64,000 nt of DNA, taken from Nitrospina sp. LS_NOB (GTDB taxonomy: Bacteria > Nitrospinota > Nitrospinia > Nitrospinales > VA-1). Positions 1 through 64,000 of this stretch are shown piece after piece. The stretch is taken from contig LFLA01000021.1 of NCBI GenBank assembly GCA_001542995.1, forward strand, positions 1 to 64,000, read 5' to 3'. The notes under the pieces are model-generated. The model ran no database searches and was not told where the DNA came from. It saw only the letters and a program-made list of their open reading frames with translations. Made by a program: the position numbers and the translations under genes. Positions within the stretch are counted from its first letter, which is position 1. The number at the start of each line of letters is the position of its first letter.

Positions 1-337
1 ACTTCCAGAACGAAAAACTCCAGCAACCGTCTTTGAAATTTACCCTTTAGTTTGCAACGTTTTAAGCCCATTCCCTATCATAAATAATCTTAGTTATCTA
101 CGACAGCCCCAACATGAAAGGTTGTATCAAAACAGGTGGTTTGATTCAATTTTCCCTCTCCCTGTAACAGGTCTTCGCAACAAACCACGGTACAAAGAGA
201 GGGCAGTTTAGATGGGTATGGTCATATAAGTTTTTACGGACCCCCTTTCTCTTCAAAATTATATTTCAAAGGATGGCAAGCGTCCAAGGAAAGAATAAGC
301 AAACCTGGGCAATCACTAGGAGAGCATACACTGACGC
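1..337. other. Unassigned left edge
   Basis: I see no open reading frame of useful length on either strand and no recognisable RNA or repeat. The stretch is AT-rich and lies downstream of the last gene of the polysaccharide operon. In bacillosamine-type loci a PglF dehydratase would be expected nearby, so it may lie beyond the left edge; that is inference only. Confidence 0.4.
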
Positions 338-1522
338 TCATGTTTGACTGGCCCGCACAAGTACCTTATCAGCCACCGCGCAGGTTTTGTCAATTTCTGC
401 ATCGGTCAAAGTTGGATGCACCAGAAATGTCAAGCTGGTTTCACCAAGTTGTCGAGCCACAGGAAGGCGCTTTGTAGGACGAAAATCGGTGCCGTCAAAT
501 GCCTTTTCCAAGTATACTTCTGGGCAGATACCCGAAAAACATGGCACACCCTGAGCAAAGATTTCTTCCATAATGCGATCTCTGTCCCAGCCCTCGGCCA
601 AATATTCAGGCCGCACAAACATAGTTATCCTGTACCAAGCATGCGTGAGCCCGTCCGAAATCTCCGGTACGCGCACCACCCTATTGTGGCGCAATACATC
701 TGAAATACGTGCGGCATTGGCCGTACGCCGAGCTGTCCAATCGGCCATGCGCCATAATTGGATGCGACCAATCACAGCCTGAACTTCCATCATGCGACCA
801 TTGGTGCCAAACGATTCATAAAGCCAATGGAAATAGAGCCTGGACGGGTGTTCATTCTCATACACAACCTCCCAGGACTTCCCATGATCCTTGTACGACC
901 ACATTCGCGACCACAGATCGCGGTCATTAGTGGTAACCATTCCTCCCTCGCCGCCTGTTGTCATAATCTTATCCTGGCAGAACGACCACGCCCCCACATG
1001 GCCAATAGACCCTATTGAGCGACCTTTACAGGTGGCACCGTGAGCTTGGGCACAATCCTCGACCACCTTCAAATCATGCTCCTTAGCCAGGGTCATGATG
1101 GCATTCATATCACAGGGCCATCCAGCCAAATGCACACAGATGATTGCCCGGGTCTGCGGCGTCAACACAGCGCGGATCGTTTTGACCGTAATATTCTGAG
1201 AATCCACACCCACATCAGCAAACACAGGTCTGGCACCAACAGCGATGATGCAAGACACCGATGCCAGAAACGTCCTTGGTGTCACAATCACATCGTCTCC
1301 CGGACCAATGCCTAATGCTCTTAGAGCCAACTCAAGCGCCACAGTGCCATTGGCCAGCGCAACGGCATAATTGCAACCAACCCAAGCAGCAAACTCCTTC
1401 TCGAACTCCTGGCACTCATTGCCTGTCCAGTAATTGACCTTGTTAGAGAGCAGAACACGGGAAACAGCTTCCGCTTCTTCAGAGGTAAAGCAAGGCCAGG
1501 GGGAAAAGGGTGAATTCGACAT
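338..1522 (-). CDS. DegT/DnrJ/EryC1/StrS aminotransferase, PglE-like
   Basis: PLP-dependent nucleotide-sugar aminotransferase, fold type I, about 394 residues, the usual family length. The Schiff-base lysine is in SFCQDKIMTTGGEGG (about residue 185 from the chosen start), and the upstream VVEDCAQAHG motif binds the cofactor. It is the last gene of a run glycosyltransferase / PglC-like / PglD-like / this gene, the order expected of a UDP-N,N'-diacetylbacillosamine module, so a C4 amination of a UDP-4-keto-6-deoxy-GlcNAc is the likely reaction. The ATG at 1522 is chosen; a TTG at 1531 would overlap the upstream stop (TTGA). The exact sugar cannot be read from sequence alone. Confidence 0.85.
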   Translation of the reverse strand: MSNSPFSPWPCFTSEEAEAVSRVLLSNKVNYWTGNECQEFEKEFAAWVGCNYAVALANGTVALELALRALGIGPGDDVIVTPRTFLASVSCIIAVGARPVFADVGVDSQNITVKTIRAVLTPQTRAIICVHLAGWPCDMNAIMTLAKEHDLKVVEDCAQAHGATCKGRSIGSIGHVGAWSFCQDKIMTTGGEGGMVTTNDRDLWSRMWSYKDHGKSWEVVYENEHPSRLYFHWLYESFGTNGRMMEVQAVIGRIQLWRMADWTARRTANAARISDVLRHNRVVRVPEISDGLTHAWYRITMFVRPEYLAEGWDRDRIMEEIFAQGVPCFSGICPEVYLEKAFDGTDFRPTKRLPVARQLGETSLTFLVHPTLTDAEIDKTCAVADKVLVRASQT

Positions 1523-1527
1523 AATAT

Positions 1528-2187
1528 TCAAGGTTTATTCAAAGGATGGGCCGGGTTGCCTACCACCGTCATACCTTCCGGAACGTTTTGAGTCACAACT
1601 GCTCCCATACCTACTATCGCTCCATGGCCTATTACCAGCGGATCATCAGGTTTGCCCTGTCTCAATATGGCACCTGCCCCTATATACGCATGGCTTTCAA
1701 TAATCACGTTACCGTTACACTTGACTCCTGGCGCAAAAGTAACATAGTCGCCAATGATACAATCATGCTCAACATACGAATAAATATTTGCATGAAAATG
1801 CTGACCGATACGAATGTTTGATGTCAGGGTAACAAACGGACTTAAAATCGAACCCTCACCTATCTGGACATCATCCATAATCACAATATTTGAGGCGGTT
1901 ACACTCCAGAACTTTATGCCATCCTTCGCACAACGCTCAACAAGCTTTTCTCTCACTTCACTATCTGCAATGGCAATCACCACTTTATGTTCGCTGGCTT
2001 CAACCTCAATAAATTCAGAGTAGGTCAATAACTGCTGATCATTTACAGTCCTCCCTATCGGACTATCATCGACAAACATCAACCTACTTAGAGGAACATC
2101 CAGTAACTGCAACTGTTCCCGAGCCAGAGGCATCACCCCACGACCACAACCATTAACACCATACACTGCATAGAGTGGTTGTTTCAT
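1528..2187 (-). CDS. PglD-like sugar N-acetyltransferase (NeuD family)
   Basis: 219 residues. The N-terminal third has a Rossmann-like YGVNGCGRG nucleotide-sugar binding loop, and the rest is a left-handed beta-helix of hexapeptide repeats (IGEGSI, IGQHFH, IGDYVT, IGAGAI, VGMGAV). The EHD motif in SYVEHDCIIGD supplies the histidine that acts as general base in PglD. Known family members acetylate a UDP-4-amino sugar with acetyl-CoA. It sits between a PglC-like phosphoglycosyl transferase and a PglE-like aminotransferase, which supports the PglD role over sialic acid O-acetylation, since no sialic acid genes are seen. Confidence 0.82.
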   Translation of the reverse strand: MKQPLYAVYGVNGCGRGVMPLAREQLQLLDVPLSRLMFVDDSPIGRTVNDQQLLTYSEFIEVEASEHKVVIAIADSEVREKLVERCAKDGIKFWSVTASNIVIMDDVQIGEGSILSPFVTLTSNIRIGQHFHANIYSYVEHDCIIGDYVTFAPGVKCNGNVIIESHAYIGAGAILRQGKPDDPLVIGHGAIVGMGAVVTQNVPEGMTVVGNPAHPLNKP

Positions 2188-2196
2188 ACTGGGTTC

Positions 2197-2787
2197 CTAT
2201 TTTGGAGTCCCCGTAAAACGTGGCATCGTTGCCTCACCGCTAGCACTGATGCCTGCTCGCAAAAATACTTTTTTTATTGTTTGAAAAAGAATTTTAAGAT
2301 CCAGCCAGAAGGATTGGTTATCCACATACCAAACATCCAGTTTAAATTTATCTTCCCAGCTAACGGTGTTTCTACCGTTAGCCTGTGCCCAGCCGGTAAT
2401 ACCAGGACGCGCATTGTGACGCCTCGCCTGCTCCTGTGTATAGAGAGGCAGGTATTCCATTAGCAAGGGCCTGGGGCCGACTAAGCTTAAATCACCCTTT
2501 ATCACATTAAACAACTGGGGCATCTCGTCCAGGCTGTATTTGCGCAAAAAAGTCCCCAGAACTGTCATTCTCTCTTTGTCAGGCAACAGTTCACCTTTCG
2601 AGTCATATAACAATAACATTGTGCTGAACTTGTAAATGTAGAATGGTTTGCCATATAAACCAGGGCGCCGTTGACAAAGAAATACGGGCTTGCCATGGCA
2701 CCTCACCAGGAACATAACAACCAAAATAACGGGCCATAATAGCGATAGCGCCATTAACGCAAAAACAAAATCAAACACTCTCTTCAT
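2197..2787 (-). CDS. PglC-like monotopic phosphoglycosyl transferase
   Basis: 196 residues, the size of minimal PglC-type enzymes (no WbaP-like membrane domain). One N-terminal re-entrant hydrophobic segment (residues about 3-28) is followed by the family block IYKFSTM, the catalytic Asp-Glu pair in SLDEMPQLFNV, and SLVGPRPL. It would transfer a sugar-phosphate from a UDP-sugar to undecaprenyl phosphate, starting the repeat unit on the inner membrane. Odd point: the usually KFRTM motif reads KFSTM, a loss of the conserved arginine. The start overlaps the preceding glycosyltransferase by 4 bases. Confidence 0.87.
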   Translation of the reverse strand: MKRVFDFVFALMALSLLWPVILVVMFLVRCHGKPVFLCQRRPGLYGKPFYIYKFSTMLLLYDSKGELLPDKERMTVLGTFLRKYSLDEMPQLFNVIKGDLSLVGPRPLLMEYLPLYTQEQARRHNARPGITGWAQANGRNTVSWEDKFKLDVWYVDNQSFWLDLKILFQTIKKVFLRAGISASGEATMPRFTGTPK

Positions 2788-3908
2788 AGCTTTGCCTGGT
2801 AATAGTCAAGCCATGCCGAGGCTAAATTTTCACTGGAAAACTGATCTAAAACCCTTTTCCTCGCGTTTTCACCAAGCCTTTTCCTGAATTCATTATCAGC
2901 GATCATTGTCATCATATGTGCCCTAAGTGCGTCATTATCTTTTGCCTCAAATAGTAAGCCCGTTACCCTATCCATAATGGCATCTTCGATCCCATAGATT
3001 CTCGAGCCAATTGCGGGAATACCTACTGCGGCAGCTTCAATAATCACACAACCAAATCCTTCACGATAACTGGGCAGGCATAATACATCTGCCGCCGCCA
3101 TATATTTCTCAGGATGAGATGAGAATCCTGCAAAGTGGACACGTTCTAACAAGTTATCAAGTATTTGCTCCATTCGCAGTTGAATCCCGGCTTCATCGGG
3201 GCCAACAACCAACAAATGAGCCTTTGAGTCAGTTATCCTGGAAAAGGCCGTCGCTAAATCCAATACTCCTTTATCTCGATTGAGTCGACCAACAAAAAGA
3301 AATAACGTATCACCATCTTCGATAGCAAGTTCCGTTCTGATTTTCAATCTTGCGATCTCATCAGGTTTAAAGCGTGCTGTAGCAACACCTGATATAGACC
3401 CCTTTGCCAACACAGAGGAATCCCTCGCTGTAATGAGACCCTCATCCAATAAAAGTTGCCGTTGAGAAGCGCTGTCTACCAATACATCAGTTGCCAGCAA
3501 AAAAATCAACCTGTCTATCCGTTTCAACACCCACCGGCTTAAACCCTTTTGCGTAGCCCATACCTGTCCGCCAAAGGTATGTATTCTTATAGCTACCCCA
3601 GAAAGAAAGGATGCCAGCATCGCGAGCAATCCCGCCTTGGGGGTCACCGAATGAACAAGCTTGAAGCCATATTTTCTGAAAATTTTAATTAATTTGAACA
3701 GTGCTAATAAATCAAGGAAAGGTGAAATCTTTCGCTCAATAGGAGCAGATAAAATGCTTATGTTCTCCAAGCACATAGAAATGTCTTTAGGGCCTCCATT
3801 GACGACTATGTACACATGATAATGCTTACTCAGTTTCTTTATCGGTTCTGACAAAAAAGTATTTATTGTCATTGCGCTAGATACGACAATACAAATTTTT
3901 TCTTTCAA
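2784..3908 (-). CDS. GT4-type glycosyltransferase, PglA-like
   Basis: 374 residues, GT-B fold. The N-terminal half shows the hydrophobic acceptor-domain pattern of capsular GT4 enzymes (LVHSVTPKAGLLA), and the C-terminal half has FVGRLNRDKGVLDL, then the nucleotide-sugar site PSYREGFGCVIIEAAAVGIP with its EX7E glutamates. Next to PglC/D/E-like genes it most resembles the enzyme adding the second sugar to the lipid-linked bacillosamine. The start is TTG (no in-frame ATG fits the conserved N-terminus). The sugar donor is not determinable from sequence. Confidence 0.82.
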   Translation of the reverse strand: MKEKICIVVSSAMTINTFLSEPIKKLSKHYHVYIVVNGGPKDISMCLENISILSAPIERKISPFLDLLALFKLIKIFRKYGFKLVHSVTPKAGLLAMLASFLSGVAIRIHTFGGQVWATQKGLSRWVLKRIDRLIFLLATDVLVDSASQRQLLLDEGLITARDSSVLAKGSISGVATARFKPDEIARLKIRTELAIEDGDTLFLFVGRLNRDKGVLDLATAFSRITDSKAHLLVVGPDEAGIQLRMEQILDNLLERVHFAGFSSHPEKYMAAADVLCLPSYREGFGCVIIEAAAVGIPAIGSRIYGIEDAIMDRVTGLLFEAKDNDALRAHMMTMIADNEFRKRLGENARKRVLDQFSSENLASAWLDYYQAKL

Positions 3909-4026
3909 TTTTGAGCCTGTTCCATGATGCTGTTCTCGCCAAAAAATGATTTGTCGTGATCCGCCAAAAGAATCAAAATGACATCTGAAATTGGGCCGTC
4001 AAGCCGATACAACGTATGCCTTCATA

Positions 4027-4854
4027 TTAGAGAAGTCTCAATGAGATATTATATCTGCAAGCAACAATGGCCACTCTTTTTAGATATTTTAGAAGTGAAA
4101 ACGCGCTCACAGCAAGATACATACACCAACCTATATCCTTGTCTTTATACAGCCTGTAAAAATTATCCAATTCGCCGCATTCCATGCACCATAAATCACC
4201 ACTCAGCCCATTCTCTCCATAGCTCGATTTAAAACTATAGGCCAGCACGGCACCAATAATAAATATCTGCCTCTCCCCTGAGGCCATGAGCTGTAGCCAA
4301 AGAAAATAATCTTCCGAATAGCGCTTACCATCGGCGAAACGAAACGGCGTATCCCGTCGCATCATCACAGTACGGGTCGCCAACGAGTTCTTGAATAACA
4401 TCGAACGAAAACCATATTTCTTCACGTGCCACGTGCCATCAAGAGGTAATTTCTGAATCGGCATCAATCCATTTATTTGATCGCTCCGATGTCCGCTCAG
4501 GGTAGCCTCAGGGTGAGCTTGCATCCATGAGTATTGAATTTCTATCTTCTTTGGGTGCCAAGCGTCATCCGCATCTAAGAAAGCGACAAACTCGGCTATA
4601 GCAATATCCCACGCAGAATTTCTGGCTCCTGAGGGGCCTGAATTGTCTTGCAAGGCAATCAATCGTATAGGTATCTCTGTCATTCCAGAAAACTGATCAA
4701 CAAGCCGTCGCAAGCATGACAATGTCGCACCGCCATCATTACTAGCATCGTCAACTAAAATTATTTCGGCAGGAGCCATTGTCTGCCAGGCAACTGAACG
4801 CAGAGCGCGGCCCACAGTTGCTACACAACAATAGCAAGGTATAATGATGGACAC
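4027..4854 (-). CDS. GT2 family glycosyltransferase
   Basis: 275 residues, GT-A fold. The nucleotide-binding start SIIIPCYCCVATVGRALRSV, the ILVDDASNDGG block and the metal-binding FLDADDAWHPKK are plain. The C-terminal part ends with a short hydrophobic segment. GTG start: in frame upstream there is a stop before any ATG. It is separated by gaps of about 120-135 bases from both neighbours, unlike the tight overlaps elsewhere in the locus. Donor and acceptor unknown. Confidence 0.83.
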   Translation of the reverse strand: MSIIIPCYCCVATVGRALRSVAWQTMAPAEIILVDDASNDGGATLSCLRRLVDQFSGMTEIPIRLIALQDNSGPSGARNSAWDIAIAEFVAFLDADDAWHPKKIEIQYSWMQAHPEATLSGHRSDQINGLMPIQKLPLDGTWHVKKYGFRSMLFKNSLATRTVMMRRDTPFRFADGKRYSEDYFLWLQLMASGERQIFIIGAVLAYSFKSSYGENGLSGDLWCMECGELDNFYRLYKDKDIGWCMYLAVSAFSLLKYLKRVAIVACRYNISLRLL

Positions 4855-4988
4855 ATTTGCTATTTCATTGGAAATCGTAATGATTCACTCCGGATGTGTA
4901 CAGGTCCGTTATTCTGAGCCGTTTGCATCGTTCATTACGGAATGAACCAAAAATAAAGCTCAAGCGCGTCAAACGGTATATGTCCATC

Positions 4989-6035
4989 TCAATCGGTCTG
5001 ATCCAACATGATATTTTCAAGAGAGTGGTAGTACGGCAGGATTCTGTCACTCTCCATAAACGCTCTACCAGCCTCTCGCTTCAAACGAACATCAGCTACG
5101 CTCAACGACCGAGCATAAGCTAACAAAGAATCCCATTGATCGAATTTTCGACAATCTATAAAGCAATCTTCTGGAATGTAGCTGGTAATATCTTTTGCTC
5201 CCAGATATAAAGGGATTGTACCCGCATACAAACAATCAAATATTTTTTCTGTGATGTATCCCCTCATTGCCATATTTTCGAAGCATAAGGCAAAACAATA
5301 CTGACTCAGCACCTCATACTTGGATGCGCATGCCCCCTGATAAATGGACATAAGTGTCCTGCGATGCCGCCAATATGGCAACCACATAGAGCTACGAGAC
5401 CACCATCTCTGCCACCCTCTTCCATAAAGATCCACAGCACCAAGCTTAGCCAAATCAGCAAGGGCCTCAATACGTTTACTGTATAGCTCTTCATTAAAGG
5501 ATGCTGGCTTGCAATTACCATTAATCATCACAATCTTTTTACTGCGATCTTCTTTTCCCCAAAACTGTTTTATTACCCCTTGATACGGAATAGGCCAATA
5601 CAGTTTTCTGAGAACATCTTTTCTAACACCATCAAACGAGTATCCATCTCCATGAGTGTTATGGATATAAACTCGCTCAAATTGTGCAGTGAAACTAGAA
5701 AGGTCAGCGTAAAGACCAGGGGCTACGACTGGGGGCTCCATTAGCAAGAAACCTCTCAACTTGACACTCAGCTCTTGAAGCATAGAGATATCTGGGCTTA
5801 ACCCCATTGAATAATAATCCCCCCCCCCACTATCTTCTGCCTCTATGCGCAACTTATCCGCAGTAGAAATATTGTAACCTTTTTGGCGAGCCGCATCACG
5901 GAGACGCACCATAGCAATCAGCTGATCATCACGGTTTAATATCGGATCCGAAAGGTCAAATAGTTTATCCTCTCCAAATGCCACATAAGCAGGATCAATA
6001 TAAATATTTAACGCACTTGCTTCCAATGAGGTCAT
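4989..6035 (-). CDS. GT10-like fucosyltransferase with internal G10 tract
   Basis: 348 residues. The C-terminal block CFENMAMRGYITEKIFDCL followed by AGTIPLYLG is the GT10 alpha-1,3/1,4-fucosyltransferase signature (FENS..YVTEK...G..P). Such enzymes use GDP-fucose or related GDP-deoxyhexoses, and the window encodes Gmd and a GMER-like reductase, so the donor is made in the same operon (GDP-fucose or GDP-colitose). A run of ten C on the plus strand (5819-5828) encodes Gly-Gly-Gly near residue 70; in this sequence the frame is open. The start ATG overlaps the upstream stop (ATGA). Confidence 0.83.
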   Translation of the reverse strand: MTSLEASALNIYIDPAYVAFGEDKLFDLSDPILNRDDQLIAMVRLRDAARQKGYNISTADKLRIEAEDSGGGDYYSMGLSPDISMLQELSVKLRGFLLMEPPVVAPGLYADLSSFTAQFERVYIHNTHGDGYSFDGVRKDVLRKLYWPIPYQGVIKQFWGKEDRSKKIVMINGNCKPASFNEELYSKRIEALADLAKLGAVDLYGRGWQRWWSRSSMWLPYWRHRRTLMSIYQGACASKYEVLSQYCFALCFENMAMRGYITEKIFDCLYAGTIPLYLGAKDITSYIPEDCFIDCRKFDQWDSLLAYARSLSVADVRLKREAGRAFMESDRILPYYHSLENIMLDQTD

Positions 6036-7072
6036 CTCTTAGTTTTAGCTGCAATTAATCGCAGGATGCGAACACCTAATGTATCAAACCCAAATAGCAA
6101 TACGGTCTTAAGGTAGCCAACCAGAAAAAATGTCAACAATCCTCGCTTGGAATAGAAAGAAAACTTAACGAGATCCCATACTGGCATACCAACCAGCAGA
6201 TTTTTCGCATTCTCCTTCCTTGCTGTCAAATAAAAATTCATCGCTCTTCTTGATGTATCCATACGTTGAAGCGCTTCATAGATATCAATGTCCTCAGTAC
6301 CAACAATCCCCTTTGAGCGATATTTCTCAAGGTAGTGATCCAGCACCAGGAACATATCTGCCCGATTGGTGTTACGCCTTAGCTCATGGAAGGATAATTG
6401 AGTTTGCGTTGTCCTGGTACGCATCAACTTCTCCAATATAACTCCAATTTTATGTTGCTCAAGAACACGTAGCCAAACATCCAAGTCGCAACTAGTTCCA
6501 AATCTATCAGTATCCCAGAAACAAATTTCTGTTTTTAAAATAGCGGTTCTTACCATTGCGCCAGAACAGAGTAAAAAATTCCCATAACGTACAATTTTTG
6601 GGAATAACTCTTTAAAATCAAAAACAACTGTGCCCCCTTTTCTGCGACCAACATATTGAGCAACTTTAGTTTCGCCAAAAATCACGCTATCACCATCAAT
6701 CAGATACGCTTCTGTGAACACAGCACCAACTTGTGAAGAAGATTCTAAAATAGCAACCTGTTTCGCTACCATTTCTTTTTCAAAAATCTCATCGGCATGA
6801 AACATCGCCGTATATTGCCCTTCGGACAACTCAATACAAAGGTTAAAGTTTTTTGCCGCGCCTATATTAGTGTTATTTTGATGGACTATCAGACGATTAT
6901 CTTTAAACGAATTAATAATACTTACAGTTCGATCCGTTGAAGCATTATCAAATACAATTACTTTAAGGTTTTGATATGTCTGGCTCAGGATAGATCCAAG
7001 AGCTTCTTTAATAGTTGTTTCTGCGTTGTAGGTTGGGACACAAATACACACTAATGGTGCCCGATCAGACAT
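6032..7072 (-). CDS. GT2 family glycosyltransferase
   Basis: 346 residues. GT-A core at residues 1-220: VCICVPTYNAETTIKEAL, VIVFDNASTDRT, and MFHADEIFEKEM in the position of the DXD motif (here HADE). The C-terminal part has a hydrophobic stretch typical of membrane-associated GT2 proteins. It overlaps the upstream CgeB-like gene by 8 bases and the downstream GT10 gene by 4, so it is co-translated. Substrate unknown. Confidence 0.83.
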   Translation of the reverse strand: MSDRAPLVCICVPTYNAETTIKEALGSILSQTYQNLKVIVFDNASTDRTVSIINSFKDNRLIVHQNNTNIGAAKNFNLCIELSEGQYTAMFHADEIFEKEMVAKQVAILESSSQVGAVFTEAYLIDGDSVIFGETKVAQYVGRRKGGTVVFDFKELFPKIVRYGNFLLCSGAMVRTAILKTEICFWDTDRFGTSCDLDVWLRVLEQHKIGVILEKLMRTRTTQTQLSFHELRRNTNRADMFLVLDHYLEKYRSKGIVGTEDIDIYEALQRMDTSRRAMNFYLTARKENAKNLLVGMPVWDLVKFSFYSKRGLLTFFLVGYLKTVLLFGFDTLGVRILRLIAAKTKR

Positions 7073-8063
7073 TATTTAAACCCATAGAGCTAAACAATTC
7101 ATTAAAACGTTGGCTGAATGTATGTTCCTTCAATGTCCGCTGATAACTCGCAGTTGCCATCGATTCACGTATGTCCTCATTATTTAGATAAAATTGAATT
7201 TTTTTGATCAAATCATCTGGGCCATCGTATATAGCAATTTCTTCCCCTATCAAATAAAGTTTTTCCAAGCCCCCCACATAATAAGATAATTGAAATCCGC
7301 CACACCCGTTAATTTCGAAATGCCTGGCTTTTAGTTGTTCTACGACTTTTCGAGAGCGTAAACGGTCCAATAATGCCCTTGGTGACGAAAGCAGATAACG
7401 CACATCCCAAGATGCAGAGTTAGAGAAATTTAGATTGATTCGACTCTGATTAAATAGTCTCACCATTTCATCATGGTTGACCATACCCGAAGGCCATCCT
7501 GGACCCCGAGCATTTATCGAGATACCAGACTTTTTTATCCGATTAACCAACCATTGGCGATAAGGATGCCAGCGGCCAACAAAAGACACGTCATACATCT
7601 TCGAGACATTCATTTTTTGATAAGAGGTTTCATTATAACCATATGGAAAAAACAATACACCTCTTAGACCTAACGCAAGATATTTTCTTATTGAAAAAGA
7701 GTCGGGTGTTGTGAAATAGCTAAAATGCGATGCCCAAAAAATAGAGTATTCCTTTCTCCATATATCATCATGAAAAACGGAGAGAGTGGTCGTGTAGCCT
7801 CTTAATTGTTTGATAGTACCAACATCAAATTGGTCGGTATAAAGATGAAATATCGCAAGATCCAACTTAGTGTTTTTAACCAGTTCAAGCAACATGCTAT
7901 TCATTTTTTTCTTGCCATGCTCTTGCGACAAAGACATGTAATCAAATAGAATCACCTCATGTCCCATTTGAACAAGGGAGCTATGATAATTCGCGTATTC
8001 ATAGGAATGTCCGCTGGATGAAATACCGTAATCGTATTTCATTATTGCAAGCAATATTTTCAA
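7065..8063 (-). CDS. CgeB-like glycosyltransferase (GT-B)
   Basis: 332 residues resembling the CgeB / glycosyl transferases group 1 type: N-terminal MKILLAIMKYDYG, central DVSFVGRWHPYR, then INLNFSNSASWDVR and FEINGCGGFQLS, followed by the C-terminal DGPDDLIKKIQFYL helix. These are the usual landmarks of this family in surface-glycan loci. TTG start at 8063 with an AAGGAT Shine-Dalgarno-like sequence just upstream. It is the first gene after a decayed insertion sequence, which separates it from the DUF268 gene. Sugar unknown. Confidence 0.78.
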   Translation of the reverse strand: MKILLAIMKYDYGISSSGHSYEYANYHSSLVQMGHEVILFDYMSLSQEHGKKKMNSMLLELVKNTKLDLAIFHLYTDQFDVGTIKQLRGYTTTLSVFHDDIWRKEYSIFWASHFSYFTTPDSFSIRKYLALGLRGVLFFPYGYNETSYQKMNVSKMYDVSFVGRWHPYRQWLVNRIKKSGISINARGPGWPSGMVNHDEMVRLFNQSRINLNFSNSASWDVRYLLSSPRALLDRLRSRKVVEQLKARHFEINGCGGFQLSYYVGGLEKLYLIGEEIAIYDGPDDLIKKIQFYLNNEDIRESMATASYQRTLKEHTFSQRFNELFSSMGLNNV

Positions 8064-8098
8064 TGGCTATCCTTAGATTTGACTCTATTAAGAGTATT

Positions 8099-8724
8099 TG
8101 ACCTGCCCCGGTTAGTTGTACCACTTTTTAAGTTAGTATTTCCACCTTCACAGGCTGTATAGCCTCTGGTGCTGGGGGGGGGTCTATATCACAGTGAACT
8201 ATGCGATCGAAATTGGTTGTATTCATTCCTCCAGTTTTCAACCAACACCTGAGCTTCCAGCAAGAATGTGAAGATTTCTCCATTCAACAATTCGTCTCTC
8301 AGCTTTCCATTGAACGACTCATTGTATCCATTCTCCCAAGGACTTCCTGGTTGAATGAATAGAGTTAACGCCTGATCGTTCCAACTAGTACCTGACTGGC
8401 TTTTGCCGTAAACTCCGGTCCATTTTATCCGAGCGAATGAATCCCGGCAGCCCTCTATTAGTCTGTTTTTGCGGAACCTTTAATCCTTCCCTCCGCCAGA
8501 GGCGTTCCACTCGTTTATGATTTACCTTGAAACCGTCTCTTTCCAATAATGCTGTTATCCTACGGTATCCGTAGCGACCATATTTGTCGCCAGCTCAGCC
8601 ATCCGTTCTATCAACCGATCTTCACCATCCCTTATCCTAAGAGACCCTTGCATAAGTCGAAAAAAAACAGAAAAGCGAGATGCTTCGACATACCAAATGG
8701 ATCAGTTGGGGGGGGGGCAGGCCA
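8099..8724 (-). mobile_element. Decayed IS3-family element with 5-bp target duplication
   Basis: The element begins TGACCTGCCCC (8099) and ends with the inverted counterpart GGGGCAGGCCA (to 8724), so the ends are the TG...CA type of IS3-family elements. It is flanked by perfect direct repeats GTATT at 8094-8098 and 8725-8729. Length is only 626 bases against 1.2-1.5 kb for an intact IS3 element. Both ends have long G runs (8174-8182 and 8708-8717). Terminus and duplication are seen directly; family assignment rests on the transposase remnants inside. Confidence 0.85.
8200..8640 (-). pseudogene. IS3-family transposase OrfB remnant
   Basis: Two OrfB pieces survive in minus-strand translation. 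The N-terminal piece (about 8590 down to 8410) reads [35 protein letters not shown], the helix-turn-helix block. The C-terminal piece (about 8361 down to 8200) reads [28 protein letters not shown], the end of the DDE domain including its Glu. The middle with the two catalytic Asp is deleted, a frameshift precedes the first piece (ELA then a shift), and a stop interrupts the tail after FRSHSSL. It cannot encode active transposase. Confidence 0.88.
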
Positions 8725-8739
8725 GTATTGATAGCGGAC

Positions 8740-9597
8740 TTATATCTTCCTGAATTCGTAGATTCCACAGCCATAATCCAAGTTAAAATTATTGGAAAGA
8801 GCAGCAGCATCTAGGGTGACATCCTTATGTAAATCACCTTCATCATCTACATAAGAGAATCCAATAAGTTTGAAACGACCTTTAGCCCATTCCAGTGGTG
8901 TTTTTAGCGCAAAAACTCGATGAGCGTTAAATTCAATCCGCTCTGTTCCGACAGGAAAAGAAAGGTGTAAAGTCCCATCCGGTTTAAGTATTTTGTGGAG
9001 ACTATCAAACCCCCGCAAATGGCCATCAATATCTAAAGTATCGCCATAGCGCCCCAAACCAAAATGCTCAAGTGCATGCAGACACGAAACGGAATCGCAA
9101 TATCCAACCAAATCGTCGGGAAGCCGTGTAAAATCACATTGTCTAAAAATAATATTGGGAGTTTTAGAAACCAGCCCTCTGATATCTAACACTTCAATTT
9201 CCCTAAACGTAGCTACATGAGCCACAAATGATCCCACGCTGGACCCTATATCCACATGTTTTTCCGGTTCCAGTTCAAAAATCCTCTGCGCCACAAGTAA
9301 GTCTTGATGAAAATAGTGCCCTGATGCGACTCCACTTCTCTCATACATATCAAAGAGGCTAGGCATGCTAAACTTAATTTTCCACCCAGACGCGTTATCG
9401 TTATTCAGTTTCTTTATAATAAAAAACTCTCTAACAACTCCAGGAAATCTCCAGATAGCAAGAAATTTAGGTATATCCAGACCAAAGTTCAGTGCCCAAT
9501 AATAAAAATAATTAGTTATTGCAAGTAACCGCTTGCGTTTCTTTAGAAATTTTTTCAATGGCATCACTACTGATCCAACATTAAACTGATACGGCAT
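8740..9597 (-). CDS. DUF268 protein, methyltransferase-like fold
   Basis: 285 residues from the chosen ATG. The block ASGHYFHQDLLVAQRIF, then HVDIGSSVGSFVAHVATF, then CLHALEHFGLGRYGD and RIEFNAHRVF is characteristic of DUF268, a family with a class I SAM methyltransferase-like Rossmann core (VDIGSSVGSF resembles motif I). Function is unproven; these genes are common in polysaccharide loci. The longer TTG start at 9723 adds 42 residues of poor character, whereas the ATG at 9597 has an AAGGTG Shine-Dalgarno sequence, so I prefer it. The stop lies 16 bases beyond the IS remnant. Confidence 0.78.
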   Translation of the reverse strand: MPYQFNVGSVVMPLKKFLKKRKRLLAITNYFYYWALNFGLDIPKFLAIWRFPGVVREFFIIKKLNNDNASGWKIKFSMPSLFDMYERSGVASGHYFHQDLLVAQRIFELEPEKHVDIGSSVGSFVAHVATFREIEVLDIRGLVSKTPNIIFRQCDFTRLPDDLVGYCDSVSCLHALEHFGLGRYGDTLDIDGHLRGFDSLHKILKPDGTLHLSFPVGTERIEFNAHRVFALKTPLEWAKGRFKLIGFSYVDDEGDLHKDVTLDAAALSNNFNLDYGCGIYEFRKI

Positions 9598-9733
9598 ATC
9601 ACACCTTATCTTTAATGAATTAAACATTACCAAGGTTAATTTTTTCATACCAGACACGAATACAATTACGAATCGTAACATTCCAGTATCTACCCAAGAA
9701 ATATAAACCGATTCAGACTTCAAAAAAAATAAC

Positions 9734-11164
9734 TTACTCCCCTACTCTATTCGTCAGATGCTTCCTTAGAAACAAATATTGCAAGCCCGAATATGTCGTA
9801 CCAGCTATCACCAAAATCCCCAACGCTCCCTGCCAGCCTGGAATATGGAGTAAATGCCTAAACCCGAACGTCATCGTCCATAATGCCAGACCTCCACCCC
9901 CCGCAATCAATACTGGTCTAACACGAGGCCCACCACCAACCCGTTTAACCAGAAAAATATGCATCAAGATGACAATAGTAAAACCTGACAATACCAACCC
10001 CATCCCCACACCAGCCGTTCCAAACCCGGGAATAAACAAAGCGGTTAGAGTGATGGCTAAAAATGCCCCAACCAAATTAGGTAAAATTAACCAGCGGGTT
10101 CGCATAAATACATATGCGATCAACGAATATACACCCATCAACACTCGCGCAGCCTCAGCAAGTGCGCCCCAAAGCACATAATCCACAGCAGATTGGAAAT
10201 TTTCTCCAAGAAGTACTCGGGTAAGCTCTGGCGCCAACACCACTACCAAGGCAACAGTAAGTATCAGAGATGGGATTACAGTAGCGGCATAACGCTGCCA
10301 GGCTTCCGCTTGTCTAACAGGGTCACTTTTACTCACACCACGATATAAACGCGGTTGGAAATAAGTCGTCAGGACAGACTCAAAACCCGCAATCATCCCG
10401 GCACTGATACCATACCCCGCGACAAATAGCCCCAGCTCAGCAAAGCCAAGCGATCCTTCTATAAGATAGCGGTATCCTTGCCCTTGAATCCAGCCTAATC
10501 CTGCCGCTATAGAAACAGGCCACGCAAAATGAAAAAGAACCAGCAAATGTCTTTTTTGAATACTTGCGGATACCTGCGCGCGCACCCTTCTCAACTTTGT
10601 AAACAGCGCTCTGGCGCCCACAAGGGCCAAGATAGCTTGCCCCAACAAAATACCAGACACCCAATACTGAGCTACCGGTTCAAGAACAATCACCAGCAGC
10701 GTCGCGCAAGAGAGACTCATAGCCACCGTACATACGGATAGCAACATGAAGTGCCGACTATCCCCCAATAAGTTTAAAGAGGGAATTGCTGTTTGGTTAA
10801 TTGTATTAAATACCAATGACCCGCAAAGTAAAAAAGTTAACCAGCTAAAAGAAACTCCAAAGTTTATCGATCCACTTATATAAAGAAGCCGCAACAGAAA
10901 TGCGGCAACAAACGCCGACAACAACAGATAAAACACATAACGAATAAAATAGTATTGCGCCATGCCGCCGGCTTGCCAGGCATGTAAGCGGCGATTAATG
11001 AACATGCCAACGGGATTAATCAGAAACATAGCGAAGAAAGCGATAGTGGTCAGAACCAACGACACTCGGCCCATTTCCTCCGGCGACAACAGTGTTGTGG
11101 CAACGCGCATCATCACAAGAGCAAGCAGGAATTGGGCTACCCTGCCGAAAATAATAGTAATCAA
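9734..11164 (-). CDS. Wzx-like oligosaccharide flippase
   Basis: 476 residues with about 12-14 hydrophobic segments spread over the whole length, the MOP/polysaccharide-exporter pattern. The N-terminus (FGRVAQFLLALVMMRVATTL followed by LSPEEMGRVSLVL) matches the typical opening of O-antigen flippases. It would flip the undecaprenyl-linked repeat unit across the inner membrane. It is the only flippase in the locus. TTG start overlapping the upstream stop (TTGA). Wzx sequences diverge strongly, so the call is by topology and context. Confidence 0.82.
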   Translation of the reverse strand: MITIIFGRVAQFLLALVMMRVATTLLSPEEMGRVSLVLTTIAFFAMFLINPVGMFINRRLHAWQAGGMAQYYFIRYVFYLLLSAFVAAFLLRLLYISGSINFGVSFSWLTFLLCGSLVFNTINQTAIPSLNLLGDSRHFMLLSVCTVAMSLSCATLLVIVLEPVAQYWVSGILLGQAILALVGARALFTKLRRVRAQVSASIQKRHLLVLFHFAWPVSIAAGLGWIQGQGYRYLIEGSLGFAELGLFVAGYGISAGMIAGFESVLTTYFQPRLYRGVSKSDPVRQAEAWQRYAATVIPSLILTVALVVVLAPELTRVLLGENFQSAVDYVLWGALAEAARVLMGVYSLIAYVFMRTRWLILPNLVGAFLAITLTALFIPGFGTAGVGMGLVLSGFTIVILMHIFLVKRVGGGPRVRPVLIAGGGGLALWTMTFGFRHLLHIPGWQGALGILVIAGTTYSGLQYLFLRKHLTNRVGE

Positions 11165-12099
11165 TTGCGAACAGCCAAGCGTTTAAGTATCGCTGTCACT
11201 TCCTGTATGACACCCTCTAAAGAGGTCAATGAAGGCTGATAACCAAATTCAGCGGCACAGGTATTCAATGAATAATAATGAGGTTTAGCCCCTGTAGCAT
11301 TCACAATTGTCGCAGTCTCAGTAATGTCATACTGCAATCCAAATTGTTCTTGCATTACGGCTAATAAACTCAATTTATCAATCGGAGCACGACTATAACA
11401 ATCAACAACCGTATTGCTCATTGGACCGGCCAACAATACAGTGACTAATCTATAAAAATCGAAGGGATGGAGATAATCACGAACGGTATATTCGGACGAA
11501 GTTTTTAATACGGTCCGATCACGAATGGCTCGCAAAATATCCGTAATTAAGAAGCAGGCGGAGATATCTTGTGTGCGGCTAAAATAGTTGAATACCCGTA
11601 TATCGATGATCGAATAGTCAGGATGTGCCCGGTGCCTGCATTCTGCATGCAACTTAGCAACACCATACCAATCTTGTGGTGCTAAATTATTAATTGCTAT
11701 TACAGCTTGTGTATCACTATCCGCCGGTTCGATAAAGCTCGTTCCGTAGGCTGAACCGCTACTTAGGAACAGATAGCGGCATGCAGAATGCGACCGCAAA
11801 TACTCCAGCACCATCTCATCAAACCGCAATGTCACGTCAAAAATAGCATTGCCCAACACCACAGTTTGTGCCGGGTTCCCAATACCGACGAAGTTAATAA
11901 CCGCATCGAGCTTGCTATGAGCAAAACCAGAGAAGTCATCCACACGGTAACGGTCAGTTAGACCTGTGAGTGATAACCATGCGATCACTTTATCGGGTCG
12001 TCGCGCAAATAGATACAATTGGATATCTTCTGTTTTGGAAAAAGAGATAACCAGGTCTTTGGCAATTTGGCTGGTCGCGCCAAGAATAGCTATTCGCAT
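11161..12099 (-). CDS. NAD-dependent epimerase/dehydratase (extended SDR)
   Basis: 312 residues. Rossmann start MRIAILGATSQIAKDL (a GATSQIA variant of the GXXGXXG motif), catalytic Ser in LFLSSGSAYG and the YxxxK pair in DWYGVAKLHAE. In place directly after the split transketolase and rfbFGH genes, it could reduce the keto group left by a transketolase-type carbon transfer, as YerF does in yersiniose synthesis; that role is inference. Overlaps both neighbours (10 and 4 bases). Confidence 0.8.
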   Translation of the reverse strand: MRIAILGATSQIAKDLVISFSKTEDIQLYLFARRPDKVIAWLSLTGLTDRYRVDDFSGFAHSKLDAVINFVGIGNPAQTVVLGNAIFDVTLRFDEMVLEYLRSHSACRYLFLSSGSAYGTSFIEPADSDTQAVIAINNLAPQDWYGVAKLHAECRHRAHPDYSIIDIRVFNYFSRTQDISACFLITDILRAIRDRTVLKTSSEYTVRDYLHPFDFYRLVTVLLAGPMSNTVVDCYSRAPIDKLSLLAVMQEQFGLQYDITETATIVNATGAKPHYYSLNTCAAEFGYQPSLTSLEGVIQEVTAILKRLAVRN

Positions 12100-12992
12100 A
12101 ACCCTTCCAAACTCAAACCTCCTTCACGATTCAAACAAGGTTGTTTACCCACCATTCCACAAACTTTCGCGTCAAGAGACTTAATTCTAATTCGTGTTAA
12201 TAATTGCCTATGCGCAGAAGCTGCCTCCAGCAACCAACTGCCAAACCCGCCGTCTATGAGATGGTCCTCCACTGTATGAGTGGCTGAAAAATATTTAAGT
12301 TTTTCCGGCTGTTCCTTTTTTGTGTTCATACTCCATAAGGGCAAAGAATTTAAAGACCAATTTTCCAAGTCCGCGTTACTCTCTAAAAGTTCGTTCACTA
12401 ATCCAAGTGCCGTTCCGGTAGTCAGATAAGTGCCGCCGCCCTGTTTACCGTTTCTAATATTGACCCATTCCCCGGGGGCTATCTCAGGAACCTTGGAATG
12501 CACACATGCCTCACCACTTTTCCCTAATCGCAAATAACAAGGTTGCGGATTATTGACGATATATCTCATGCACCCCCTCACTTCCATTGGATCACCCGGT
12601 GCCGCAATCAACATATTTGGCATCACACGCATTAACGCGAAATCCTGCACTGCATGGTGGGAATAGCCAAGGTTCCCGTACGCTAACCCACCACCCACTG
12701 CGACTATCGTTACCGGAAAATTATGGTAGGCTATGTCATTACGAATTTGCTCGGCGCACCTAAAAGTTGGGAAATTCGCGATTGAATAAACGAAAACATG
12801 ACAGCCTTCTGAAGCGAGACCTGCTGCCACTCCCATCATATTTTGTTCTGCGACTCCAGCATTAATAAAACGGTCAGGAAAACGTTCCACAAATGGCTCT
12901 ATCGTGCCAAAACCTAAATCACCAACAATCAAGACAATCTTTTCATTACTCTTAGCAGCAATAATCAGCTCATCAATAAAAGCATCACGCAT
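12090..12992 (-). CDS. Transketolase-like protein, C-terminal subunit
   Basis: 300 residues corresponding to the pyrimidine-binding and C-terminal domains of transketolase. The Pyr domain shows VGDLGFGTIEPF and NAGVAEQNMMGVAAGLA with the catalytic Glu that protonates the thiamine N1'. Split transketolases work as alpha2beta2 with the N-terminal subunit encoded just upstream (8-base overlap). The setting between CDP-3,6-dideoxyhexose genes and an SDR points to a dedicated sugar-modifying role rather than the pentose phosphate pathway. Confidence 0.88.
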   Translation of the reverse strand: MRDAFIDELIIAAKSNEKIVLIVGDLGFGTIEPFVERFPDRFINAGVAEQNMMGVAAGLASEGCHVFVYSIANFPTFRCAEQIRNDIAYHNFPVTIVAVGGGLAYGNLGYSHHAVQDFALMRVMPNMLIAAPGDPMEVRGCMRYIVNNPQPCYLRLGKSGEACVHSKVPEIAPGEWVNIRNGKQGGGTYLTTGTALGLVNELLESNADLENWSLNSLPLWSMNTKKEQPEKLKYFSATHTVEDHLIDGGFGSWLLEAASAHRQLLTRIRIKSLDAKVCGMVGKQPCLNREGGLSLEGLCE

Positions 12993-13791
12993 GCTTCACC
13001 CCAAGTTCGGCCATCGCAGAACCCAGTTGCCTGTCGTCTGGACATTTATAGTGCCATTCAACTCGATTTTCCATGAAGCTAACACCCTTACCTTTGACAG
13101 TATGCGCCACAATGACCACAGGTTGACTATCTGATTCTTTCTTAAACACATCAATAAGTTGATTATGATTGTGCCCATCAATTTCATGTACCAGACAGCC
13201 AAATGCTTTCAATTTATCGACAAGTGGCTCAAGCCCCATTGTGAGTTCGACGGGTTTTAGGCTCTGCAGCTTGTTATAATCAATAATTGCCACTAAATTT
13301 GAGAGTTTGTAATGTGCGGCAAACATCAGTGCTTCCCAATTCGAGCCTTCGTCCATCTCACCATCTCCGAGCAAAACAAACGTCTTCCATGTTTCACCAC
13401 GAATCATTGCGGCCAAAGACTTACCCACTCCAAAAGGCAAACCATGGCCCAAAGAGCCTGTGGAAAATTCTACACCTGGTACTTTATGGCTAATATGATT
13501 CATTAACCATGAAAAATCTTCACCATAAGTTCCTAGTTGTTCTTTAGGAAAAAACCCTGCTTCCGCCAATACGGCATAAATAGCAACGCACGAATGTCCC
13601 TTGCTTAAAATGAAGCGGTCACGCAAGCTGGATGTTGTGTCATTAGGGTCAAAACTCATTATTTCGCCATACAAAACTGCCAATATATCCGCAATAGAAA
13701 GTGCACTCGCAATATGTGGTCCCTTGGATTTATGCACCATTTTTAAAGACTGTTGCCTAATAATATTGGCAAGAATTCGCGTATTCTTCAT
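12985..13791 (-). CDS. Transketolase-like protein, N-terminal subunit
   Basis: 268 residues, the PP-binding domain of a split transketolase. Seen: [35 protein letters not shown] and the thiamine diphosphate motif [15 protein letters not shown] continuing to IIDYNK (GDG...N). It overlaps rfbH by 4 bases upstream and the partner subunit by 8 downstream, so all are one transcript. Known split transketolases transfer a two-carbon ketol unit; transfer onto the C4 ketone of a CDP-3,6-dideoxy-4-keto sugar is my inference. Confidence 0.88.
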
Positions 13792-15104
13792 TTTGCAAAT
13801 ACCCCAAAAAACGATCCCAGTTTCTCCACTACAAACCCCAGCATTTCTTCGGTTAAACCGGGATATACACCAATCCAGAAAGTATCGTTCATCACCTTAT
13901 CAGTGTTGGTCAGATCACCACTAATTCGATAGGTGCGACCTTCAAAATACGGTTGGCGTATAAGATTGCCGGCAAACAACAGGCGCGTACCAATCTTGAA
14001 TTGATCCAGATATTTCAACAATTCGACTCGCGCGACCCCTGCTGAGTCACGCAGTGTCACTGGAAAACCAAACCATGAGGGCTCACTGCCTACAGTAGCT
14101 TTCGGCAATATCAAGAACTTCTCGCAAGGTTTTAGTCGTTCCGAAAGGAAAGCAAAATTACGTTTACGCGCTTCTACAAATGCTGGCAACTGGTCCATCT
14201 GCGCTAACGCGCAAGCCGCCTGCATGTCGGTGATCTTTAGATTGTAGCCTAAGTGCGAGTAGGTATATTTGTGGTCATATCCTGCAGGCAACGATCCCAA
14301 TTGCCAGCCAAAACGCTTCCCGCAAGTATTGTCAGCACCGGGTTCGCAAAAACAATCACGCCCCCAATCCCGAAAAGATTCAATGATTTTTCGAAGTTTG
14401 CGATCTCTGCTGAACACCATCCCCCCCTCTCCCATAGTGATATGGTGGGCAGGATAAAAACTACAGGTAGCAATATGACCGAAGCCTCCTACATGCTTGC
14501 CTTTGTACGTTGTACCTAATGCATCGCAACAATCCTCTACAACCCATAAATTGTGTTTTTCAGCCACTGTCATAACCGCATCTAGATCGAACGAGTTGCC
14601 GAGAGTGTGCGCGATCATAATGGCACGGGTACGGTCGCTCACCGCCGCTTCGATTTTTCCCGGATCGATATTATAGGTGGGGATATCTATATCAACGAAT
14701 ACCGGCACCAGACCCGCATGTAAAACCGGATTAACGGTGGTTGGAAAACCAGCCGCAACAGTGATAACCTCATCATCAGGCTTTAACGCCTGCTCACCTA
14801 ATTTAGGTGACGTCAGCGTAGTTAAAGCCAATAAATTCGCTGATGAACCAGAATTAGTCGTAAAAGCATAAGTCACACCCACAAATTTGGCAAAACGCTT
14901 CTCGAATGAGTCATTAAATCGTCCTGTGGTCAACCACCCATCCAAAGAGGCATCGACCATATTTTTCAGTTCACTCGCACCCAGCATTTTGCCTGAAGGT
15001 GGTATAACACTGATACCCCTGTCAAATGGCTTTTCCTCAAAATGTAATTCACTATATTGCTCAACCAGATCAAATATTTGTTGTTTGATATCTGCCTTAT
15101 CCAT
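13788..15104 (-). CDS. rfbH: CDP-4-keto-6-deoxyglucose 3-dehydrase (RfbH/E1)
   Basis: 438 residues, the length of RfbH/AscC. The PLP site reads [14 protein letters not shown]: histidine replaces the usual lysine, the hallmark of 3-deoxygenating members. A C-X-C-X7-C run in [13 protein letters not shown] plus the earlier Cys pair in EDCCDALG match the [2Fe-2S] ligands of E1. The enzyme uses PMP and electrons from an E3 reductase (RfbI/AscD) to make CDP-3,6-dideoxy-4-hexulose. No E3 gene is seen in the window. ATG start, 13 bases after rfbG. Confidence 0.93.
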
Positions 15105-15117
15105 TTAAAAATTTCAC

Positions 15118-16197
15118 TTAATGTTTTTTTAATCTATCGTTATATGCATTGATCTGACGCAACGTCAATTCACGCAAATCCTGCCCATTCAAGTATCCAC
15201 GATACCAATCAATGATCGCATCCAATGCCTCTTCAAGATGCCATTTCGGTTGCCAATCCATGCGTACACGTGCCTTTGAACAATCCAGCTGAAGGTAGTG
15301 CGCCTCATGTGGATGGTCAGCATCATCCCTCACCCAGGTAGCACCCTCGCCCCAATTACTGGTCAATTTTTCAACAATCCATTGCACCGGCTTTGCGTCG
15401 TCATCGTCGGGACCAAAATTCCAGGCTTCCGCGTAATCTGTTCCCTTTTTGTAGAGATTTTGAGCCAGTAGCAGGTAGCCGGATAGCGGTTCCAACACAT
15501 GCTGCCAAGGACGAATGGCGTACGGATTACGAATATTAACCGGCTCGCTTTGACTGATTGCGTTCATAATATCGGGGATAAGCCGATCTTCCGCCCAATC
15601 ACCACCACCAATCACGTTACCCGCCCTGGCGGAAGCCAAAGCCACGCCATGCTGGTTATATTGTTCATGGTTAAAGTATGAATTACGATAAGCTACTGTC
15701 ACCAATTCAGAACAGCCTTTACTATTACTATAGGGATCATAGCCCCCCATCGCCTCACTCTCTCGATAACCCCATATCCGTTCTTGATTTTCGTAACACT
15801 TATCGCTGGTGACATTAACCACCGCCTTCACACTATCCGACCCGCGCACAGCTTCAAGAAGATTAACGGTCCCCATCACATTGGTGGAGTAGGTTGCCAC
15901 TGGTTCACTGTATGAACGACGAACTAACGACTGTGCTGCCATGTGGAACACAATTTCGGGCCTATGCTCGTCAAATACCTTATGCAAACTCTCCAAATCA
16001 CGAATATCACCAATAATGCTGATCATACCTTTGCCGATGTTAGCGGCTTCAAACAAGCCAGGATTTGTCGGTGGCTCAAGCGCATACCCGATTACCCTGG
16101 CATTCATTGATTGCATCCAGAGCGACAGCCAACTACCTTTAAACCCTGTATGCCCGGTCAGCAGGACACGTTTATCTTTCCAGAAACCCGGGTTCAC
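15118..16197 (-). CDS. rfbG: CDP-glucose 4,6-dehydratase
   Basis: 359 residues from a GTG start. Extended [20 protein letters not shown] is the RfbG-type nucleotide loop, with [11 protein letters not shown], the catalytic Thr in [10 protein letters not shown] and YxxxK in [12 protein letters not shown]. It converts CDP-glucose to CDP-4-keto-6-deoxyglucose. The family opens with (M)NPxFW right before the Rossmann strand, and here [10 protein letters not shown] begins with a GTG at 16197 that overlaps the rfbF stop as GTGA; the longer ATG frame from 16233 adds 12 unlikely residues. Confidence 0.94.
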
Positions 16198-16967
16198 GAC
16201 CAAGTATTCCAAGGTGCCTGGCCAGATTGCCATAAGTCTTCTAAATGTACTTTATCGCGTAAAGTATCCATCGGTTGCCAAAAACCATGGTGATGAAAAG
16301 CGGCTAAATCACCTTCTTCCGCTAGACGCTCCAGCGGTTCATTTTCCCAAGCCACACTGTCATCCGCGATATAGTCAATAACTTTCGGCGATAGAACAAA
16401 AAAACCAACGTTAATCATTGCCCCATCTTCCTTGGGTTTTTCCCTGAAGTTTTCAACCTTGTTTCCCGTTAAATCTAACGTGCCAAAACGTCCTGGGGGA
16501 ATGGTCGCCGTCAAAGTCGCTTTGACTTTTTGAGCCTTGTGAAAAGCAATTAAGTCGGTAATATTAACGTCACTTACGCCATCGCCATATGTGAGACAAA
16601 AAGCTTCTTCGTCCTTCACATAATCCGTGACTCGTTTCAAACGGCCTCCAGTCATGGTATCTTCGCCGGTATCCACCAGAGTTACTTTCCAAGGTTCAGC
16701 GTTGCACTGATGCACCTGCATCTTGTTATGTTCCATATCGAATGTGACATCAGACATGTGCAAAAAATAATTAGCAAAATATTCTTTGATGACATAGCCC
16801 TTGTAACCACAACACACCACAAACTCATTAATGCCATGAGCAGAATAAATTTTCATAATGTGCCAAAGTATTGGTTTTCCGCCAATTTCTATCATCGGCT
16901 TTGGCTTTAAATGTGTTTCCTCCGAGATACGGGTCCCAAACCCACCGGCCAGGATGATTGCTTTCAT
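16194..16967 (-). CDS. rfbF: Glucose-1-phosphate cytidylyltransferase
   Basis: 257 residues, the normal RfbF length. Starts [18 protein letters not shown], the nucleotidyl transferase signature, followed by [20 protein letters not shown]; the C-terminal [15 protein letters not shown] is typical of RfbF. It makes CDP-glucose from CTP and glucose-1-phosphate, supplying rfbG, which follows with a 4-base overlap. Confidence 0.95.
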
Positions 16968-16978
16968 TAATTATTTCC

Positions 16979-18145
16979 TTATAATTTAGCAAGTGCCATA
17001 AAGGCTTCCGGGATTGGGTAATGATGGTTGCCTACGAATAATCCCTTTTGATCAATATGATTGGCGTTTTTCAAAGTGCCATGCACTTCCGAATCGAAGT
17101 ATTTCACCACTTCATTGCTAGCGAAATTACCTGCAACAATAGGTCGGCATTCAAAGCCTAAGTCATTCAGTTTCACCACCAACGATTTACGAGTAAGTTT
17201 GCTGCCCGGACGAATCACTAAACTGAAACCGAACCAACTGCTTTCACCAGTTTCATTCTGAATCAGAATATCGGGGTGTTCATATAGCGTTTTCTGCAAT
17301 AATTTTCCATTTTTTCTGCGCTCAGCAACCAATGCAGGCAATTTCTTAATCTGTTCAACGCCAATAGCTCCCAACATATCAAGTGGTCTTACGTTGTAAC
17401 CAGGTAGTACAAACCGGAAGGATTCTTCGAAAGGATCATCGCTTTTATCACTGCATACCAGATTGTGTTTGGGCAGGTTACGCGTCCAGCCATGTGAGCG
17501 TAGTGATAACAGAATTTGATACATTTCTTCATCATCTGTCACGATCATGCCTCCTTCCATAGTGGAGATATGGTGGCTAAAGAAAGTACTAAAACTCCCC
17601 ATTACACCAAAGGTTCCGGCCATTTTTCCGTTGTATTTAGCTCCCATGGACTCGCAATTGTCTTCTATCAAGACAATATTTCGCCCGCCAATGATATCGT
17701 TGATACGGTCAAAATCGTTAGGGTTACCCAACAAGTTCACCGCCATGATCACTCGAGTCTTATCGGTAACAGCTTGCTCCAATTGATCAAGATCATAATT
17801 CAATGTATACAAGTCAATATCGACAAACTTGATCTTCAAGCCATATTGATACAATGGGTAATAGGTCGTGCTCCAGGACACAGCTGGCACAATGGCTTCA
17901 TCGCCACGCTTTGACTTCAACTGCTGATTGTTGGTATAAAATAGTGTGGCGATCATTAATAAATTAGCGGATGATCCGGAATTCACCATTACACAGTAAT
18001 GACTACCCATACAATCAGCAAAGTCTTGTTCAAAAGCCTGTACATTCGCTCCCATACTGTACATGCCCGAGTCGATAACTTGCCGCATGCCATCAAGTTC
18101 TTCTTGTCCCCAGGAAACGGTGGCTAATGGATACTCGAAATTCAT
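16979..18145 (-). CDS. colD: PLP/PMP-dependent sugar 3-dehydratase, ColD-like
   Basis: 388 residues, the size of ColD. DegT fold with histidine in place of the PLP lysine (FFSHHISTMEGGM) and EDNCESMGAKYNG before it. Unlike RfbH it lacks the C-X-C-X7-C iron-sulfur run, which fits ColD: that enzyme removes the C3 hydroxyl of GDP-4-keto-6-deoxymannose using glutamate and no E3. Immediately preceded by GDP-mannose 4,6-dehydratase and a GMER/ColC-like reductase, so GDP-L-colitose is the likely end product. Overlaps the upstream gene by 4 bases. Confidence 0.85.
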   Translation of the reverse strand: MNFEYPLATVSWGQEELDGMRQVIDSGMYSMGANVQAFEQDFADCMGSHYCVMVNSGSSANLLMIATLFYTNNQQLKSKRGDEAIVPAVSWSTTYYPLYQYGLKIKFVDIDLYTLNYDLDQLEQAVTDKTRVIMAVNLLGNPNDFDRINDIIGGRNIVLIEDNCESMGAKYNGKMAGTFGVMGSFSTFFSHHISTMEGGMIVTDDEEMYQILLSLRSHGWTRNLPKHNLVCSDKSDDPFEESFRFVLPGYNVRPLDMLGAIGVEQIKKLPALVAERRKNGKLLQKTLYEHPDILIQNETGESSWFGFSLVIRPGSKLTRKSLVVKLNDLGFECRPIVAGNFASNEVVKYFDSEVHGTLKNANHIDQKGLFVGNHHYPIPEAFMALAKL

Positions 18146-19074
18146 TGTTGATGCTCCTTCAAATAATAGCTGTATGTTTCCGCGATTCCTTCACGCAAGT
18201 CATGACTTACCTTCCAACCCCATGCTTGCTGTCGTTCAGTACTAACCAATTTTCGCACCACACCAACAGGTTTACTCAAATCGTGGGTAAACCCGCCCTT
18301 GTAGCCCAGTACATCGGCAACCGCTTGGTAGTATTCATTAATGGTATAATCATGTCCCAAGCCAATGTTCATCATAGACGGTAGAGAATCAAACGCTTTG
18401 ATTGCCCGAATCATGGCATCTGCTAAATCACTCGCATACATAAATTCTCGACGCGCAGTACCATTTCCCCATATCTCGACAGTCTGTCGCCCATCGTGTT
18501 TAGCCTGAAACACTTTGTGGATGATTGCGGGGACAAGATGCGAATGCGCAGGATCAAATTTGTCATAACGACCATAAATATTGCAGGGGATGAGCGTTTT
18601 ATATTGATAATTCTCATTTTCACGCACAATATATTCGCAAAGGCGTGCGGTCACAACCTTGGCCAACGCATAACCTTCATTGGTTGGTTCCAACTCACCT
18701 TTGAGCACCATTTCTTCGCGCAACGGCTCAGATTGATTACGTGGATACATGCAGGAACTTCCCAGGTTAATCAGGCGGTTAATTCCAGCCTGACAGCTAG
18801 CCCAGACAATGTTGCGCCCCATGTCCAGATTGTCCATCAGAAAACCCACTGGTTCTCGCATGTTGGCCTGAATACCGCCAACTTTACCTGCCGCATGGAT
18901 AACCATATCAGGCTGATGCTTTTTCAAATACGCTTGCACAGCATCGAAATCGCGTAGATCTAATTCACTACTACGTGGAGCCAGCACATCAAACTCGTCT
19001 CTATCAGGATGATCAAGAAAATTACGACCGACCATACCGCCACCGCCAGTCAATAATATACGAGGCTTACTCAC
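18142..19074 (-). CDS. fcl: GDP-L-fucose or GDP-L-colitose synthase
   Basis: 310 residues, GMER-type extended SDR. Rossmann loop [14 protein letters not shown], catalytic Ser and Cys in [10 protein letters not shown], YxxxK in [11 protein letters not shown], and the epimerisation histidine in [11 protein letters not shown]. It performs C3/C5 epimerisation and reduction on GDP-4-keto-6-deoxymannose (fucose) or, after ColD, C5 epimerisation and reduction (ColC, colitose). The ColD-like gene directly downstream favours colitose, while the GT10 gene would fit either. GTG start overlapping the gmd stop by 8 bases. Confidence 0.9.
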
Positions 19075-20161
19075 GATAATTTAAAGTATCGTAACCATGC
19101 TTTTTCACGAGTTCATCGCACTTGGCAATTTTAATATCTTCCCTCACCATTTCACTAACCAACTCTTCGAAAGTAATTTTTGGAACCCAGCCAAGTTTAT
19201 TTTTAGCATTACTTGCGTCACCCAATAATGTTTCAACTTCAGTGAGGCGAAAGTATCGTGAATCAACTGCGACAATACATTTACCAGAAGCATCGTAGCC
19301 TTTTTCTTCTACACCCTCACCACGCCAGGCTATTTCCACTTCAAGTTCGCTGGCTACCGCGTTCACAAAATCACGCACGCTGTACTGCGTACCTGTAGCG
19401 ATAACAAAATCTTCAGCCTTGTCTTGTTGCAACATCAACCACTGCATCTCCACGTAATCCCTGGCATGCCCCCAATCGCGCAGCGCATCCAGGTTACCCA
19501 GGTACAAACATTCTTGCAATCCAAGTTTGATACGCGCCAAGGCGCGCGTAATCTTGCGCGTAACAAAGGTTTCACCTCGCACCGGACTTTCATGATTGAA
19601 CAAAATGCCATTACAGGCATAAATGCCGTATGCCTCACGGTAATTGATAGTGATCCAATGCGCGTAAAGCTTAGCTACCGCATAGGGGCTCCGAGGGTAG
19701 AACGGCGTTGTTTCTTTCTGAGGAGTCTCTCTCGCCTGTCCATATAACTCAGAAGTAGATGCCTGGTAGAAACGCGTCTTTTTTTCTAATCCAAGAATAC
19801 GAATCGCTTCCAACAGACGTAAAGTACCCAATGCGTCTGAGTTAGCCGTATATTCAGGCTCTTCGAACGAGACAGCCACATGACTTTGCGCCGCGAGGTT
19901 ATAAATTTCGTCCGGCTGAACTTTCTGGATAATATGCGTCAGGCTGGATGAATCGGTCATATCTCCATGATGGAGAAAAAATGACTGTCTTTTCTCATGA
20001 ATATCATGGAACAGATGGTCAATGCGTGCCGTATTAAACAGGGAGCTACGCCGTTTAATACCATGCACCTCATACCCTTTCTCCAGTAACAGATCAGAAA
20101 GATAGGCGCCATCTTGCCCTGTAACACCTGTAATCAATGCGATTTTCCTGGTTTTGCTCAT
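19067..20161 (-). CDS. gmd: GDP-mannose 4,6-dehydratase
   Basis: 364 residues. Opens [20 protein letters not shown] and [19 protein letters not shown], both diagnostic for Gmd; YxxxK in [13 protein letters not shown] and the substrate loop [20 protein letters not shown] are present (split here as [10 protein letters not shown] and RGETFVTRK). Makes GDP-4-keto-6-deoxymannose, the branch point for fucose, colitose and other GDP-deoxyhexoses. ATG start three bases after the frame-restored end of the upstream membrane protein gene. Confidence 0.96.
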
Positions 20162-20219
20162 AAATCAATTTTTGTTATGCCGTTCTGTCCAGTACTTAAT
20201 AGCAAAAGCCATTCCTAAA

Positions 20220-21452
20220 CTAACTAGCAATATAAAGTATGGATATATATCTGCGCAGGGTTCCTATAAGAGGAGTAGCAAGTCCATATATTTGTAACAC
20301 AAACAGCATTATGAAAACGGGCACTAAAAATTTCATATGGTTGTGCTTGTATAGACCAAAGACCAGAAAAATAAAGAAAAAATACGCAATAAACATTTCC
20401 ACTGAAACCATCAATCTAAAAGTTGAACCATCATTGATCCTGGAAAATATAGGCCAATGATTTGGAAAGGGTGCCAACAAAGCAATCTGAAGTGCCCTGG
20501 GAGCATAATAAATCATATCAACAACATCGTGAAATTCAGCCTCATCGATCAAGTTAAGTTCTCTTACCGTTTTATTAGGAGAACTTAAATGCTGCCTAAA
20601 TGACATTCTTGCACGTGAAACCGCATATAGCCTCGAATCTATAAACAATGGCAAACCAGATGCAGACCAAGTTAAATCTTTTTTAATTTGATTTTTATGA
20701 TTAGATGCCGCCCCTGTCATCAATGGAAATAATAAAACTGAAATGATAACTAATTTAAAAGCCAGCAGACCTTCATTTTTAAATGCCAGTCGGCCTCCCT
20801 TTCTAATTTGCCCTAACTTTGCCCTAACGAAGAACAGTGCCAATAAAATACTTGCCGAAAATAATAATTGAACAACGTAGGGACGATTTATTGAAATAAT
20901 AGCGCATCCAATAAATATCCAATACAAGCCATAATTTTTACGCTCACATAAAAGAACCACGCCGAAAACGAAAACAAACACACCCAGTATAACAAAGCTT
21001 TCTTTATTTATCTGAGAGAGCCAATGCATCTCAAATGGTGAAATGATGAAATATAGAGATGCAATCAATGCATGCCGCATTGATACAACCCTGTTTAAAA
21101 TCAAAATAAGGAATATAGATGCCAGCGAATGACATAAACTATTGACAAAAACCACAAGCCAAGGGTACGGGCCAACTAAAGTATATAAAATTGATAAAAA
21201 ACCTGCTGGGCCCTGTCCAGCGGGTCTTAAGCGCCAGACACCCCATCCCTCACTTATAGTTTTCTCTCTCATATCAATGGCTAACCTATGATAGTATTGG
21301 GGGTCCCCAGCTAATAAGCCGTTTATGGCAGTATCGGACATATATTCAATAATCCATAGCTGATATGCCATCATCACGAATATAGAGTAAAGAATTACTC
21401 CAAAAGCAACTTTTACCAAAAAGAAAACCTTAATGTTGGTATCTGCTAACAT
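20220..21452 (-). CDS. Multi-pass membrane protein, candidate Wzy or GT-C; 3' end frameshifted
   Basis: 410 residues with roughly 9-11 hydrophobic segments and a periplasmic-looking loop about residues 45-75 (GLLAGDPQYYHRLAIDM). No family motif that I recognise; topology, size and first position in the locus fit an O-antigen polymerase or a GT-C type transferase. The reading frame stops at 20220 just after an (AT)4 tract (20243-20250). Adding one AT unit would continue the frame as YPYFILLVSLGMAFAIKYW, ending with ERHNKN and a stop at 20165, three bases before gmd, so the gene is probably a slipped version of a 427-residue or so protein. Confidence 0.7.
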   Translation of the reverse strand: MLADTNIKVFFLVKVAFGVILYSIFVMMAYQLWIIEYMSDTAINGLLAGDPQYYHRLAIDMREKTISEGWGVWRLRPAGQGPAGFLSILYTLVGPYPWLVVFVNSLCHSLASIFLILILNRVVSMRHALIASLYFIISPFEMHWLSQINKESFVILGVFVFVFGVVLLCERKNYGLYWIFIGCAIISINRPYVVQLLFSASILLALFFVRAKLGQIRKGGRLAFKNEGLLAFKLVIISVLLFPLMTGAASNHKNQIKKDLTWSASGLPLFIDSRLYAVSRARMSFRQHLSSPNKTVRELNLIDEAEFHDVVDMIYYAPRALQIALLAPFPNHWPIFSRINDGSTFRLMVSVEMFIAYFFFIFLVFGLYKHNHMKFLVPVFIMLFVLQIYGLATPLIGTLRRYISILYIAS

Positions 21453-21465
21453 ACGTTAGATGACA

Positions 21466-21509
21466 TTCGCATTGACAATTGGTCGCCTTCGCATTGACAA
21501 TTGGTCGCC
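21466..21509. repeat. 22-bp tandem direct repeat, two perfect copies
   Basis: TTCGCATTGACAATTGGTCG plus CC occurs at 21466-21487 and again at 21488-21509 without mismatch. It ends 13 bases upstream of the ATG of the first polysaccharide gene (minus strand), so it lies in the leader or promoter of the operon. Each copy carries the CAATTG palindrome and, on the minus strand, TTGTCA, a weak -35-like hexamer. No JUMPstart/ops sequence is seen. Confidence 0.9.
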
Positions 21510-21608
21510 CCTGTTAAAATATTCTACACGATTTTAAGTGGCTTCTTCTGTCTTCCTTCCCACGCATAGGTGACATATCAATCAAAACAGGAAGCTCTGA
21601 AGGATAAC

Positions 21609-21686
21609 TGGCGTCCCCAGCGGGATTCGAACCCGCGTCGCCGGCGTGAAAGGCCGGTGTCCTGGGCCAGGCTAGACGATGGGGAC
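21609..21686 (-). tRNA. tRNA-Glu (TTC)
   Basis: Minus-strand cloverleaf: acceptor GTCCCCA pairs with TGGGGAC, anticodon stem-loop CCGGC-CTTTCAC-GCCGG gives anticodon TTC, T arm GCGGG-TTCGAAT-CCCGC, discriminator G and encoded CCA. It lies downstream of tRNA-Lys and its 3' end faces the polysaccharide locus. Confidence 0.95.
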
Positions 21687-21714
21687 TTCCAGGTTTTAAT
21701 GAGGAAAAAAGAAA

Positions 21715-21787
21715 TGAGCCGCGAAGGGATCGAACCTTCGACCACTTGATTAAAAGTCAAGTGCTCTACCAACTGAGCTAGCGGCCC
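21715..21787 (-). tRNA. tRNA-Lys (TTT)
   Basis: Minus-strand cloverleaf: GGGCCGC acceptor pairs with GCGGCTC (one G-T pair), D arm GCTCAGTTGGTAGAGC, anticodon stem-loop CTTGA-CTTTTAA-TCAAG with anticodon TTT, T arm GAAGG-TTCGATC-CCTTC, discriminator A. CCA is not encoded, unlike the tRNA-Glu 28 bases downstream. Confidence 0.95.
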
Positions 21788-21942
21788 ATTCTTAAATCAA
21801 AAGCGAAAGGGGAAAAATTAACAGACCCATTTTAACATGTCAATGCATTTATTTGGCTTGATTTTATGCCTAAGGCCCAATAATATCCATCTTTAACCTG
21901 TTTTATCCCTGACCTGTAAACTTGCTCAATAAAGAGGCTCTC

Positions 21943-22860
21943 TTGGAAAAATCTGAAAAAATCTGGCTTGATGGGAAAATGGTCCCTTGGCACGAAGCCA
22001 ATGTCCATGTCCTCACTCATACTCTGCATTACGGATTCGGCGTCTTCGAAGGTATTCGTTGCTACAACTCCAAAGATAACGGATCGGCCATTTTCCGCCT
22101 ACAGGAACATATCGACCGGCTGTTTCAGTCTGCCGTCATTCTCGGCATTGAAGTGCCCTTTTCCAACAAAGACCTCTTTGACGCAACCCTCAGCGTTGTC
22201 CGAGAAAATAAGCTGGAGGAATGTTACATCCGGCCCATCATATTTCTGGGCGATAACAAAATGGGGCTCAACCCTAAAGGGGTTGATGTCCGTTGCGCCA
22301 TCGCCGCCTGGCCCTGGGGCACCTATCTGGGAGAGGACGGTCTCGATAAGGGCATCCGTGTCCGCCTGTCTTCCTTCACCCGGCACCATGTCAATGCCAC
22401 CATGACCAAAGCCAAAGCCTGCGGTTACTACATTAACTCTATCCTGGCCAAAGCCGAAGCTGTTCGCGATGGTTACGACGAGGCCATTCTTCTCGACCCT
22501 TCGGGCTACGTTTCAGAAGGATCGGGAGAAAATATTTTCATCTATTCCAAGGGGAAATTACACACCCCTAGTTTGTCCTGCTCCAATCTGGATGGGATCA
22601 CCCGCGACGCCGTCATTGAAATATGTGCCGACCTGGGGATTGCTCTGGAAGAAAGAACCATCACCCGTGATGAACTGTATATCGCGGAAGAGGTCTTTCT
22701 GTCCGGAACCGCCGCCGAGATCACCCCGGTCCGCGAGATCGACAACCGCGTTATCGGCTTGGGCAAAAAGGGCCCGATCACCGACCGGATCCAGAAAACA
22801 TTTTTTGAAGTGGTTCGCGGGGGCCACCCCAAATTCCAGAAATGGCTCACCCGGGTATAG
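21943..22860 (+). CDS. ilvE: Branched-chain amino acid aminotransferase
   Basis: 305 residues, fold type IV PLP enzyme. The family opening [20 protein letters not shown], then [14 protein letters not shown], the PLP lysine region [15 protein letters not shown] and the phosphate-binding [12 protein letters not shown] and [10 protein letters not shown] are all present. It catalyses the last step of Leu, Ile and Val synthesis with glutamate. Two TTG codons could start it: 21922 and 21943. I prefer 21943 because AAAGAGG at 21931-21937 is a good ribosome binding site for it and IlvE proteins normally start just before this point. Confidence 0.93.
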
Positions 22861-22942
22861 GCTAAAATAAAACCCTGCCATTTCCGCTTTTGGATCATAT
22901 AAATTTCAGTCCCTATACTGCAAACACCGGAGATTTTGAGTT

Positions 22943-23320
22943 ATGCCGATTTACGAATACGAATGTGACAAATGCGGAGCCGTCTTTGAGGCCATACAAG
23001 CCATTTCCGCCAAACCTTTAAAGACCTGCAATGGCTTGGGTTGCGACGATAAAGATAACGGAAAAGTCCGCCGTCTGGTTTCCGCTTCCGGGTTTATCCT
23101 TAAAGGTTCGGGATGGTATACTTCTGAATACCCTTCCGAAGCACGCAAGAAGGGCTGGGAAAAAGAAAGCAAACAGGGCAAAACCGATACCGAAACCCCG
23201 GCACCCGCGACTGCTACGGAAACCTCCAAAACCCCTGAACCTGCGGCCCCGGTTAAAAAGCCCTCGCCCAAAAATCCTTATTCCGGGGGAAAATCCAAAA
23301 CGGCCAAAGGCTCTAAATAA
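22943..23320 (+). CDS. FmdB-family zinc ribbon protein
   Basis: 125 residues. MPIYEYECDKCGAVFEAIQA is the classic FmdB/CxxC_CXXC_SSSS start, with a second Cys pair spaced as CNGLGC; VRRLVSASGFILKGSGWYTS follows, as in the family. The last 60 residues are a low-complexity Lys/Pro/Ala tail (KTPEPAAPVKKPSPKNP). Role unknown; often thought regulatory or nucleic-acid binding. It lies 82 bases after ilvE and 15 before the histidine kinase gene. Confidence 0.88.
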   Translation: MPIYEYECDKCGAVFEAIQAISAKPLKTCNGLGCDDKDNGKVRRLVSASGFILKGSGWYTSEYPSEARKKGWEKESKQGKTDTETPAPATATETSKTPEPAAPVKKPSPKNPYSGGKSKTAKGSK

Positions 23321-23335
23321 ATTGGCACTGGCACC

Positions 23336-24418
23336 ATGAATGACCGCCTGCACCAGAATATTTTTTATTCCATCATAGACGGGGTTCTGCTCATTTCCCC
23401 GGCGTTGACCATTCAGGAGAGCAATCTGGCCATCGAGGACATGTTTCACCGGTCCCGCGACTCGTTCATCCACCGCAGTCTGGAAGAATTGTTCCCCCGT
23501 CAGTCGCATGTGCTCGACAAAGTCCGCAAAGTTCTGGTAACCGGAGCCTGCTACCACGATGTGGAGGCAGAAGGCATGCGCAACATCCCCTCTTCCCGGT
23601 TCCCGGCTAATCTGACCCTGTCGCCCTATCTGGAGAGCGACGACTCCATTCAGGGAGTGGTCATACTGGTCAAAAACATGACCCTGATTCGGGAACTGGA
23701 GGAACGACAAAGACCAGCAGATCAACTCAACAAGCTGGGAGAGATCGCAATGGGCATGGCCCATGAAATTCGCAACCCGTTAGGGGGTATCCGTGGGTCG
23801 GCCCAGCTTCTGCGCCAGGAAATCAAAAACAAATCGCATCAGGAATATCTCGATATCGTGGTTTCCGAAGTGGACCGGATAGACAGAATGATCAGAAGAA
23901 TGATGAACCTGACCCGGCCTCTCAATCTGAAACTGAAAAGCACCAATATCCATAAAGTTCTGGAAGAAATCCTGGTGCTAGAAAAAGACAGCCTCACCCG
24001 CAAAAAGGGCCGGTTTGAGCAAATTTATGATCCCAGCCTACCCCTCATTGAGGCCGATGAAGACCAATTGAAGCAGGTGTTTCTCAACCTCATCAAAAAT
24101 GCCATCGAAGCATCGAGAAAAGGCGGCAGAATCCAGATCATCACCCGGGTCAGTTCAGGATATGCCGTCAAGACCGCCTCTTCTCCCATCCCACAACAAA
24201 ATATCGTGGTCGAAATCATCGACTCAGGAGAAGGTATGGATGAGGAAACCCGGAAAAAATTGTTCACCCCCTTTCACACCACGAAAAAAAAGGGCAGCGG
24301 TTTAGGGCTTCCTATTTCCCTGAAAATCGTCAAAGACCATTATGGAAAAATCAAAATCACCTCCGAAAAGGGATTAGGCACCACGGTGCAAGTATTTCTT
24401 CCCAGCGGGCAGAGATGA
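23336..24418 (+). CDS. NtrB-like PAS sensor histidine kinase
   Basis: 360 residues, no membrane segments, so cytoplasmic. N-terminal PAS domain (about 5-120), then the DHp box MGMAHEIRNPLGGIRG with His143, N box FLNLIKNAIEAS, G1 DSGEGMDEE, G2 KGSGLGLPI. This arrangement is that of NtrB (GlnL). It is 12 bases upstream of an NtrC-like regulator and surely its partner. The signal could be nitrogen status via PII, but no PII gene is in the window. Confidence 0.9.
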   Translation: MNDRLHQNIFYSIIDGVLLISPALTIQESNLAIEDMFHRSRDSFIHRSLEELFPRQSHVLDKVRKVLVTGACYHDVEAEGMRNIPSSRFPANLTLSPYLESDDSIQGVVILVKNMTLIRELEERQRPADQLNKLGEIAMGMAHEIRNPLGGIRGSAQLLRQEIKNKSHQEYLDIVVSEVDRIDRMIRRMMNLTRPLNLKLKSTNIHKVLEEILVLEKDSLTRKKGRFEQIYDPSLPLIEADEDQLKQVFLNLIKNAIEASRKGGRIQIITRVSSGYAVKTASSPIPQQNIVVEIIDSGEGMDEETRKKLFTPFHTTKKKGSGLGLPISLKIVKDHYGKIKITSEKGLGTTVQVFLPSGQR

Positions 24419-24430
24419 TAAGATAGAAAC

Positions 24431-25885
24431 ATGACAGACAAACAAAATAAAATCCTCATCGTTGATGACGAGCAAAACATTCTCTGGGTCTTGAAAAAAG
24501 GACTGGAAAAGAAAAACTATCGCGTCCACACCGCCTCATCCGGGCAGGAAGCACTGAAAAAGCTGGCCGCCAACCAATACCTGATGATGTTTTCCGACAT
24601 ATTCATGGAGGATACCGACGGACTGCAACTTCTCGAACATACCCGGAAGGTTTCTCCCGACTTGAAAGTGGTGATGATGACCGCTCAGGACACCATGAAC
24701 AACACCATCGAGGCCATGCGGCTGGGAGCCTACGACTACATCACCAAGCCGTTCGATTTCGAAGAGATTTTCCGCTTGATCGACAAGGCGGAAACTGCCC
24801 GGTCCGTTTCCGCACCGACCTCCGACTTGTCCGACCAGAATCAGGAAGCCGGCGCGCAAGATGCCATATCCTCGATCATAGGCAAGAGCAAACGCATGCA
24901 GGAAATTTTTAAAACCATCGGTAAGTCGGCGGGCTCCGACTTGTCGGTCCTGATTACCGGAGAAAGCGGAACCGGTAAGGAAATGGTGGCCAACACGCTC
25001 CATCAGTACTCGCACCGCAAGGATCAGCCCTTTATTTGCATCAACTGCGCTGCCATCTCGCGCGAACTTTTGGAGTCGGAGCTGTTCGGTCACGAGCGCG
25101 GTGCTTTCACCGGGGCCATAGAGACCAAGATCGGGAAATTTCAGCAGGCCGATAGAGGCACCCTGTTTCTTGATGAAATCGGCGATATGGAACTGCCCTT
25201 GCAAGCCAAAATCCTCCGCGTTCTGCAAAACAATGAATTCTACCGGGTGGGAGGCAAAAATCCGATCACCGTTAATGTCCGGGTCATTGCCGCGACCAAC
25301 CAGAACCTGGCAGACATGATGGACCTGAAACAGTTTCGCGAAGACCTGTATCACCGCCTCAACGTCATCCATATTGATATGCCACCGTTAAGAGAACGGC
25401 TGGAAGATGTACCCCTGCTGGCCAATCATTTCATCCACCGATACGCCGATTCGCTTTCATGCGGCAAGGTCTATCTCTCCCCCGATGTCGAACGCATCCT
25501 CGGTGGTTATCACTGGAGCGGCAACATCCGCGAACTTGAAAACGTCATCAAACGTGCGTTGATGCTGGCCCTTTCCGGCCCCATCCTACCGGAACACCTG
25601 CCGCCACACCTACAGGAAGACGTCACCATCGACGATGAAGGACAATGGGATGAACGCCTGAACCGGTTGCTGAAGGACTTTCTTCTCAACAACCATGAAG
25701 AAGGGACGATTTATGAAACCCTCGTACAAAAAATTGAAAAACACCTTTTTGAAATTCTTCTAAGCAAATATTCCGGCAAACAGGTCGCCACCGCCAAGGC
25801 TCTGGGCATCAACCGCAATACCCTCAAAAGAAAAATTGACTCCATGAAAATTTCGCCCAAAAATCACAAGTCCAACGGCTCCTGA
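24431..25885 (+). CDS. NtrC-like sigma-54 response regulator
   Basis: 484 residues: receiver (2-125; acidic pair DD at 12-13, phospho-acceptor Asp56 in FSDIFMED, Lys106 region YDYITKPF), AAA+ sigma-54 activation domain (about 155-390; Walker A GESGTGKEM, GAFTGA loop in RGAFTGAIETK, Walker B LFLDEIGD), and a Fis-type helix-turn-helix at the end (VATAKALGINRNTLKRKID). Activates RNA polymerase-sigma-54. Closest in layout to NtrC. Confidence 0.92.
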   Translation: MTDKQNKILIVDDEQNILWVLKKGLEKKNYRVHTASSGQEALKKLAANQYLMMFSDIFMEDTDGLQLLEHTRKVSPDLKVVMMTAQDTMNNTIEAMRLGAYDYITKPFDFEEIFRLIDKAETARSVSAPTSDLSDQNQEAGAQDAISSIIGKSKRMQEIFKTIGKSAGSDLSVLITGESGTGKEMVANTLHQYSHRKDQPFICINCAAISRELLESELFGHERGAFTGAIETKIGKFQQADRGTLFLDEIGDMELPLQAKILRVLQNNEFYRVGGKNPITVNVRVIAATNQNLADMMDLKQFREDLYHRLNVIHIDMPPLRERLEDVPLLANHFIHRYADSLSCGKVYLSPDVERILGGYHWSGNIRELENVIKRALMLALSGPILPEHLPPHLQEDVTIDDEGQWDERLNRLLKDFLLNNHEEGTIYETLVQKIEKHLFEILLSKYSGKQVATAKALGINRNTLKRKIDSMKISPKNHKSNGS

Positions 25886-25894
25886 TCTCACTTC

Positions 25895-26006
25895 CATGCT
25901 AAGCCAATGTATCTTCTCCGTTGAAACCCATGTCAAACCTGCAACGATTCAGCAGATTAACCGGTCTTTCTCATGCTAAGCCAATGTATCTTCTCCGTTG
26001 AAACCC
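25895..26006 (+). repeat. 35-bp direct repeat around a start codon
   Basis: CATGCTAAGCCAATGTATCT followed by TCTCCGTTGAAACCC is present at 25895-25929 and again, identical, at 25972-26006; the period is 77 bases. The second copy contains the start codon and first 11 codons of the aspartoacylase-family gene; the first copy is an out-of-frame duplicate that opens a 27-codon frame ending in TAA at the second ATG. It looks like a tandem duplication of the 5' end of the gene. Confidence 0.9.
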
Positions 26007-26926
26007 CGGTTGGGCCGCCGGTGGAAATCATCCGCCACACATTTGCCTCCAATTTACCAAAGCCGGTCAAGCGCGTCTCGCTGGTTGCCGGCCTGCACGG
26101 CGATGAACTGGAAGGACTTTATATCTGTCACCGGCTGATAGAGACCCTGAAAAATCTGGAAGAACAGAATGCCTTCAAAGGCGAGGTCCACATTTATCCG
26201 GCGGTCAATCCGCAGGCCCTTGAAACAGGAACCCGACTGTGGCCTTTTTTTTCCGTCGATATCAATCGCACCTTCGGCCAAACAAACACACCCTCTTTGC
26301 CCAGTGAGATATCGAAAATCCTGTTGGAAGATCTAAAGTCCAACTCCGATCTGGCGGTGGATATTCATTCCAGCAATCTTCATCTGATGGAACTGCCGCA
26401 AATTAGAATCATCAAGGATTTTGAAAAAAAACTCGTGCCGCTGGCAAAATTTTGCAACGTCGACCTGATCTGGGTCCATCCCCATGCAGAGATTTTTGAG
26501 TCCACTCTCGGTTACAGCCTGAACCAGGCCAAAATACCCACTCTCGTCATCGAAACCGGAATCTGCCTGCGCATTAACAAAAATTATTGCGAGCAGATTG
26601 TTCTCGGCATCCTCAACCTGCTTCAACAGACCGGCACGCTTGATGGCGACGAACCCCTGGCAAACGTCACGCCGCCCAAGGTGGTGCAACCCGGATACGT
26701 CACCATGATCCAAGCTAAGAATGCCGGGTTATTCGTTAAACAAACAGAAGTGGGACAAATAGTAACCGAAGGAGAAAAAATTGGCGACCTCATCGACCCT
26801 GTCGAAGGCAAGGTGCTGGAAGAAATCCGCTCACCCTGTTCCGGCCTTCTCTTTACTCTCAGGGAACATCCTCTGACTTCAAAAGGCGCGCCCCTGGCCC
26901 GCATCGCCACCGAGGAACCGGCATGA
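25973..26926 (+). CDS. Succinylglutamate desuccinylase/aspartoacylase family hydrolase
   Basis: 317 residues, M14-like zinc carboxypeptidase fold. Zinc ligands His42 and Glu45 in AGLHGDELEG and His132 in VDIHSSNLHL; Arg in SVDINRTFGQ binds substrate carboxylate; catalytic Glu194 in LVIETGICLR. The last 80 residues form the beta-barrel domain (GLFVKQTEVGQIVTEGEKIG) typical of AstE/AspA relatives. It would hydrolyse an N-acyl amino acid or a similar amide; the true substrate is unknown. Its 3' end overlaps the start of a paralogue by 4 bases. Confidence 0.88.
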   Translation: MLSQCIFSVETPVGPPVEIIRHTFASNLPKPVKRVSLVAGLHGDELEGLYICHRLIETLKNLEEQNAFKGEVHIYPAVNPQALETGTRLWPFFSVDINRTFGQTNTPSLPSEISKILLEDLKSNSDLAVDIHSSNLHLMELPQIRIIKDFEKKLVPLAKFCNVDLIWVHPHAEIFESTLGYSLNQAKIPTLVIETGICLRINKNYCEQIVLGILNLLQQTGTLDGDEPLANVTPPKVVQPGYVTMIQAKNAGLFVKQTEVGQIVTEGEKIGDLIDPVEGKVLEEIRSPCSGLLFTLREHPLTSKGAPLARIATEEPA

Positions 26927-27912
26927 AAGAAAAAGTCCTCTCCGTTCCAACTGCGTTCGGCGCCCCACTGGAGCTTTATAAAAATAGCTGGGGGAAATCC
27001 GGTCACGAAATCCTATCTATTGTCAGCGGATTGCAAGGCGACCATTTGAACGGCATGTATCTGAGTTCGCGCCTGTCGCAGTTTCTCGACAGCGTGGTAG
27101 AAGGTATCGACCCCAACTACACCCTCAAAGGACAGGTCATCAGTTTCCCGGTAGCCAACCTGAACGCCATTCAATCCGGCTCCAGGTTGTGGCCCTACGA
27201 CGGCATGGATATGGACCTGGCGTTTCCCGGCAACCCCGAAGGCGAAACCAGCGAAGCCCTGGCCTCCGCCATTTATACGCATACGGCGGATTCCTATTGG
27301 GGCATCATCCTGCAATCAGCCTCTCCACATTATGAGGACGCTCCGCATATCCAGGTCACAAAGCTGGATGGAAGAATCAAAAAGCTGGCCCGCGACCTGC
27401 AAATCGATACCGTGCGCAAGTTAAATGAAACCTCAAAAGTCAGCTTGTTTCATCAGTGGTACGCACACGATATCATCACCGTCACCCTGTCAGCCGGCTC
27501 ACCCCGCACCCTGAACGTTCAGCAATGCGAAGCCCTGTTCCAGGGCATCGTGAATTTTATGGTTGCCGAGAAAATCCTGAAAGATAAAAGAAAAATAAAA
27601 CCTGAGGAAAATATCAAACCCCGGTTTTATCAACCTGGGGATGAGGTCGCCGTTCTTGCCGGCACAGCAGGAATGTTTCTCAAAGAAGTGAAGGTGGGAA
27701 CCGCCGTCCAAGCCGGACAAAAGATAGGAGAAATCCGCGACATTTATAGCGGCAAAAGACGGGAAGAGATCACAGCAACAGCGAACGGCTTTCTCGTGAC
27801 ACTCCGGCAATATCCTATCGTTTACGAAAAAGAACCTATTGCCATAATCCTGACCACAAAAAAATCCTGGAGGGAGTACCTCCCTTGGCCCACTAGGCGT
27901 GGGGCCAACTAA
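26923..27912 (+). CDS. Aspartoacylase-family pseudoenzyme paralogue
   Basis: 329 residues, same architecture as the preceding gene, including the C-terminal barrel (GMFLKEVKVGTAVQAGQKIG). All catalytic positions are changed: HGDE is QGDH (Gln38, His41), the third zinc ligand is Gln131 (ILQSASPHYE), the DINRTF block reads DMDLAF and the catalytic Glu is Ser in TVTLSAGSP. So the fold is kept but zinc hydrolysis should be lost; a regulatory or structural subunit for its neighbour is plausible. Its stop (TAA) overlaps the stop of the convergent hicB-like gene. Confidence 0.85.
   Translation: MKEKVLSVPTAFGAPLELYKNSWGKSGHEILSIVSGLQGDHLNGMYLSSRLSQFLDSVVEGIDPNYTLKGQVISFPVANLNAIQSGSRLWPYDGMDMDLAFPGNPEGETSEALASAIYTHTADSYWGIILQSASPHYEDAPHIQVTKLDGRIKKLARDLQIDTVRKLNETSKVSLFHQWYAHDIITVTLSAGSPRTLNVQQCEALFQGIVNFMVAEKILKDKRKIKPEENIKPRFYQPGDEVAVLAGTAGMFLKEVKVGTAVQAGQKIGEIRDIYSGKRREEITATANGFLVTLRQYPIVYEKEPIAIILTTKKSWREYLPWPTRRGAN
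27885..27909 (+). repeat. Hairpin repeat at convergent gene ends, core CCAC-TAGGC-GTGG
   Basis: TTGGCCC and GGGCCAA form a 7-bp stem around ACTAGGCGTG. The sequence CACTAGGCGTGGGGCCAAC (27891-27909) recurs as an exact inverted copy at 35817-35835, and related copies occur near 35733, 45913 and 47070. It encodes the last codons of the upstream CDS and abuts both overlapping stop codons. No T tail, so not a standard terminator. Confidence 0.65.
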
Positions 27913-28349
27913 AAATCTCCTTTTCGCCTCTGGCCGAGTTTTTTCCTTCGCATCGTTCTGCCGTGCTGGCCGTGGTCGATAATAAGAATTTCATCCGCCA
28001 CAAAATTGGACGCCAGCCCAGCGGTGATGTAGGCCGCCGCCAACTGGTTCAAGGAAATCCCTTCGCGGTCGGCGCGGTTGGCCAGTTGCGCGTGGACACT
28101 TTTCGGCAACCGCTGGACATATTTCCCGCTGTATTCGTGCGTCGCGATCGGTGGCGACGGCAGGGGGATGGGTTTGCCGAGTTTCTCCCTGGCGGCGAGC
28201 CAGTCGCCCAGCGCTTCGCTGGCGTTTTGCCTGGCTTCCTCGATAGTATCACCATCGGACATACAACCGGGCAGATCGGGGAAGGTGACCAGAAACCCGC
28301 CACCGTCGTCTTCGCTCAATTCTGTAATTTGAAATGGATATTTTTCCAT
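27909..28349 (-). CDS. hicB: HicB-family antitoxin
   Basis: 146 residues. The N-terminal partial RNase H-like fold reads GGFLVTFPDLPGCMSDGDT followed by IEEARQNASEAL, the HicB signature; the C-terminal RLPKSVHAQLANRADREGIS and LNQLAAAYI form a ribbon-helix-helix DNA-binding domain. It neutralises the HicA RNase and represses the operon. Start: ATG at 28349 overlapping the hicA stop (TGATG); a GTG three bases upstream is the alternative. Convergent with the preceding plus-strand gene with a 4-base stop overlap. Confidence 0.9.
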   Translation of the reverse strand: MEKYPFQITELSEDDGGGFLVTFPDLPGCMSDGDTIEEARQNASEALGDWLAAREKLGKPIPLPSPPIATHEYSGKYVQRLPKSVHAQLANRADREGISLNQLAAAYITAGLASNFVADEILIIDHGQHGRTMRRKKLGQRRKGDF

Positions 28350-28585
28350 CACTCTTTCTCCCTCACCTTTTCGATCTGCGTAACAAACTGCTTGACGTAG
28401 AACGGTTTGATAGGCCGCTTTGCAGGTACACTTAACAAGACTTCGCCAAAATCAAAATTACAATGGCTGGTGCCGTCATGCACCCACTCAACACCATAAT
28501 AATCCGCCAGAGACTTCAAGGTTTCAATCCTCCAACCCCTTGGGTTGTTCTTCATTTTTTCAAGGATTTTATCTCTCTGTGCCAT
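28349..28585 (-). CDS. hicA: HicA-family mRNA interferase toxin
   Basis: 78 residues, dsRBD-like fold. The catalytic histidine lies in HDGTSHCNFDF, followed by the family block LSVPAKRPIKPFYVKQFV. HicA cleaves mRNA independently of the ribosome. It is first in the hicA-hicB operon, with a perfect palindrome nine bases upstream of its ATG. Slightly longer than the shortest HicA proteins because of the N-terminal DKILEKMKNNPRGW helix. Confidence 0.88.
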   Translation of the reverse strand: MAQRDKILEKMKNNPRGWRIETLKSLADYYGVEWVHDGTSHCNFDFGEVLLSVPAKRPIKPFYVKQFVTQIEKVREKE

Positions 28586-28593
28586 GCTTATAA

Positions 28594-28611
28594 GATACTA
28601 CCTGTAGTATC
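28594..28611. promoter_or_regulatory. Palindromic operator upstream of hicA
   Basis: GATACTAC-CT-GTAGTATC is a perfect 8-bp inverted repeat, 8 bases before the hicA ATG. Ribbon-helix-helix HicB antitoxins bind such palindromes to autoregulate, so this is the likely HicB site. The palindrome is seen; binding is inference. Confidence 0.72.
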
Positions 28612-28751
28612 ACTTATCAATAACTATTTTGGCACTTTTAGGGAAAATATTAAGGAAATACGATTATTTCAGAGAAATAACTGGCGGGCGAGAGGCATAA
28701 TAGCTTTGATTTTCAGTAGTTTATTTGGAAATAAAGCGGTAATAGAGGGGT

Positions 28752-29585
28752 TTAATCCTTCCCGTTATCGGGGGGATTTTTATCGCGTTGCTCGATGGCT
28801 TCTTTTGTCTTTTCGGGAATGATTTCGTCGAACATTTCCTCGACGTGCTTGTCTTCGCTGATCATTTTTTCTGTGATTAAATTAACCAGCTTAAAAAGTT
28901 TCAACGCCGTGGGGTGGTCGTCTTTTAAATCAATCTCGCCGGGATGGATGGCGTTGTTTCCGGCTATTCTAACAATATCCAAAGACTGCTGAACGCGGGA
29001 GCTCAATCCTTTTTTAACCAGGTTCCCGATATCCTCGTTTATGTTTTCCCCTTTTTCACCAAGGTGTATCAGTAAATTCTGAATGCACAGTCGCAATAAA
29101 GCCGCCGCGCCGCGAGGTGAAAGGTTGACAATTGAACTGGCTTCCTCGTAAGTGGCTTTTATATCGAGCGGCAAATCTCCATTGGGTTGAGGGCCGGTAC
29201 GTTGCGGAGGAAACAAAGGTTTGTCATGCACCCAAACGGCAATATCATCACAGGTGTAACATTTGCTCAGGTGAAGATTGCGGGCATGTATTCTGTAGCT
29301 ATCTTTTTCTTTGTGAAAAAAAACTTTCCCCGTTCGGTGCTTCCTTGATTCTTCCCGCCAAAAATCTTTAGTATGATCCGGAATTTTTTTGTCGTCATAA
29401 ATTTGGCTGTCATCTTCAATGCCCAAACCGGGTAGATGCCCCTTGTCTTTTTTATTTGCTTCGAGGGTGTACCAATATTGATGCGTCAGGGTTTTGCAAT
29501 GGGGGCAGTTAAACGATTCGCTTTCCACTGTCGGGGGAACCACTTTTCCGGTTTGTGATGTCGTTGGCTCTTCACTCTTTTCCAT
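28752..29585 (-). CDS. DUF4145 domain protein with N-terminal zinc-finger-like Cys pairs
   Basis: 277 residues. N-terminal CPHCKTLTHQYW and a later CYTCDDIAVWVH form two CxxC pairs, likely one zinc ribbon; the C-terminal YEEASSIVNLSPRGAAALLR and IRIAGNNAIHPGEI-type block (VRIAGNNAIHPGEI) is the DUF4145 helical region. Function unknown; such domains are often found with restriction or defence genes. Chosen ATG at 29585 has an AAGAAGGGA ribosome binding site; the frame is open to 29618. Confidence 0.78.
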   Translation of the reverse strand: MEKSEEPTTSQTGKVVPPTVESESFNCPHCKTLTHQYWYTLEANKKDKGHLPGLGIEDDSQIYDDKKIPDHTKDFWREESRKHRTGKVFFHKEKDSYRIHARNLHLSKCYTCDDIAVWVHDKPLFPPQRTGPQPNGDLPLDIKATYEEASSIVNLSPRGAAALLRLCIQNLLIHLGEKGENINEDIGNLVKKGLSSRVQQSLDIVRIAGNNAIHPGEIDLKDDHPTALKLFKLVNLITEKMISEDKHVEEMFDEIIPEKTKEAIEQRDKNPPDNGKD

Positions 29586-29625
29586 ATTTTCCCTTCTTTT
29601 GGTTGTTTGGCATCCCAATTATATC

Positions 29626-29718
29626 TTAATTCCGGTTTTTAGGTTGTGGGATTATCCGGCGCATTTCCTCCATCACTTCGTCAAACTCGACAACGCCTTG
29701 GCGTTCGAGAATTTTCAA
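29626..29718 (-). CDS. Short ORF or gene-end remnant
   Basis: A 30-residue frame beginning TTG and reading KILERQGVVEFDEVMEEM and ending RIIPQPKNRN. The amino acid composition looks like real protein (amphipathic, charged), and an in-frame TAA lies just before it. It sits 40 bases upstream of the DUF4145 gene. It could be a leader peptide or the surviving tail of a deleted gene. No family recognised. Confidence 0.3.
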   Translation of the reverse strand: MKILERQGVVEFDEVMEEMRRIIPQPKNRN

Positions 29719-29769
29719 TTTTTAAAATAGAGGGTCGTTATGCGACGTCGTCGGTCGGGGCGGCGGGGG

Positions 29770-30240
29770 TTATGCGAAAAACGCCCACAGCCCAGTCAGG
29801 GCGCCAACTATAAAGAAGGCAAAGGCGCAATATCCGAGATAATAATATTTTTTATCCCCATCGATGGACCGGGCATCATCGAGGGCCCACAGTTCATCGT
29901 AGTGGATTTTGTCGCTGTAATAATCACCCGAATCGGTCCGCCAGTCTTTTGTGAGGGAAGCAGTGAATTTCAACAGAAGGACATTTAAAAGCCCAGCATA
30001 AATTATACCGGCGACAAAAAGGACCAGCGCACTTTTGTGGTGCGGGTTGGCCGCACTAACCCCCGCCGCGCCTATATAGGTGATGATTGCCAGCGCGCCG
30101 CCGGTGTTGGTGATGAACAAATAGCGGATACAGCGTTCGGTATAATCCAGCGTCAACTGGTTAAGCTGGGCCCACCTTTTATCAATCCGATCAACCGTTT
30201 CTTCTTTAAAATCTTCGGGGAACTCTGAATGCAGTGTCAT
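29770..30240 (-). CDS. Hypothetical membrane protein
   Basis: 156 residues. An N-terminal charged region (DFKEETVDRIDKRWAQ) is followed by three hydrophobic segments at about 43-65, 71-93 and 131-155, with an acidic loop (DSGDYYSDKIHYDELWAL) between the second and third. No family recognised. ATG start. It is separated from the small membrane protein gene by a 119-base gap that carries one copy of a short repeat. Confidence 0.6.
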   Translation of the reverse strand: MTLHSEFPEDFKEETVDRIDKRWAQLNQLTLDYTERCIRYLFITNTGGALAIITYIGAAGVSAANPHHKSALVLFVAGIIYAGLLNVLLLKFTASLTKDWRTDSGDYYSDKIHYDELWALDDARSIDGDKKYYYLGYCAFAFFIVGALTGLWAFFA

Positions 30241-30359
30241 TGGGCTAGCTTTTTTTATTCTCGCCCTGCGGCGAGTTGGTGGTGGTTCGCCGGGGTTAGT
30301 TTATCCCTCCGGGGCATGAATCTAATGCTGGGGATATCACAGCCACTGGCGGCTAGTAG

Positions 30360-30599
30360 TTAGATATTTATCAGGAAGAGGATCATGCCGCCGAAGCACA
30401 GGCCGCCGCCCAGCACGGTCATGATGTTTCCCCGCATAGTTTTAGGTTTCATCTCCTCCTTAGTTTTACCGTAGCGATCGCGCGGGTCCTTAAAGGCTGC
30501 CTCATGAGCTTTTTCCAATTTGGAGCATAAACTGAGGATCAAAGAGCCCACAACAACCATCACTATCGCCCAAACCTGTTCCTCCACTAAAAAATCCAT
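30360..30599 (-). CDS. Small hypothetical membrane protein
   Basis: 79 residues with two transmembrane segments (about 9-26 and 57-78) joined by a basic loop (DPRDRYGKTKEEMKPKT). ATG with AGGAGAAAG just upstream as a strong ribosome binding site, which supports it as a real gene. No family recognised. A GGGGTTT-CAGG-AAACCCC hairpin lies at 30624-30641 in its leader. Confidence 0.55.
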   Translation of the reverse strand: MDFLVEEQVWAIVMVVVGSLILSLCSKLEKAHEAAFKDPRDRYGKTKEEMKPKTMRGNIMTVLGGGLCFGGMILFLINI

Positions 30600-30790
30600 T
30601 CTTTCTCCTTGTAAAACAATCGGGGTTTCAGGAAACCCCCTTCTTCATGAACACGGAAACCGGCCATTATTATAACAATTACTTCTTAATAAACAAATAG
30701 TTCAGAACCACAAAAGGTTGCTACCCCCTTGGGTATGGGTTAAACTTTAACCTAAATTTCGTTGTAAAACCGTTATTTGGCGACGCCATT

Positions 30791-31522
30791 ATGAACAGCA
30801 CCAAAACCGAACTGGTCATTGACCAGGAAAATACCGGCTACCGCTATTCCATCGAACCGTTTCTGCTGGCCGATTTCATGACCTTGTTGCCGGGCCAGTC
30901 GGTGCTCGATATCGGCACCGGTTGCGGCATCATTCCTCTATTGATAGTTTACCGGCAACCGACGCTTGAAGTGACCGCCATTGAAATTCAGGATTGCACC
31001 CAGGCACAAAAAAATATTCATAAAAATGCAATGCAGATTACCCTCATCCAAGGTGATTTCCTGAAAGAGGCAGAAAACCTACAGCCCGAATCTTTTGACC
31101 ATATTGTTTCCAATCCGCCTTACCGGAAGGTTCAGACAGGGCGGATCAATCCCGATTCCGGCAAAGCCCTGGCCCGGCACGAACTGTCCCTCAGCATGAG
31201 TTCCCTGCTGGAGAAATCTGCTCCGCTACTGAAAAAAGGCGGACAGATAAGCTTGGCCTATCCGCCCAAGCGACTGGGCGAACTCATGCGGGAACTGGAA
31301 TGCAGAAATTTATATCCCAACCATGCACGTTTTGTCCATGGCAATTATCAGGCTCCGGCAAAAATCGTTCTGGTTTCCGCCCTTAAAGGAAAAAAAGCCG
31401 AATTTAGCGTGGCCCCTGTGCTGGCGGTCTATAATGAAGATGGTGCCTATTCAAATGAAATGGAAAAGATTTATGCTTCCTTTAATTATATTAACCGGCC
31501 CAACGAATTCGGGAAAAAGTGA
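30791..31522 (+). CDS. TrmN6-like tRNA1(Val) A37 N6-methyltransferase
   Basis: 243 residues, class I SAM methyltransferase. Motif I VLDIGTGCGIIPLLI and the N6-adenine motif IVSNPPYRKVQTG; the DSGKALARHELSLS block after NPPY is typical of the TrmN6/YfiC family (COG4123). It likely methylates A37 of a tRNA. It overlaps miaA by 50 bases, and both act on tRNA position 37, which supports the assignment. Confidence 0.83.
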   Translation: MNSTKTELVIDQENTGYRYSIEPFLLADFMTLLPGQSVLDIGTGCGIIPLLIVYRQPTLEVTAIEIQDCTQAQKNIHKNAMQITLIQGDFLKEAENLQPESFDHIVSNPPYRKVQTGRINPDSGKALARHELSLSMSSLLEKSAPLLKKGGQISLAYPPKRLGELMRELECRNLYPNHARFVHGNYQAPAKIVLVSALKGKKAEFSVAPVLAVYNEDGAYSNEMEKIYASFNYINRPNEFGKK

Positions 31523-34500
31523 AACCGCTCTGGCCCTTGCCCGAAAGCTGGACACGGAAATCATCAGCACCGATTCGTTGCAGGTCTATAAATATTTCGA
31601 CATCGGCACCGCTAAACCTCCGCTGGCCGTGAGGGAGGAGATCCCCCATCACTTGATCGATATTCTCGAACCTGATGAAGAGTTTAACGCCTTCGATTTT
31701 AAAACACGGGCCTTGGAAATCATTCGCGAACTCATGAGTCGTAATAAAATTCCTATTCTGGTTGGCGGCACCGGACTATATATAAAAGTCCTGACCGAAG
31801 ATTACGATTGCGCCGAAGGAGCCTCTCCCGAAATCCGGGAAAAAATCCGGCAGGACATTCGTGACCAGGGCGTTGAAAAAGTTTATCAGGAGCTCCAACG
31901 CGTTGACCCTGAATACGCAACAAAAATTTCTGAAACAGACTCCCTGCGCATCGAACGCGCTTTAGGGGTTTATCTCGACACGGGAAAACGTTTTTCGGAA
32001 TTTCATGAAAGCGACTCCCCGACCGCAAGCCAGTTCCCTATCCACACCTTCATTCTGGAGAGAGACCGGACCGAGCTATATTCCCAAATCGATCAGCGTG
32101 TGGACAAAATGATTAAGGACGGGCTTGCCCGAGAAGTTCAAAGCATTTTGGAGCGTGGCTACAGTCCGGATCTGAAACCCTGCAAAAGCATCGGTTACGC
32201 ACAAATGATTCAATATCATCAAGGCAATTTGGATCTGGACCGCGCCGCCTATGAGATTAAAAGGGAAACCCGGCATTACGCCAAAAGGCAGTTGACCTGG
32301 TTCAGAAAAATGAATAACGCCGATAAACTACCGGTGGACTCCAAAGACACGCCCAAAACCATGGCGGATAAACTGCTTTCCCTTCTACCCAAAGTCGCCA
32401 CCTGCTTCCTGGCCATGTTCCTGGGCTTTGCACAAACAGGCGAAGCCAAGCCTACGCACTATGAAAAGGCTAAAAAACTTTTCCAGAAAAAAGATTGGAG
32501 CAAGGCTAAAAACAGCCTTCTGGCTCTGCAAAATCAAAAACCAGGTTCAATGGAAGCCAAACGCGCCCGGTTTCTACTCGCCCTCATTCACGCCGAACAG
32601 GGAAAGCCGGAAGAAACCATAAAGCTTCTCGAACCATTGAGCAAAAATTACAAAGAGGTGGAAGATTATATCCGCTTCCATTTAATCCAGGCGCAGGTGC
32701 AAGCAGGCAAACATGAAAAAGCCCGCGACAACACTCTCGAACTCCTCAAGCACAGCCCAAACACCCTTCTCTATGCCAAACTCCAACTGATTCTTGCCCA
32801 GGCACAAATCCGGTTGCAGAATACAGAAGCAGGAATGAAAACGCTGGAAGAAACTATCCGGTCGATCACTAAGGATTTCAGCCGCCGCAAGTTTCGCGAA
32901 TTTCTGCCTGACCTGATTTTCCAACTGGCAAGGACTCAGGAACAGTCCGGAAAACCAACCGAAGCTTATTTGAATTTCCACAAACTTCACATCCAATATC
33001 CCAACCATGATCAGACGCCCGAGGCAGAAATGGCACTCAAGCATCTGTCGGCTTTGCAAGCGGTTAAAGAGGTTCCGCTAACTTTAAGAGAGTACACCAA
33101 CCGCATTCAAGGGTTGTTTGAAAACGTGCGTTACAAAGAAATCATTCAGGAAGGCCAGAAACTGCAAAAGAAAAACAAGCTTTTACCGGGACGATTTTAT
33201 TTTTTCCTGGCCCGGGCGCATGGAGGACTTAGAGATCGTAAAAAAGCCAACAAAGTTTTAAAACAATTTTTGAAAACATATCCTCACCACGCCAAGGTGC
33301 AAAACGCCAAATTCGACATCGGCAGAAACCTTTGGAACCTGGGCCAACCGATGGTGGGGGCCAAATATTTTAAGGAAGTCACGCAGGACGCCCCTTCAAC
33401 AGAGTTGGCAGTGAAGGCGCAGTTTTTTCTCGGAAAGATTTATGAAGAACGCAAAAACTTTCCTGAAGCTCTAAAAAACTACAAGACCGCTTTGGAAAAA
33501 TATCCCAATGAAGGTTATGCGCAGTGGGCCGGCTGGCGGCTGGGTTGGGTCCATTATCTCGATGGAAAATTTGAACAAGCCTTCAACAAGTTCCAGGACG
33601 CGGCCACTCGATTCCCTGATAAATCGTTTATCGAATACAACTTGTATTGGAGCGCCAAATCGGCAGAAAAACTGAACAAAAAAGATGTGGCCCGCGATTT
33701 GTATGCCAAAGTCGCTGAGCTTTACCCCTACACGTTTCACGGCATCCGCGCTAAAGACAGGCTCCTGGCCCTGAATGTCAAACTCGAAACGCCCCAACAA
33801 AAGCCATCTTCCAAAGAAGAAAACCTGCAACTGGGACGGCCTCTCAGCGAGCGGGAAAAGTTTCATCACATCCGGGCCAACGAACTGGCTACGCTTGGAT
33901 TGACGCAGGAAGCCCGCAACGAAATTGGAGAATTGCAAAAAACTGTGCGGAAAAACCTGACCGGGGTTTTATGGCTTTCCCAGCTTTATCATCAGGCGCA
34001 GGGCTATGCAGAATCACTCAGGCTTTTACATCTATACAAAGACTTCACCACCAAAGCCAAAGAGAAAAATCTTTCTTCAAAATTCTGGAAACATTTTTTT
34101 CCTCTCGCCTACGAAGAAGCAGTTCTGGCCTATGCCAAATCGCGCAAGGTCGACCCCTTTTTCGTGAACGGCATTATCCGCCAGGAAAGTCTTTTTGACA
34201 GTCAGGCACTTTCCCCTGCCGGTGCTCGCGGGCTCATGCAAATCATGCCAGCCACCGGAAAAGAACTTTACCCGAAAACAAAATTGAAAAAACCTTTTGA
34301 GACCGATGCCCTCTTTGATCCTGATCTGAATATCCGGCTGGGTGTGAAATATGTCAGCCAGTTGAACAAACGGTTCAACAAAAACGGGATGCATATTCTG
34401 ATTTCATACAATGCCGGCCCCCATGTCCTGAAGAAATGGCTGAAACGATTCGGACATTTGAGCGATCAGGACGTATTCATCGAATCCATCCCCTACCCTG

Positions 34501-34571
34501 AAACCCGCCGCTATGTCAAACATGTGCTGAGAAATATGGGCATCTATAAAGTGCTATATTCCCCCTCCTGA
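31473..34571 (+). CDS. miaA: MiaA tRNA dimethylallyltransferase fused to lytic transglycosylase
   Basis: One open frame of 1,032 residues. Residues 1-300 are MiaA: P-loop LTGPTNSGKSETAL, STDSLQVYKYFDIGTAKP, ILVGGTGLYIK, and the tail RHYAKRQLTWFRKM. Without a stop the frame runs on into LLPKVATCFLAMFLGFAQT, a convincing signal peptide (cut about GEA-KP), then TPR-like helices and a C-terminal SLT domain with the catalytic Glu in IIRQESLFDS and ARGLMQIMPATG. The ATG at 32361 (residue 297) would start a normal secreted Slt of 736 residues. Start 31473 gives the usual MiaA opening (MLPLIILTGP). Either an internal start makes Slt, or a stop was lost. Confidence 0.85.
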   Translation: MLPLIILTGPTNSGKSETALALARKLDTEIISTDSLQVYKYFDIGTAKPPLAVREEIPHHLIDILEPDEEFNAFDFKTRALEIIRELMSRNKIPILVGGTGLYIKVLTEDYDCAEGASPEIREKIRQDIRDQGVEKVYQELQRVDPEYATKISETDSLRIERALGVYLDTGKRFSEFHESDSPTASQFPIHTFILERDRTELYSQIDQRVDKMIKDGLAREVQSILERGYSPDLKPCKSIGYAQMIQYHQGNLDLDRAAYEIKRETRHYAKRQLTWFRKMNNADKLPVDSKDTPKTMADKLLSLLPKVATCFLAMFLGFAQTGEAKPTHYEKAKKLFQKKDWSKAKNSLLALQNQKPGSMEAKRARFLLALIHAEQGKPEETIKLLEPLSKNYKEVEDYIRFHLIQAQVQAGKHEKARDNTLELLKHSPNTLLYAKLQLILAQAQIRLQNTEAGMKTLEETIRSITKDFSRRKFREFLPDLIFQLARTQEQSGKPTEAYLNFHKLHIQYPNHDQTPEAEMALKHLSALQAVKEVPLTLREYTNRIQGLFENVRYKEIIQEGQKLQKKNKLLPGRFYFFLARAHGGLRDRKKANKVLKQFLKTYPHHAKVQNAKFDIGRNLWNLGQPMVGAKYFKEVTQDAPSTELAVKAQFFLGKIYEERKNFPEALKNYKTALEKYPNEGYAQWAGWRLGWVHYLDGKFEQAFNKFQDAATRFPDKSFIEYNLYWSAKSAEKLNKKDVARDLYAKVAELYPYTFHGIRAKDRLLALNVKLETPQQKPSSKEENLQLGRPLSEREKFHHIRANELATLGLTQEARNEIGELQKTVRKNLTGVLWLSQLYHQAQGYAESLRLLHLYKDFTTKAKEKNLSSKFWKHFFPLAYEEAVLAYAKSRKVDPFFVNGIIRQESLFDSQALSPAGARGLMQIMPATGKELYPKTKLKKPFETDALFDPDLNIRLGVKYVSQLNKRFNKNGMHILISYNAGPHVLKKWLKRFGHLSDQDVFIESIPYPETRRYVKHVLRNMGIYKVLYSPS

Positions 34572-34640
34572 AAACCTCCAAATTCGCATGTTTAACCGTC
34601 ATAAAGAGGTTATAATGCCAAAAACTTTAAAGAGCTTTTC

Positions 34641-35624
34641 ATGAAATCAAAAGTCCACTTACAAAAAATTGAAGATTATTCACTGGAGAACGTGGAGCAG
34701 TTTGTCCGGAACTCTCTGAAAGTCCTGGACCCTGAAGCGTCCCTGTTCGGCGCAGGTCAGAGGGTTCTTTTGAAACCCAATCTTTTACGGGGGTTCAAAC
34801 CCGAACGCTGTGTCACCACCCACCCTGTGGTGGTGGAGGCAGTGTGCCGGGTTCTTAAGGACCTGTCGGTCCAACAAATCGTTATCAGCGATAGTCCCGC
34901 TCTAGGCAGTTTATCGGCGGTGGCTGACAAAGCCGGGTATGGCTTTCTGGAAAAAAAATATGGCGCGCAGATCCTGCCCTTGACCGACCCTATCCCATTC
35001 GAAAATACAGAACAGGTTCCGCATCTGAAAATAGCCGGTTGCCTGGAACACTATGACCAAATCATTAATCTCCCAAAAGTTAAATCGCATTGCCAGATGA
35101 CCATGACGCTGGGCATTAAAAACCTGTTCGGATTGGTGATCGGCAAACGCAAGCCGGCTCTTCATTGCCTGGTTAAAAACGACAAGCTTAAGTTCGGGAA
35201 AATGCTGATAGATATTGCTCGTCACGTCAACCCCTGCCTGACCATCGCCGATGGTATTCAGGCCATGCAGGGGCAAGGCCCGATCAACGGAACGCCCTAC
35301 CCCCTTGGAGTGATGGGGGCATCGAAAGACATGACCGCTCTCGACCGGGTTTTTGCCGATCTGTTAAACATTCCTCTGGACAGGGTTTATGCCTTGGAAG
35401 CAGCAAGGCTCAAACAGTTCGGCCAGTTTCATTTGGAAAACATGGAGATTTCAGGGATCACAGATTACCGGACTTTCGCTGTTGAGGATTTCAAACAGGC
35501 TTACCCGATAGATATTTCATTCAATCCGATCAAACTGTTCAAATCATTTGTGAAGCAGTTTTATGAGGTAGCCATCAAAGAACCACTAGGCGTGAAGCCA
35601 GTGAGCAAAGGCCCATTGCGCTGA
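34641..35624 (+). CDS. DUF362 domain protein
   Basis: 327 residues. The DUF362 landmarks are LLKPNLLRGFKPERCVTTHP, VVISDSPAL-type block (IVISDSPALGSL), INLPKVKSHCQMTMTLGIKN and IADGIQAMQGQGPINGTP. The family's biochemical role is not settled. No CxxC ferredoxin tail is present, unlike some members. 69 bases after the Slt frame, with TATAAT at 34611-34616 between them. The codons for PLGVKP near the end coincide with a copy of the CCACTAGGCGTG repeat (35582-35593). Confidence 0.82.
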   Translation: MKSKVHLQKIEDYSLENVEQFVRNSLKVLDPEASLFGAGQRVLLKPNLLRGFKPERCVTTHPVVVEAVCRVLKDLSVQQIVISDSPALGSLSAVADKAGYGFLEKKYGAQILPLTDPIPFENTEQVPHLKIAGCLEHYDQIINLPKVKSHCQMTMTLGIKNLFGLVIGKRKPALHCLVKNDKLKFGKMLIDIARHVNPCLTIADGIQAMQGQGPINGTPYPLGVMGASKDMTALDRVFADLLNIPLDRVYALEAARLKQFGQFHLENMEISGITDYRTFAVEDFKQAYPIDISFNPIKLFKSFVKQFYEVAIKEPLGVKPVSKGPLR

Positions 35625-35829
35625 GTGTGCGGTTGCCAGATGAAAGAATCCTTCCAATTTATCCCTGCGGGGCATGAAGTTAATGAAGGAGTATCGCACC
35701 CTCCGACGGGAGTGGGTCGCTAGTTGGCCCCACGGCTAGCCCCTTGACAGGGGAGGCAGACACCAAGGGCTCGTTAAGCCGAGAAAGAGTTCGCCAGCCA
35801 ATCTAAGCTATTGCTCGTTGGCCCCACGC
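35625..35829. repeat. Intergenic repeat cluster between convergent genes
   Basis: Two related pieces face the minus direction: CTAGCCGTGGGGCCAAC (complement of 35722-35738) and CACTAGGCGTGGGGCCAAC (complement of 35817-35835), the latter identical to 27891-27909. A third piece, TTTATCCCTGCGGGGCATGA near 35660, matches TTTATCCCTCCGGGGCATGA near 30300. No coding potential seen. The right end of the repeat overlaps the arsR stop codon. Confidence 0.6.
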
Positions 35830-36180
35830 CTAGTGGTGGGTGTCGAAGTTTACGGAGCAACAACCCAGATCCAGCCCCGTCTCTTTTTTATTTAAAAAAT
35901 ATTTACCCGGATGGATAAAATTGATAACCTTATTGCCTTCTCTTCGGGTGCCAACCAGGCCCGAGGCTCTTAATATGGAAAGATGATGGGAGGCTTGTGG
36001 TTGCCCCATGCATAAAGACCGAACAATTTCGGAAACACTCTTTTCCCCTTTAAGTAACAACTGGACGATTTTTAATCGGGTTTCATCCCCCAGTGCTTTC
36101 AGGATTCTGGCGCATTCCCCGGAATCTGTGGATGGCTCTTCCATAAGGCCAAGTATATGGGCTCCTTCTATCACGTTCAA
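35830..36180 (-). CDS. ArsR-family transcriptional regulator
   Basis: 116 residues. Winged helix: LKALGDETRLKIVQLLL, then SEIVRSLCMGQPQASHHLSI and LRASGLVGTRREGNKV. The Cys in the recognition helix region (LCMGQ) and the terminal GCCSVNFDTHH with two Cys and two His could bind metal or sense redox state. TTG start at 36180; the first ATG (MEEPSTDSG) lies 12 codons in. Divergent from the sigma factor gene with only 24 bases between them, so it may control that operon. Confidence 0.85.
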   Translation of the reverse strand: MNVIEGAHILGLMEEPSTDSGECARILKALGDETRLKIVQLLLKGEKSVSEIVRSLCMGQPQASHHLSILRASGLVGTRREGNKVINFIHPGKYFLNKKETGLDLGCCSVNFDTHH

Positions 36181-36204
36181 GTCTAATCCCGATCACCGAG
36201 AATT

Positions 36205-36765
36205 ATGAGCCAAGAGACTTTAGAACCACAACAATGGGTGGAAAACTATGCGGATATGATGTACCGCTTTACGCTTGTCCGGGTGAAAGACCCTGAAGTC
36301 GCTGAAGAGTTGGTTCAGGCCACATTTTTTGCCGCGTTAAAGTCACAACACAGCTTTGCCGGTAGATCATCGGAAAAAACCTGGCTATTCGGAATCCTGA
36401 AACATAAAACCATGGATTATTTTAGAAGCTCCAAAAAGAATATTTCCATCGATTTGACTGCAGAGGAATCCGACCGGATTCATTTTGATGCCGCTGAACA
36501 TATGGTTCCCAAGCCGGTGAACTGGAACATGGACCCTGAAAAAGCCGCTGAAAATAAAGAACTTGCCCAGATTCTGGCTAAATGCATGAAAGGGTTGCCG
36601 GAAAAATTTCACCGGGTCTTTGTCCTGAAAGAAATGGATGGGTTGAGTTCCGACGAAATCTGTAAAGAATTCAATATAAAACCGACTAATTTGTGGGTCA
36701 TATTGCACCGTGCCAGAAACCAGCTCAAACTTTGCCTGGAGTCGAACTGGCTCAACGCAAAATAG
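36205..36765 (+). CDS. ECF sigma factor (sigma-70 family)
   Basis: 186 residues with region 2 (YADMMYRFTLVRVKDPEVAE followed by ELVQATFFAAL and KTWLFGILKHKTMDYFR) and region 4 (LPEKFHRVFVLKEMDGLSSD then EICKEFNIKPTNLWVILHRA), no sigma 1.1 or 3. The gene begins an operon with a small zinc-type anti-sigma candidate and msrB. Regulation by that anti-sigma and by the divergent ArsR protein is inferred. Confidence 0.9.
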   Translation: MSQETLEPQQWVENYADMMYRFTLVRVKDPEVAEELVQATFFAALKSQHSFAGRSSEKTWLFGILKHKTMDYFRSSKKNISIDLTAEESDRIHFDAAEHMVPKPVNWNMDPEKAAENKELAQILAKCMKGLPEKFHRVFVLKEMDGLSSDEICKEFNIKPTNLWVILHRARNQLKLCLESNWLNAK

Positions 36766-36777
36766 GGATAGGATTTT

Positions 36778-37071
36778 ATGATGGATGGAATGCTAAAAAC
36801 GCTTAAAATGACATGCAAGGATGTCTATCCACTTATTTCGGAAAACCAGGACCATCCTCTCACTTTTTTGAGCAGGATCCGGCTTAAAATGCATCTTGCC
36901 ATATGCGAGCTTTGCGAAATATATCGGAAACAATTGGAAATCATCTGCAGGATAACCCGGTCGATGGGAAAGGATGAATCCAAAGTTCTTGAGGACAGAA
37001 ATATGAATCCTGAAGTAAAAGAAAAAATTAAACAATTGATCGCAGAAAAAAAATTAATCAGAACTTTTTAG
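36778..37071 (+). CDS. Small putative zinc-binding anti-sigma factor
   Basis: 97 residues. CKDVYPLISE at the start, then HLAICELCEIYRKQL, giving the H-x3-C-x2-C motif of ZAS/zf-HC2 anti-sigma domains. The position 12 bases after an ECF sigma gene is the usual one. No transmembrane segment, so it would be a soluble, redox-sensitive type like RsrA or ChrR partners. ATG-ATG start; either could be used. Confidence 0.75.
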   Translation: MMDGMLKTLKMTCKDVYPLISENQDHPLTFLSRIRLKMHLAICELCEIYRKQLEIICRITRSMGKDESKVLEDRNMNPEVKEKIKQLIAEKKLIRTF

Positions 37072-37085
37072 GGAGGCAACAGGAT

Positions 37086-37490
37086 TTGTCGGAAAAAATC
37101 ACAAAAACCGAAAGCGAGTGGCGGGAAATTCTGACCGAAGAACAGTTTAAAATCTGCCGGAAAAAAGGAACCGAGCAGGCCTTCTCCGGAAAGCATTGGG
37201 ACTGTCATGACCGGGGAAACTATCATTGCGTATGTTGCGATACGCCTCTGTTTTCTTCCATCGCTAAATTTGATTCAGGCACCGGGTGGCCGAGTTATTA
37301 CGAGCCTCTCCGCCCCGAAAGTATTGCCACCGAACAGGACACTCTTTTCTTTATGCGTAGGACTGAAGTGTTGTGTAGCAAATGCGATTGCCATCTGGGC
37401 CATGTCTTTGAAGACGGTCCGGACCCTACCGGGCTTCGCTACTGCATCAACTCCGCTTCTCTCGTCCTGCACAAGGCAGAATCTTCCTGA
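37086..37490 (+). CDS. msrB: Peptide methionine-R-sulfoxide reductase
   Basis: 134 residues. Zinc ligands in CVCCDTPLFSS and LCSKCDCHLGHVF, substrate pocket DSGTGWPSYYEP and the catalytic Cys in RYCINSASL. Repairs methionine-R-sulfoxide; no signal peptide, so cytoplasmic. TTG start with GGGAGG upstream. Third in the sigma/anti-sigma operon, which points to an oxidative-stress regulon. Confidence 0.94.
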   Translation: MSEKITKTESEWREILTEEQFKICRKKGTEQAFSGKHWDCHDRGNYHCVCCDTPLFSSIAKFDSGTGWPSYYEPLRPESIATEQDTLFFMRRTEVLCSKCDCHLGHVFEDGPDPTGLRYCINSASLVLHKAESS

Positions 37491-37504
37491 TTCCAAACAA
37501 AAAA

Positions 37505-38438
37505 TTACTTGGCAGAAAATATACGAGTTTCAGGGTGAAACGCGTACCAGGCAGACCAAAACCCTACGACGGAAGGTATCTCCCCGTTTTTTTCGTCCCG
37601 AATGAACGCCGTTTTTGATCTGTGGTCATAAAAAATACGGATGGGTGTTTTTCCCAGAACATCCTTGACAGGCGATTTCAATTTATTCAACTCAGAAAAA
37701 GGGTAGGCTTTAGTGACTCCGCCTAATTCTATACCGATCATTTTTTCCTTGGGATGGTATTCCCAGCTCTTCTGGTCCACATCGAGCATCAGTCGCTCAC
37801 TGGTTTCATAGCCCTGATAAGGATCGCGGTCATAATCACGCCAGTAGCCCGTTTTATCAGATAAGACCCGGGTTCCCGGATGATTGGCTTTCCAACTCGC
37901 CCAGTTCGTATGCTTGGAAGGAAGAAGTTTTAAACGGGCACCGGTCAGTTTGCCAGTCACCGCCTCCGATTTAATTTGCGACCAGAGGCTTTCCGTTTGA
38001 TGGTCGTAAAGCAACATATCGCTTTGGTAGAGCGTACCCGAAACCCCAAAAGTGAGCTTGGGTCCCTTCACCTGGGGATCAAACACCATCCCGGTGCCAC
38101 AAAGAGGGCAACAAGTCACAACTATCGATGTCCCGCCAACACGATCATTGACAATTTCATGCCAGTTCAGGATTTTAATGGGGCACGCCCTCGCCTGACC
38201 GTTATTAACGTACCCCAGAACACGGTCATGTTTTTTTTAGAACGTTTTATCGGCTTCTTTCGCAGATATGAACTTCGGGTGGAGGATGGCGGGGATTCCG
38301 TCCTTACCCGGCCCCCCCCCCATCATAAATACCATCGACGGGATTACTGTGCCGGGAGGTGTCAAAGCCGCAAAGCATAACGACAATGAATAGCCCGCAC
38401 ACACCTTGTGAAATATATTTTTCTATCTGCTTCGGCAT
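37505..38438 (-). pseudogene. DUF3179 lipoprotein gene, broken by frameshift and stop
   Basis: From an ATG at 38438 the frame reads MPKQIEKYISQGVCGLFIVV then MLCGFDTS, a lipoprotein-like signal, and NPVDGIYDGG, then hits a run of ten G (plus strand C at 38312-38321). Removing one G restores PGKDGIPAILHPKFIS and the rest of a 310-residue DUF3179 protein (LNWHEIVNDRVGG, CCPLCGTGMVFDP). A second lesion is an in-frame TAA at 38237-38239 (KEADKTF stop KKHDRV). Only 37505-38119 remains as a long open stretch, without its N-terminal third. DUF3179 function is unknown. Confidence 0.82.
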
Positions 38439-38474
38439 AAAAAAACCAACCTAAGTTTACCCGCTCGGTTGGTC
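38438..38474 (-). terminator. Rho-independent terminator downstream of TPR gene
   Basis: On the minus strand ACCAACC and GGTTGGT form a 7-bp stem around a 15-base loop, followed by seven T. It lies 60 bases after the stop of the 38535-39803 gene and its T tract touches the ATG of the DUF3179 pseudogene. Confidence 0.75.
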
Positions 38475-38534
38475 GACTGCTCAGCGATTCCTTACACCCA
38501 ACATTTATTATGGACATCCCGGCAGTATTGTCTT

Positions 38535-39803
38535 TTAACCCTGCTCACAATTTAACTTTTCAGCCATTTGCTGTAAAGCCTCCGAAAATACTGCGTGAAG
38601 CTCCCGGCGGATTTTTTTAGAATCGTATTCGACCATAGAGCCTCCGCCGTTTAAAAAATTCATCTGCTCGTTAACCTTTATACAGGCGGAGCGTTTTTCT
38701 TCCCCTTCCGATGTCTGCAATAACATCAACTCACAAAAATTGATGCCCGCCTCCACCGATTGCGTCAGTTGCGGGTTGATTTGGAATCCTCGGTTCTGCA
38801 AATGGTCAACAATTTGTAGCACCTTTTTAAACTCAATACCGGCCTTGGCGTAATCCTTATCCAGCACAGACTGGAGCGCTTTCATAATGGCCAGTTCCTT
38901 ATTACCCTGAAAATGGGGGTGAGGCGCCGGTTGTTTGAAATAGCGATTTTCTAATTCAATCAGCAGGCCAATGGCGTTTTGCCGGGTCTTCTTTTGTGAT
39001 AACGGGTTTTCAGGGGGAAGCCCCTTGTTTGCCGGATTGATTTGTTCAGAAATATAAAACCATGCCAGGGTTTTCAGTGCCAGCGGTTGCGTTGCCCCGC
39101 CATTTAAAATGGCATGCTCAATATGGTTCAGGCCAACGAGACGGTGGTCTCTTCCGCCCTGCATGATCAGGTTGCCAAATCCTCCCAGCCGGCTGTTTCC
39201 ATAACGATACATTCCCAGACCGAAATAGGCATCAACAAGTTTGGGGTTTAGAAGGAGAGCCTTTTCAAGATGGGTATCGGCCTGAAACCCATTGATTAGA
39301 GCTTGGATGAGGTTGCCCTGCCCATATTCAAAGATACCAATATAACCTTCTGCTGCACCCAGGAACAAATTCGCTTGTGCTTCCTGACCCGGCGTCACGG
39401 CGGCATCGTCCAGAACATCATGGGCCATATCTTTCACCTGCCTGCTGTGATACATAAACTTCGCAGCTATTTTTTCATCCTGATATTTACTGGTGAAAGC
39501 CAGCGTGTGACAAAGCTCCCCTAACAAGCCTGCATAATTGAAATGAAACTTCATCAGCTCCACCCGGTTTTCCAGAGAAGGCACCGCAGACTCCAGACGG
39601 TTGATTTCTCCCTGAAACCGGGAGAACCACTCATCAAAATGGTAGTACATGGAATCTTTAAGGGCCAGGAAGGACATTTCGTCAGCCGTCAGGTTTTTCA
39701 ACTCGGCGCTGGTGGCAGAGTTCGCCTTGGCCGAAGTCAGGGCAAGAAACAAAACCCCGGTCAGAAGGAAACAGGTTTTTACCCTGGAAATATTTTCAGA
39801 CAT
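38535..39803 (-). CDS. Secreted TPR-like protein of unknown function
   Basis: About 422 residues. Signal peptide VKTCFLLTGVLFLALTSAKA, cleavage near AKA-NS. The body is helical with TPR-like elements (NPKLVDAYFGLGMYRYGN, KDYAKAGIEFKKVLQIV). No catalytic motif seen. ATG at 39803; a TTG two codons earlier is possible. It lies nine bases downstream of a longer TPR gene and ends at a terminator, so the two form an operon. Confidence 0.72.
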   Translation of the reverse strand: MSENISRVKTCFLLTGVLFLALTSAKANSATSAELKNLTADEMSFLALKDSMYYHFDEWFSRFQGEINRLESAVPSLENRVELMKFHFNYAGLLGELCHTLAFTSKYQDEKIAAKFMYHSRQVKDMAHDVLDDAAVTPGQEAQANLFLGAAEGYIGIFEYGQGNLIQALINGFQADTHLEKALLLNPKLVDAYFGLGMYRYGNSRLGGFGNLIMQGGRDHRLVGLNHIEHAILNGGATQPLALKTLAWFYISEQINPANKGLPPENPLSQKKTRQNAIGLLIELENRYFKQPAPHPHFQGNKELAIMKALQSVLDKDYAKAGIEFKKVLQIVDHLQNRGFQINPQLTQSVEAGINFCELMLLQTSEGEEKRSACIKVNEQMNFLNGGGSMVEYDSKKIRRELHAVFSEALQQMAEKLNCEQG

Positions 39804-39812
39804 AAGCAACGA

Positions 39813-41390
39813 TCATGCAGAACGGCGGATGAGAAGCTGACGAATCTGCCCAACCCGCTGATAATCTTCCAGTTTCACAAAAAGTTTTTCGGCCTTTTTT
39901 AAATGTTGCAGTGACTTGTCCTGATCCGATAATTTTTCGCGATATAATTTTCCCAACACTAAATGCCCTTCGGCAAAATCAGGTTTAATCCGCACCACTT
40001 CCCGAAACGTCGCACAGGCTTCATCAAACAGTTCCAAGTCCATAAGAGACAACCCGAAATAAAATTGCATCTGGACCGAATCGGGTTTAAGAGCTACGGC
40101 CTGCCTCATATAATCCACAGCCTGGGAAATTTGCGTGTTCATGCGGCAGGCAATTCCCAGATAATAATAAACATTTGAGTCTTCAGGGTCGACACCCACA
40201 GCTCGGGTCAGCACCTGAATGGCTAACTCTAACTCGCCCTGCTTGATATAAGATGCACCCAGTGCCGTATAGGAGTGAATAAATTCCGGATTGATATCTA
40301 TCGCCTTTTTGAAAACCCATACGGCCTTATGCAGGGCATCCATGCCATTTTCCTCCATACAGCCATAAGCCACCCCCATATTGTAGAAGGCATCGAGAAA
40401 ATCAGATTTAAAACCCTGAGCCATCCGATAGGCATCCACCGCCCCCTGATACCGGCCCAACCCCTGGAGCCGCAACCCTTCTTTCAACCATTCTTCGGAA
40501 GCCTTGTTTTTATCATGCACCTCATCCTTGGACCGGTATAACTGGTGTGCCAGAGTCGCCCTTGGAAAATCATTCTGGCGAATATAAAGTTGCTCTGACA
40601 CCTCTAAATATTTTTCTGCTCGTTTGGGGTTCCGCAGTTTTTTAAGATGAAGCGCCCCTAACTGATAATGGCCTTCGGCAAATTCCGGATACACCCGTAC
40701 CGCCTTCTTAAAAGCCTGGCGGGCCGAGGCATGATAGCCATACTCCAGAAACGCGGCGCCAAGAAGCCCGCAAATATGGGCGAAGGTCTCGGTCGCCACC
40801 ACAGCATCCTTTTCAGAAACCTGATAGATATCACGGTTTCTTCCCAACCGGTCAAAGATGAAAGTCAGCCAATAATCCGCCACCGCAAAATCTGACGCCA
40901 TCGGTATGGTTTTTTTTAAGGTGACGAACGATTTTTTTTCCTTGCCGGAAACCCAATAGGCCGTAGCCAGATCAAAATAGATTTGCGGGTAATTGGGTTT
41001 GAGCCGGACGGCCTTGCGATAATGCTCAATTTCTTCCCGAGGATTCCCCATCGCCCCGAAAATATGTCCCAGAAGATGGTAGGCAGGATAGGCGTTGGGG
41101 CTAAGGCGCAATACGTCACCGCAAACTGCAACCGCTTCCCCATAAAATCCCTGGGCCGTGAGTTTGATCGCCTCCTCAAACAATTCAATATCATCCCAGG
41201 GGTAAGGCAGAAGGTCTTCGATGACCTGCGCCAACCTTGGCACCGTCAGTTCAATGCCTCGAATGGCCTCAAACCGTTCCACCAAATCGGGATCACTGCT
41301 CTTGAGCTTTTCCCCCAGCGTTGAAAGTCCCTTATCCCCGCTGGTGAAGGATGAAAACTCCTGTTTTTTTCTGGTTTTCTTTTTAGTCAA
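39813..41390 (-). CDS. TPR-repeat protein
   Basis: 525 residues, cytoplasmic (no signal peptide). At least ten TPR units, for example AYPAYHLLGHIFGAMGNPRE, EFAEGHYQLGALHLKKLRNP, EFIHSYTALGASYIKQGELE and DFAEGHLVLGKLYREKLSDQ. A basic start KKKTRKKQ precedes them. Scaffold for protein-protein contacts; partner unknown. TTG start with GGCGGGGG upstream. Confidence 0.82.
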   Translation of the reverse strand: MTKKKTRKKQEFSSFTSGDKGLSTLGEKLKSSDPDLVERFEAIRGIELTVPRLAQVIEDLLPYPWDDIELFEEAIKLTAQGFYGEAVAVCGDVLRLSPNAYPAYHLLGHIFGAMGNPREEIEHYRKAVRLKPNYPQIYFDLATAYWVSGKEKKSFVTLKKTIPMASDFAVADYWLTFIFDRLGRNRDIYQVSEKDAVVATETFAHICGLLGAAFLEYGYHASARQAFKKAVRVYPEFAEGHYQLGALHLKKLRNPKRAEKYLEVSEQLYIRQNDFPRATLAHQLYRSKDEVHDKNKASEEWLKEGLRLQGLGRYQGAVDAYRMAQGFKSDFLDAFYNMGVAYGCMEENGMDALHKAVWVFKKAIDINPEFIHSYTALGASYIKQGELELAIQVLTRAVGVDPEDSNVYYYLGIACRMNTQISQAVDYMRQAVALKPDSVQMQFYFGLSLMDLELFDEACATFREVVRIKPDFAEGHLVLGKLYREKLSDQDKSLQHLKKAEKLFVKLEDYQRVGQIRQLLIRRSA

Positions 41391-41464
41391 ACCCCCGCCT
41401 CATTAAAAAAGCATGATGGTTCAATTATAGGTGGTTGGAAAGCTGATTGAAAGAGGGGGAGTTT

Positions 41465-42208
41465 TTATTCGGGATACCCCTGCACGTTCTGCAAGACACT
41501 GGTGAAAGAGGCGGGTTTTGCCGGTCGCACGATTGGGACGCTTAAAGGGAGAACCTGACCTTTCTCAATAACCAGAACCTGATCGGCGATGGATTGGGCC
41601 TGATCGTGCTGGTGCGTGACCCACAATATGGTATGTCTGTTCTTTAAAGATTGAACCAGTTTTTCAATCGCTGCGGTTGATTTAGGGTCCAGGGAGGAGG
41701 TCGGCTCATCCATCAGCAAAACCTCCGGCCCTACTGCCAACGTACGGGCCAGAGTGAGCCGTTGTTGTTGCCCCTGGGAAAGCGTGGTGGCTTTCTCCCC
41801 GAGCCGGTCTTTGACTTCCTCCCAGAGAAACACTTCACGCAATACTTTCTCTGCCACGTCCGGGTAATCCTTTTTGGAAATTTTCTTCCTGACTCCAAAA
41901 ATAACATTGTCGATAATGTTTTTTGGAAACACACAGGGCTTTTGAAAAATCATGCCGACCTTTCTTCTCAACGCATAGACATCAGTACCGGGTCGGTAAA
42001 CATCCATTCCATCGACAAAAACGCTTCCCTCAATACGAAAATTTTCAATGCGGTCATTCATCCGGCAAAGAACGCGCAGGAGAGTGGTTTTTCCCGAACC
42101 AGATGCTCCAATAATACTGGTGATGGAGTTTGCAGGCAGGCTGAAGGTTAGTTCTTGAAGAATTTTTCTTTCGCCAAAAGCAGCGGAGAAATTTTTAAAT
42201 TGGATCAT
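41465..42208 (-). CDS. pstB: Phosphate ABC transporter ATP-binding protein
   Basis: 247 residues. Walker A GASGSGKTTLLR, signature LSQGQQQRLTLAR (Gln instead of the usual second Gly of LSGGQ), Walker B VLLMDEPTSSLDP and switch His in WVTHQHDQ. CRMNDR after Walker A is the PstB hallmark (R-M-N-D). Last gene of pstSCAB. No phoU or phoBR in the window. Confidence 0.9.
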   Translation of the reverse strand: MIQFKNFSAAFGERKILQELTFSLPANSITSIIGASGSGKTTLLRVLCRMNDRIENFRIEGSVFVDGMDVYRPGTDVYALRRKVGMIFQKPCVFPKNIIDNVIFGVRKKISKKDYPDVAEKVLREVFLWEEVKDRLGEKATTLSQGQQQRLTLARTLAVGPEVLLMDEPTSSLDPKSTAAIEKLVQSLKNRHTILWVTHQHDQAQSIADQVLVIEKGQVLPLSVPIVRPAKPASFTSVLQNVQGYPE

Positions 42209-43053
42209 AGTTCCGACTCCATAACCATCCGGGTCCTGAATGCCCAGGCCGCCAGCGTCAACAAGAATACCAGACCCAGCAACACCAGGCCAGCACCCCA
42301 GGCTTGGGCGATAGATTCCGGGTTGGCCGCTTCCTGGGCCAGAACCAGAATATGAGTCTGCAAAGTGGGGACCGGATCAGAAAACGATTGCGGAAATCGA
42401 ATGCCGGAAAAGGTGGTCGCCGTGAACATAATCGCCGCTGTTTCTCCGGCGGCTCGGGCCAACCCCAACAAAACCCCCGTCACCATTCCATAAAAACTCT
42501 GCGGAAGGATAATGCGCCAGATTTGTGCAGGTCTTGAAAGCCCCAGCGCCATCCCCGCCTCACGGTATTTTTCCGGCAAGGCTTCCACTGCCTCACGGAT
42601 GCTCACCTGCAAAGTCGGCAGAATCATCACCGCCAGAATTAACGAGCCCGTCACCCATGAAACGCCTGCCTCCAGGTAAACCCCAAAAAACAGATAACCC
42701 ACCAACCCAAACAAAATCGTCGGCGTGGCATTGAGAATATAAGTCAACTGGGTTAAAAAAGTTTTAAATTTTCCAGACTCAAGGTATTCCGTCTGGAAAA
42801 GCACCGACCCCAAGGCCACCGGCAAGCTCCATAAAACCGTAACCCCCATCAGAATCAGCGTTCCTGCAGACTGGTAAAAAATACCGCCCGCACGCCCAAA
42901 ATCTCTCGACTCATCAAAAAGGAACCCGCCATGCATCGCGGGCAATCCTTTGATAAACATGATAGCGAGAATGGAAAACAGCAGAGCCACAATTAAAAAA
43001 GTGACACATCCAATAAACGCCAGCACCATTTTCTCCGCCGTTATCGCATTCAC
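42205..43053 (-). CDS. pstA: Phosphate ABC transporter permease PstA
   Basis: 282 residues, six hydrophobic segments. The EAA-type loop reads EALPEKYREAGMALGLSRPA and the family block LARAAGETAAIMFTATTFSG is present. GTG start overlapping the pstC stop (GTGA). Pairs with PstC in the inner membrane channel. Confidence 0.93.
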   Translation of the reverse strand: MNAITAEKMVLAFIGCVTFLIVALLFSILAIMFIKGLPAMHGGFLFDESRDFGRAGGIFYQSAGTLILMGVTVLWSLPVALGSVLFQTEYLESGKFKTFLTQLTYILNATPTILFGLVGYLFFGVYLEAGVSWVTGSLILAVMILPTLQVSIREAVEALPEKYREAGMALGLSRPAQIWRIILPQSFYGMVTGVLLGLARAAGETAAIMFTATTFSGIRFPQSFSDPVPTLQTHILVLAQEAANPESIAQAWGAGLVLLGLVFLLTLAAWAFRTRMVMESEL

Positions 43054-43934
43054 TGACTGCTCCGCCTGACAAAAAGGTTTCCGAAAAATGTTAAGACCGC
43101 CACCATGATAAAAAGGGTCAAACCCAAACCCATCAGCGCGCTCCAGTGCAGTCCACTGCCCAGAGCTTCCACCGCCTCACGGCCCAGTTTGGAAGGAATG
43201 GTTTGGCCTGAAACAAAAAGGTTGAATCCGGGCACCCGGTCGAGACTGCCAATCACCAGCATCACCGCAATCGTTTCTCCCATCGCCCGTCCTATTCCCA
43301 ACAGCACCGCTCCCACGATGCCCGGCAGAGATTGGGGTAAAACCACCCACAAGGCGATTTGCAGTTTAGTGAGACCCAGGCTTTCGGCGGCTTCACGAAA
43401 TTCCGAAGGAACCGAATGGAGGGCATCTTCCGACAAAGTCAAGACCGTCGGTAAAATCATAATCGCCAACAGGAAACCGGCGGTGAAGAGGGTGTTGCCA
43501 TCAAGCAGGTTTAATACATCCTTGACCCCAACAGTCAAAAAAGAAACACCCAGCAGACCGTAAATAATGCCGGGCACACCGGCCAACAATTCCATGATCC
43601 CTTTCACCCTTCTCCTGAAGGAAGACGGCAGATATTCGGAAGTGAATAAAGCGCCGGAAAGAGCCACCGGCAATACCAGAAATATCGCCAGGCCAGTAAC
43701 GATCAGGGAACCGCAAATCATAGGCAAGGCGCCAAACGTTTCGCCCACCCACCAGTTTTCTCCCAGCAAGAAGCCCCATCCCTCCGAACGCAGAATCGGA
43801 ACCGACTCCACAACCAGAAAAAGACCGAGACCCACGGCACATAAGAAAAAAATAAAATTCATGGCGGCAAAAACCCAACCCACCGGTTCTGAATGATGAG
43901 TGCCGAAAAGACCCCGCCCGAAACCAGCTTTCAT
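43050..43934 (-). CDS. pstC: Phosphate ABC transporter permease PstC
   Basis: 294 residues, six transmembrane segments; EAA loop DALHSVPSEFREAAESLGLT and the GIGRAMGETIAVMLVIGSL block. ATGA overlaps at both ends of the operon junctions, so the four genes are translationally coupled. Confidence 0.93.
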   Translation of the reverse strand: MKAGFGRGLFGTHHSEPVGWVFAAMNFIFFLCAVGLGLFLVVESVPILRSEGWGFLLGENWWVGETFGALPMICGSLIVTGLAIFLVLPVALSGALFTSEYLPSSFRRRVKGIMELLAGVPGIIYGLLGVSFLTVGVKDVLNLLDGNTLFTAGFLLAIMILPTVLTLSEDALHSVPSEFREAAESLGLTKLQIALWVVLPQSLPGIVGAVLLGIGRAMGETIAVMLVIGSLDRVPGFNLFVSGQTIPSKLGREAVEALGSGLHWSALMGLGLTLFIMVAVLTFFGNLFVRRSSQ

Positions 43935-44794
43935 GGCTGGAAATTTCCGATCGGTATGTAACCGCTCTCTTCAACAATTTTCTGACCTTCCGGGCCTTTG
44001 ACAAAACCTATGAAAGCTTTAATTTCACTTTTCGGTTCCCCGGCCGTTATAAAATTCAATTTTCGAACAATGGGATAGTTTCCCCGCCGAACTGTTTCCC
44101 ATGTCGGTAAAATTTCTTTTCCCTGATCCAGGAGCGATACCGCTTTCACATCATCGTTGATCCAGGCAAAGGACAGCATGCCAATGGCAGCATCGCTTTG
44201 CGCGATCTTGGCCTGCTCTTCATTATTCGATCCGGTAACCAGAAGCGTTCCCGGTGTTCTTTGCGACGCGTTGCCGAAAATATATTGCATGAACACGTGG
44301 CGGGTTCCCCGATGTCGCTCCTTATCAACGACAACAATTTGCCGATCCGGTCCCCCGACCTCCTTCCAGTTGCGGATTTTTCCTAAATATATCCCGGCAA
44401 TCTGTTGGGGCGTTAATTGCCGAACCCCAGCCTGATAAATTTCCGAAGAGACCACACAGGCCACGGCATCGAGTCCTACCGGGTAGATTTTTAGGTGGGA
44501 CTTTTCAAATCGTTTCTTTTCATCTTGGGAGATTGCGCGCGAAGCCATGCCAATATCAGCGCGGCCGCCGGCCACAGAATGAATGCCCACCCCCGAGCCT
44601 CCGGCGTTGACCAGAATCCGACTTGATGACGATTCCATGAACTTTTGTGCTGCTCGTGAAGCTACCGGTAAAACCGTGGTCGACCCGACGACTTGGATCC
44701 GCAATCCTGTTCCCGCGTTGGTTGCAGGCGGACTCCCCGATCCAATGGATAGAAATAAAACCAACCCGATCCAGCCCCTTTGGTATCGACCCAT
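43931..44794 (-). CDS. pstS: Phosphate-binding protein PstS
   Basis: 287 residues. Signal peptide (WIGLVLFLSIGSGSPPATNA), then VVGSTTVLPVASRAA-type start (QVVGSTTVLPVA), phosphate contacts in GGSGVGIHSVAGGRADIGMA and SRAISQDE, and RHRGTRHVFMQYIF later. A periplasmic binding protein for phosphate, first gene of the operon. No clear Pho box upstream. Confidence 0.91.
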   Translation of the reverse strand: MGRYQRGWIGLVLFLSIGSGSPPATNAGTGLRIQVVGSTTVLPVASRAAQKFMESSSSRILVNAGGSGVGIHSVAGGRADIGMASRAISQDEKKRFEKSHLKIYPVGLDAVACVVSSEIYQAGVRQLTPQQIAGIYLGKIRNWKEVGGPDRQIVVVDKERHRGTRHVFMQYIFGNASQRTPGTLLVTGSNNEEQAKIAQSDAAIGMLSFAWINDDVKAVSLLDQGKEILPTWETVRRGNYPIVRKLNFITAGEPKSEIKAFIGFVKGPEGQKIVEESGYIPIGNFQP

Positions 44795-44819
44795 AAATCC
44801 CCTAATCTTTATATTGAAG

Positions 44820-44837
44820 TATATAGATAACTATATA
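44820..44837. promoter_or_regulatory. AT-rich palindrome upstream of pstS
   Basis: TATATAG-ATAA-CTATATA, a perfect 7-bp inverted repeat 25 bases before the pstS ATG. It could be an operator or lie over the -10 region; it does not match the PhoB box (CTGTCAT repeats). Palindrome seen, role inferred. Confidence 0.45.
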
Positions 44838-44911
44838 TAAAAAGACATGCAAATCGTAACACAAACTAAAGTCGCGTTAAAGGGATAAACTTTACAGCAG
44901 ACGGGTTTAGC

Positions 44912-45733
44912 TTATACTTTTAGGGAGTGCTCAAGTTTTTGCAGGGCGCCGATAGCAGGCAAGTGGTCTTGTTCGGCGGAACGGCGGAGCCAGTGGATGG
45001 CTTCCTGAAAGTTGACGGGGGTGCCCCGTCCATTGCGGTACATCAATCCGAGATAATATTGAGCTGAGCTGTGGTCATGCTCGGCGGCCAGACGCAACCA
45101 TCCAATATCCGTTCTTCCTGATGGACTGTCCCATTCCTTCTCCGTATTTTTCGGTGTGGATTTCCGATACCATTTTGCGGCCTCGTCGGGAGCCTTGCCG
45201 GTACCTTTTCCCTGATGATACATTCTGGCAAGGTTGAATTGCGCCGTGCTGTCTTCTTGTTCCGCCGCCTTCTGGTACCAGTGCAAACTCATTTCATCAT
45301 TCTGGTCTACACCCAGTCCCTTCTCATACATCACTCCCAGAAAACCCTGGCCCGGAGCAGGACCTTTTTCGGCCGCCTTGGCGAACCATTTAAAAGCCTC
45401 CTCGTGATCGCAGGGAACCCCGACGCCCTTGAAATAGACCACACCGAGGTTGTATTGAGCCTTCGGCGATTTCCTGAAGCAGGTCACGCCCCTCCAACCC
45501 GGCAGACTCGATATTTTTTTCAGTTGAAACATTTCAGTCAGCACCAAGTCTTCTAATTCATCGGAAATTTCATGCAAGCGTTTGCGCACCCGGGCGATCT
45601 GGCCCACCACCCGAACCAACTGTTCACCCAAATCCAACTTTTCGTGGATAGGCTCTTCCGCTTCCCACTCCAGCATGATGGCGCGTATAGCCCCCTCATC
45701 CAAGCCGTCGTAAGCCTGATTGAGCTTCGCCAT
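44912..45733 (-). CDS. Sel1-repeat protein, probably a truncated J-domain protein
   Basis: 273 residues. Residues 70-270 hold five to six Sel1 repeats (AQYNLGVVYFKGVGVPCDHE, AQFNLARMYHQGKGTGKAPD, AQYYLGLMYRNGRGTPVNFQ). The first 70 residues (KLNQAYDGLDEGAIRAIM, then a coiled stretch ending LVLTEMFQLKKI) look like the linker after a J domain in bacterial J-domain proteins. Upstream, a different frame reads ADNNAPPTEREHAG, matching the J-domain end HPDNN..., but no intact J domain follows; a hairpin element lies there instead. Confidence 0.75.
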   Translation of the reverse strand: MAKLNQAYDGLDEGAIRAIMLEWEAEEPIHEKLDLGEQLVRVVGQIARVRKRLHEISDELEDLVLTEMFQLKKISSLPGWRGVTCFRKSPKAQYNLGVVYFKGVGVPCDHEEAFKWFAKAAEKGPAPGQGFLGVMYEKGLGVDQNDEMSLHWYQKAAEQEDSTAQFNLARMYHQGKGTGKAPDEAAKWYRKSTPKNTEKEWDSPSGRTDIGWLRLAAEHDHSSAQYYLGLMYRNGRGTPVNFQEAIHWLRRSAEQDHLPAIGALQKLEHSLKV

Positions 45734-46248
45734 CAGGTCATGCCTGCGTGTTCACGCTCGGTCGGGGGGGCGTTATTATCGGCGAACACCGTGACAAAAC
45801 AAGCGCGAAAGCATTACATTTGCGGAGAACCTCCGCCTGTAATGCGCACTGGCTTTCCCCTGCGAGCAACCCTGGCCTCGGCTTGACGGGCCATTACTGT
45901 CTGCTCCCACGGCAAGTGGTGGGTGCAAATAAGGCACTAGTAATAATTTTAACAAGTTATGAATATTTGAACTTTTTCAGCCGCTTTTTACACCCTCACT
46001 ATAAAAATAAGGACTAGTATTTCAATGGTATAGATCACTTAAACAGATTAAGCAAATAAAATCAATAGCTTATAACCAAGCAGCCCCCAAACCACATCAA
46101 CCTATAAAATCCTTTAAAATTGGTGCTTTACAAGGTGGCCTTGGTGTATTACAAATGAAGCAGAGTACCTCCGCAGGTAACTCGCAATAGCTTGATACTG
46201 CTAACAATAATTCTCGCGGCCCAAACAGCTCTTGCTTGTTAGACCATC
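45734..46248. repeat. Intergenic region with strong hairpin at 45811-45845
   Basis: GCATTACA (45811) pairs perfectly with TGTAATGC (to 45845), and inside it GCGGAG-AAC-CTCCGC forms a second perfect stem. A second palindrome, GAGTACCT-CCGC-AGGTAACTC, is near 46153. A variant of the CCAC-T(A/T)GSC-GTGG repeat is at 45905-45925 on the minus strand. The rest of the 515 bases shows no gene or RNA that I recognise. Confidence 0.65.
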
Positions 46249-47082
46249 ATGAAAAAAGTCCCCATCGTCATCGCCGAAGACTCTCCCTTTTTGACCACCG
46301 AAACCCGGCAAACCCGCTGGGCTATTCCCTACAACTTTGAATGCCTGAATGCGAGGATCGATCACCTGCTGACTCGCAATCGGGATTGTATAAAGGGAAA
46401 AAGAATTCTCGACATCGGCTCACATATGGGAACGTTCGCCTACGTAGCTCTCGAACTCGGCGCCGAATTTGTTCAGGGGATCGACACGGAAGAAAAAACC
46501 ATTGAGCGGGGTCAGGAACTGTTTCGACAATTAGAGGTTCCTGGATCCAGCTTTAACCTTAGAGTTAATGACGCGTTTGCTTATCTGGAGAATCTTGAGG
46601 AGGGGAGTTTTGATACCGTGCTCTGTCTCGGCACGCTCTATTATATGGTCGAGCCTTATCGACTGTTGAAACTCATGCAGAAAGTGGCGAAAGAAACGGT
46701 GCTGCTCGACACCTTCACCGCCGCCTACGCCGCCATTCAAGGGAAAGACGCGCCAGAGGTTTATAAATCCATCGATGAAGAAAATCTTAAACTGCCACTG
46801 ATGCTCACCGCCCTGACCCAGCCGGAAAAGAAAGACTATCGCCTGCCGCATTCGTTTCCGCACCGCAACAAAGAACTCAGCCTCATCACTCTACCCACAC
46901 CGGCACTTCTCGAAATCTGGTTCCAGTCGTTAGGAATGAGCTGCACCCGAATCGACTGGCAGGAATACCAGACCCGGACCTGCACCTATCATGACCTGCT
47001 CACCCCCGACCAGAAAAAAGCTTCACACTGGGCCGATGTCTACACCAGTGGCGTGAGAGTCTCTTATCTACTTCACCACTAG
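46249..47082 (+). CDS. CmoB-like class I SAM methyltransferase (DUF1698 type)
   Basis: 277 residues. Motif I ILDIGSHMGTFAYVAL, acidic motif II GIDTEEKTIE, and CLGTLYYMVEPYRLLKLM for motif IV/post-IV. The layout resembles CmoB/DUF1698 methyltransferases but the conserved tRNA carboxymethyl-binding block is not evident, so the substrate is open. ATG start. The stop TAG lies inside a hairpin repeat (CTTCAC-CACTAGCC-GTGAAG, 47071-47090). Confidence 0.75.
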   Translation: MKKVPIVIAEDSPFLTTETRQTRWAIPYNFECLNARIDHLLTRNRDCIKGKRILDIGSHMGTFAYVALELGAEFVQGIDTEEKTIERGQELFRQLEVPGSSFNLRVNDAFAYLENLEEGSFDTVLCLGTLYYMVEPYRLLKLMQKVAKETVLLDTFTAAYAAIQGKDAPEVYKSIDEENLKLPLMLTALTQPEKKDYRLPHSFPHRNKELSLITLPTPALLEIWFQSLGMSCTRIDWQEYQTRTCTYHDLLTPDQKKASHWADVYTSGVRVSYLLHH

Positions 47083-47118
47083 CCGTGAAGGCAATAAGTC
47101 TCAATATAATTATTGTTT

Positions 47119-48663
47119 CTACATAGAAAAAGGTAGGACTTGTTGTGGTTGATCTTCCAATGAGGGTGGAATCAAGCGCATTGCAATAAAAGATTGATAT
47201 TCATTTTCTCGACCCAATTTTCGAGCAAGGGTGTGCAGATTGAGACGTTTCAATAAATCAATAGTAATAGGCCGTTTATCACTCCAAAAAATCATCGAAG
47301 TCAAAAATTCATTAGCTAGCTTGGAATTTAAGATTTCTGCAAGAAAACTTGCCTCTTCCTCTGACCAAGCCGGTAGAAAATATATGGTGTCATCAAATAT
47401 TGCCGGCTTATCCTCAATAGAACCAATTACTTTAAAGTCTAAGCTTTTGTAAAAACCTGATATAGCTACTTTCCAGGGGGTAAAAGTGTAATCGCCAACA
47501 CCAAATATCGAGAACGGTGGACGATCACGGTAAATTGAGCTAGCACGCTTGCCAAGTAATGCCGAGTTCCTCTCCAAATAATTCCATGTTTTGGGAGCAT
47601 CTCTTTTTATATGCGCTGTGTTTCCCCCAATAAATTGTTGCGTGACCAAGACATATTTGCGGCAATTGCTGACATGGCCGTTTGCAATATCTGAGCTTTT
47701 AAAAAGTGGAAAAACATATTTTCCCTCTAAATGGGTTAATTCTCCAAAACCGTTAATAAAACCATCCGGAGAACGTGTCAATTCCATCACCTTGGCGCAA
47801 TCATGCTTAACCCCAGAGCGCCAAATATAGTTTTTATCTGCACCCTGTAAAAATTTACTTTTTAGGTACGACTCTTCATCTGACACAACACTGCCGTCAT
47901 GATAACCAATGGCAGAAGAAGGTTCAGAATCAGTCAGAGTTTCATAAATATCACAATTTTTAGAGAAGCTACTATTTACTTCAGCACAATCCATTAAGAA
48001 AAAACACGCATCAACAGAGGCGCCAAAATATTTCATTGTGTCAATTTTATAAAAACGTGCGGTTCTCAGCGGATAATCGTGTTTCCACGCATAGTTGAGA
48101 ACTTTTCTAGCTACAGCCGTTTTGCAAAGTATCGCAATCTGACCATTTCGGTTCTTTAACCACTCTAACTGCTTTATAAGCATCCATTCTGAAATGTCAA
48201 AATTGCTCTTTCCAGTAAGAGCTTCGAGACCATTCATTGCTTGAAAATTTGATTTCTCCGGGACATTTGAACTTTGAAGCATTCCCAACTCTGAACTTGT
48301 CACCCAGGGCGGATTCCCAAGTATCAAAAAGGGTTCGGGCAAATTCTCCAAGAATTTTACCCAATCAAAAGAAAAAAAATCAGCATTAAATATTTTTACT
48401 GGGGCATTTGGATATTTTTTAATTATTTGTTCCTGCAAACAATCTAAGTGAAAATCATTAATATCGATACCCACAAACGATTTAGCCTCATGAAATATAT
48501 CAAGCGCGGAAAGCAAAAAGGCACCACGTCCACATGTTGGCTCCACTATAGAAAGAGGTTTGAAGCTAAGTTTGCTAACAACCTTTGTCGCTAAATGCGC
48601 AAGTTCACATGGTGTCTGAAAATCTCCAAACTCCCAAATTTCTTTTGTTTTTTTCGATGCCAT
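47119..48663 (-). CDS. N6-adenine DNA methyltransferase (type II, gamma class)
   Basis: 514 residues. SAM motif VEPTCGRGAFLLSALDIF near residue 38, acidic VGIDINDFHLDCL, and catalytic NPPW in ILGNPPWVTSSELG. The C-terminal half is a target recognition region (KYVLVTQQFIGGNTAHIKRD). Order motif I then NPPW marks the gamma class. The upstream gene (5 bases away) is a broken PD-(D/E)xK nuclease, so this was the M gene of a type II system and now probably acts alone. Confidence 0.88.
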   Translation of the reverse strand: MASKKTKEIWEFGDFQTPCELAHLATKVVSKLSFKPLSIVEPTCGRGAFLLSALDIFHEAKSFVGIDINDFHLDCLQEQIIKKYPNAPVKIFNADFFSFDWVKFLENLPEPFLILGNPPWVTSSELGMLQSSNVPEKSNFQAMNGLEALTGKSNFDISEWMLIKQLEWLKNRNGQIAILCKTAVARKVLNYAWKHDYPLRTARFYKIDTMKYFGASVDACFFLMDCAEVNSSFSKNCDIYETLTDSEPSSAIGYHDGSVVSDEESYLKSKFLQGADKNYIWRSGVKHDCAKVMELTRSPDGFINGFGELTHLEGKYVFPLFKSSDIANGHVSNCRKYVLVTQQFIGGNTAHIKRDAPKTWNYLERNSALLGKRASSIYRDRPPFSIFGVGDYTFTPWKVAISGFYKSLDFKVIGSIEDKPAIFDDTIYFLPAWSEEEASFLAEILNSKLANEFLTSMIFWSDKRPITIDLLKRLNLHTLARKLGRENEYQSFIAMRLIPPSLEDQPQQVLPFSM

Positions 48664-48668
48664 AGCCT

Positions 48669-49322
48669 TTATCTTACCCTATCCACGCCTTCAACTTCTC
48701 CAGCTTCTTGAATCACTCGTCCATATTGCAACCGCCACTGGAGGGCATTAGAGATGGTTAAATAACCCTGTTTGGGTGGATTCCTCAAAATCTCCTCTGC
48801 CAAATCTCTTGCACCTATGTCATCGACTGGAAGATTTTTTTCCTGAACAAACGCCGCAAGATCATCTGCGTTGCCATCATTTTTCAATATATCAGTTATT
48901 CCTTTTGTCATCTGAAAATCGACTGTTCTTTCTTTATTTACAAATATGGTGTGTTGAATATCCAGCTTGCATGTTTTCTTGCTATGGTTATCGATTTTCT
49001 CATAAACAAAAACCAATAAATGGTATCCAAGACCATAAATTTTTTATTGTGCAGACTTAAAAGGGCAGGAGGATTGAGGTTGCTTAATGCTGGTTACCTT
49101 TATGTCTACCTCGATATCTGGGAAATCTATACCCAAAGCAGAATTTCCCGACTGACAGGTATAAATGTTTTCTAGGTGGTCGGAAAATTTATGTTCCAAA
49201 TATGTTCCAACTGCTTTGCCATCGGTAACACCAAAAAGCGATGGTTCGTCATGTTTGCTCTCGCTTTCGGAAAAAACAGAAGCCTCTTTAATTAGAGTTT
49301 CAATGTTCAATTTTGGCTTCAA
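48669..49322 (-). pseudogene. Type II restriction endonuclease interrupted by in-frame TAA
   Basis: Two open stretches (49322-49044 and 49016-48669) are in the same frame, 218 codons in total, joined by a single TAA at 49044-49046. Across it the protein reads QPQSSCPFKSAQ, stop, KIYGLGYHLLVFVYEKID; relatives have FKSARQKIYGLGYHLLVFVY, so the stop replaces Gln. The PD-(D/E)xK site is intact before it: GIDFPDIEVDIKVTS. TTG start with AAAGGA upstream. The stop truncates the protein to 92 residues; readthrough cannot be excluded. Confidence 0.83.
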
Positions 49323-49488
49323 TTATGCGGATCCTTTAAAAATTTTCTAGGCAACATCATTCTAACCAAAATAAAAATATTTTGGAGTGTTTATTTCAAA
49401 CCTCTTTTCCTCTCCCAGCATTAAGGAAAGCACCCAGCTTGTAGTTTTGCCTCAATTTGAAGGTTAACCTCTTATTTTTTTGGAGGGA

Positions 49489-49510
49489 ACGGGTAATCCA
49501 TATTACCCGT
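49489..49510. repeat. Perfect inverted repeat
   Basis: ACGGGTAAT-CCAT-ATTACCCGT, a 9-bp stem with a 4-base loop, in the gap between the nuclease pseudogene and a lipoprotein gene. No T tract follows on either strand, so a terminator is unlikely; operator or mobile palindrome are open. Confidence 0.6.
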
Positions 49511-49516
49511 CTCTGT

Positions 49517-49622
49517 TTATGGGTGGTTCTCATTTGCATCGGGTAGAGCTTTGTACAGTTTGTTCGTTTCCTCGGCGATTTTGTCGTGCAGATAAAGGAT
49601 CAACCAGCGCTTGCCCAGCTTT
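49517..49622 (-). pseudogene. Fragment duplicating the 3' end of the 56316-57422 gene
   Basis: The minus strand reads KLGKRWLILYLHDKIAEETN then KLYKALPDANENHP and a stop; the intact gene ends GGKRWLILYLHDKIADETN, KLYKVLPPE. About 75 bases are near identical at DNA level. Two stops precede the match, so it is an orphan gene end, a remnant of a deleted paralogue or of a recombination. Confidence 0.82.
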
Positions 49623-49722
49623 TATCAGGGGCAGACTTATATAATTCTCTCAACCCGAAAATTCCGGAGAAACCCTAGTCCTATCGACTGAGAATATCGG
49701 TTAAAATAACTAAGGGGGTACC

Positions 49723-50007
49723 ATGCGAAACTTCAGTCTATGCAAAACCTCAAAGCTCGGGACTTATGCCACAGTGATGATGTGTCTGTTTTTGTTTTCG
49801 GCTTGCGGGAAAGACCTGGAAAAAGAAACCTTCGATGTCTACCTCATCAACAAAGACGGCAAAGAAAAAAAAGTCGACACCGTGACCGGCATTTCACAAT
49901 GCAGAATGAAGGCGGAGAACCTGGCTCTGTATCAAAATTATATTGAGTACGATTACCATTGCTGCCTAAAAACCCCCGGCAACTCCTGCGCGGAAAAACA
50001 TAAATGA
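49723..50007 (+). CDS. Small lipoprotein of unknown function
   Basis: 94 residues. Signal sequence with lipobox FSAC (cleavage before Cys28) in MMCLFLFSACGKDLEK. Mature part has four more Cys (SQCRMKAE, YHCCLKTPGNSC), likely disulfide-bonded in the periplasm. GGGGG ribosome binding site seven bases before ATG. The stop overlaps the next start (ATGA), so it is coupled to the protease-like gene. Confidence 0.7.
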   Translation: MRNFSLCKTSKLGTYATVMMCLFLFSACGKDLEKETFDVYLINKDGKEKKVDTVTGISQCRMKAENLALYQNYIEYDYHCCLKTPGNSCAEKHK

Positions 50008-51137
50008 CCAAGCCGCAGTTCATTAAGCCGATTTCATTGTATTCTCACTCTCTCTGGGAGTTTGATGCCCTCATGGTTATAATCAGACCGAGAATTCTAC
50101 TAATGCTTGTTTTGCTATCTGGTTTGATATTTATTGGAGGGGTCGGCGAGGCCGCCACTGCAGAAGATTTGTATCGGAAAGGATTTGATCTTTCTGTTGG
50201 CGGAAATTCAGAAGCCTCTAAACGGGCCTATCTTCAAGCCTTGGGGATCAGGCCGGATTTTGCGGAGGCTTACCATGCTTTGGGTGTTCTCTATTTTTCC
50301 AAAGGACAAGGCGTGGAGGCCATCGATCATTTCAGAAAAGCGGAAAAACATTACCGGAATCGCAAGGATGAGCAGGCAAAGAAAAATTTAACCATCGTGC
50401 GAAGAAATTTGGAGAGGGCCTATAAAGAGCTGGGGTTAACCCCTGAAGATTTTGGAATTGGCCATCAAATTCAAGCTGATCTCGGATGGCAAACGACCGG
50501 CGTTGGTTTTCAGATTGGGAATACAGGACAGGTCCTTACCCCTTATCATGTTTTGGGAGATGCCAGGAAATTCCGGGCCAGGTTCATGGATGGCACTACG
50601 GCACCGCTGGAGTTGGTCAAGGAATTTGTAGTTTATAATATTGCTGTGTTGAAATTGACCGATCCTGAAAGCAGGTCCTCGCGGATTTTGTTTTTTGGCG
50701 ATGATTCGCGCCTTGAAGTCGGAGATCCCGTATACGCAGTGGATTTTTCTAAATTATCACAACCTGACACGCCCCTATTCCAGGGAACCATTCTTAAAAA
50801 AAATGCGGTAGAAAAAAGTACGAAAGTATTTCAGCTGGATTTACAGGTCAAAAAGGATCATAGCGGTGGGCCGCTGTTAAATAAGAAGGGCCAAGTGATC
50901 GGAATGATGCTTACCCATCCTTTCGCGAAAAAGACTTTCACATATATGGAAGAAGCTCCAAAAAGAGCCAGTTTTGCCATTAAATCATCCTATCTGCATC
51001 AAATTTTATCTGGCTTGCCCGGGTCAGCAAAGCCTGGCAGTCTCCCTGAAAAAACTATTGAGGGTGATTCGATGGAATTAAAAATTTCATCGAACACATT
51101 TAAGAAAAATTTTATTTTCATCGAAAAAGAATATTGA
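50004..51137 (+). CDS. TPR plus trypsin-fold protein with altered catalytic triad
   Basis: 377 residues. A hydrophobic export signal (about 24-50, IIRPRILLMLVLLSGLIFIG) is followed by two to three TPR units (60-145) and a trypsin/HtrA-like domain (150-330). Triad: His182 in LTPYHVLG, Ser287 in KDHSGGPLL, but the Asp position is Asn212 (VVYNIAVLK; usually DIAVLK). So activity is probably lost or weak. ATG 50004 is coupled to the upstream stop; the ATG at 50073 would give a more usual signal peptide. Confidence 0.78.
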   Translation: MTKPQFIKPISLYSHSLWEFDALMVIIRPRILLMLVLLSGLIFIGGVGEAATAEDLYRKGFDLSVGGNSEASKRAYLQALGIRPDFAEAYHALGVLYFSKGQGVEAIDHFRKAEKHYRNRKDEQAKKNLTIVRRNLERAYKELGLTPEDFGIGHQIQADLGWQTTGVGFQIGNTGQVLTPYHVLGDARKFRARFMDGTTAPLELVKEFVVYNIAVLKLTDPESRSSRILFFGDDSRLEVGDPVYAVDFSKLSQPDTPLFQGTILKKNAVEKSTKVFQLDLQVKKDHSGGPLLNKKGQVIGMMLTHPFAKKTFTYMEEAPKRASFAIKSSYLHQILSGLPGSAKPGSLPEKTIEGDSMELKISSNTFKKNFIFIEKEY

Positions 51138-51195
51138 GCATAGATGGTGGCGGGGAATTTTTCAATGTTGTAGAGATTAATCTGCGGAGGATTAC

Positions 51196-51849
51196 TTGAC
51201 GATACATTACAAGTCTATAGTGATTGGTTTGACGGTTTTATCTTTGGCCAGTATGAATCCGGTTGCTTGCATGGGAGCGGAAATTGTTGTCAGGCTAACT
51301 GGGAAAACCGATTTTCCGGGCGATTTGTCTTTGAAGACCAAGAGCATTCAACTTGAGAGAGTTTGCTTTTTGGGTGTGGGCGCGAAGGGAAAATTGGATG
51401 CAAAGTTCCTAAGCTCGATTGAGAACGAGGGTGTGCCGGAGGGAGATTATCAGGTCGCCGCCCCTTTGGCGGAAGAGCAATGGCCCGTCCCTTCTTTCCG
51501 GAATGGTGGCGCATTACGCCTGAAAATGATTTCAGGTTCCGGGCTCGAAATGTTGGGCGGTCTGGAATTGAAGGGTGTCGCTATCCATGGGCGGGATTTT
51601 TTTCCACTGCTGGAACGGGTGGTGAAAAGTCAGCAAATGATCAGCTTTCATAACAACCTGCTGTTTGAGCGATTGCAAAAATATTGGGGGCCACTGCGAA
51701 TTTCAAATTGGGATATGGGACGATTAGGAGACTTCTGGGCCCGTTTTTCCATTCCCACAAATGAGTGGCGGGTGAAGGCTGTTCGAGCCCAGCCGGAAGA
51801 TATAGAAAAGTTCTGCAAGCCGCCGGTCACCAAGCGCAAGCCGGATTGA
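51196..51849 (+). CDS. Secreted protein of unknown function
   Basis: 217 residues. TTG start with GCGGAGGA ribosome binding site; signal peptide SIVIGLTVLSLASMNPVACM, cleavage near GAE. The remainder shows no motif I know; it has a repeated Leu-Lys pattern (LKTKSIQLERVCFLGVGA). Same direction and 58 bases after the protease-like gene, so perhaps co-transcribed. Confidence 0.62.
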   Translation: MTIHYKSIVIGLTVLSLASMNPVACMGAEIVVRLTGKTDFPGDLSLKTKSIQLERVCFLGVGAKGKLDAKFLSSIENEGVPEGDYQVAAPLAEEQWPVPSFRNGGALRLKMISGSGLEMLGGLELKGVAIHGRDFFPLLERVVKSQQMISFHNNLLFERLQKYWGPLRISNWDMGRLGDFWARFSIPTNEWRVKAVRAQPEDIEKFCKPPVTKRKPD

Positions 51850-51862
51850 TTTTTGGATCCTC

Positions 51863-52771
51863 TTAATACAAGCCGCCAACTTCGTCGGCATAACCATTGT
51901 AAAGGAGAGTTTTTACTTTTTGGTTTTTGCCGAGTAGGGTTTCATAATGTTGATCCCAGCGGGCATAGGGAACGTTGGGGTTAACATTGGACCAGAAATC
52001 ATAATCCAATGGAGCAGTTGTCTGCCAGAATGTAGTGGGAGCCTCGCTGACAAACTCCATGGAAGCGATGGATTTGATGCTCTTGAATCCATACTTCCAG
52101 GGAACCACCAGACGGATGGGAGCTCCATTTTGGGGAGGTAGGGGATGCCCATAGATACCCACGGCCAGAAACGCCAAAGGATGCATCGCTTCGGTCATGC
52201 TCAATCCATCGGTATAGGGCCAGGGCTCCCAAAACCGCTCTTTTTGACCTGCCGCCACATTGGGATTGAGAAACGTCTGGAACTTGATATAGCGTGCGGT
52301 TGAAAGCGGGTCCAGTGCCTTGATCAGATCGCGAAGAGGAAAACCTGTCCATGGGATAATTGCCGACCAGGTTTCAACACATCGTAACCTGTAGACACGT
52401 TGTTCCAACGACCTCCCCCGCAAAAATTTTTCCAGGTCAAGCGTTCGTGGTTTTGCGACTTGCCCAGCGATTTTCAGAATCCAGTTTTCCTGGGGCAATT
52501 TTTTGGCCAGATACTGTATGCTTTCCTTGTTGGTGCCGAATTCATAAAAATTATTGTAACGTGTGACCAGGTTTTCCGGCGTTATGCGATCTTGAAAATT
52601 CTCGGAAGCCTGTGTCGACGACAAGAAACTGGGAAATACGGAAAGTGCCAAGGCGCCAGCGGTCGCCTTTCCTATTTGTTCAAGAAAGCTTCTTCGGTTC
52701 AGGTAGACCTCTTCCAGAGTAATCTGGTTTTCTGGGATGTCCCATGAAGAAGGAATTTTTATATTGGACAC
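51863..52771 (-). CDS. MsrP-like Tat-exported molybdoenzyme (sulfite oxidase family)
   Basis: 302 residues. Twin-arginine signal in LNRRSFLEQIGKATAGALAL; molybdopterin-binding domain with the Mo-ligand Cys131 in YRLRCVETWSAIIPWTGFPL, and the family blocks MHPLAFLAVGIYGHPLPPQN and GAPIRLVVPWKYGFKSIKSI. MsrP repairs oxidised periplasmic methionine with electrons from the heme membrane protein MsrQ. No msrQ is adjacent; instead a diheme cytochrome gene and an FGE-fold gene lie upstream on the same strand. GTG start. Confidence 0.88.
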   Translation of the reverse strand: MSNIKIPSSWDIPENQITLEEVYLNRRSFLEQIGKATAGALALSVFPSFLSSTQASENFQDRITPENLVTRYNNFYEFGTNKESIQYLAKKLPQENWILKIAGQVAKPRTLDLEKFLRGRSLEQRVYRLRCVETWSAIIPWTGFPLRDLIKALDPLSTARYIKFQTFLNPNVAAGQKERFWEPWPYTDGLSMTEAMHPLAFLAVGIYGHPLPPQNGAPIRLVVPWKYGFKSIKSIASMEFVSEAPTTFWQTTAPLDYDFWSNVNPNVPYARWDQHYETLLGKNQKVKTLLYNGYADEVGGLY

Positions 52772-52824
52772 TGCCTAGCACTTGTTTTAAAAATTTAATT
52801 AATGTGGACGATGAATCAAATGAT

Positions 52825-53568
52825 TCATCCAGCCTCACGGGCACAACGAAAACCGACTGAGTTCAACTTCGTTCCGGGTTTCAATGTGAAGCGCATTCCA
52901 GCATGAACGTAATAAGCCTTATTGTACCAGCTTCCCCCGCGAAGAAGTTTTTCTCCTGACTTTTTATTGTCTCTAACAGCAGACACCGCTTGTTGAGGGT
53001 AGAATGAAAACCAATTGTGCACCCACTCCCAGACATTTCCGCTCATATTGTATAAGCCAAAACCATTAGGTTGAAAGGAATGGACGGGTTTGGCGCCCGC
53101 TTTAAATTCGTTCCCATAATTGGCTTTGGATATATCCGCCTTCGGTCCGAAGGAATAGGAAAACTCTTCGGGTCCTCTGGCGGCTCGTTCCCATTCCTCT
53201 TCTGTGGGAAGACGACCGCCCTGATGTTTGCAATAATCATTGGCCTCCATCCATGTAACCAGCGTAACGGGGCATTGGTCGCAAGCGGAAGCAGCGCTAC
53301 GGGTGTGGTCAGGATCAAAGGTTTCAAACTGCAAATTGGTCACTTCATAACGGTCTATTTCAAATGCCTCCAAGTGCACTTTGTGAATGGGCCGCTCGGA
53401 TTCCGTTCCATCCTCCGTTCCCATGAAAAATTCACCTGAAGGAATCAGCTCCAGGTTTCCCTTTTCCCCAGCTTGGCTTTTCGAAAAAGGAAAAAAGAGT
53501 AGGAAGGTGATCCCCGCGATAAAAAAAAATAAATGAAGTTTTTCTGCCCCCGATAAGCTGTGTTTCAT
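52825..53568 (-). CDS. FGE/SUMF1-fold protein without catalytic cysteines
   Basis: 247 residues. Signal anchor (about 12-28), then the FGE-sulfatase fold: GEFFMGTEDGTESERPIHKV, YEVTNLQFETF, GGRLPTEEEWERAARG, GNVWEWVHNWF, LLRGGSWYNKAYY and NSVGFRCARE. True formylglycine generators have two Cys right after the GGSW block; here that stretch has none, so a carbohydrate- or protein-binding role is more likely than sulfatase activation. Between the cytochrome and the MsrP-like gene in a minus-strand cluster. Confidence 0.82.
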   Translation of the reverse strand: MKHSLSGAEKLHLFFFIAGITFLLFFPFSKSQAGEKGNLELIPSGEFFMGTEDGTESERPIHKVHLEAFEIDRYEVTNLQFETFDPDHTRSAASACDQCPVTLVTWMEANDYCKHQGGRLPTEEEWERAARGPEEFSYSFGPKADISKANYGNEFKAGAKPVHSFQPNGFGLYNMSGNVWEWVHNWFSFYPQQAVSAVRDNKKSGEKLLRGGSWYNKAYYVHAGMRFTLKPGTKLNSVGFRCAREAG

Positions 53569-53574
53569 AAGTCT

Positions 53575-55095
53575 TTATTTTAAGGTCAATATATTCCAGA
53601 AACTAACCATTTTGTTGGCATTTTTATCTTTGTTGTCACCATCCCAAAGAGCAAAGGCCAGCAAAACCGGTTTTTCACTTGAAAACTTAATGTCCCATCG
53701 GCTCGGGGTTTTTATGTCGCGTGAGAACACCACACTCCAACGGCCATTTTTCCATTGGCCCATACCTTTTAACTGCTGATCTTCCACGGGTTGAAGGCTA
53801 AGTGTTCCAAACCCCTCGGAGTTTATTTCTTCGACGGAGGACTCCATGAATGGATTCAGTAGTAATCCGCTTGGCGGGTGCAAAATGGAGTGAGACCGGT
53901 TTGGTTTGAGATTGTCGTCATTATAAATCTTCTGCCGCACGTCCGCTCTCCAATGCCAGATATTGACGGGTTTGTTTCTCTCCCCCATCCCGAAAAAAGG
54001 ACCGTCTGAAATATTGTCCTGATTGAGGGCAAACTGAACCGCGCTCTGGTCCAAATAGGTACCGTTAATGGCACCATTAGGTATGGGATCCTCCCATTCC
54101 AGACGAAAGGCAATTTCTTTATCATTGTGAACGGATTGAACGGTCAACCGGGTGATAGGATTTTTTCGGGCTCTCACCGGGCTAAGGCTGATCTCAAAAG
54201 AAACTACGCCGTTCCAGATTGGGCTATCGGGTTTCAGGTCGATCTTCTCTTTAATGGTTTGTGAGTATATTTTCCGGTCGGTCAGTGTGGGTTTGGAAGG
54301 TTGTATAAAAAAAAGAGATTGTAAATAATGAACCAGGTCCCATAGCTCCCTATCACGCATGTATTCATACGCATTCATCGGGGAACCGTCCAATCCGGTA
54401 ATAAGAGTTCGGTAGATATCGGGTCCTGCCGCCCCGGCCTTGTATTGGTCGGGCCGACGCAGGTCATAAACGAAAGACAGGTTGCCACCAAACTCTTGAA
54501 TAGAACCTGAAAGCCGGTCCTCGCTATCGCCCTCGTTCCCATGGCATCGGCCACACCTTAGTTGCTTATATATGATCCTTCCGTTGGCTATGGATAACTT
54601 GTCAAAAGGAGGTTCCAGGCTGACGGGCATTTCATAGTCAGGCAGCTCCATGCTGAAGCGTCTGGAAAAGGTTTTAATAAATTCTGCCAGGAGATGAATT
54701 TCCTCCTCACTTAAAACATCGATCCAGGGTGGCATGGCAGTCCCGGGAATTCCGTTTTGAATAGTTTTATAAAGGTCTTCGTTGAGCGGGAGGGTATTGG
54801 TTCTGGTAGAATGGAATTTGAAAATTCCCAGGTTTAAGTTTCTAGGTTTGGGGAATAAATAATAAGAGGCATTGCCCTGTCCGTTGCCCTTCGCTCCATG
54901 GCAAGGAATGCAGAACTTGTAATAAAGAGCTTTTCCTCTTTTTTCCACCAACAACTCCGTCCCCATTTGGGACTCGGATTCTTCGATCATTTTTTCTACC
55001 TTGCGGGATTCGATGCCTGAAGAGGGGGGAACCAGTGACAAGCACATAAGGCTGGCGATCACATAAAACCGGAGGATTGTAGAAAGAAAAGGCAT
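53575..55095 (-). CDS. Diheme c-type cytochrome with EB_dh-like heme domain
   Basis: 506 residues from an ATG at 55095 that has AAAAGGG upstream and starts a signal peptide (LSTILRFYVIASLMCLSLVP). Two heme c sites: CIPCH (62-66) with Met ligand in TAMPPW, and CGRCH (181-185). The C-terminal 230 residues (VSFEISLSPVRARKNP, IAFRLEWEDP, IWHWRADVRQK) resemble the ethylbenzene dehydrogenase-type b-heme gamma subunit domain. A periplasmic electron carrier. The frame is open to 55218, but that start lacks a signal peptide. Confidence 0.83.
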   Translation of the reverse strand: MPFLSTILRFYVIASLMCLSLVPPSSGIESRKVEKMIEESESQMGTELLVEKRGKALYYKFCIPCHGAKGNGQGNASYYLFPKPRNLNLGIFKFHSTRTNTLPLNEDLYKTIQNGIPGTAMPPWIDVLSEEEIHLLAEFIKTFSRRFSMELPDYEMPVSLEPPFDKLSIANGRIIYKQLRCGRCHGNEGDSEDRLSGSIQEFGGNLSFVYDLRRPDQYKAGAAGPDIYRTLITGLDGSPMNAYEYMRDRELWDLVHYLQSLFFIQPSKPTLTDRKIYSQTIKEKIDLKPDSPIWNGVVSFEISLSPVRARKNPITRLTVQSVHNDKEIAFRLEWEDPIPNGAINGTYLDQSAVQFALNQDNISDGPFFGMGERNKPVNIWHWRADVRQKIYNDDNLKPNRSHSILHPPSGLLLNPFMESSVEEINSEGFGTLSLQPVEDQQLKGMGQWKNGRWSVVFSRDIKTPSRWDIKFSSEKPVLLAFALWDGDNKDKNANKMVSFWNILTLK

Positions 55096-55230
55096 CTTGG
55101 ACCCTTTTATGGGAACAAATGATCTCACTTGATTAAAGAAAAGACTATCACCGGTACCAGATACTGGCAAGCCAAATGGATTCGCCAACTCTTTTTTTAT
55201 GTCTAACGCTGCGGGCACGTTGCGGGCGAT

Positions 55231-56298
55231 TTAATTTGTGTTTGGCTTGCTATATTTTTCCCGAATATACTTCGAAACTACCCGACCTAATTTAACACTG
55301 GGCTTTTCTACAAGTTTCAACATAAAAAAACATACCCATAAAAGAACAAAAAGTGCTTCTATATCCGGATGAAGAATAGATGCTGATGTTTCACCCAATG
55401 CTTTTTTTATAGGGTTCCACATCCAATTGTGAAACAAATATACTGAATAGGTCAGGTCTGAAAAAAGTCGTATTCCTGAAGTTGATATAAAGTTTACCCG
55501 ATAACGCCATGACAACAAAAATATCACTACGGCTAATGCAGCAAAATGCTGCCCAATCCAGCGTGGCTGATAAACGGAAATCAGGTAATAGTATTGAAAT
55601 AAGACTAAAAAAGTGAATCCTATCAACAGACTAAAACTGACCCGTTTTATTTCTTTAAGGTAACAAAATGCACCCAAAAACAGGAACGGACTATAAATGG
55701 TAAAATAACCTTTAGTATAGATATCTGAAGACGGGATTGGTGAAAGTATCCCAAGCAGAATCGTTGCAACTAATAAAATCCAAGGCAGTGTTTTTGGGTA
55801 TTCATGTATCAGGTTTAAGTACCGCAAAACACCCATAAAAACATAAAACACTACTTCTACACGTAAAGTCCATTCCACCCCATTCAATGTGTATGGGGTG
55901 CCGAAAAAATCACCAACAAGTAATAGCTGAGGAAGTATAGTGCCAATATCAGGAATATGGCCGTCAGAGTAATATCTATCGATAGCCTGTAACAACACAG
56001 CCACAATATAAAGTGGGTAAATTCTAAAAATTCTTTTTATAAAAAAATCGGTTGGCCGTTCGGACTGCAATACATGGGTAATGATGTAACCAGAAACAAG
56101 AAAAAAAATAATAATACCAGCTCCTCCGCCACGGAACAATGGAAGCAAACATTCCAGAACAAAGCGAGGAGCAGCATGCAGTGTTTCATTATTTATATAA
56201 GTTAAAGCATGGACGTAAGACTTATGCCCAACAAGAACGCTGACAAAGGCAAAAATCCTCAAGTAGTCTAGAAATATTATTCTTCGATTATCTGGCAT
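55231..56298 (-). CDS. Acyltransferase 3 family membrane protein (OafA-like)
   Basis: 355 residues with about ten transmembrane segments. Start RRIIFLDYLRIFAFVSVLVG and HKSY with the conserved His, then FFLVSGYIITHVLQ and the arginine of FFIKRIFRIYPLYIV are the family landmarks. It would O-acetylate a cell-envelope carbohydrate at the periplasmic face. Lower GC and codon use than its neighbours suggest it was acquired; it is not next to the main polysaccharide locus. Confidence 0.88.
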   Translation of the reverse strand: MPDNRRIIFLDYLRIFAFVSVLVGHKSYVHALTYINNETLHAAPRFVLECLLPLFRGGGAGIIIFFLVSGYIITHVLQSERPTDFFIKRIFRIYPLYIVAVLLQAIDRYYSDGHIPDIGTILPQLLLVGDFFGTPYTLNGVEWTLRVEVVFYVFMGVLRYLNLIHEYPKTLPWILLVATILLGILSPIPSSDIYTKGYFTIYSPFLFLGAFCYLKEIKRVSFSLLIGFTFLVLFQYYYLISVYQPRWIGQHFAALAVVIFLLSWRYRVNFISTSGIRLFSDLTYSVYLFHNWMWNPIKKALGETSASILHPDIEALFVLLWVCFFMLKLVEKPSVKLGRVVSKYIREKYSKPNTN

Positions 56299-56315
56299 AG
56301 GATTTTATAGATATT

Positions 56316-57422
56316 TCATTCTGGCGGTAGGACCTTGTACAGTTTGTTCGTCTCGTCGGCGATTTTATCGTGCAGGTAAAGGATCAACCATCGTTTACCA
56401 CCCTCTTTCACCACCCCGATGACCACATCGCGAAACAGGATTGCCGGTTGTTTCTTCTGCAAAGTTTTAAAAATGGTTCTCGACCATTTCGCCGCCCGCC
56501 CGACCTGATATTTCTGCACCCAATCAAAGAGTTTATTGTCGGTAAAAGGGATCGCCACCTCCCTGGCCCCGGTTAAATGTGATACCCGTAACCCAAGCAT
56601 TTTGTTCAGCACCGGTTTTTGGCTTAATTGCCCGGCCCATTCCAGATAATCCGCAAGAGTGTTCAACAAATCATAAACCCGGGCTTCATATAACGGCGCT
56701 GAGGATTCAGGATGCCAAACCTGAGCGATGTTTTTAGCCAGAGAAATATAAAGCAATTTTACTTCAGCCCACGGTAGCGGTTTCACCGAAAACAAAATAT
56801 TTTTTCTCGATGCCTCGACGATATCATGAACCTTATCCGGCAAAGACCGTTCCTTTTCTTCCTGCAATTGATCCATTTCATCGAGCAGGATTTCGGGTTC
56901 AGGGATTTCGTCGGACCGATGCTCGCCATAAACTTGTATTGCAGCTTCACCCACTAACAGTAGCCATTGAACCCGAAGCGCCCGCATCACCCGGAGCCGG
57001 AAGAAGGCCGGAACCCATGACGGATCCGCATTATTTTTATTAGAAGCAACACCGGGAACCACCTCACGGAGACGAAACTGAGTCAGTCTTTCCAGACCGG
57101 GAAGCTCCAGCATCTCCAGAATTCGGCGATTCGTTTCCAGAAAGGTAGCGAGCACATTTCCAATGCGGGCTTTTTCCAATGGCTTTTTCTCATCGGGATG
57201 ATAAATAGCGGCAAGGCGGGAAACCAGATGCAGAGTGTCCGGTAAAATCTCTTCCTGACATGAAATATTTCCCTTGCGACAAGCAGAACAGGTTTCCAGC
57301 ACAAGTTCCAAGGCCTTGCCCTCCTCGGGAGAAACGCCTCTCCTCTGCTGGAATTGTTTTTGCCGGGCATCCATGAATCGCCAGAGCTTAAAGATCCCTA
57401 TTGCCAGATTAATAAAAGACAT
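56316..57422 (-). CDS. Protein of unknown function with internal duplication
   Basis: 368 residues, helical. Two halves share a pattern: LVSRLAAIYHPDEKKPLEKA with RIGNVLATFLETN, and LAKNIAQVWHPESSAPLYEA with RVYDLLNTLADYL. The N-terminus is hydrophobic (FINLAIGIFKLWRF), perhaps a membrane anchor. I recognise no family. A partial copy of its 3' end survives 6.7 kb away (49517-49622). ATG start. Confidence 0.65.
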   Translation of the reverse strand: MSFINLAIGIFKLWRFMDARQKQFQQRRGVSPEEGKALELVLETCSACRKGNISCQEEILPDTLHLVSRLAAIYHPDEKKPLEKARIGNVLATFLETNRRILEMLELPGLERLTQFRLREVVPGVASNKNNADPSWVPAFFRLRVMRALRVQWLLLVGEAAIQVYGEHRSDEIPEPEILLDEMDQLQEEKERSLPDKVHDIVEASRKNILFSVKPLPWAEVKLLYISLAKNIAQVWHPESSAPLYEARVYDLLNTLADYLEWAGQLSQKPVLNKMLGLRVSHLTGAREVAIPFTDNKLFDWVQKYQVGRAAKWSRTIFKTLQKKQPAILFRDVVIGVVKEGGKRWLILYLHDKIADETNKLYKVLPPE

Positions 57423-57611
57423 GAAGTTTTTTTCTATAAGAGGGAAGAAGCATTGGTGTTATATTGAACCCACAAGTGGGTTTTATTGCCCGTAGCTTGC
57501 CGTGTTTTTTTTAAATAGCGCTTATAATAGGATACCTCGTCCGCTTGCGGCGGAGCTGTTCATTGAGTTCGTTTTTTATTTTCCATACTGCCTGTCAACC
57601 CGGTCCCTACC
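57423..57611. other. Divergent intergenic region with hairpin and TATAAT
   Basis: AACCCAC-AA-GTGGGTT at 57467-57482 is a perfect inverted repeat followed by TTATTG. TATAAT at 57523-57528 faces the TPR lipoprotein gene, but its best -35 (TTGCCG) is 20 bases away, so the promoter call is weak. A second small stem CCGC-TT-GCGG is near 57544. Confidence 0.35.
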
Positions 57612-58028
57612 ATGAGCCATCTCAAACTTCTGCTGAAATGTTTTGCCATCATCCTCACCGGACTAATTTTAACCCAATGCGGGGAAAAGACGAGCGCCCA
57701 ATATGTCCAGGAGGGCATTGAGTATTCCAAGCAGGGGCGATATGACAGCGCGGGGGAATCTTTCTTAATGGCCGTAGAAAAAGACCCCAAAAATATTGAC
57801 GGGCATTATGGGTTGGGAGGAATCTATAATCTTGAAAAAAAATATGAAGACGCAGAGAAGGCTTTCAAGTCAGCCATCCAGCTCGACCCCACCCACTACA
57901 ATGCCTGGTACAGCCTAGGCTACACCTATGAACTGATGGACAAAAAAGAGGATGCCGAAAAAAGCTATGAGAAATACCGCCGACTCAAGGGAAAAATGGA
58001 TTCCATCATGAACAAGGAGAAGCCTTGA
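57612..58028 (+). CDS. TPR lipoprotein
   Basis: 138 residues. Lipobox LTQC in AIILTGLILTQCGEKT, then three TPR units (AQYVQEGIEYSKQGRYDSAG, IDGHYGLGGIYNLEKKYEDA, YNAWYSLGYTYELMDKKEDA). An outer-membrane-anchored scaffold, partner perhaps the FGE-fold lipoprotein encoded next (4-base overlap). Confidence 0.85.
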   Translation: MSHLKLLLKCFAIILTGLILTQCGEKTSAQYVQEGIEYSKQGRYDSAGESFLMAVEKDPKNIDGHYGLGGIYNLEKKYEDAEKAFKSAIQLDPTHYNAWYSLGYTYELMDKKEDAEKSYEKYRRLKGKMDSIMNKEKP

Positions 58029-58906
58029 GGCCATTAATACTTTTCATCCTCCTGTTCGCCTGGGTCAGCGCCTGCGCCCCTGCCAGCAAAAAGCACCGTA
58101 AACGCTACCGAAAAGCTCAACCGACAGAACAATTAGCACACAAACAAAAACGTCCATCGAAATCCGCCAAACCGCAATTCACCCCCAAGCTGTCGAACCC
58201 CATTGTACGTGGTTCGATGAAAACTTCTTTACTCCCGACTCTCTTGAGCAAAAAGGATCAGGCTTTAATGATCCTCATCGATGCGGGCAAATACCGTGTC
58301 GGTAAGAAGAAACTTTCTACCCGTGGAACGCTGAGTGAAAACAAATCGCCATTCACAAACCTAGCGGCGTTTTACATCGACCGGACAGAAATCACCGCCA
58401 CTCAATTTCGCAAATACCAATCTGCCTATGACGAAAAACCCTTCATGGGGGGAAAAGACTGCCCTAACTGCCCGGCCATGGGCATCAACTGGATTCAGGC
58501 GAGCAAGTATTGCCGGTGGGCGGGCAAACGCCTGCCGCGGGAAGTAGAATGGGAAGCTGCCGCTCGGGGTGTCAGCAGCTTCACTTATCCCTGGGGAGAG
58601 GTGTTTCTTCCTGAACACTCTAATCTACTGGGAGAAAAAGACGGGCACCTGTTTGCCGCGCCGGTGGGTTCTTTTCTACCCGGCGCCAGTGCCAGCGGTG
58701 TGATGGATATGACCGGGAACGTCTGGGAATGGGTGGACGATAAAAAATCTGAACGGCCCCAGCCTGGAACCCGCATTGTCAAAGGCGGGGGATGGACCAG
58801 CGATAAAAAACAGGCGCGCATTTCATTTCGCAACCACGTCGATCTTAAAATGAATAACCCAACATTTGGGTTTCGTTGTGCAAAATCTCTGGTGCGAAAA
58901 AGATAA
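58025..58906 (+). CDS. FGE/SUMF1-fold lipoprotein
   Basis: 293 residues. TTG start overlapping the upstream stop (TTGA). Lipobox VSAC in LLFAWVSACAP, then a basic linker, then the FGE fold: FYIDRTEITATQFRKY, GINWIQASKYCRWAGKRLPR, EVEWEAAARGVSSFTYPWGE, DMTGNVWEWVDD, GGGWTSDKKQARISFRNHV and TFGFRCAKS. As in the other FGE-like protein here, the catalytic Cys pair is missing. Confidence 0.83.
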   Translation: MRPLILFILLFAWVSACAPASKKHRKRYRKAQPTEQLAHKQKRPSKSAKPQFTPKLSNPIVRGSMKTSLLPTLLSKKDQALMILIDAGKYRVGKKKLSTRGTLSENKSPFTNLAAFYIDRTEITATQFRKYQSAYDEKPFMGGKDCPNCPAMGINWIQASKYCRWAGKRLPREVEWEAAARGVSSFTYPWGEVFLPEHSNLLGEKDGHLFAAPVGSFLPGASASGVMDMTGNVWEWVDDKKSERPQPGTRIVKGGGWTSDKKQARISFRNHVDLKMNNPTFGFRCAKSLVRKR

Positions 58907-58914
58907 AACCTGGA

Positions 58915-58951
58915 TGAAAAACAAGAGAAGCCAGCGAAGAACTCGCTGGCT
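58915..58951 (-). terminator. Terminator hairpin after nrdJ
   Basis: AGCCAGCGA-5 bases-TCGCTGGCT (58929-58951), a perfect 9-bp stem; reading on the minus strand it is followed by TCTCTTGTTTTT. It lies 39 bases beyond the nrdJ stop and 22 after the convergent FGE-like gene, so it may stop transcription from both sides. Confidence 0.8.
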
Positions 58952-58989
58952 GAACTCCTGCAAACATTCTATTCAGGTGGGAGGGTGAA

Positions 58990-61900
58990 TCAGGAGCAAC
59001 CTGATGTCGCTCCACAAGTCATGCACTTCAAACAGGTTCCGTTTCGAACCAATGTCAAGCTTCCGCATTCCTGACAGGCATCACCTTCATAGCCTTTTAG
59101 TTTGGCGACCACGGCCGTCGTGGTCGCAACTCCCGCAGACTGGGGAGAATTTTTAAGAGCACCCAACGCCGAGGCACCATTGCCGTTGCCATTTCCATTG
59201 GACGGAGCCTTTGCGATTGCATGGGATATCTTTGGCGCCGTTTCGGTGCTCGTGGAAGTCTCAGGTGGTAACGAACCCGACGACCCATTAGAGTTGAACC
59301 CGGCATCATCGTCACTGGATTGCTGATTCTTTTTACCGATGGAGTCGGACCGCAAATCATCCGGGGTCACTTGAGCCAGATCGGTCCTGCCCAGATAACT
59401 GATCGCCAGCTCCCGGAAAATATAGTCGATGGTTGAGGTGGACATGGTGATTGCCTGGTTGCCAGTAACAATCCCGTTCGGTTCAAACCGGGTGAACACA
59501 AACGCATCGGTAAATTCTTCCAGCGGAACACCGTGTTGCAGTCCCAGCGAAATCGCGATGGCAAAGCAGTTCATCAAACTGCGATAGGCGGCGCCTTCTT
59601 TATGCATATCGATGAAAATTTCGCCGAGAGTTCCATCATCGTATTCACCGGTTCTGAGATAAACCTTATGACCGCCAATGGAGGCTTTCTGGGTATAACC
59701 TTTTCTGCGGTGCGGCAGAACTTTGCGCCTGTGTTCACGCACCACTTCAATGATCTGTTTGGCCGCCTGCATGGCCGGGGCATCCTCTTCCATTTTCAGT
59801 TGGTTAAAGCTGTCCGTCGCCACACTGTTTAGCGGCTGGCTGAGTTTGGAGCCGTCGCGATAGATAGCGGTTCCCTTCAACATCAGTTTCCAACTCAGCA
59901 TATGCGCCCGTTCGACATCGACAATGGTGGCATCGTTGGGCATATTGATGGTTTTGGATATTGCGCCGGAAAGAAAAGGCTGGGCCGCCGCCATCATGCG
60001 AATGTGTGCCTCGGGGCGGATAAAACGTTTACCATACTTTCCGCACTGGTTGGCACAATCGAAAACAGAGTAATGGCGCTCTTTCAGATGCGGGGCGTCT
60101 TCAACCGTCATTCTTCCGCAAATGCTGTCATTAGCCGACTGGATTTCTTCATCGGTAAAACCCAGATGCTCCAGCAAGTTGAAGGTTATGGAGTCCAACT
60201 GCTCATCGGTCAACTTCAATACGTCCTTGCAGAACGATTCCCCCAGAACAAATTTATTGAACGCAAAACTAATATCAAAAGCCTTCGGCAATTCAAGCTG
60301 AACATTATCGAGCACTCCATCGGTGAACCCTTTTTTGCGCAGGGAATTCCGGTTGATGTAAGGAGCGGCTTCCAGACTCCCCGAGCCCACGCAATATTCA
60401 ACAATGTCCTTAATCTCATCAGGCTTGTAACCCAGCCTGCGAAGCGCGCCGGGAACCGACTGATTGATGATCTTAAAATAACCGCCGCCTGCCAGCTTCT
60501 TGTATTTAATCAGAGCGTAGTCCGGCTCAATGCCTGTGGTATCGCAATCCATCAGCAATCCGATCGTACCCGTCGGCGCGATACAAGTGGTCTGGGCATT
60601 GCGGAATCCGTTCTTCCCGCCCAGATCCAGCGCATCCGCCCATTCTTTTCGGGCCGCGTCGAGGAGATAGGTTGGACAATGTTCCGCCTGAATACCCTGC
60701 GGGTATACGGTGAGCCCCTCATACTCACGAACTTCCGCATTATGCGCCGCACGCTGGTGGTTATTCAGAACCCGGAGCATGGCGTCCCGGTTCTTCTCAA
60801 AGCCTGCAAAGGGACCCAACTCTCCAGCCATTTCTGCCGACATGGCATAAGAGGCCCCTGTCGTCATGGCGGAAATTGCGCCGGCGATGGCCCGGCCGTC
60901 TTCCGAGTCATAAGGAATACCCATTACCATGAGCATGGCTCCCAAATTGGCATAACCAAGGCCCAAGGTGCGGAACTCAAAACTCTTTTTGGCGATAGCC
61001 TGATTGGGGAACTGCGCCATCATCACTGAAATTTCCAGCGTGAGAGTCCACAAGCGGCAAGCATGCCGGTAATTTTCTATTGCAAACACTCCCTTTTCCT
61101 CATCGTAAAAACGCATCAGGTTGATGGACGCGAGGTTGCAGGCGGTGTCATCGAGGAACATGTATTCGGAGCAGGGATTGGAAGCACGGATCGGCCCATC
61201 TTCCGGACAGGTATGCCACTCGTTGATCGTCGTGTGAAACTGCAGTCCCGGATCGGCACTGGACCAGGCGGAGTAGTTGACCTTTTCCCACAAATCTTTA
61301 GCGGGTAGGGTTCTAGCGACCCCTCCATCGGTTCTGCGGATCAGGTTCCAGTCTCCGTCGCATTCCACTGCGCGCAGAAACTCATTGGTGAGTCGAACCG
61401 AGTTGTTGGAGTTCTGGCCCGAAACAGTCAGGTAACCTTCTGAAGTCCAATTGGTGTCATACTCTTCAAACTCAATATCCTTGATCCCTTGCCGGGCCAG
61501 TTGGATAACGCGATAAATATAGTTTTCAGGGATGAAGCAATCCAATCCCTTGCGGACGGCTTTTTTCAAGGCTTTATTTTTCTGCACGTCAAACCGGGTT
61601 TCTTCCCCTTCATCCTTTAACCAGCAAGCCTGGATGATCTCTTTCAGGCACCGGCGGGTCATCTTGCTTCCCGCCGCTAGAGCGGCAACCTTGCGCTCTT
61701 CTCGGACCTTCCATTCAACAAACTCTTCAATGTCAGGATGGTCCATGTCAAGAGTGACCATCTTGGCTGCGCGTCGGGTGGTTCCACCAGATTTAATCGC
61801 TCCCGCCGCCCGGTCGCCGATCTTTAAGAAACTCATCAGCCCGGAAGATTTTCCTCCACCGGAAAGAGACTCGCCATCTCCACGGAGATTGGAGAAGTTG

Positions 61901-62598
61901 CTCCCGGTTCCAGACCCGAACTTGAACAGCCGAGCTTCCTGCCGCCACAGATCCATGATCCCGCCATCACCTACCAGATCATCACTTACAGAAAGAATGA
62001 AGCAGGCATGTGGTTGCGGTCGTTCATATGCGTTTTTGGACTTTTGCAGTCCGCCAGCTTCCTCGTCGAAATAATAATGTCCTTGTGCCGGTCCTTCGAG
62101 GCCGTAGGCCCAGTTCATACCCGTGTTGAACCATTGCGGAGAATTAGGTGCTGCCAACTGCCGCGCCAACATATAACGCATCTCATCATAATAATTGCGC
62201 GCGTCTTTCTCACTGCTAAAACAATTATTTTTCCAGCCCCAATATGTCCAGCACCCGGCCAGACGATGAAAAACTTCCTGCGATGTGGTTTCGCAGGTGA
62301 ACTGCGCCGATTGAGGAAGCTGATTCAGCGCCTCTTCATCCGGTACCGATGGGCAAAGCCATTCGGGCAGTCCGGGCTCGAACTTCTTTTTCAACCGGGC
62401 CGGAACTCCCGCCTTGCGAAAGTATTTCTGCGCCATGATATCCACCGCCACCTGCGACCAGATGTCAGGCACCAAAACATTCTTGATTTCAGAAACCAAG
62501 GAACCATCGGCATTGATGATTTTAGAATCACGCTCGACAAAGCCAATTCCTTCGTAGGGGTCCTGATGGCCCTTGGTAAATACCCGATCGATTCGCAT
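58990..62598 (-). CDS. nrdJ: Vitamin B12-dependent ribonucleotide reductase (class II)
   Basis: 1,202 residues, the long NrdJ type. N-terminal [18 protein letters not shown], substrate region [20 protein letters not shown], active site [40 protein letters not shown], and C-terminal zinc ribbon [23 protein letters not shown], with a final Cys pair for re-reduction. Makes deoxyribonucleotides with adenosylcobalamin, oxygen-independent. ATG at 62598 has GGAG upstream; a GTG at 62610 is the alternative. No class I or III reductase in the window. Confidence 0.96.
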
Positions 62599-62722
62599 AT
62601 AACGCTCCACTTCGCTAAAAAATGTAATCCCAACAAATTGAATTAGTTATGGGTCAAAGGTTCGAAGGACAACAACAGCTCTTAACTGCCCTTTTTCCTT
62701 AAAATTCTTGGGTGCCTCAAAC

Positions 62723-62782
62723 CACAAAATATCTATATTTTGTGTTGTCCAGCAAAATATTATACAAGATGTAGTATGTCAA
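62723..62782 (-). promoter_or_regulatory. nrdJ promoter with operator-like palindrome
   Basis: On the minus strand TTGACA (62782-62777), then 17 bases, then TATTTT (62759-62754); a perfect TATAAT also sits at 62764-62759 but only 12 bases from the -35. Just downstream lies a perfect palindrome CACAAAATAT-AG-ATATTTTGTG (62744-62723). It resembles but does not match the 16-bp NrdR box, so the regulator is open. No B12 riboswitch is seen in the leader. Confidence 0.62.
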
Positions 62783-63062
62783 CGAAATTCTAGAGTGCCT
62801 GAAAAACTTTCTTTCAAGGCCACAAAACATAACGGTTTCGTGCCCCTTTCCTACCCCAACTATAGGCGAATAAAAAGCAAAAATCAATGTCGTGGAAAAT
62901 AAAAAAATTAATTTTTTCTACTGACTTTTAAGAGGCTGGGAATTTTCTGCGAACAAACGGAAGATATAACGCGGGGGAGCAAAACCTTTTCAAGTCGCAA
63001 CAACTCTTTGCCAGCGGACGTGATATTTAACTTTAGCTCTCGTGGCCCGCTGGGGTAAAGAA

Positions 63063-64000
63063 TTATTGCAGTAGCTGCCGGCCGTTGGCCGGGGACCAGT
63101 CGATCTCCACCTTGCCGACAAACTCCATCAGGCGGAACATGCCTTCCCTGGTTCCTTCGGTCAGTTTGATGTGGGTGGCATCCACCACGTTCTGGCCAAA
63201 AGTCGGGTCGAGAGCCCGCCACTCGCCCACATAAACTTCGGGCCAGGCATGATAGAGAAATCCCTCATACTCTTTCGAATACACCAGTCCGTTCACAATG
63301 CGGGTGGGGATGCCCGCCGCACGGGCCACTGCCGTGAACAGGTAAGTGTGCGACTGGCACTCGCCTCGCCTTTCATACAAAGCGTCCAACGCTGTTACAG
63401 TATCCACCAATTCCTTTTCCAGATTGAGGTACACCCAACGGTTGATGTCTTGCGCTACCTGCCAGTCATTTTGAGTGTCTGCGGCAAGTTCCCTGGCCAG
63501 AGCCCGGATCATGGGGTGACGGGATTGCACCTCCGCCGAGTCTTCCAGGTATTTCTTATCCTGCTCTTTCGGCCAGCTTGAAGGGTTGGCGATTGTTTCC
63601 GGTTCAGTTTTAACTTCCAATGTAGCGCGATAAAAACCATTCGGCAGGAGTTCTGTCTCGAGAATTTTTTGCCGATGATCTTGTGGAACGAGGTCGGGTG
63701 AACGGAGGGGCTTAAGGTGAAAGATGACTTTCCTCACCCGGTCCGACCGGTCGATTGGCTTGTCGGGCTTGACCAGACTCATGGTGATCAGGCTACTGAC
63801 CGTCAGCGGTTCATCGAGTTGCTGCGCGACTTCGGCAGATTCTCGGAACGATTCAAAACCCTGGTCGGTGGTTTCTTTAATCACCGAACCATCGTCGGCC
63901 ACCCACAAGATTGTTTCGATGCCGCTGAATTTTTGTTTGATGGCAAAAGTTTCGACGGGCTTGCCCTCGTACTCTAGAGTTTCCCGGCGCAGAACTTCAT
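63063..64000 (-). CDS. Transglutaminase-like protein, 5' end beyond window
   Basis: At least 312 residues; the frame is open to the right edge (upstream codons read EVLRRETLEYEGKPVETFA), so the apparent TTG start at 63908 is internal. The transglutaminase core has Cys in YERRGECQSHTYLFTAVA, His in YHAWPEVYVGEW and Asp in ALDPTFGQN, the full catalytic triad. Such proteins are often periplasmic proteases or amidases. ATG not visible. Confidence 0.85.
   Translation of the reverse strand, partial: EVLRRETLEYEGKPVETFAIKQKFSGIETILWVADDGSVIKETTDQGFESFRESAEVAQQLDEPLTVSSLITMSLVKPDKPIDRSDRVRKVIFHLKPLRSPDLVPQDHRQKILETELLPNGFYRATLEVKTEPETIANPSSWPKEQDKKYLEDSAEVQSRHPMIRALARELAADTQNDWQVAQDINRWVYLNLEKELVDTVTALDALYERRGECQSHTYLFTAVARAAGIPTRIVNGLVYSKEYEGFLYHAWPEVYVGEWRALDPTFGQNVVDATHIKLTEGTREGMFRLMEFVGKVEIDWSPANGRQLLQ

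Follow-up and report, generated by a model that had tools for sequence, protein, structure and literature searches.

A split transketolase pair within a CDP-sugar operon

Recomputation of the open reading frames and gene families of the window (the whole 64,000-nucleotide stretch of DNA that was analysed) showed that rfbF-rfbG-rfbH-TKN-TKC-SDR constitute one tight minus-strand operon, which gmd, an Fcl/ColC-like gene and ColD continue on the upstream side and a wzx candidate on the downstream side:

19067..20161, minus strand: gmd, GDP-mannose 4,6-dehydratase (TIGR01472, 581 bits)
18142..19074, minus strand: Fcl-like SDR, candidate ColC (GDP-L-colitose synthase; NF047922, 310 bits, under the cut-off of 500)
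16979..18145, minus strand: ColD, GDP-4-keto-6-deoxymannose 3-dehydratase of a separate GDP-sugar pathway (533 bits to WbdK/ColD 2gms)
16194..16967, minus strand: rfbF, glucose-1-phosphate cytidylyltransferase, yielding CDP-glucose (TIGR02623, 470 bits, cut-off 300)
15118..16233, minus strand: rfbG, CDP-glucose 4,6-dehydratase, yielding CDP-4-keto-6-deoxyglucose (TIGR02622, 521 bits, cut-off 278)
13788..15104, minus strand: rfbH/E1, PMP- and [2Fe-2S]-dependent CDP-4-keto-6-deoxyglucose 3-dehydrase (PRK15407, 735 bits, cut-off 423)
12985..13791, minus strand: TKN, ThDP (PP) chain of a split transketolase (PF00456, 111 bits)
12090..12992, minus strand: TKC, pyrimidine/C-terminal chain of a split transketolase (PF02779, 103 bits)
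11161..12099, minus strand: SDR, extended short-chain dehydrogenase, proposed branch-ketone reductase (PF01370, 61 bits)
9734..11164, minus strand: polytopic membrane protein, Wzx-type flippase candidate (open reading frame)

Among the six core genes, rfbF and rfbG overlap by 40 nt, rfbG and rfbH are separated by 13 nt, and the rfbH/TKN, TKN/TKC and TKC/SDR junctions overlap by 4, 8 and 10 nt, respectively, so that four of the five junctions overlap; the SDR gene in turn overlaps the wzx candidate by 4 nt. The one-strand, mostly overlapping order described in an earlier note on this DNA is thereby borne out, and its set of rfb, transketolase (TK) and SDR genes is real, but the continuation into gmd, the Fcl/ColC-like gene and ColD had been missed. 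The polytopic membrane protein had no family match in profile searches, and a homologue with 57% identity lies in the cluster that a related locus (L037) shares with the window; we infer that it is a Wzx.

RfbH is a true E1, scoring 702 bits against the Yersinia E1 (3bcx) and keeping H220 and the four [2Fe-2S] cysteines (C193, C251, C253, and C261). Together with RfbF and RfbG it makes up the set that supplies the CDP-3,6-dideoxy-4-keto sugar in the yersiniose system. The earlier note had further remarked that the TK pair sits in the place of a YerE-type flavoprotein, and this held at the scale of the genome: a genome-wide family search identified no gene for a YerE-type ThDP flavoprotein. Three TPP_enzyme_N proteins were recovered, of which two score as acetolactate synthases lying ~130–160 kb beyond the window and the remaining one, from another contig, matches weakly (187 aa); the confident ThDP enzymes of the YerE superfamily are thus acetolactate synthases. 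No acetolactate-synthase-like gene was present in the related loci that we compared.

A conserved catalytic center with a rebuilt acceptor pocket

The nearest solved structures are those of the split TK of Carboxydothermus hydrogenoformans, with TKN scoring 246 bits against its N chain (6yak) and TKC 133 bits against 6yaj; this enzyme has the same two-chain architecture and the same ThDP- and donor-binding residues. In TKN, H26, H66, H99, G142-D143-G144, N173, and H247 are intact, and TKC keeps the catalytic E49 and R2. The pair therefore displays the signature of the transketolase superfamily, namely the GDG...N ThDP/Mg motif (TKN G142-D143-G144/N173) and the catalytic glutamate (TKC E49), with the donor-end histidines (human H37, H77, H110, and H258) present in TKN as H26, H66, H99, and H247. 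In contrast, the acceptor pocket of TKC is rebuilt (G29, I71, G100, L108, H112, H113, and K158): whereas the C. hydrogenoformans enzyme keeps H416, D424, R474, and S345 (human numbering), in line with canonical TKs, the window pair has G100, L108, K158, and G29 at these positions.

The same pattern defines a clade. In a tree of 45 remodelled and 30 canonical TKs, one branch separates the two sets with an SH-aLRT of 100. Across the remodelled clade the equivalents of human H37, H77, H258, N185, R318, and E366 are invariant (45/45) and that of H110 is a histidine in 44/45, while H416 is replaced by glycine (45/45), F389 by isoleucine (45/45), D424 by leucine (42/45), and R474 by lysine (41/45), with S345 also often replaced. 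As judged from these alignments, the ThDP- and hydroxyacetyl-donor residues are kept and the acceptor pocket is replaced in both the window pair and its clade, a combination that supports the core idea of the earlier note that the pair is a hydroxyacetyl-branching enzyme. In E. coli TK the positions equivalent to human D424, R474, and S345 are D469, R520, and S385, and these have been mutated to turn the enzyme away from phosphorylated acceptors toward non-phosphorylated ones (PMC5073344). The evolved E. coli variant S385Y/D469T/R520Q, altered at the equivalents of three positions changed here, likewise has an acceptor scope widened away from phosphates (PMC5073344); that variant is a laboratory product acting on aromatic aldehydes, whereas the change in the present clade is natural and fixed, and the equivalent of human H416 is also lost.

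With regard to the donor, the ketose phosphate put forward in the earlier note is not supported, because the residues with which ordinary TKs grip the sugar-phosphate end (H416, D424, R474, and often S345) are replaced; a different donor, such as hydroxypyruvate, is no less likely. The rebuilt phosphate end of the pocket counts against ordinary ketose-phosphate donors. The nature of the transferred unit is suggested by the equivalent of human H110 (E. coli H100), which is histidine in TKs and phenylalanine in the pyruvate-using DXP synthases (PMC7661550). The window TKN has the TK-type residue (H99) rather than the phenylalanine of DXP synthase, and the retention of this histidine favors a hydroxyacetyl over an acetyl unit. 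The pair might alternatively transfer a pyruvate-derived acetyl group as a functional copy of YerE, with yersiniose as the product: it occupies the same genetic place as YerE, and a reference cited in PMC7867332 reports yersiniose A from the LPS of Legionella, with a Legionellaceae metagenome-assembled genome (L039) among those carrying the rfb/TK operon. Given the donor-selecting histidine in 44 of the 45 clade members, we regard this as quite improbable.

We also considered whether the pair is an ordinary TK that provides sedoheptulose 7-phosphate or pentose phosphates as sugar-phosphate precursors of another polysaccharide unit, since ordinary split TKs occur in this genome as well as in related bacteria, and a GmhA-like SIS protein adjoins some clade members. 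The genome has a separate, canonical split TK, unremarked in the earlier note, on another contig (C26:127025-128307), which keeps H416/D424/R474/S345 (human numbering). The window pair is hence not the housekeeping transketolase, and its being the only TK of the organism, which the earlier note had named as grounds for abandoning its proposal, is rejected. Together with the loss of H416 in every clade member and of D424 and R474 in nearly all, and with no heptose-pathway gene seen in the window cluster, this makes an ordinary TK role very improbable.

Distribution and genomic context of the clade

Among 40 loci gathered by TKN similarity alone, rfbG lies nearby in 29 and at least one of rfbF/G/H in 33, often abutting TKN-TKC. 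These rfb/TK loci span Proteobacteria, Bacteroidota, Chlorobiota, Cyanobacteria, and others, an annotated example being rfbF-rfbG-SDR-rfbH-TKN-TKC on pHY1 of Methylovirgula sp. HY1; Chromobacterium subtsugae, Bacteroides gallinarum, and Microcystis aeruginosa are further carriers with cultured strains. The genome search proposed in the earlier note thus did recover a conserved rfb-transketolase neighborhood across phyla, and because the arrangement recurs in so many other genomes we reject a chance neighborhood. In a sample of 369 genomes evenly drawn from the class of the Chromobacterium genome (G107) that carries locus L043, the remodelled TK type occurs in 13, with rfb genes adjoining in five of these.

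The association with rfbH, which the earlier note had treated as an essential partner, is instead optional: 13 loci have rfbF/rfbG with no rfbH nearby, and 10 of these come from genomes with no rfbH match at E<=1e-60. Consequently, CDP-4-keto-6-deoxyglucose may be an additional acceptor. Other clade members adjoin GmhA-like isomerases, epimerases, or aminotransferases with no rfbG, indicating that the TK family is not tied to CDP-sugars. Three plasmid-borne TKs with no adjoining rfb genes and with catabolic-looking or unclear contexts were set aside, namely the nearest streptomycete one by identity (L092) and those of Deinococcus (L093) and Bradyrhizobium (L095).

The rfbH-less genomes also bear on the electron supply of RfbH. 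E1 requires a [2Fe-2S] electron donor (PMC8987622), and PF00970 (FAD_binding_6) had no match in the genome, so that no reductase of the E3 (RfbI/AscD) type was found there. One could therefore picture the TK chemistry as lost, or the ThDP intermediate as serving another step, such as passing electrons to RfbH in place of E3. We hold this to be highly improbable, as the catalytic glutamate and the ThDP residues are intact and the TK accompanies rfbF/rfbG in the 10 genomes with no rfbH match; moreover, small Fer2-domain proteins occur in the genome, and general ferredoxin/flavodoxin reductases serve as the reductant system of SpnQ (PMC8987622).

Predicted pathway and comparison with known systems

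Taken as a pathway, RfbF and RfbG would produce CDP-4-keto-6-deoxyglucose, from which RfbH with an electron donor would take off the 3-hydroxyl to give CDP-4-keto-3,6-dideoxyglucose. TKN and TKC, jointly holding ThDP, would add to the C4 ketone a hydroxyacetyl (1,2-dihydroxyethyl) unit drawn from a donor such as hydroxypyruvate or a ketose, so that C4 becomes a tertiary alcohol bearing a -CO-CH2OH branch. Reduction of the branch ketone by the SDR would then yield CDP-3,6-dideoxy-4-C-(1,2-dihydroxyethyl)hexose, a C8 product akin to a hydroxylated yersiniose that would enter a surface polysaccharide. That a modified two-piece TK places a two-carbon branch on a nucleotide-bound sugar is probable. 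We consider it rather likely that a split ThDP-dependent TK of a distinct clade transfers hydroxyacetyl specifically to C4 of a CDP-4-keto sugar ahead of reduction by the SDR, with the acceptor, the C4 position, the donor, the C8 product, and the SDR step all being inferred. ThDP-mediated attack on a ketone, as opposed to an aldehyde, is rare.

S114, Y145, and K149 of the SDR are invariant in the alignment. Its AlphaFold model reached a pLDDT of 85 with a 14-sequence alignment against 38 with none, and in Foldseek searches the best match was GDP-4-keto-6-deoxymannose reductase, with a CDP-glucitol-pathway reductase among the top matches; the predicted fold places the protein only in the general nucleotide-sugar SDR family. 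In most loci the SDR gene abuts the TK pair, downstream in cluster c7 and upstream in c5 and c8. The upstream placement in many relatives, along with the miharamycin model in which an oxidoreductase precedes the TK (PMC12247030), would accord with the SDR acting as an oxidase that creates a ketone elsewhere (e.g., C2 or C3) for the TK. This appears unlikely: rfbG already supplies the C4 ketone in 29/40 loci, both the window and the c7 loci have the SDR gene after the TK pair, and gene order tells reaction order poorly.

The favored transfer to C4 resembles yersiniose synthesis, in which a CDP-glucose route via RfbF, RfbG, and E1 leads to a 4-keto sugar that is branched by a ThDP enzyme, with a reductase step expected and the product entering LPS (PMC12247030, PMC4753412). 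It differs, comparing YerE and YerF by their descriptions, in having a split TK instead of a YerE-type protein of the decarboxylase superfamily, in the probable transfer of hydroxyacetyl rather than acetyl, and in that no E3 was found in the genome. Earlier proposals of C-branching by split TKs concern only streptomycete nucleoside antibiotics: in the miharamycin and amipurimycin pathways, two-chain TKs would move hydroxyacetyl to keto sugars (PMC12247030). The likeness, drawn from published descriptions, is a two-chain TK beside keto-sugar-forming enzymes, as in the window; those systems make antibiotics, whereas the window represents a CDP-sugar polysaccharide operon type found in many phyla.

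In the literature searched we found no assayed member of the clade, no hydroxyacetyl- or 1,2-dihydroxyethyl-branched LPS sugar, and no relevant paper on LPS clusters that combine a transketolase with CDP-glucose dehydratase or rfbH. A 2025 review assigns LPS branched sugars to YerE-like enzymes and mentions transketolases solely as proposed enzymes of streptomycete natural-product pathways, stating that the use of ketone-accepting transketolases is not yet shown (PMC12247030). The recurrence of the gene set over many phyla points to an uncharacterized way of building branched sugars. More broadly, it is a balanced possibility that a single split-TK clade acts in many phyla on NDP-keto sugars (CDP-4-keto sugars in the rfbFG type and other NDP-sugars elsewhere), generating an unrecognized class of hydroxyacetyl- or dihydroxyethyl-branched surface sugars. 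If our proposal is correct, branched LPS sugars would have a second ThDP-dependent origin in the TKs of CDP-sugar operons, which would also be a source of natural ketone-accepting transketolases, and an uncharacterized class of C8 sugars would be predicted in bacteria that can be cultured, among them Chromobacterium, Bacteroides, and Microcystis.

A split transketolase in a CDP-sugar polysaccharide operon

In agreement with the earlier note, rfbF, rfbG, rfbH, the genes for the N-terminal (ThDP) and C-terminal (pyrimidine) chains of a split transketolase (TK; TKN and TKC) and an SDR gene were recovered in this order on one strand by ORFs and family profiles. They overlap as claimed at four of the five junctions, the exception being rfbG/rfbH, which are separated by 13 nt, and upstream of rfbF the operon extends beyond the claimed six genes to gmd, an Fcl/ColC-like gene and ColD, whose product scores 533 bits against E. 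coli ColD:

11161-16967, minus strand: rfbF, rfbG, rfbH (13788-15104), TKN, TKC and SDR genes
16979-20161, minus strand: GDP-L-colitose set (gmd, Fcl/ColC-like, ColD), same operon as the rfb/TK genes
4989-6035: GT10 fucosyltransferase-family gene

A candidate flippase gene overlaps the SDR gene, and the glycosyltransferases, initial sugar-phosphate transferase, aminotransferase and hexapeptide acetyltransferase encoded farther downstream identify the cluster as a polysaccharide locus. Given the colitose set inside the rfb/TK operon, the polysaccharide may carry two distinct 3,6-dideoxyhexose-derived sugars.

RfbF and RfbG score far over the curated cut-offs in family profile searches. By sequence, RfbH is a genuine E1 (RfbH-type dehydrase), since it matches the solved Yersinia E1 with 702 bits and conserves the dehydrase histidine H220 and four iron-sulfur cysteines. 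TKN and TKC are the two chains of one split TK, and their nearest solved relatives belong to the two-chain TK of Carboxydothermus hydrogenoformans. The SDR aligns with an intact S-Y-K triad, and its confident predicted-structure model has nucleotide-sugar reductases and epimerases, among them one CDP-sugar reductase, as nearest folds. Most likely, RfbF, RfbG and RfbH would supply a CDP-4-keto-3,6-dideoxy sugar, to whose C4 the TK pair would add a hydroxyacetyl unit, and the SDR would reduce the new branch ketone; we infer the donor, attacked position and product of the TK reaction.

The window pair is not the housekeeping TK, and the objection that it might be the sole TK of the organism is removed by a second split TK on contig C26 of this genome (2.65 Mb, 98.8% complete). 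A DXS-length protein is encoded on contig C25. The TPP_enzyme_N domain of the superfamily of YerE, the ThDP enzyme of the yersiniose pathway, occurs in three proteins of the genome: two, about 130-160 kb past the window, have acetolactate synthase scores, and the remaining one, a 187-aa match on a different contig, is weak.

Remodelling of the acceptor end of the active site

We aligned 45 NDP-sugar-type TKs with 30 canonical TKs, including the human and Carboxydothermus sequences as taken from alignments; in the resulting tree, one branch (SH-aLRT 100) separates all 45 from the canonical TKs. In human numbering, the ThDP/donor-end residues H37, H77, H258, N185, R318 and E366 are kept in 45/45 and the donor-end H110 in 44/45. 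At the far end of the pocket, H416 is replaced by Gly and F389 by Ile throughout, D424 by Leu (42/45) and R474 by Lys (41/45), S345 is variable, and histidines occupy positions 428 (45/45) and 429 (44/45). The C26 TK retains H416, D424, R474 and S345. Together, the kept donor end and replaced far end make these enzymes look like TKs with the usual donor chemistry and a different acceptor, and the ketose-phosphate donor proposed in the earlier note is doubtful, because the phosphate end of the pocket is replaced. We take H416 to be a sugar-phosphate-binding residue, and H110, S345, D424 and R474 to correspond to E. coli His100, S385, D469 and R520. In E. coli TK, His100 tells hydroxyacetyl-using TK from pyruvate-using DXPS (PMC7661550), and laboratory changes at S385, D469 and R520 served to turn the enzyme away from phosphorylated aldehydes and towards other acceptors (PMC5073344); the natural NDP-sugar-type TKs resemble this engineered enzyme in their alterations at the equivalent positions (S345 variable, D424, R474).

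Electron supply to RfbH

E1 enzymes require an E3 (RfbI-type) reductase (PMC8987622). Although RfbH is present, a genome-wide family search found no FAD_binding_6 protein, and thus no E3/RfbI type, in this genome. Of 18 related genomes that carry rfbH-type or related loci, 15 encode at least one such protein and three encode none; no FAD_binding_6 gene was seen near the TK cluster among the neighbours read in related genomes. Since this genome does encode small Fer2-domain proteins, and the related dehydrase SpnQ is served by general ferredoxin or flavodoxin reductases, a general electron donor for RfbH would be our plain guess.

Recurrence and novelty of the rfb/TK neighbourhood

With TKN as the only query, a scan of 84,980 species genomes yielded 40 loci, whose neighbours were scored against the window's proteins. 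At least one of rfbF/rfbG/rfbH occurs at 33/40 (some others are cut by contig ends), rfbG at 29 and all three at 16. The expected rfbH-TK neighbourhood is hence borne out as a widely recurring association of the TK pair with rfb genes, but rfbH is not a constant partner: 13 loci have rfbF/rfbG without nearby rfbH, ten of them with no RfbH match genome-wide at E<=1e-60 and three (G120, G121, G131) with a match elsewhere in the genome. The recurring core is therefore rfbF, rfbG and the TK pair, usually with an SDR, and rfbH is an add-on. The identical order rfbF-rfbG-rfbH-TKN-TKC-SDR is seen at six loci (L037, L038, L039, L041, L047, L050), all in records from Proteobacteria; Burkholderiales, Legionellaceae, Azonexaceae, Gallionella and a magnetotactic bacterium are among the sources. 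L037, from a Burkholderiales MAG, additionally shares gmd, fcl, ColD, the flippase and two glycosyltransferases with the window (54-79% identity), which suggests probable cluster-wide horizontal transfer. Other carriers include Bacteroidota, Chlorobiota, Microcystis and Methylovirgula (annotated plasmid). Among 369 genomes evenly drawn from the class of the Chromobacterium genome G107 (locus L043), 13 have this TK type, five with adjoining rfb genes.

A 2025 review cites a proposed role of split TKs in the hydroxyacetyl branching of miharamycin and amipurimycin; its 13 candidates are uniformly Streptomyces enzymes, none of them characterised, and it ascribes LPS sugar branching to YerE-like enzymes (PMC12247030). 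Our literature search found no paper tying TK to CDP-sugar LPS operons. Branching of nucleotide keto sugars by ThDP enzymes is known; in contrast to YerE-like LPS branching, the window locus would use a different enzyme, a split TK, and probably a different C2 unit. The Actinoplanes missouriensis EPS cluster wps-2 has two DegT aminotransferases and a split TK without assigned role (PMC13390465), which may belong to the same family.

Variant neighbours and a second remodelled TK

At L040, L043 and L045, a DegT-type protein, by inspection an acetyltransferase-DegT aminotransferase fusion at L040, directly precedes TKN at the site of the SDR in other loci; it would fit amination, rather than reduction, of the new ketone. 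A GtrB-like GT2 glycosyltransferase recurs near the TK pair (L036, where it is apparently fused to a GtrA-like part, L039, L042, L046, L055, L060, L063, L065, L069, L070, L072), which suggests undecaprenyl-phosphate-linked sugar transfer. A second type of remodelled TK, which in most cases bears a GLSYA.LG.THHS-type motif, was found at L080, L081, L086 and L120-L125. At L080 its neighbours encode a GmhA-like SIS protein, epimerase-type SDRs, a kinase-like protein, a methyltransferase and a Zn-dehydrogenase, with rfbG absent beside it. Genomes of the genus to which the window belongs (G008, G009) carry this second type as well.
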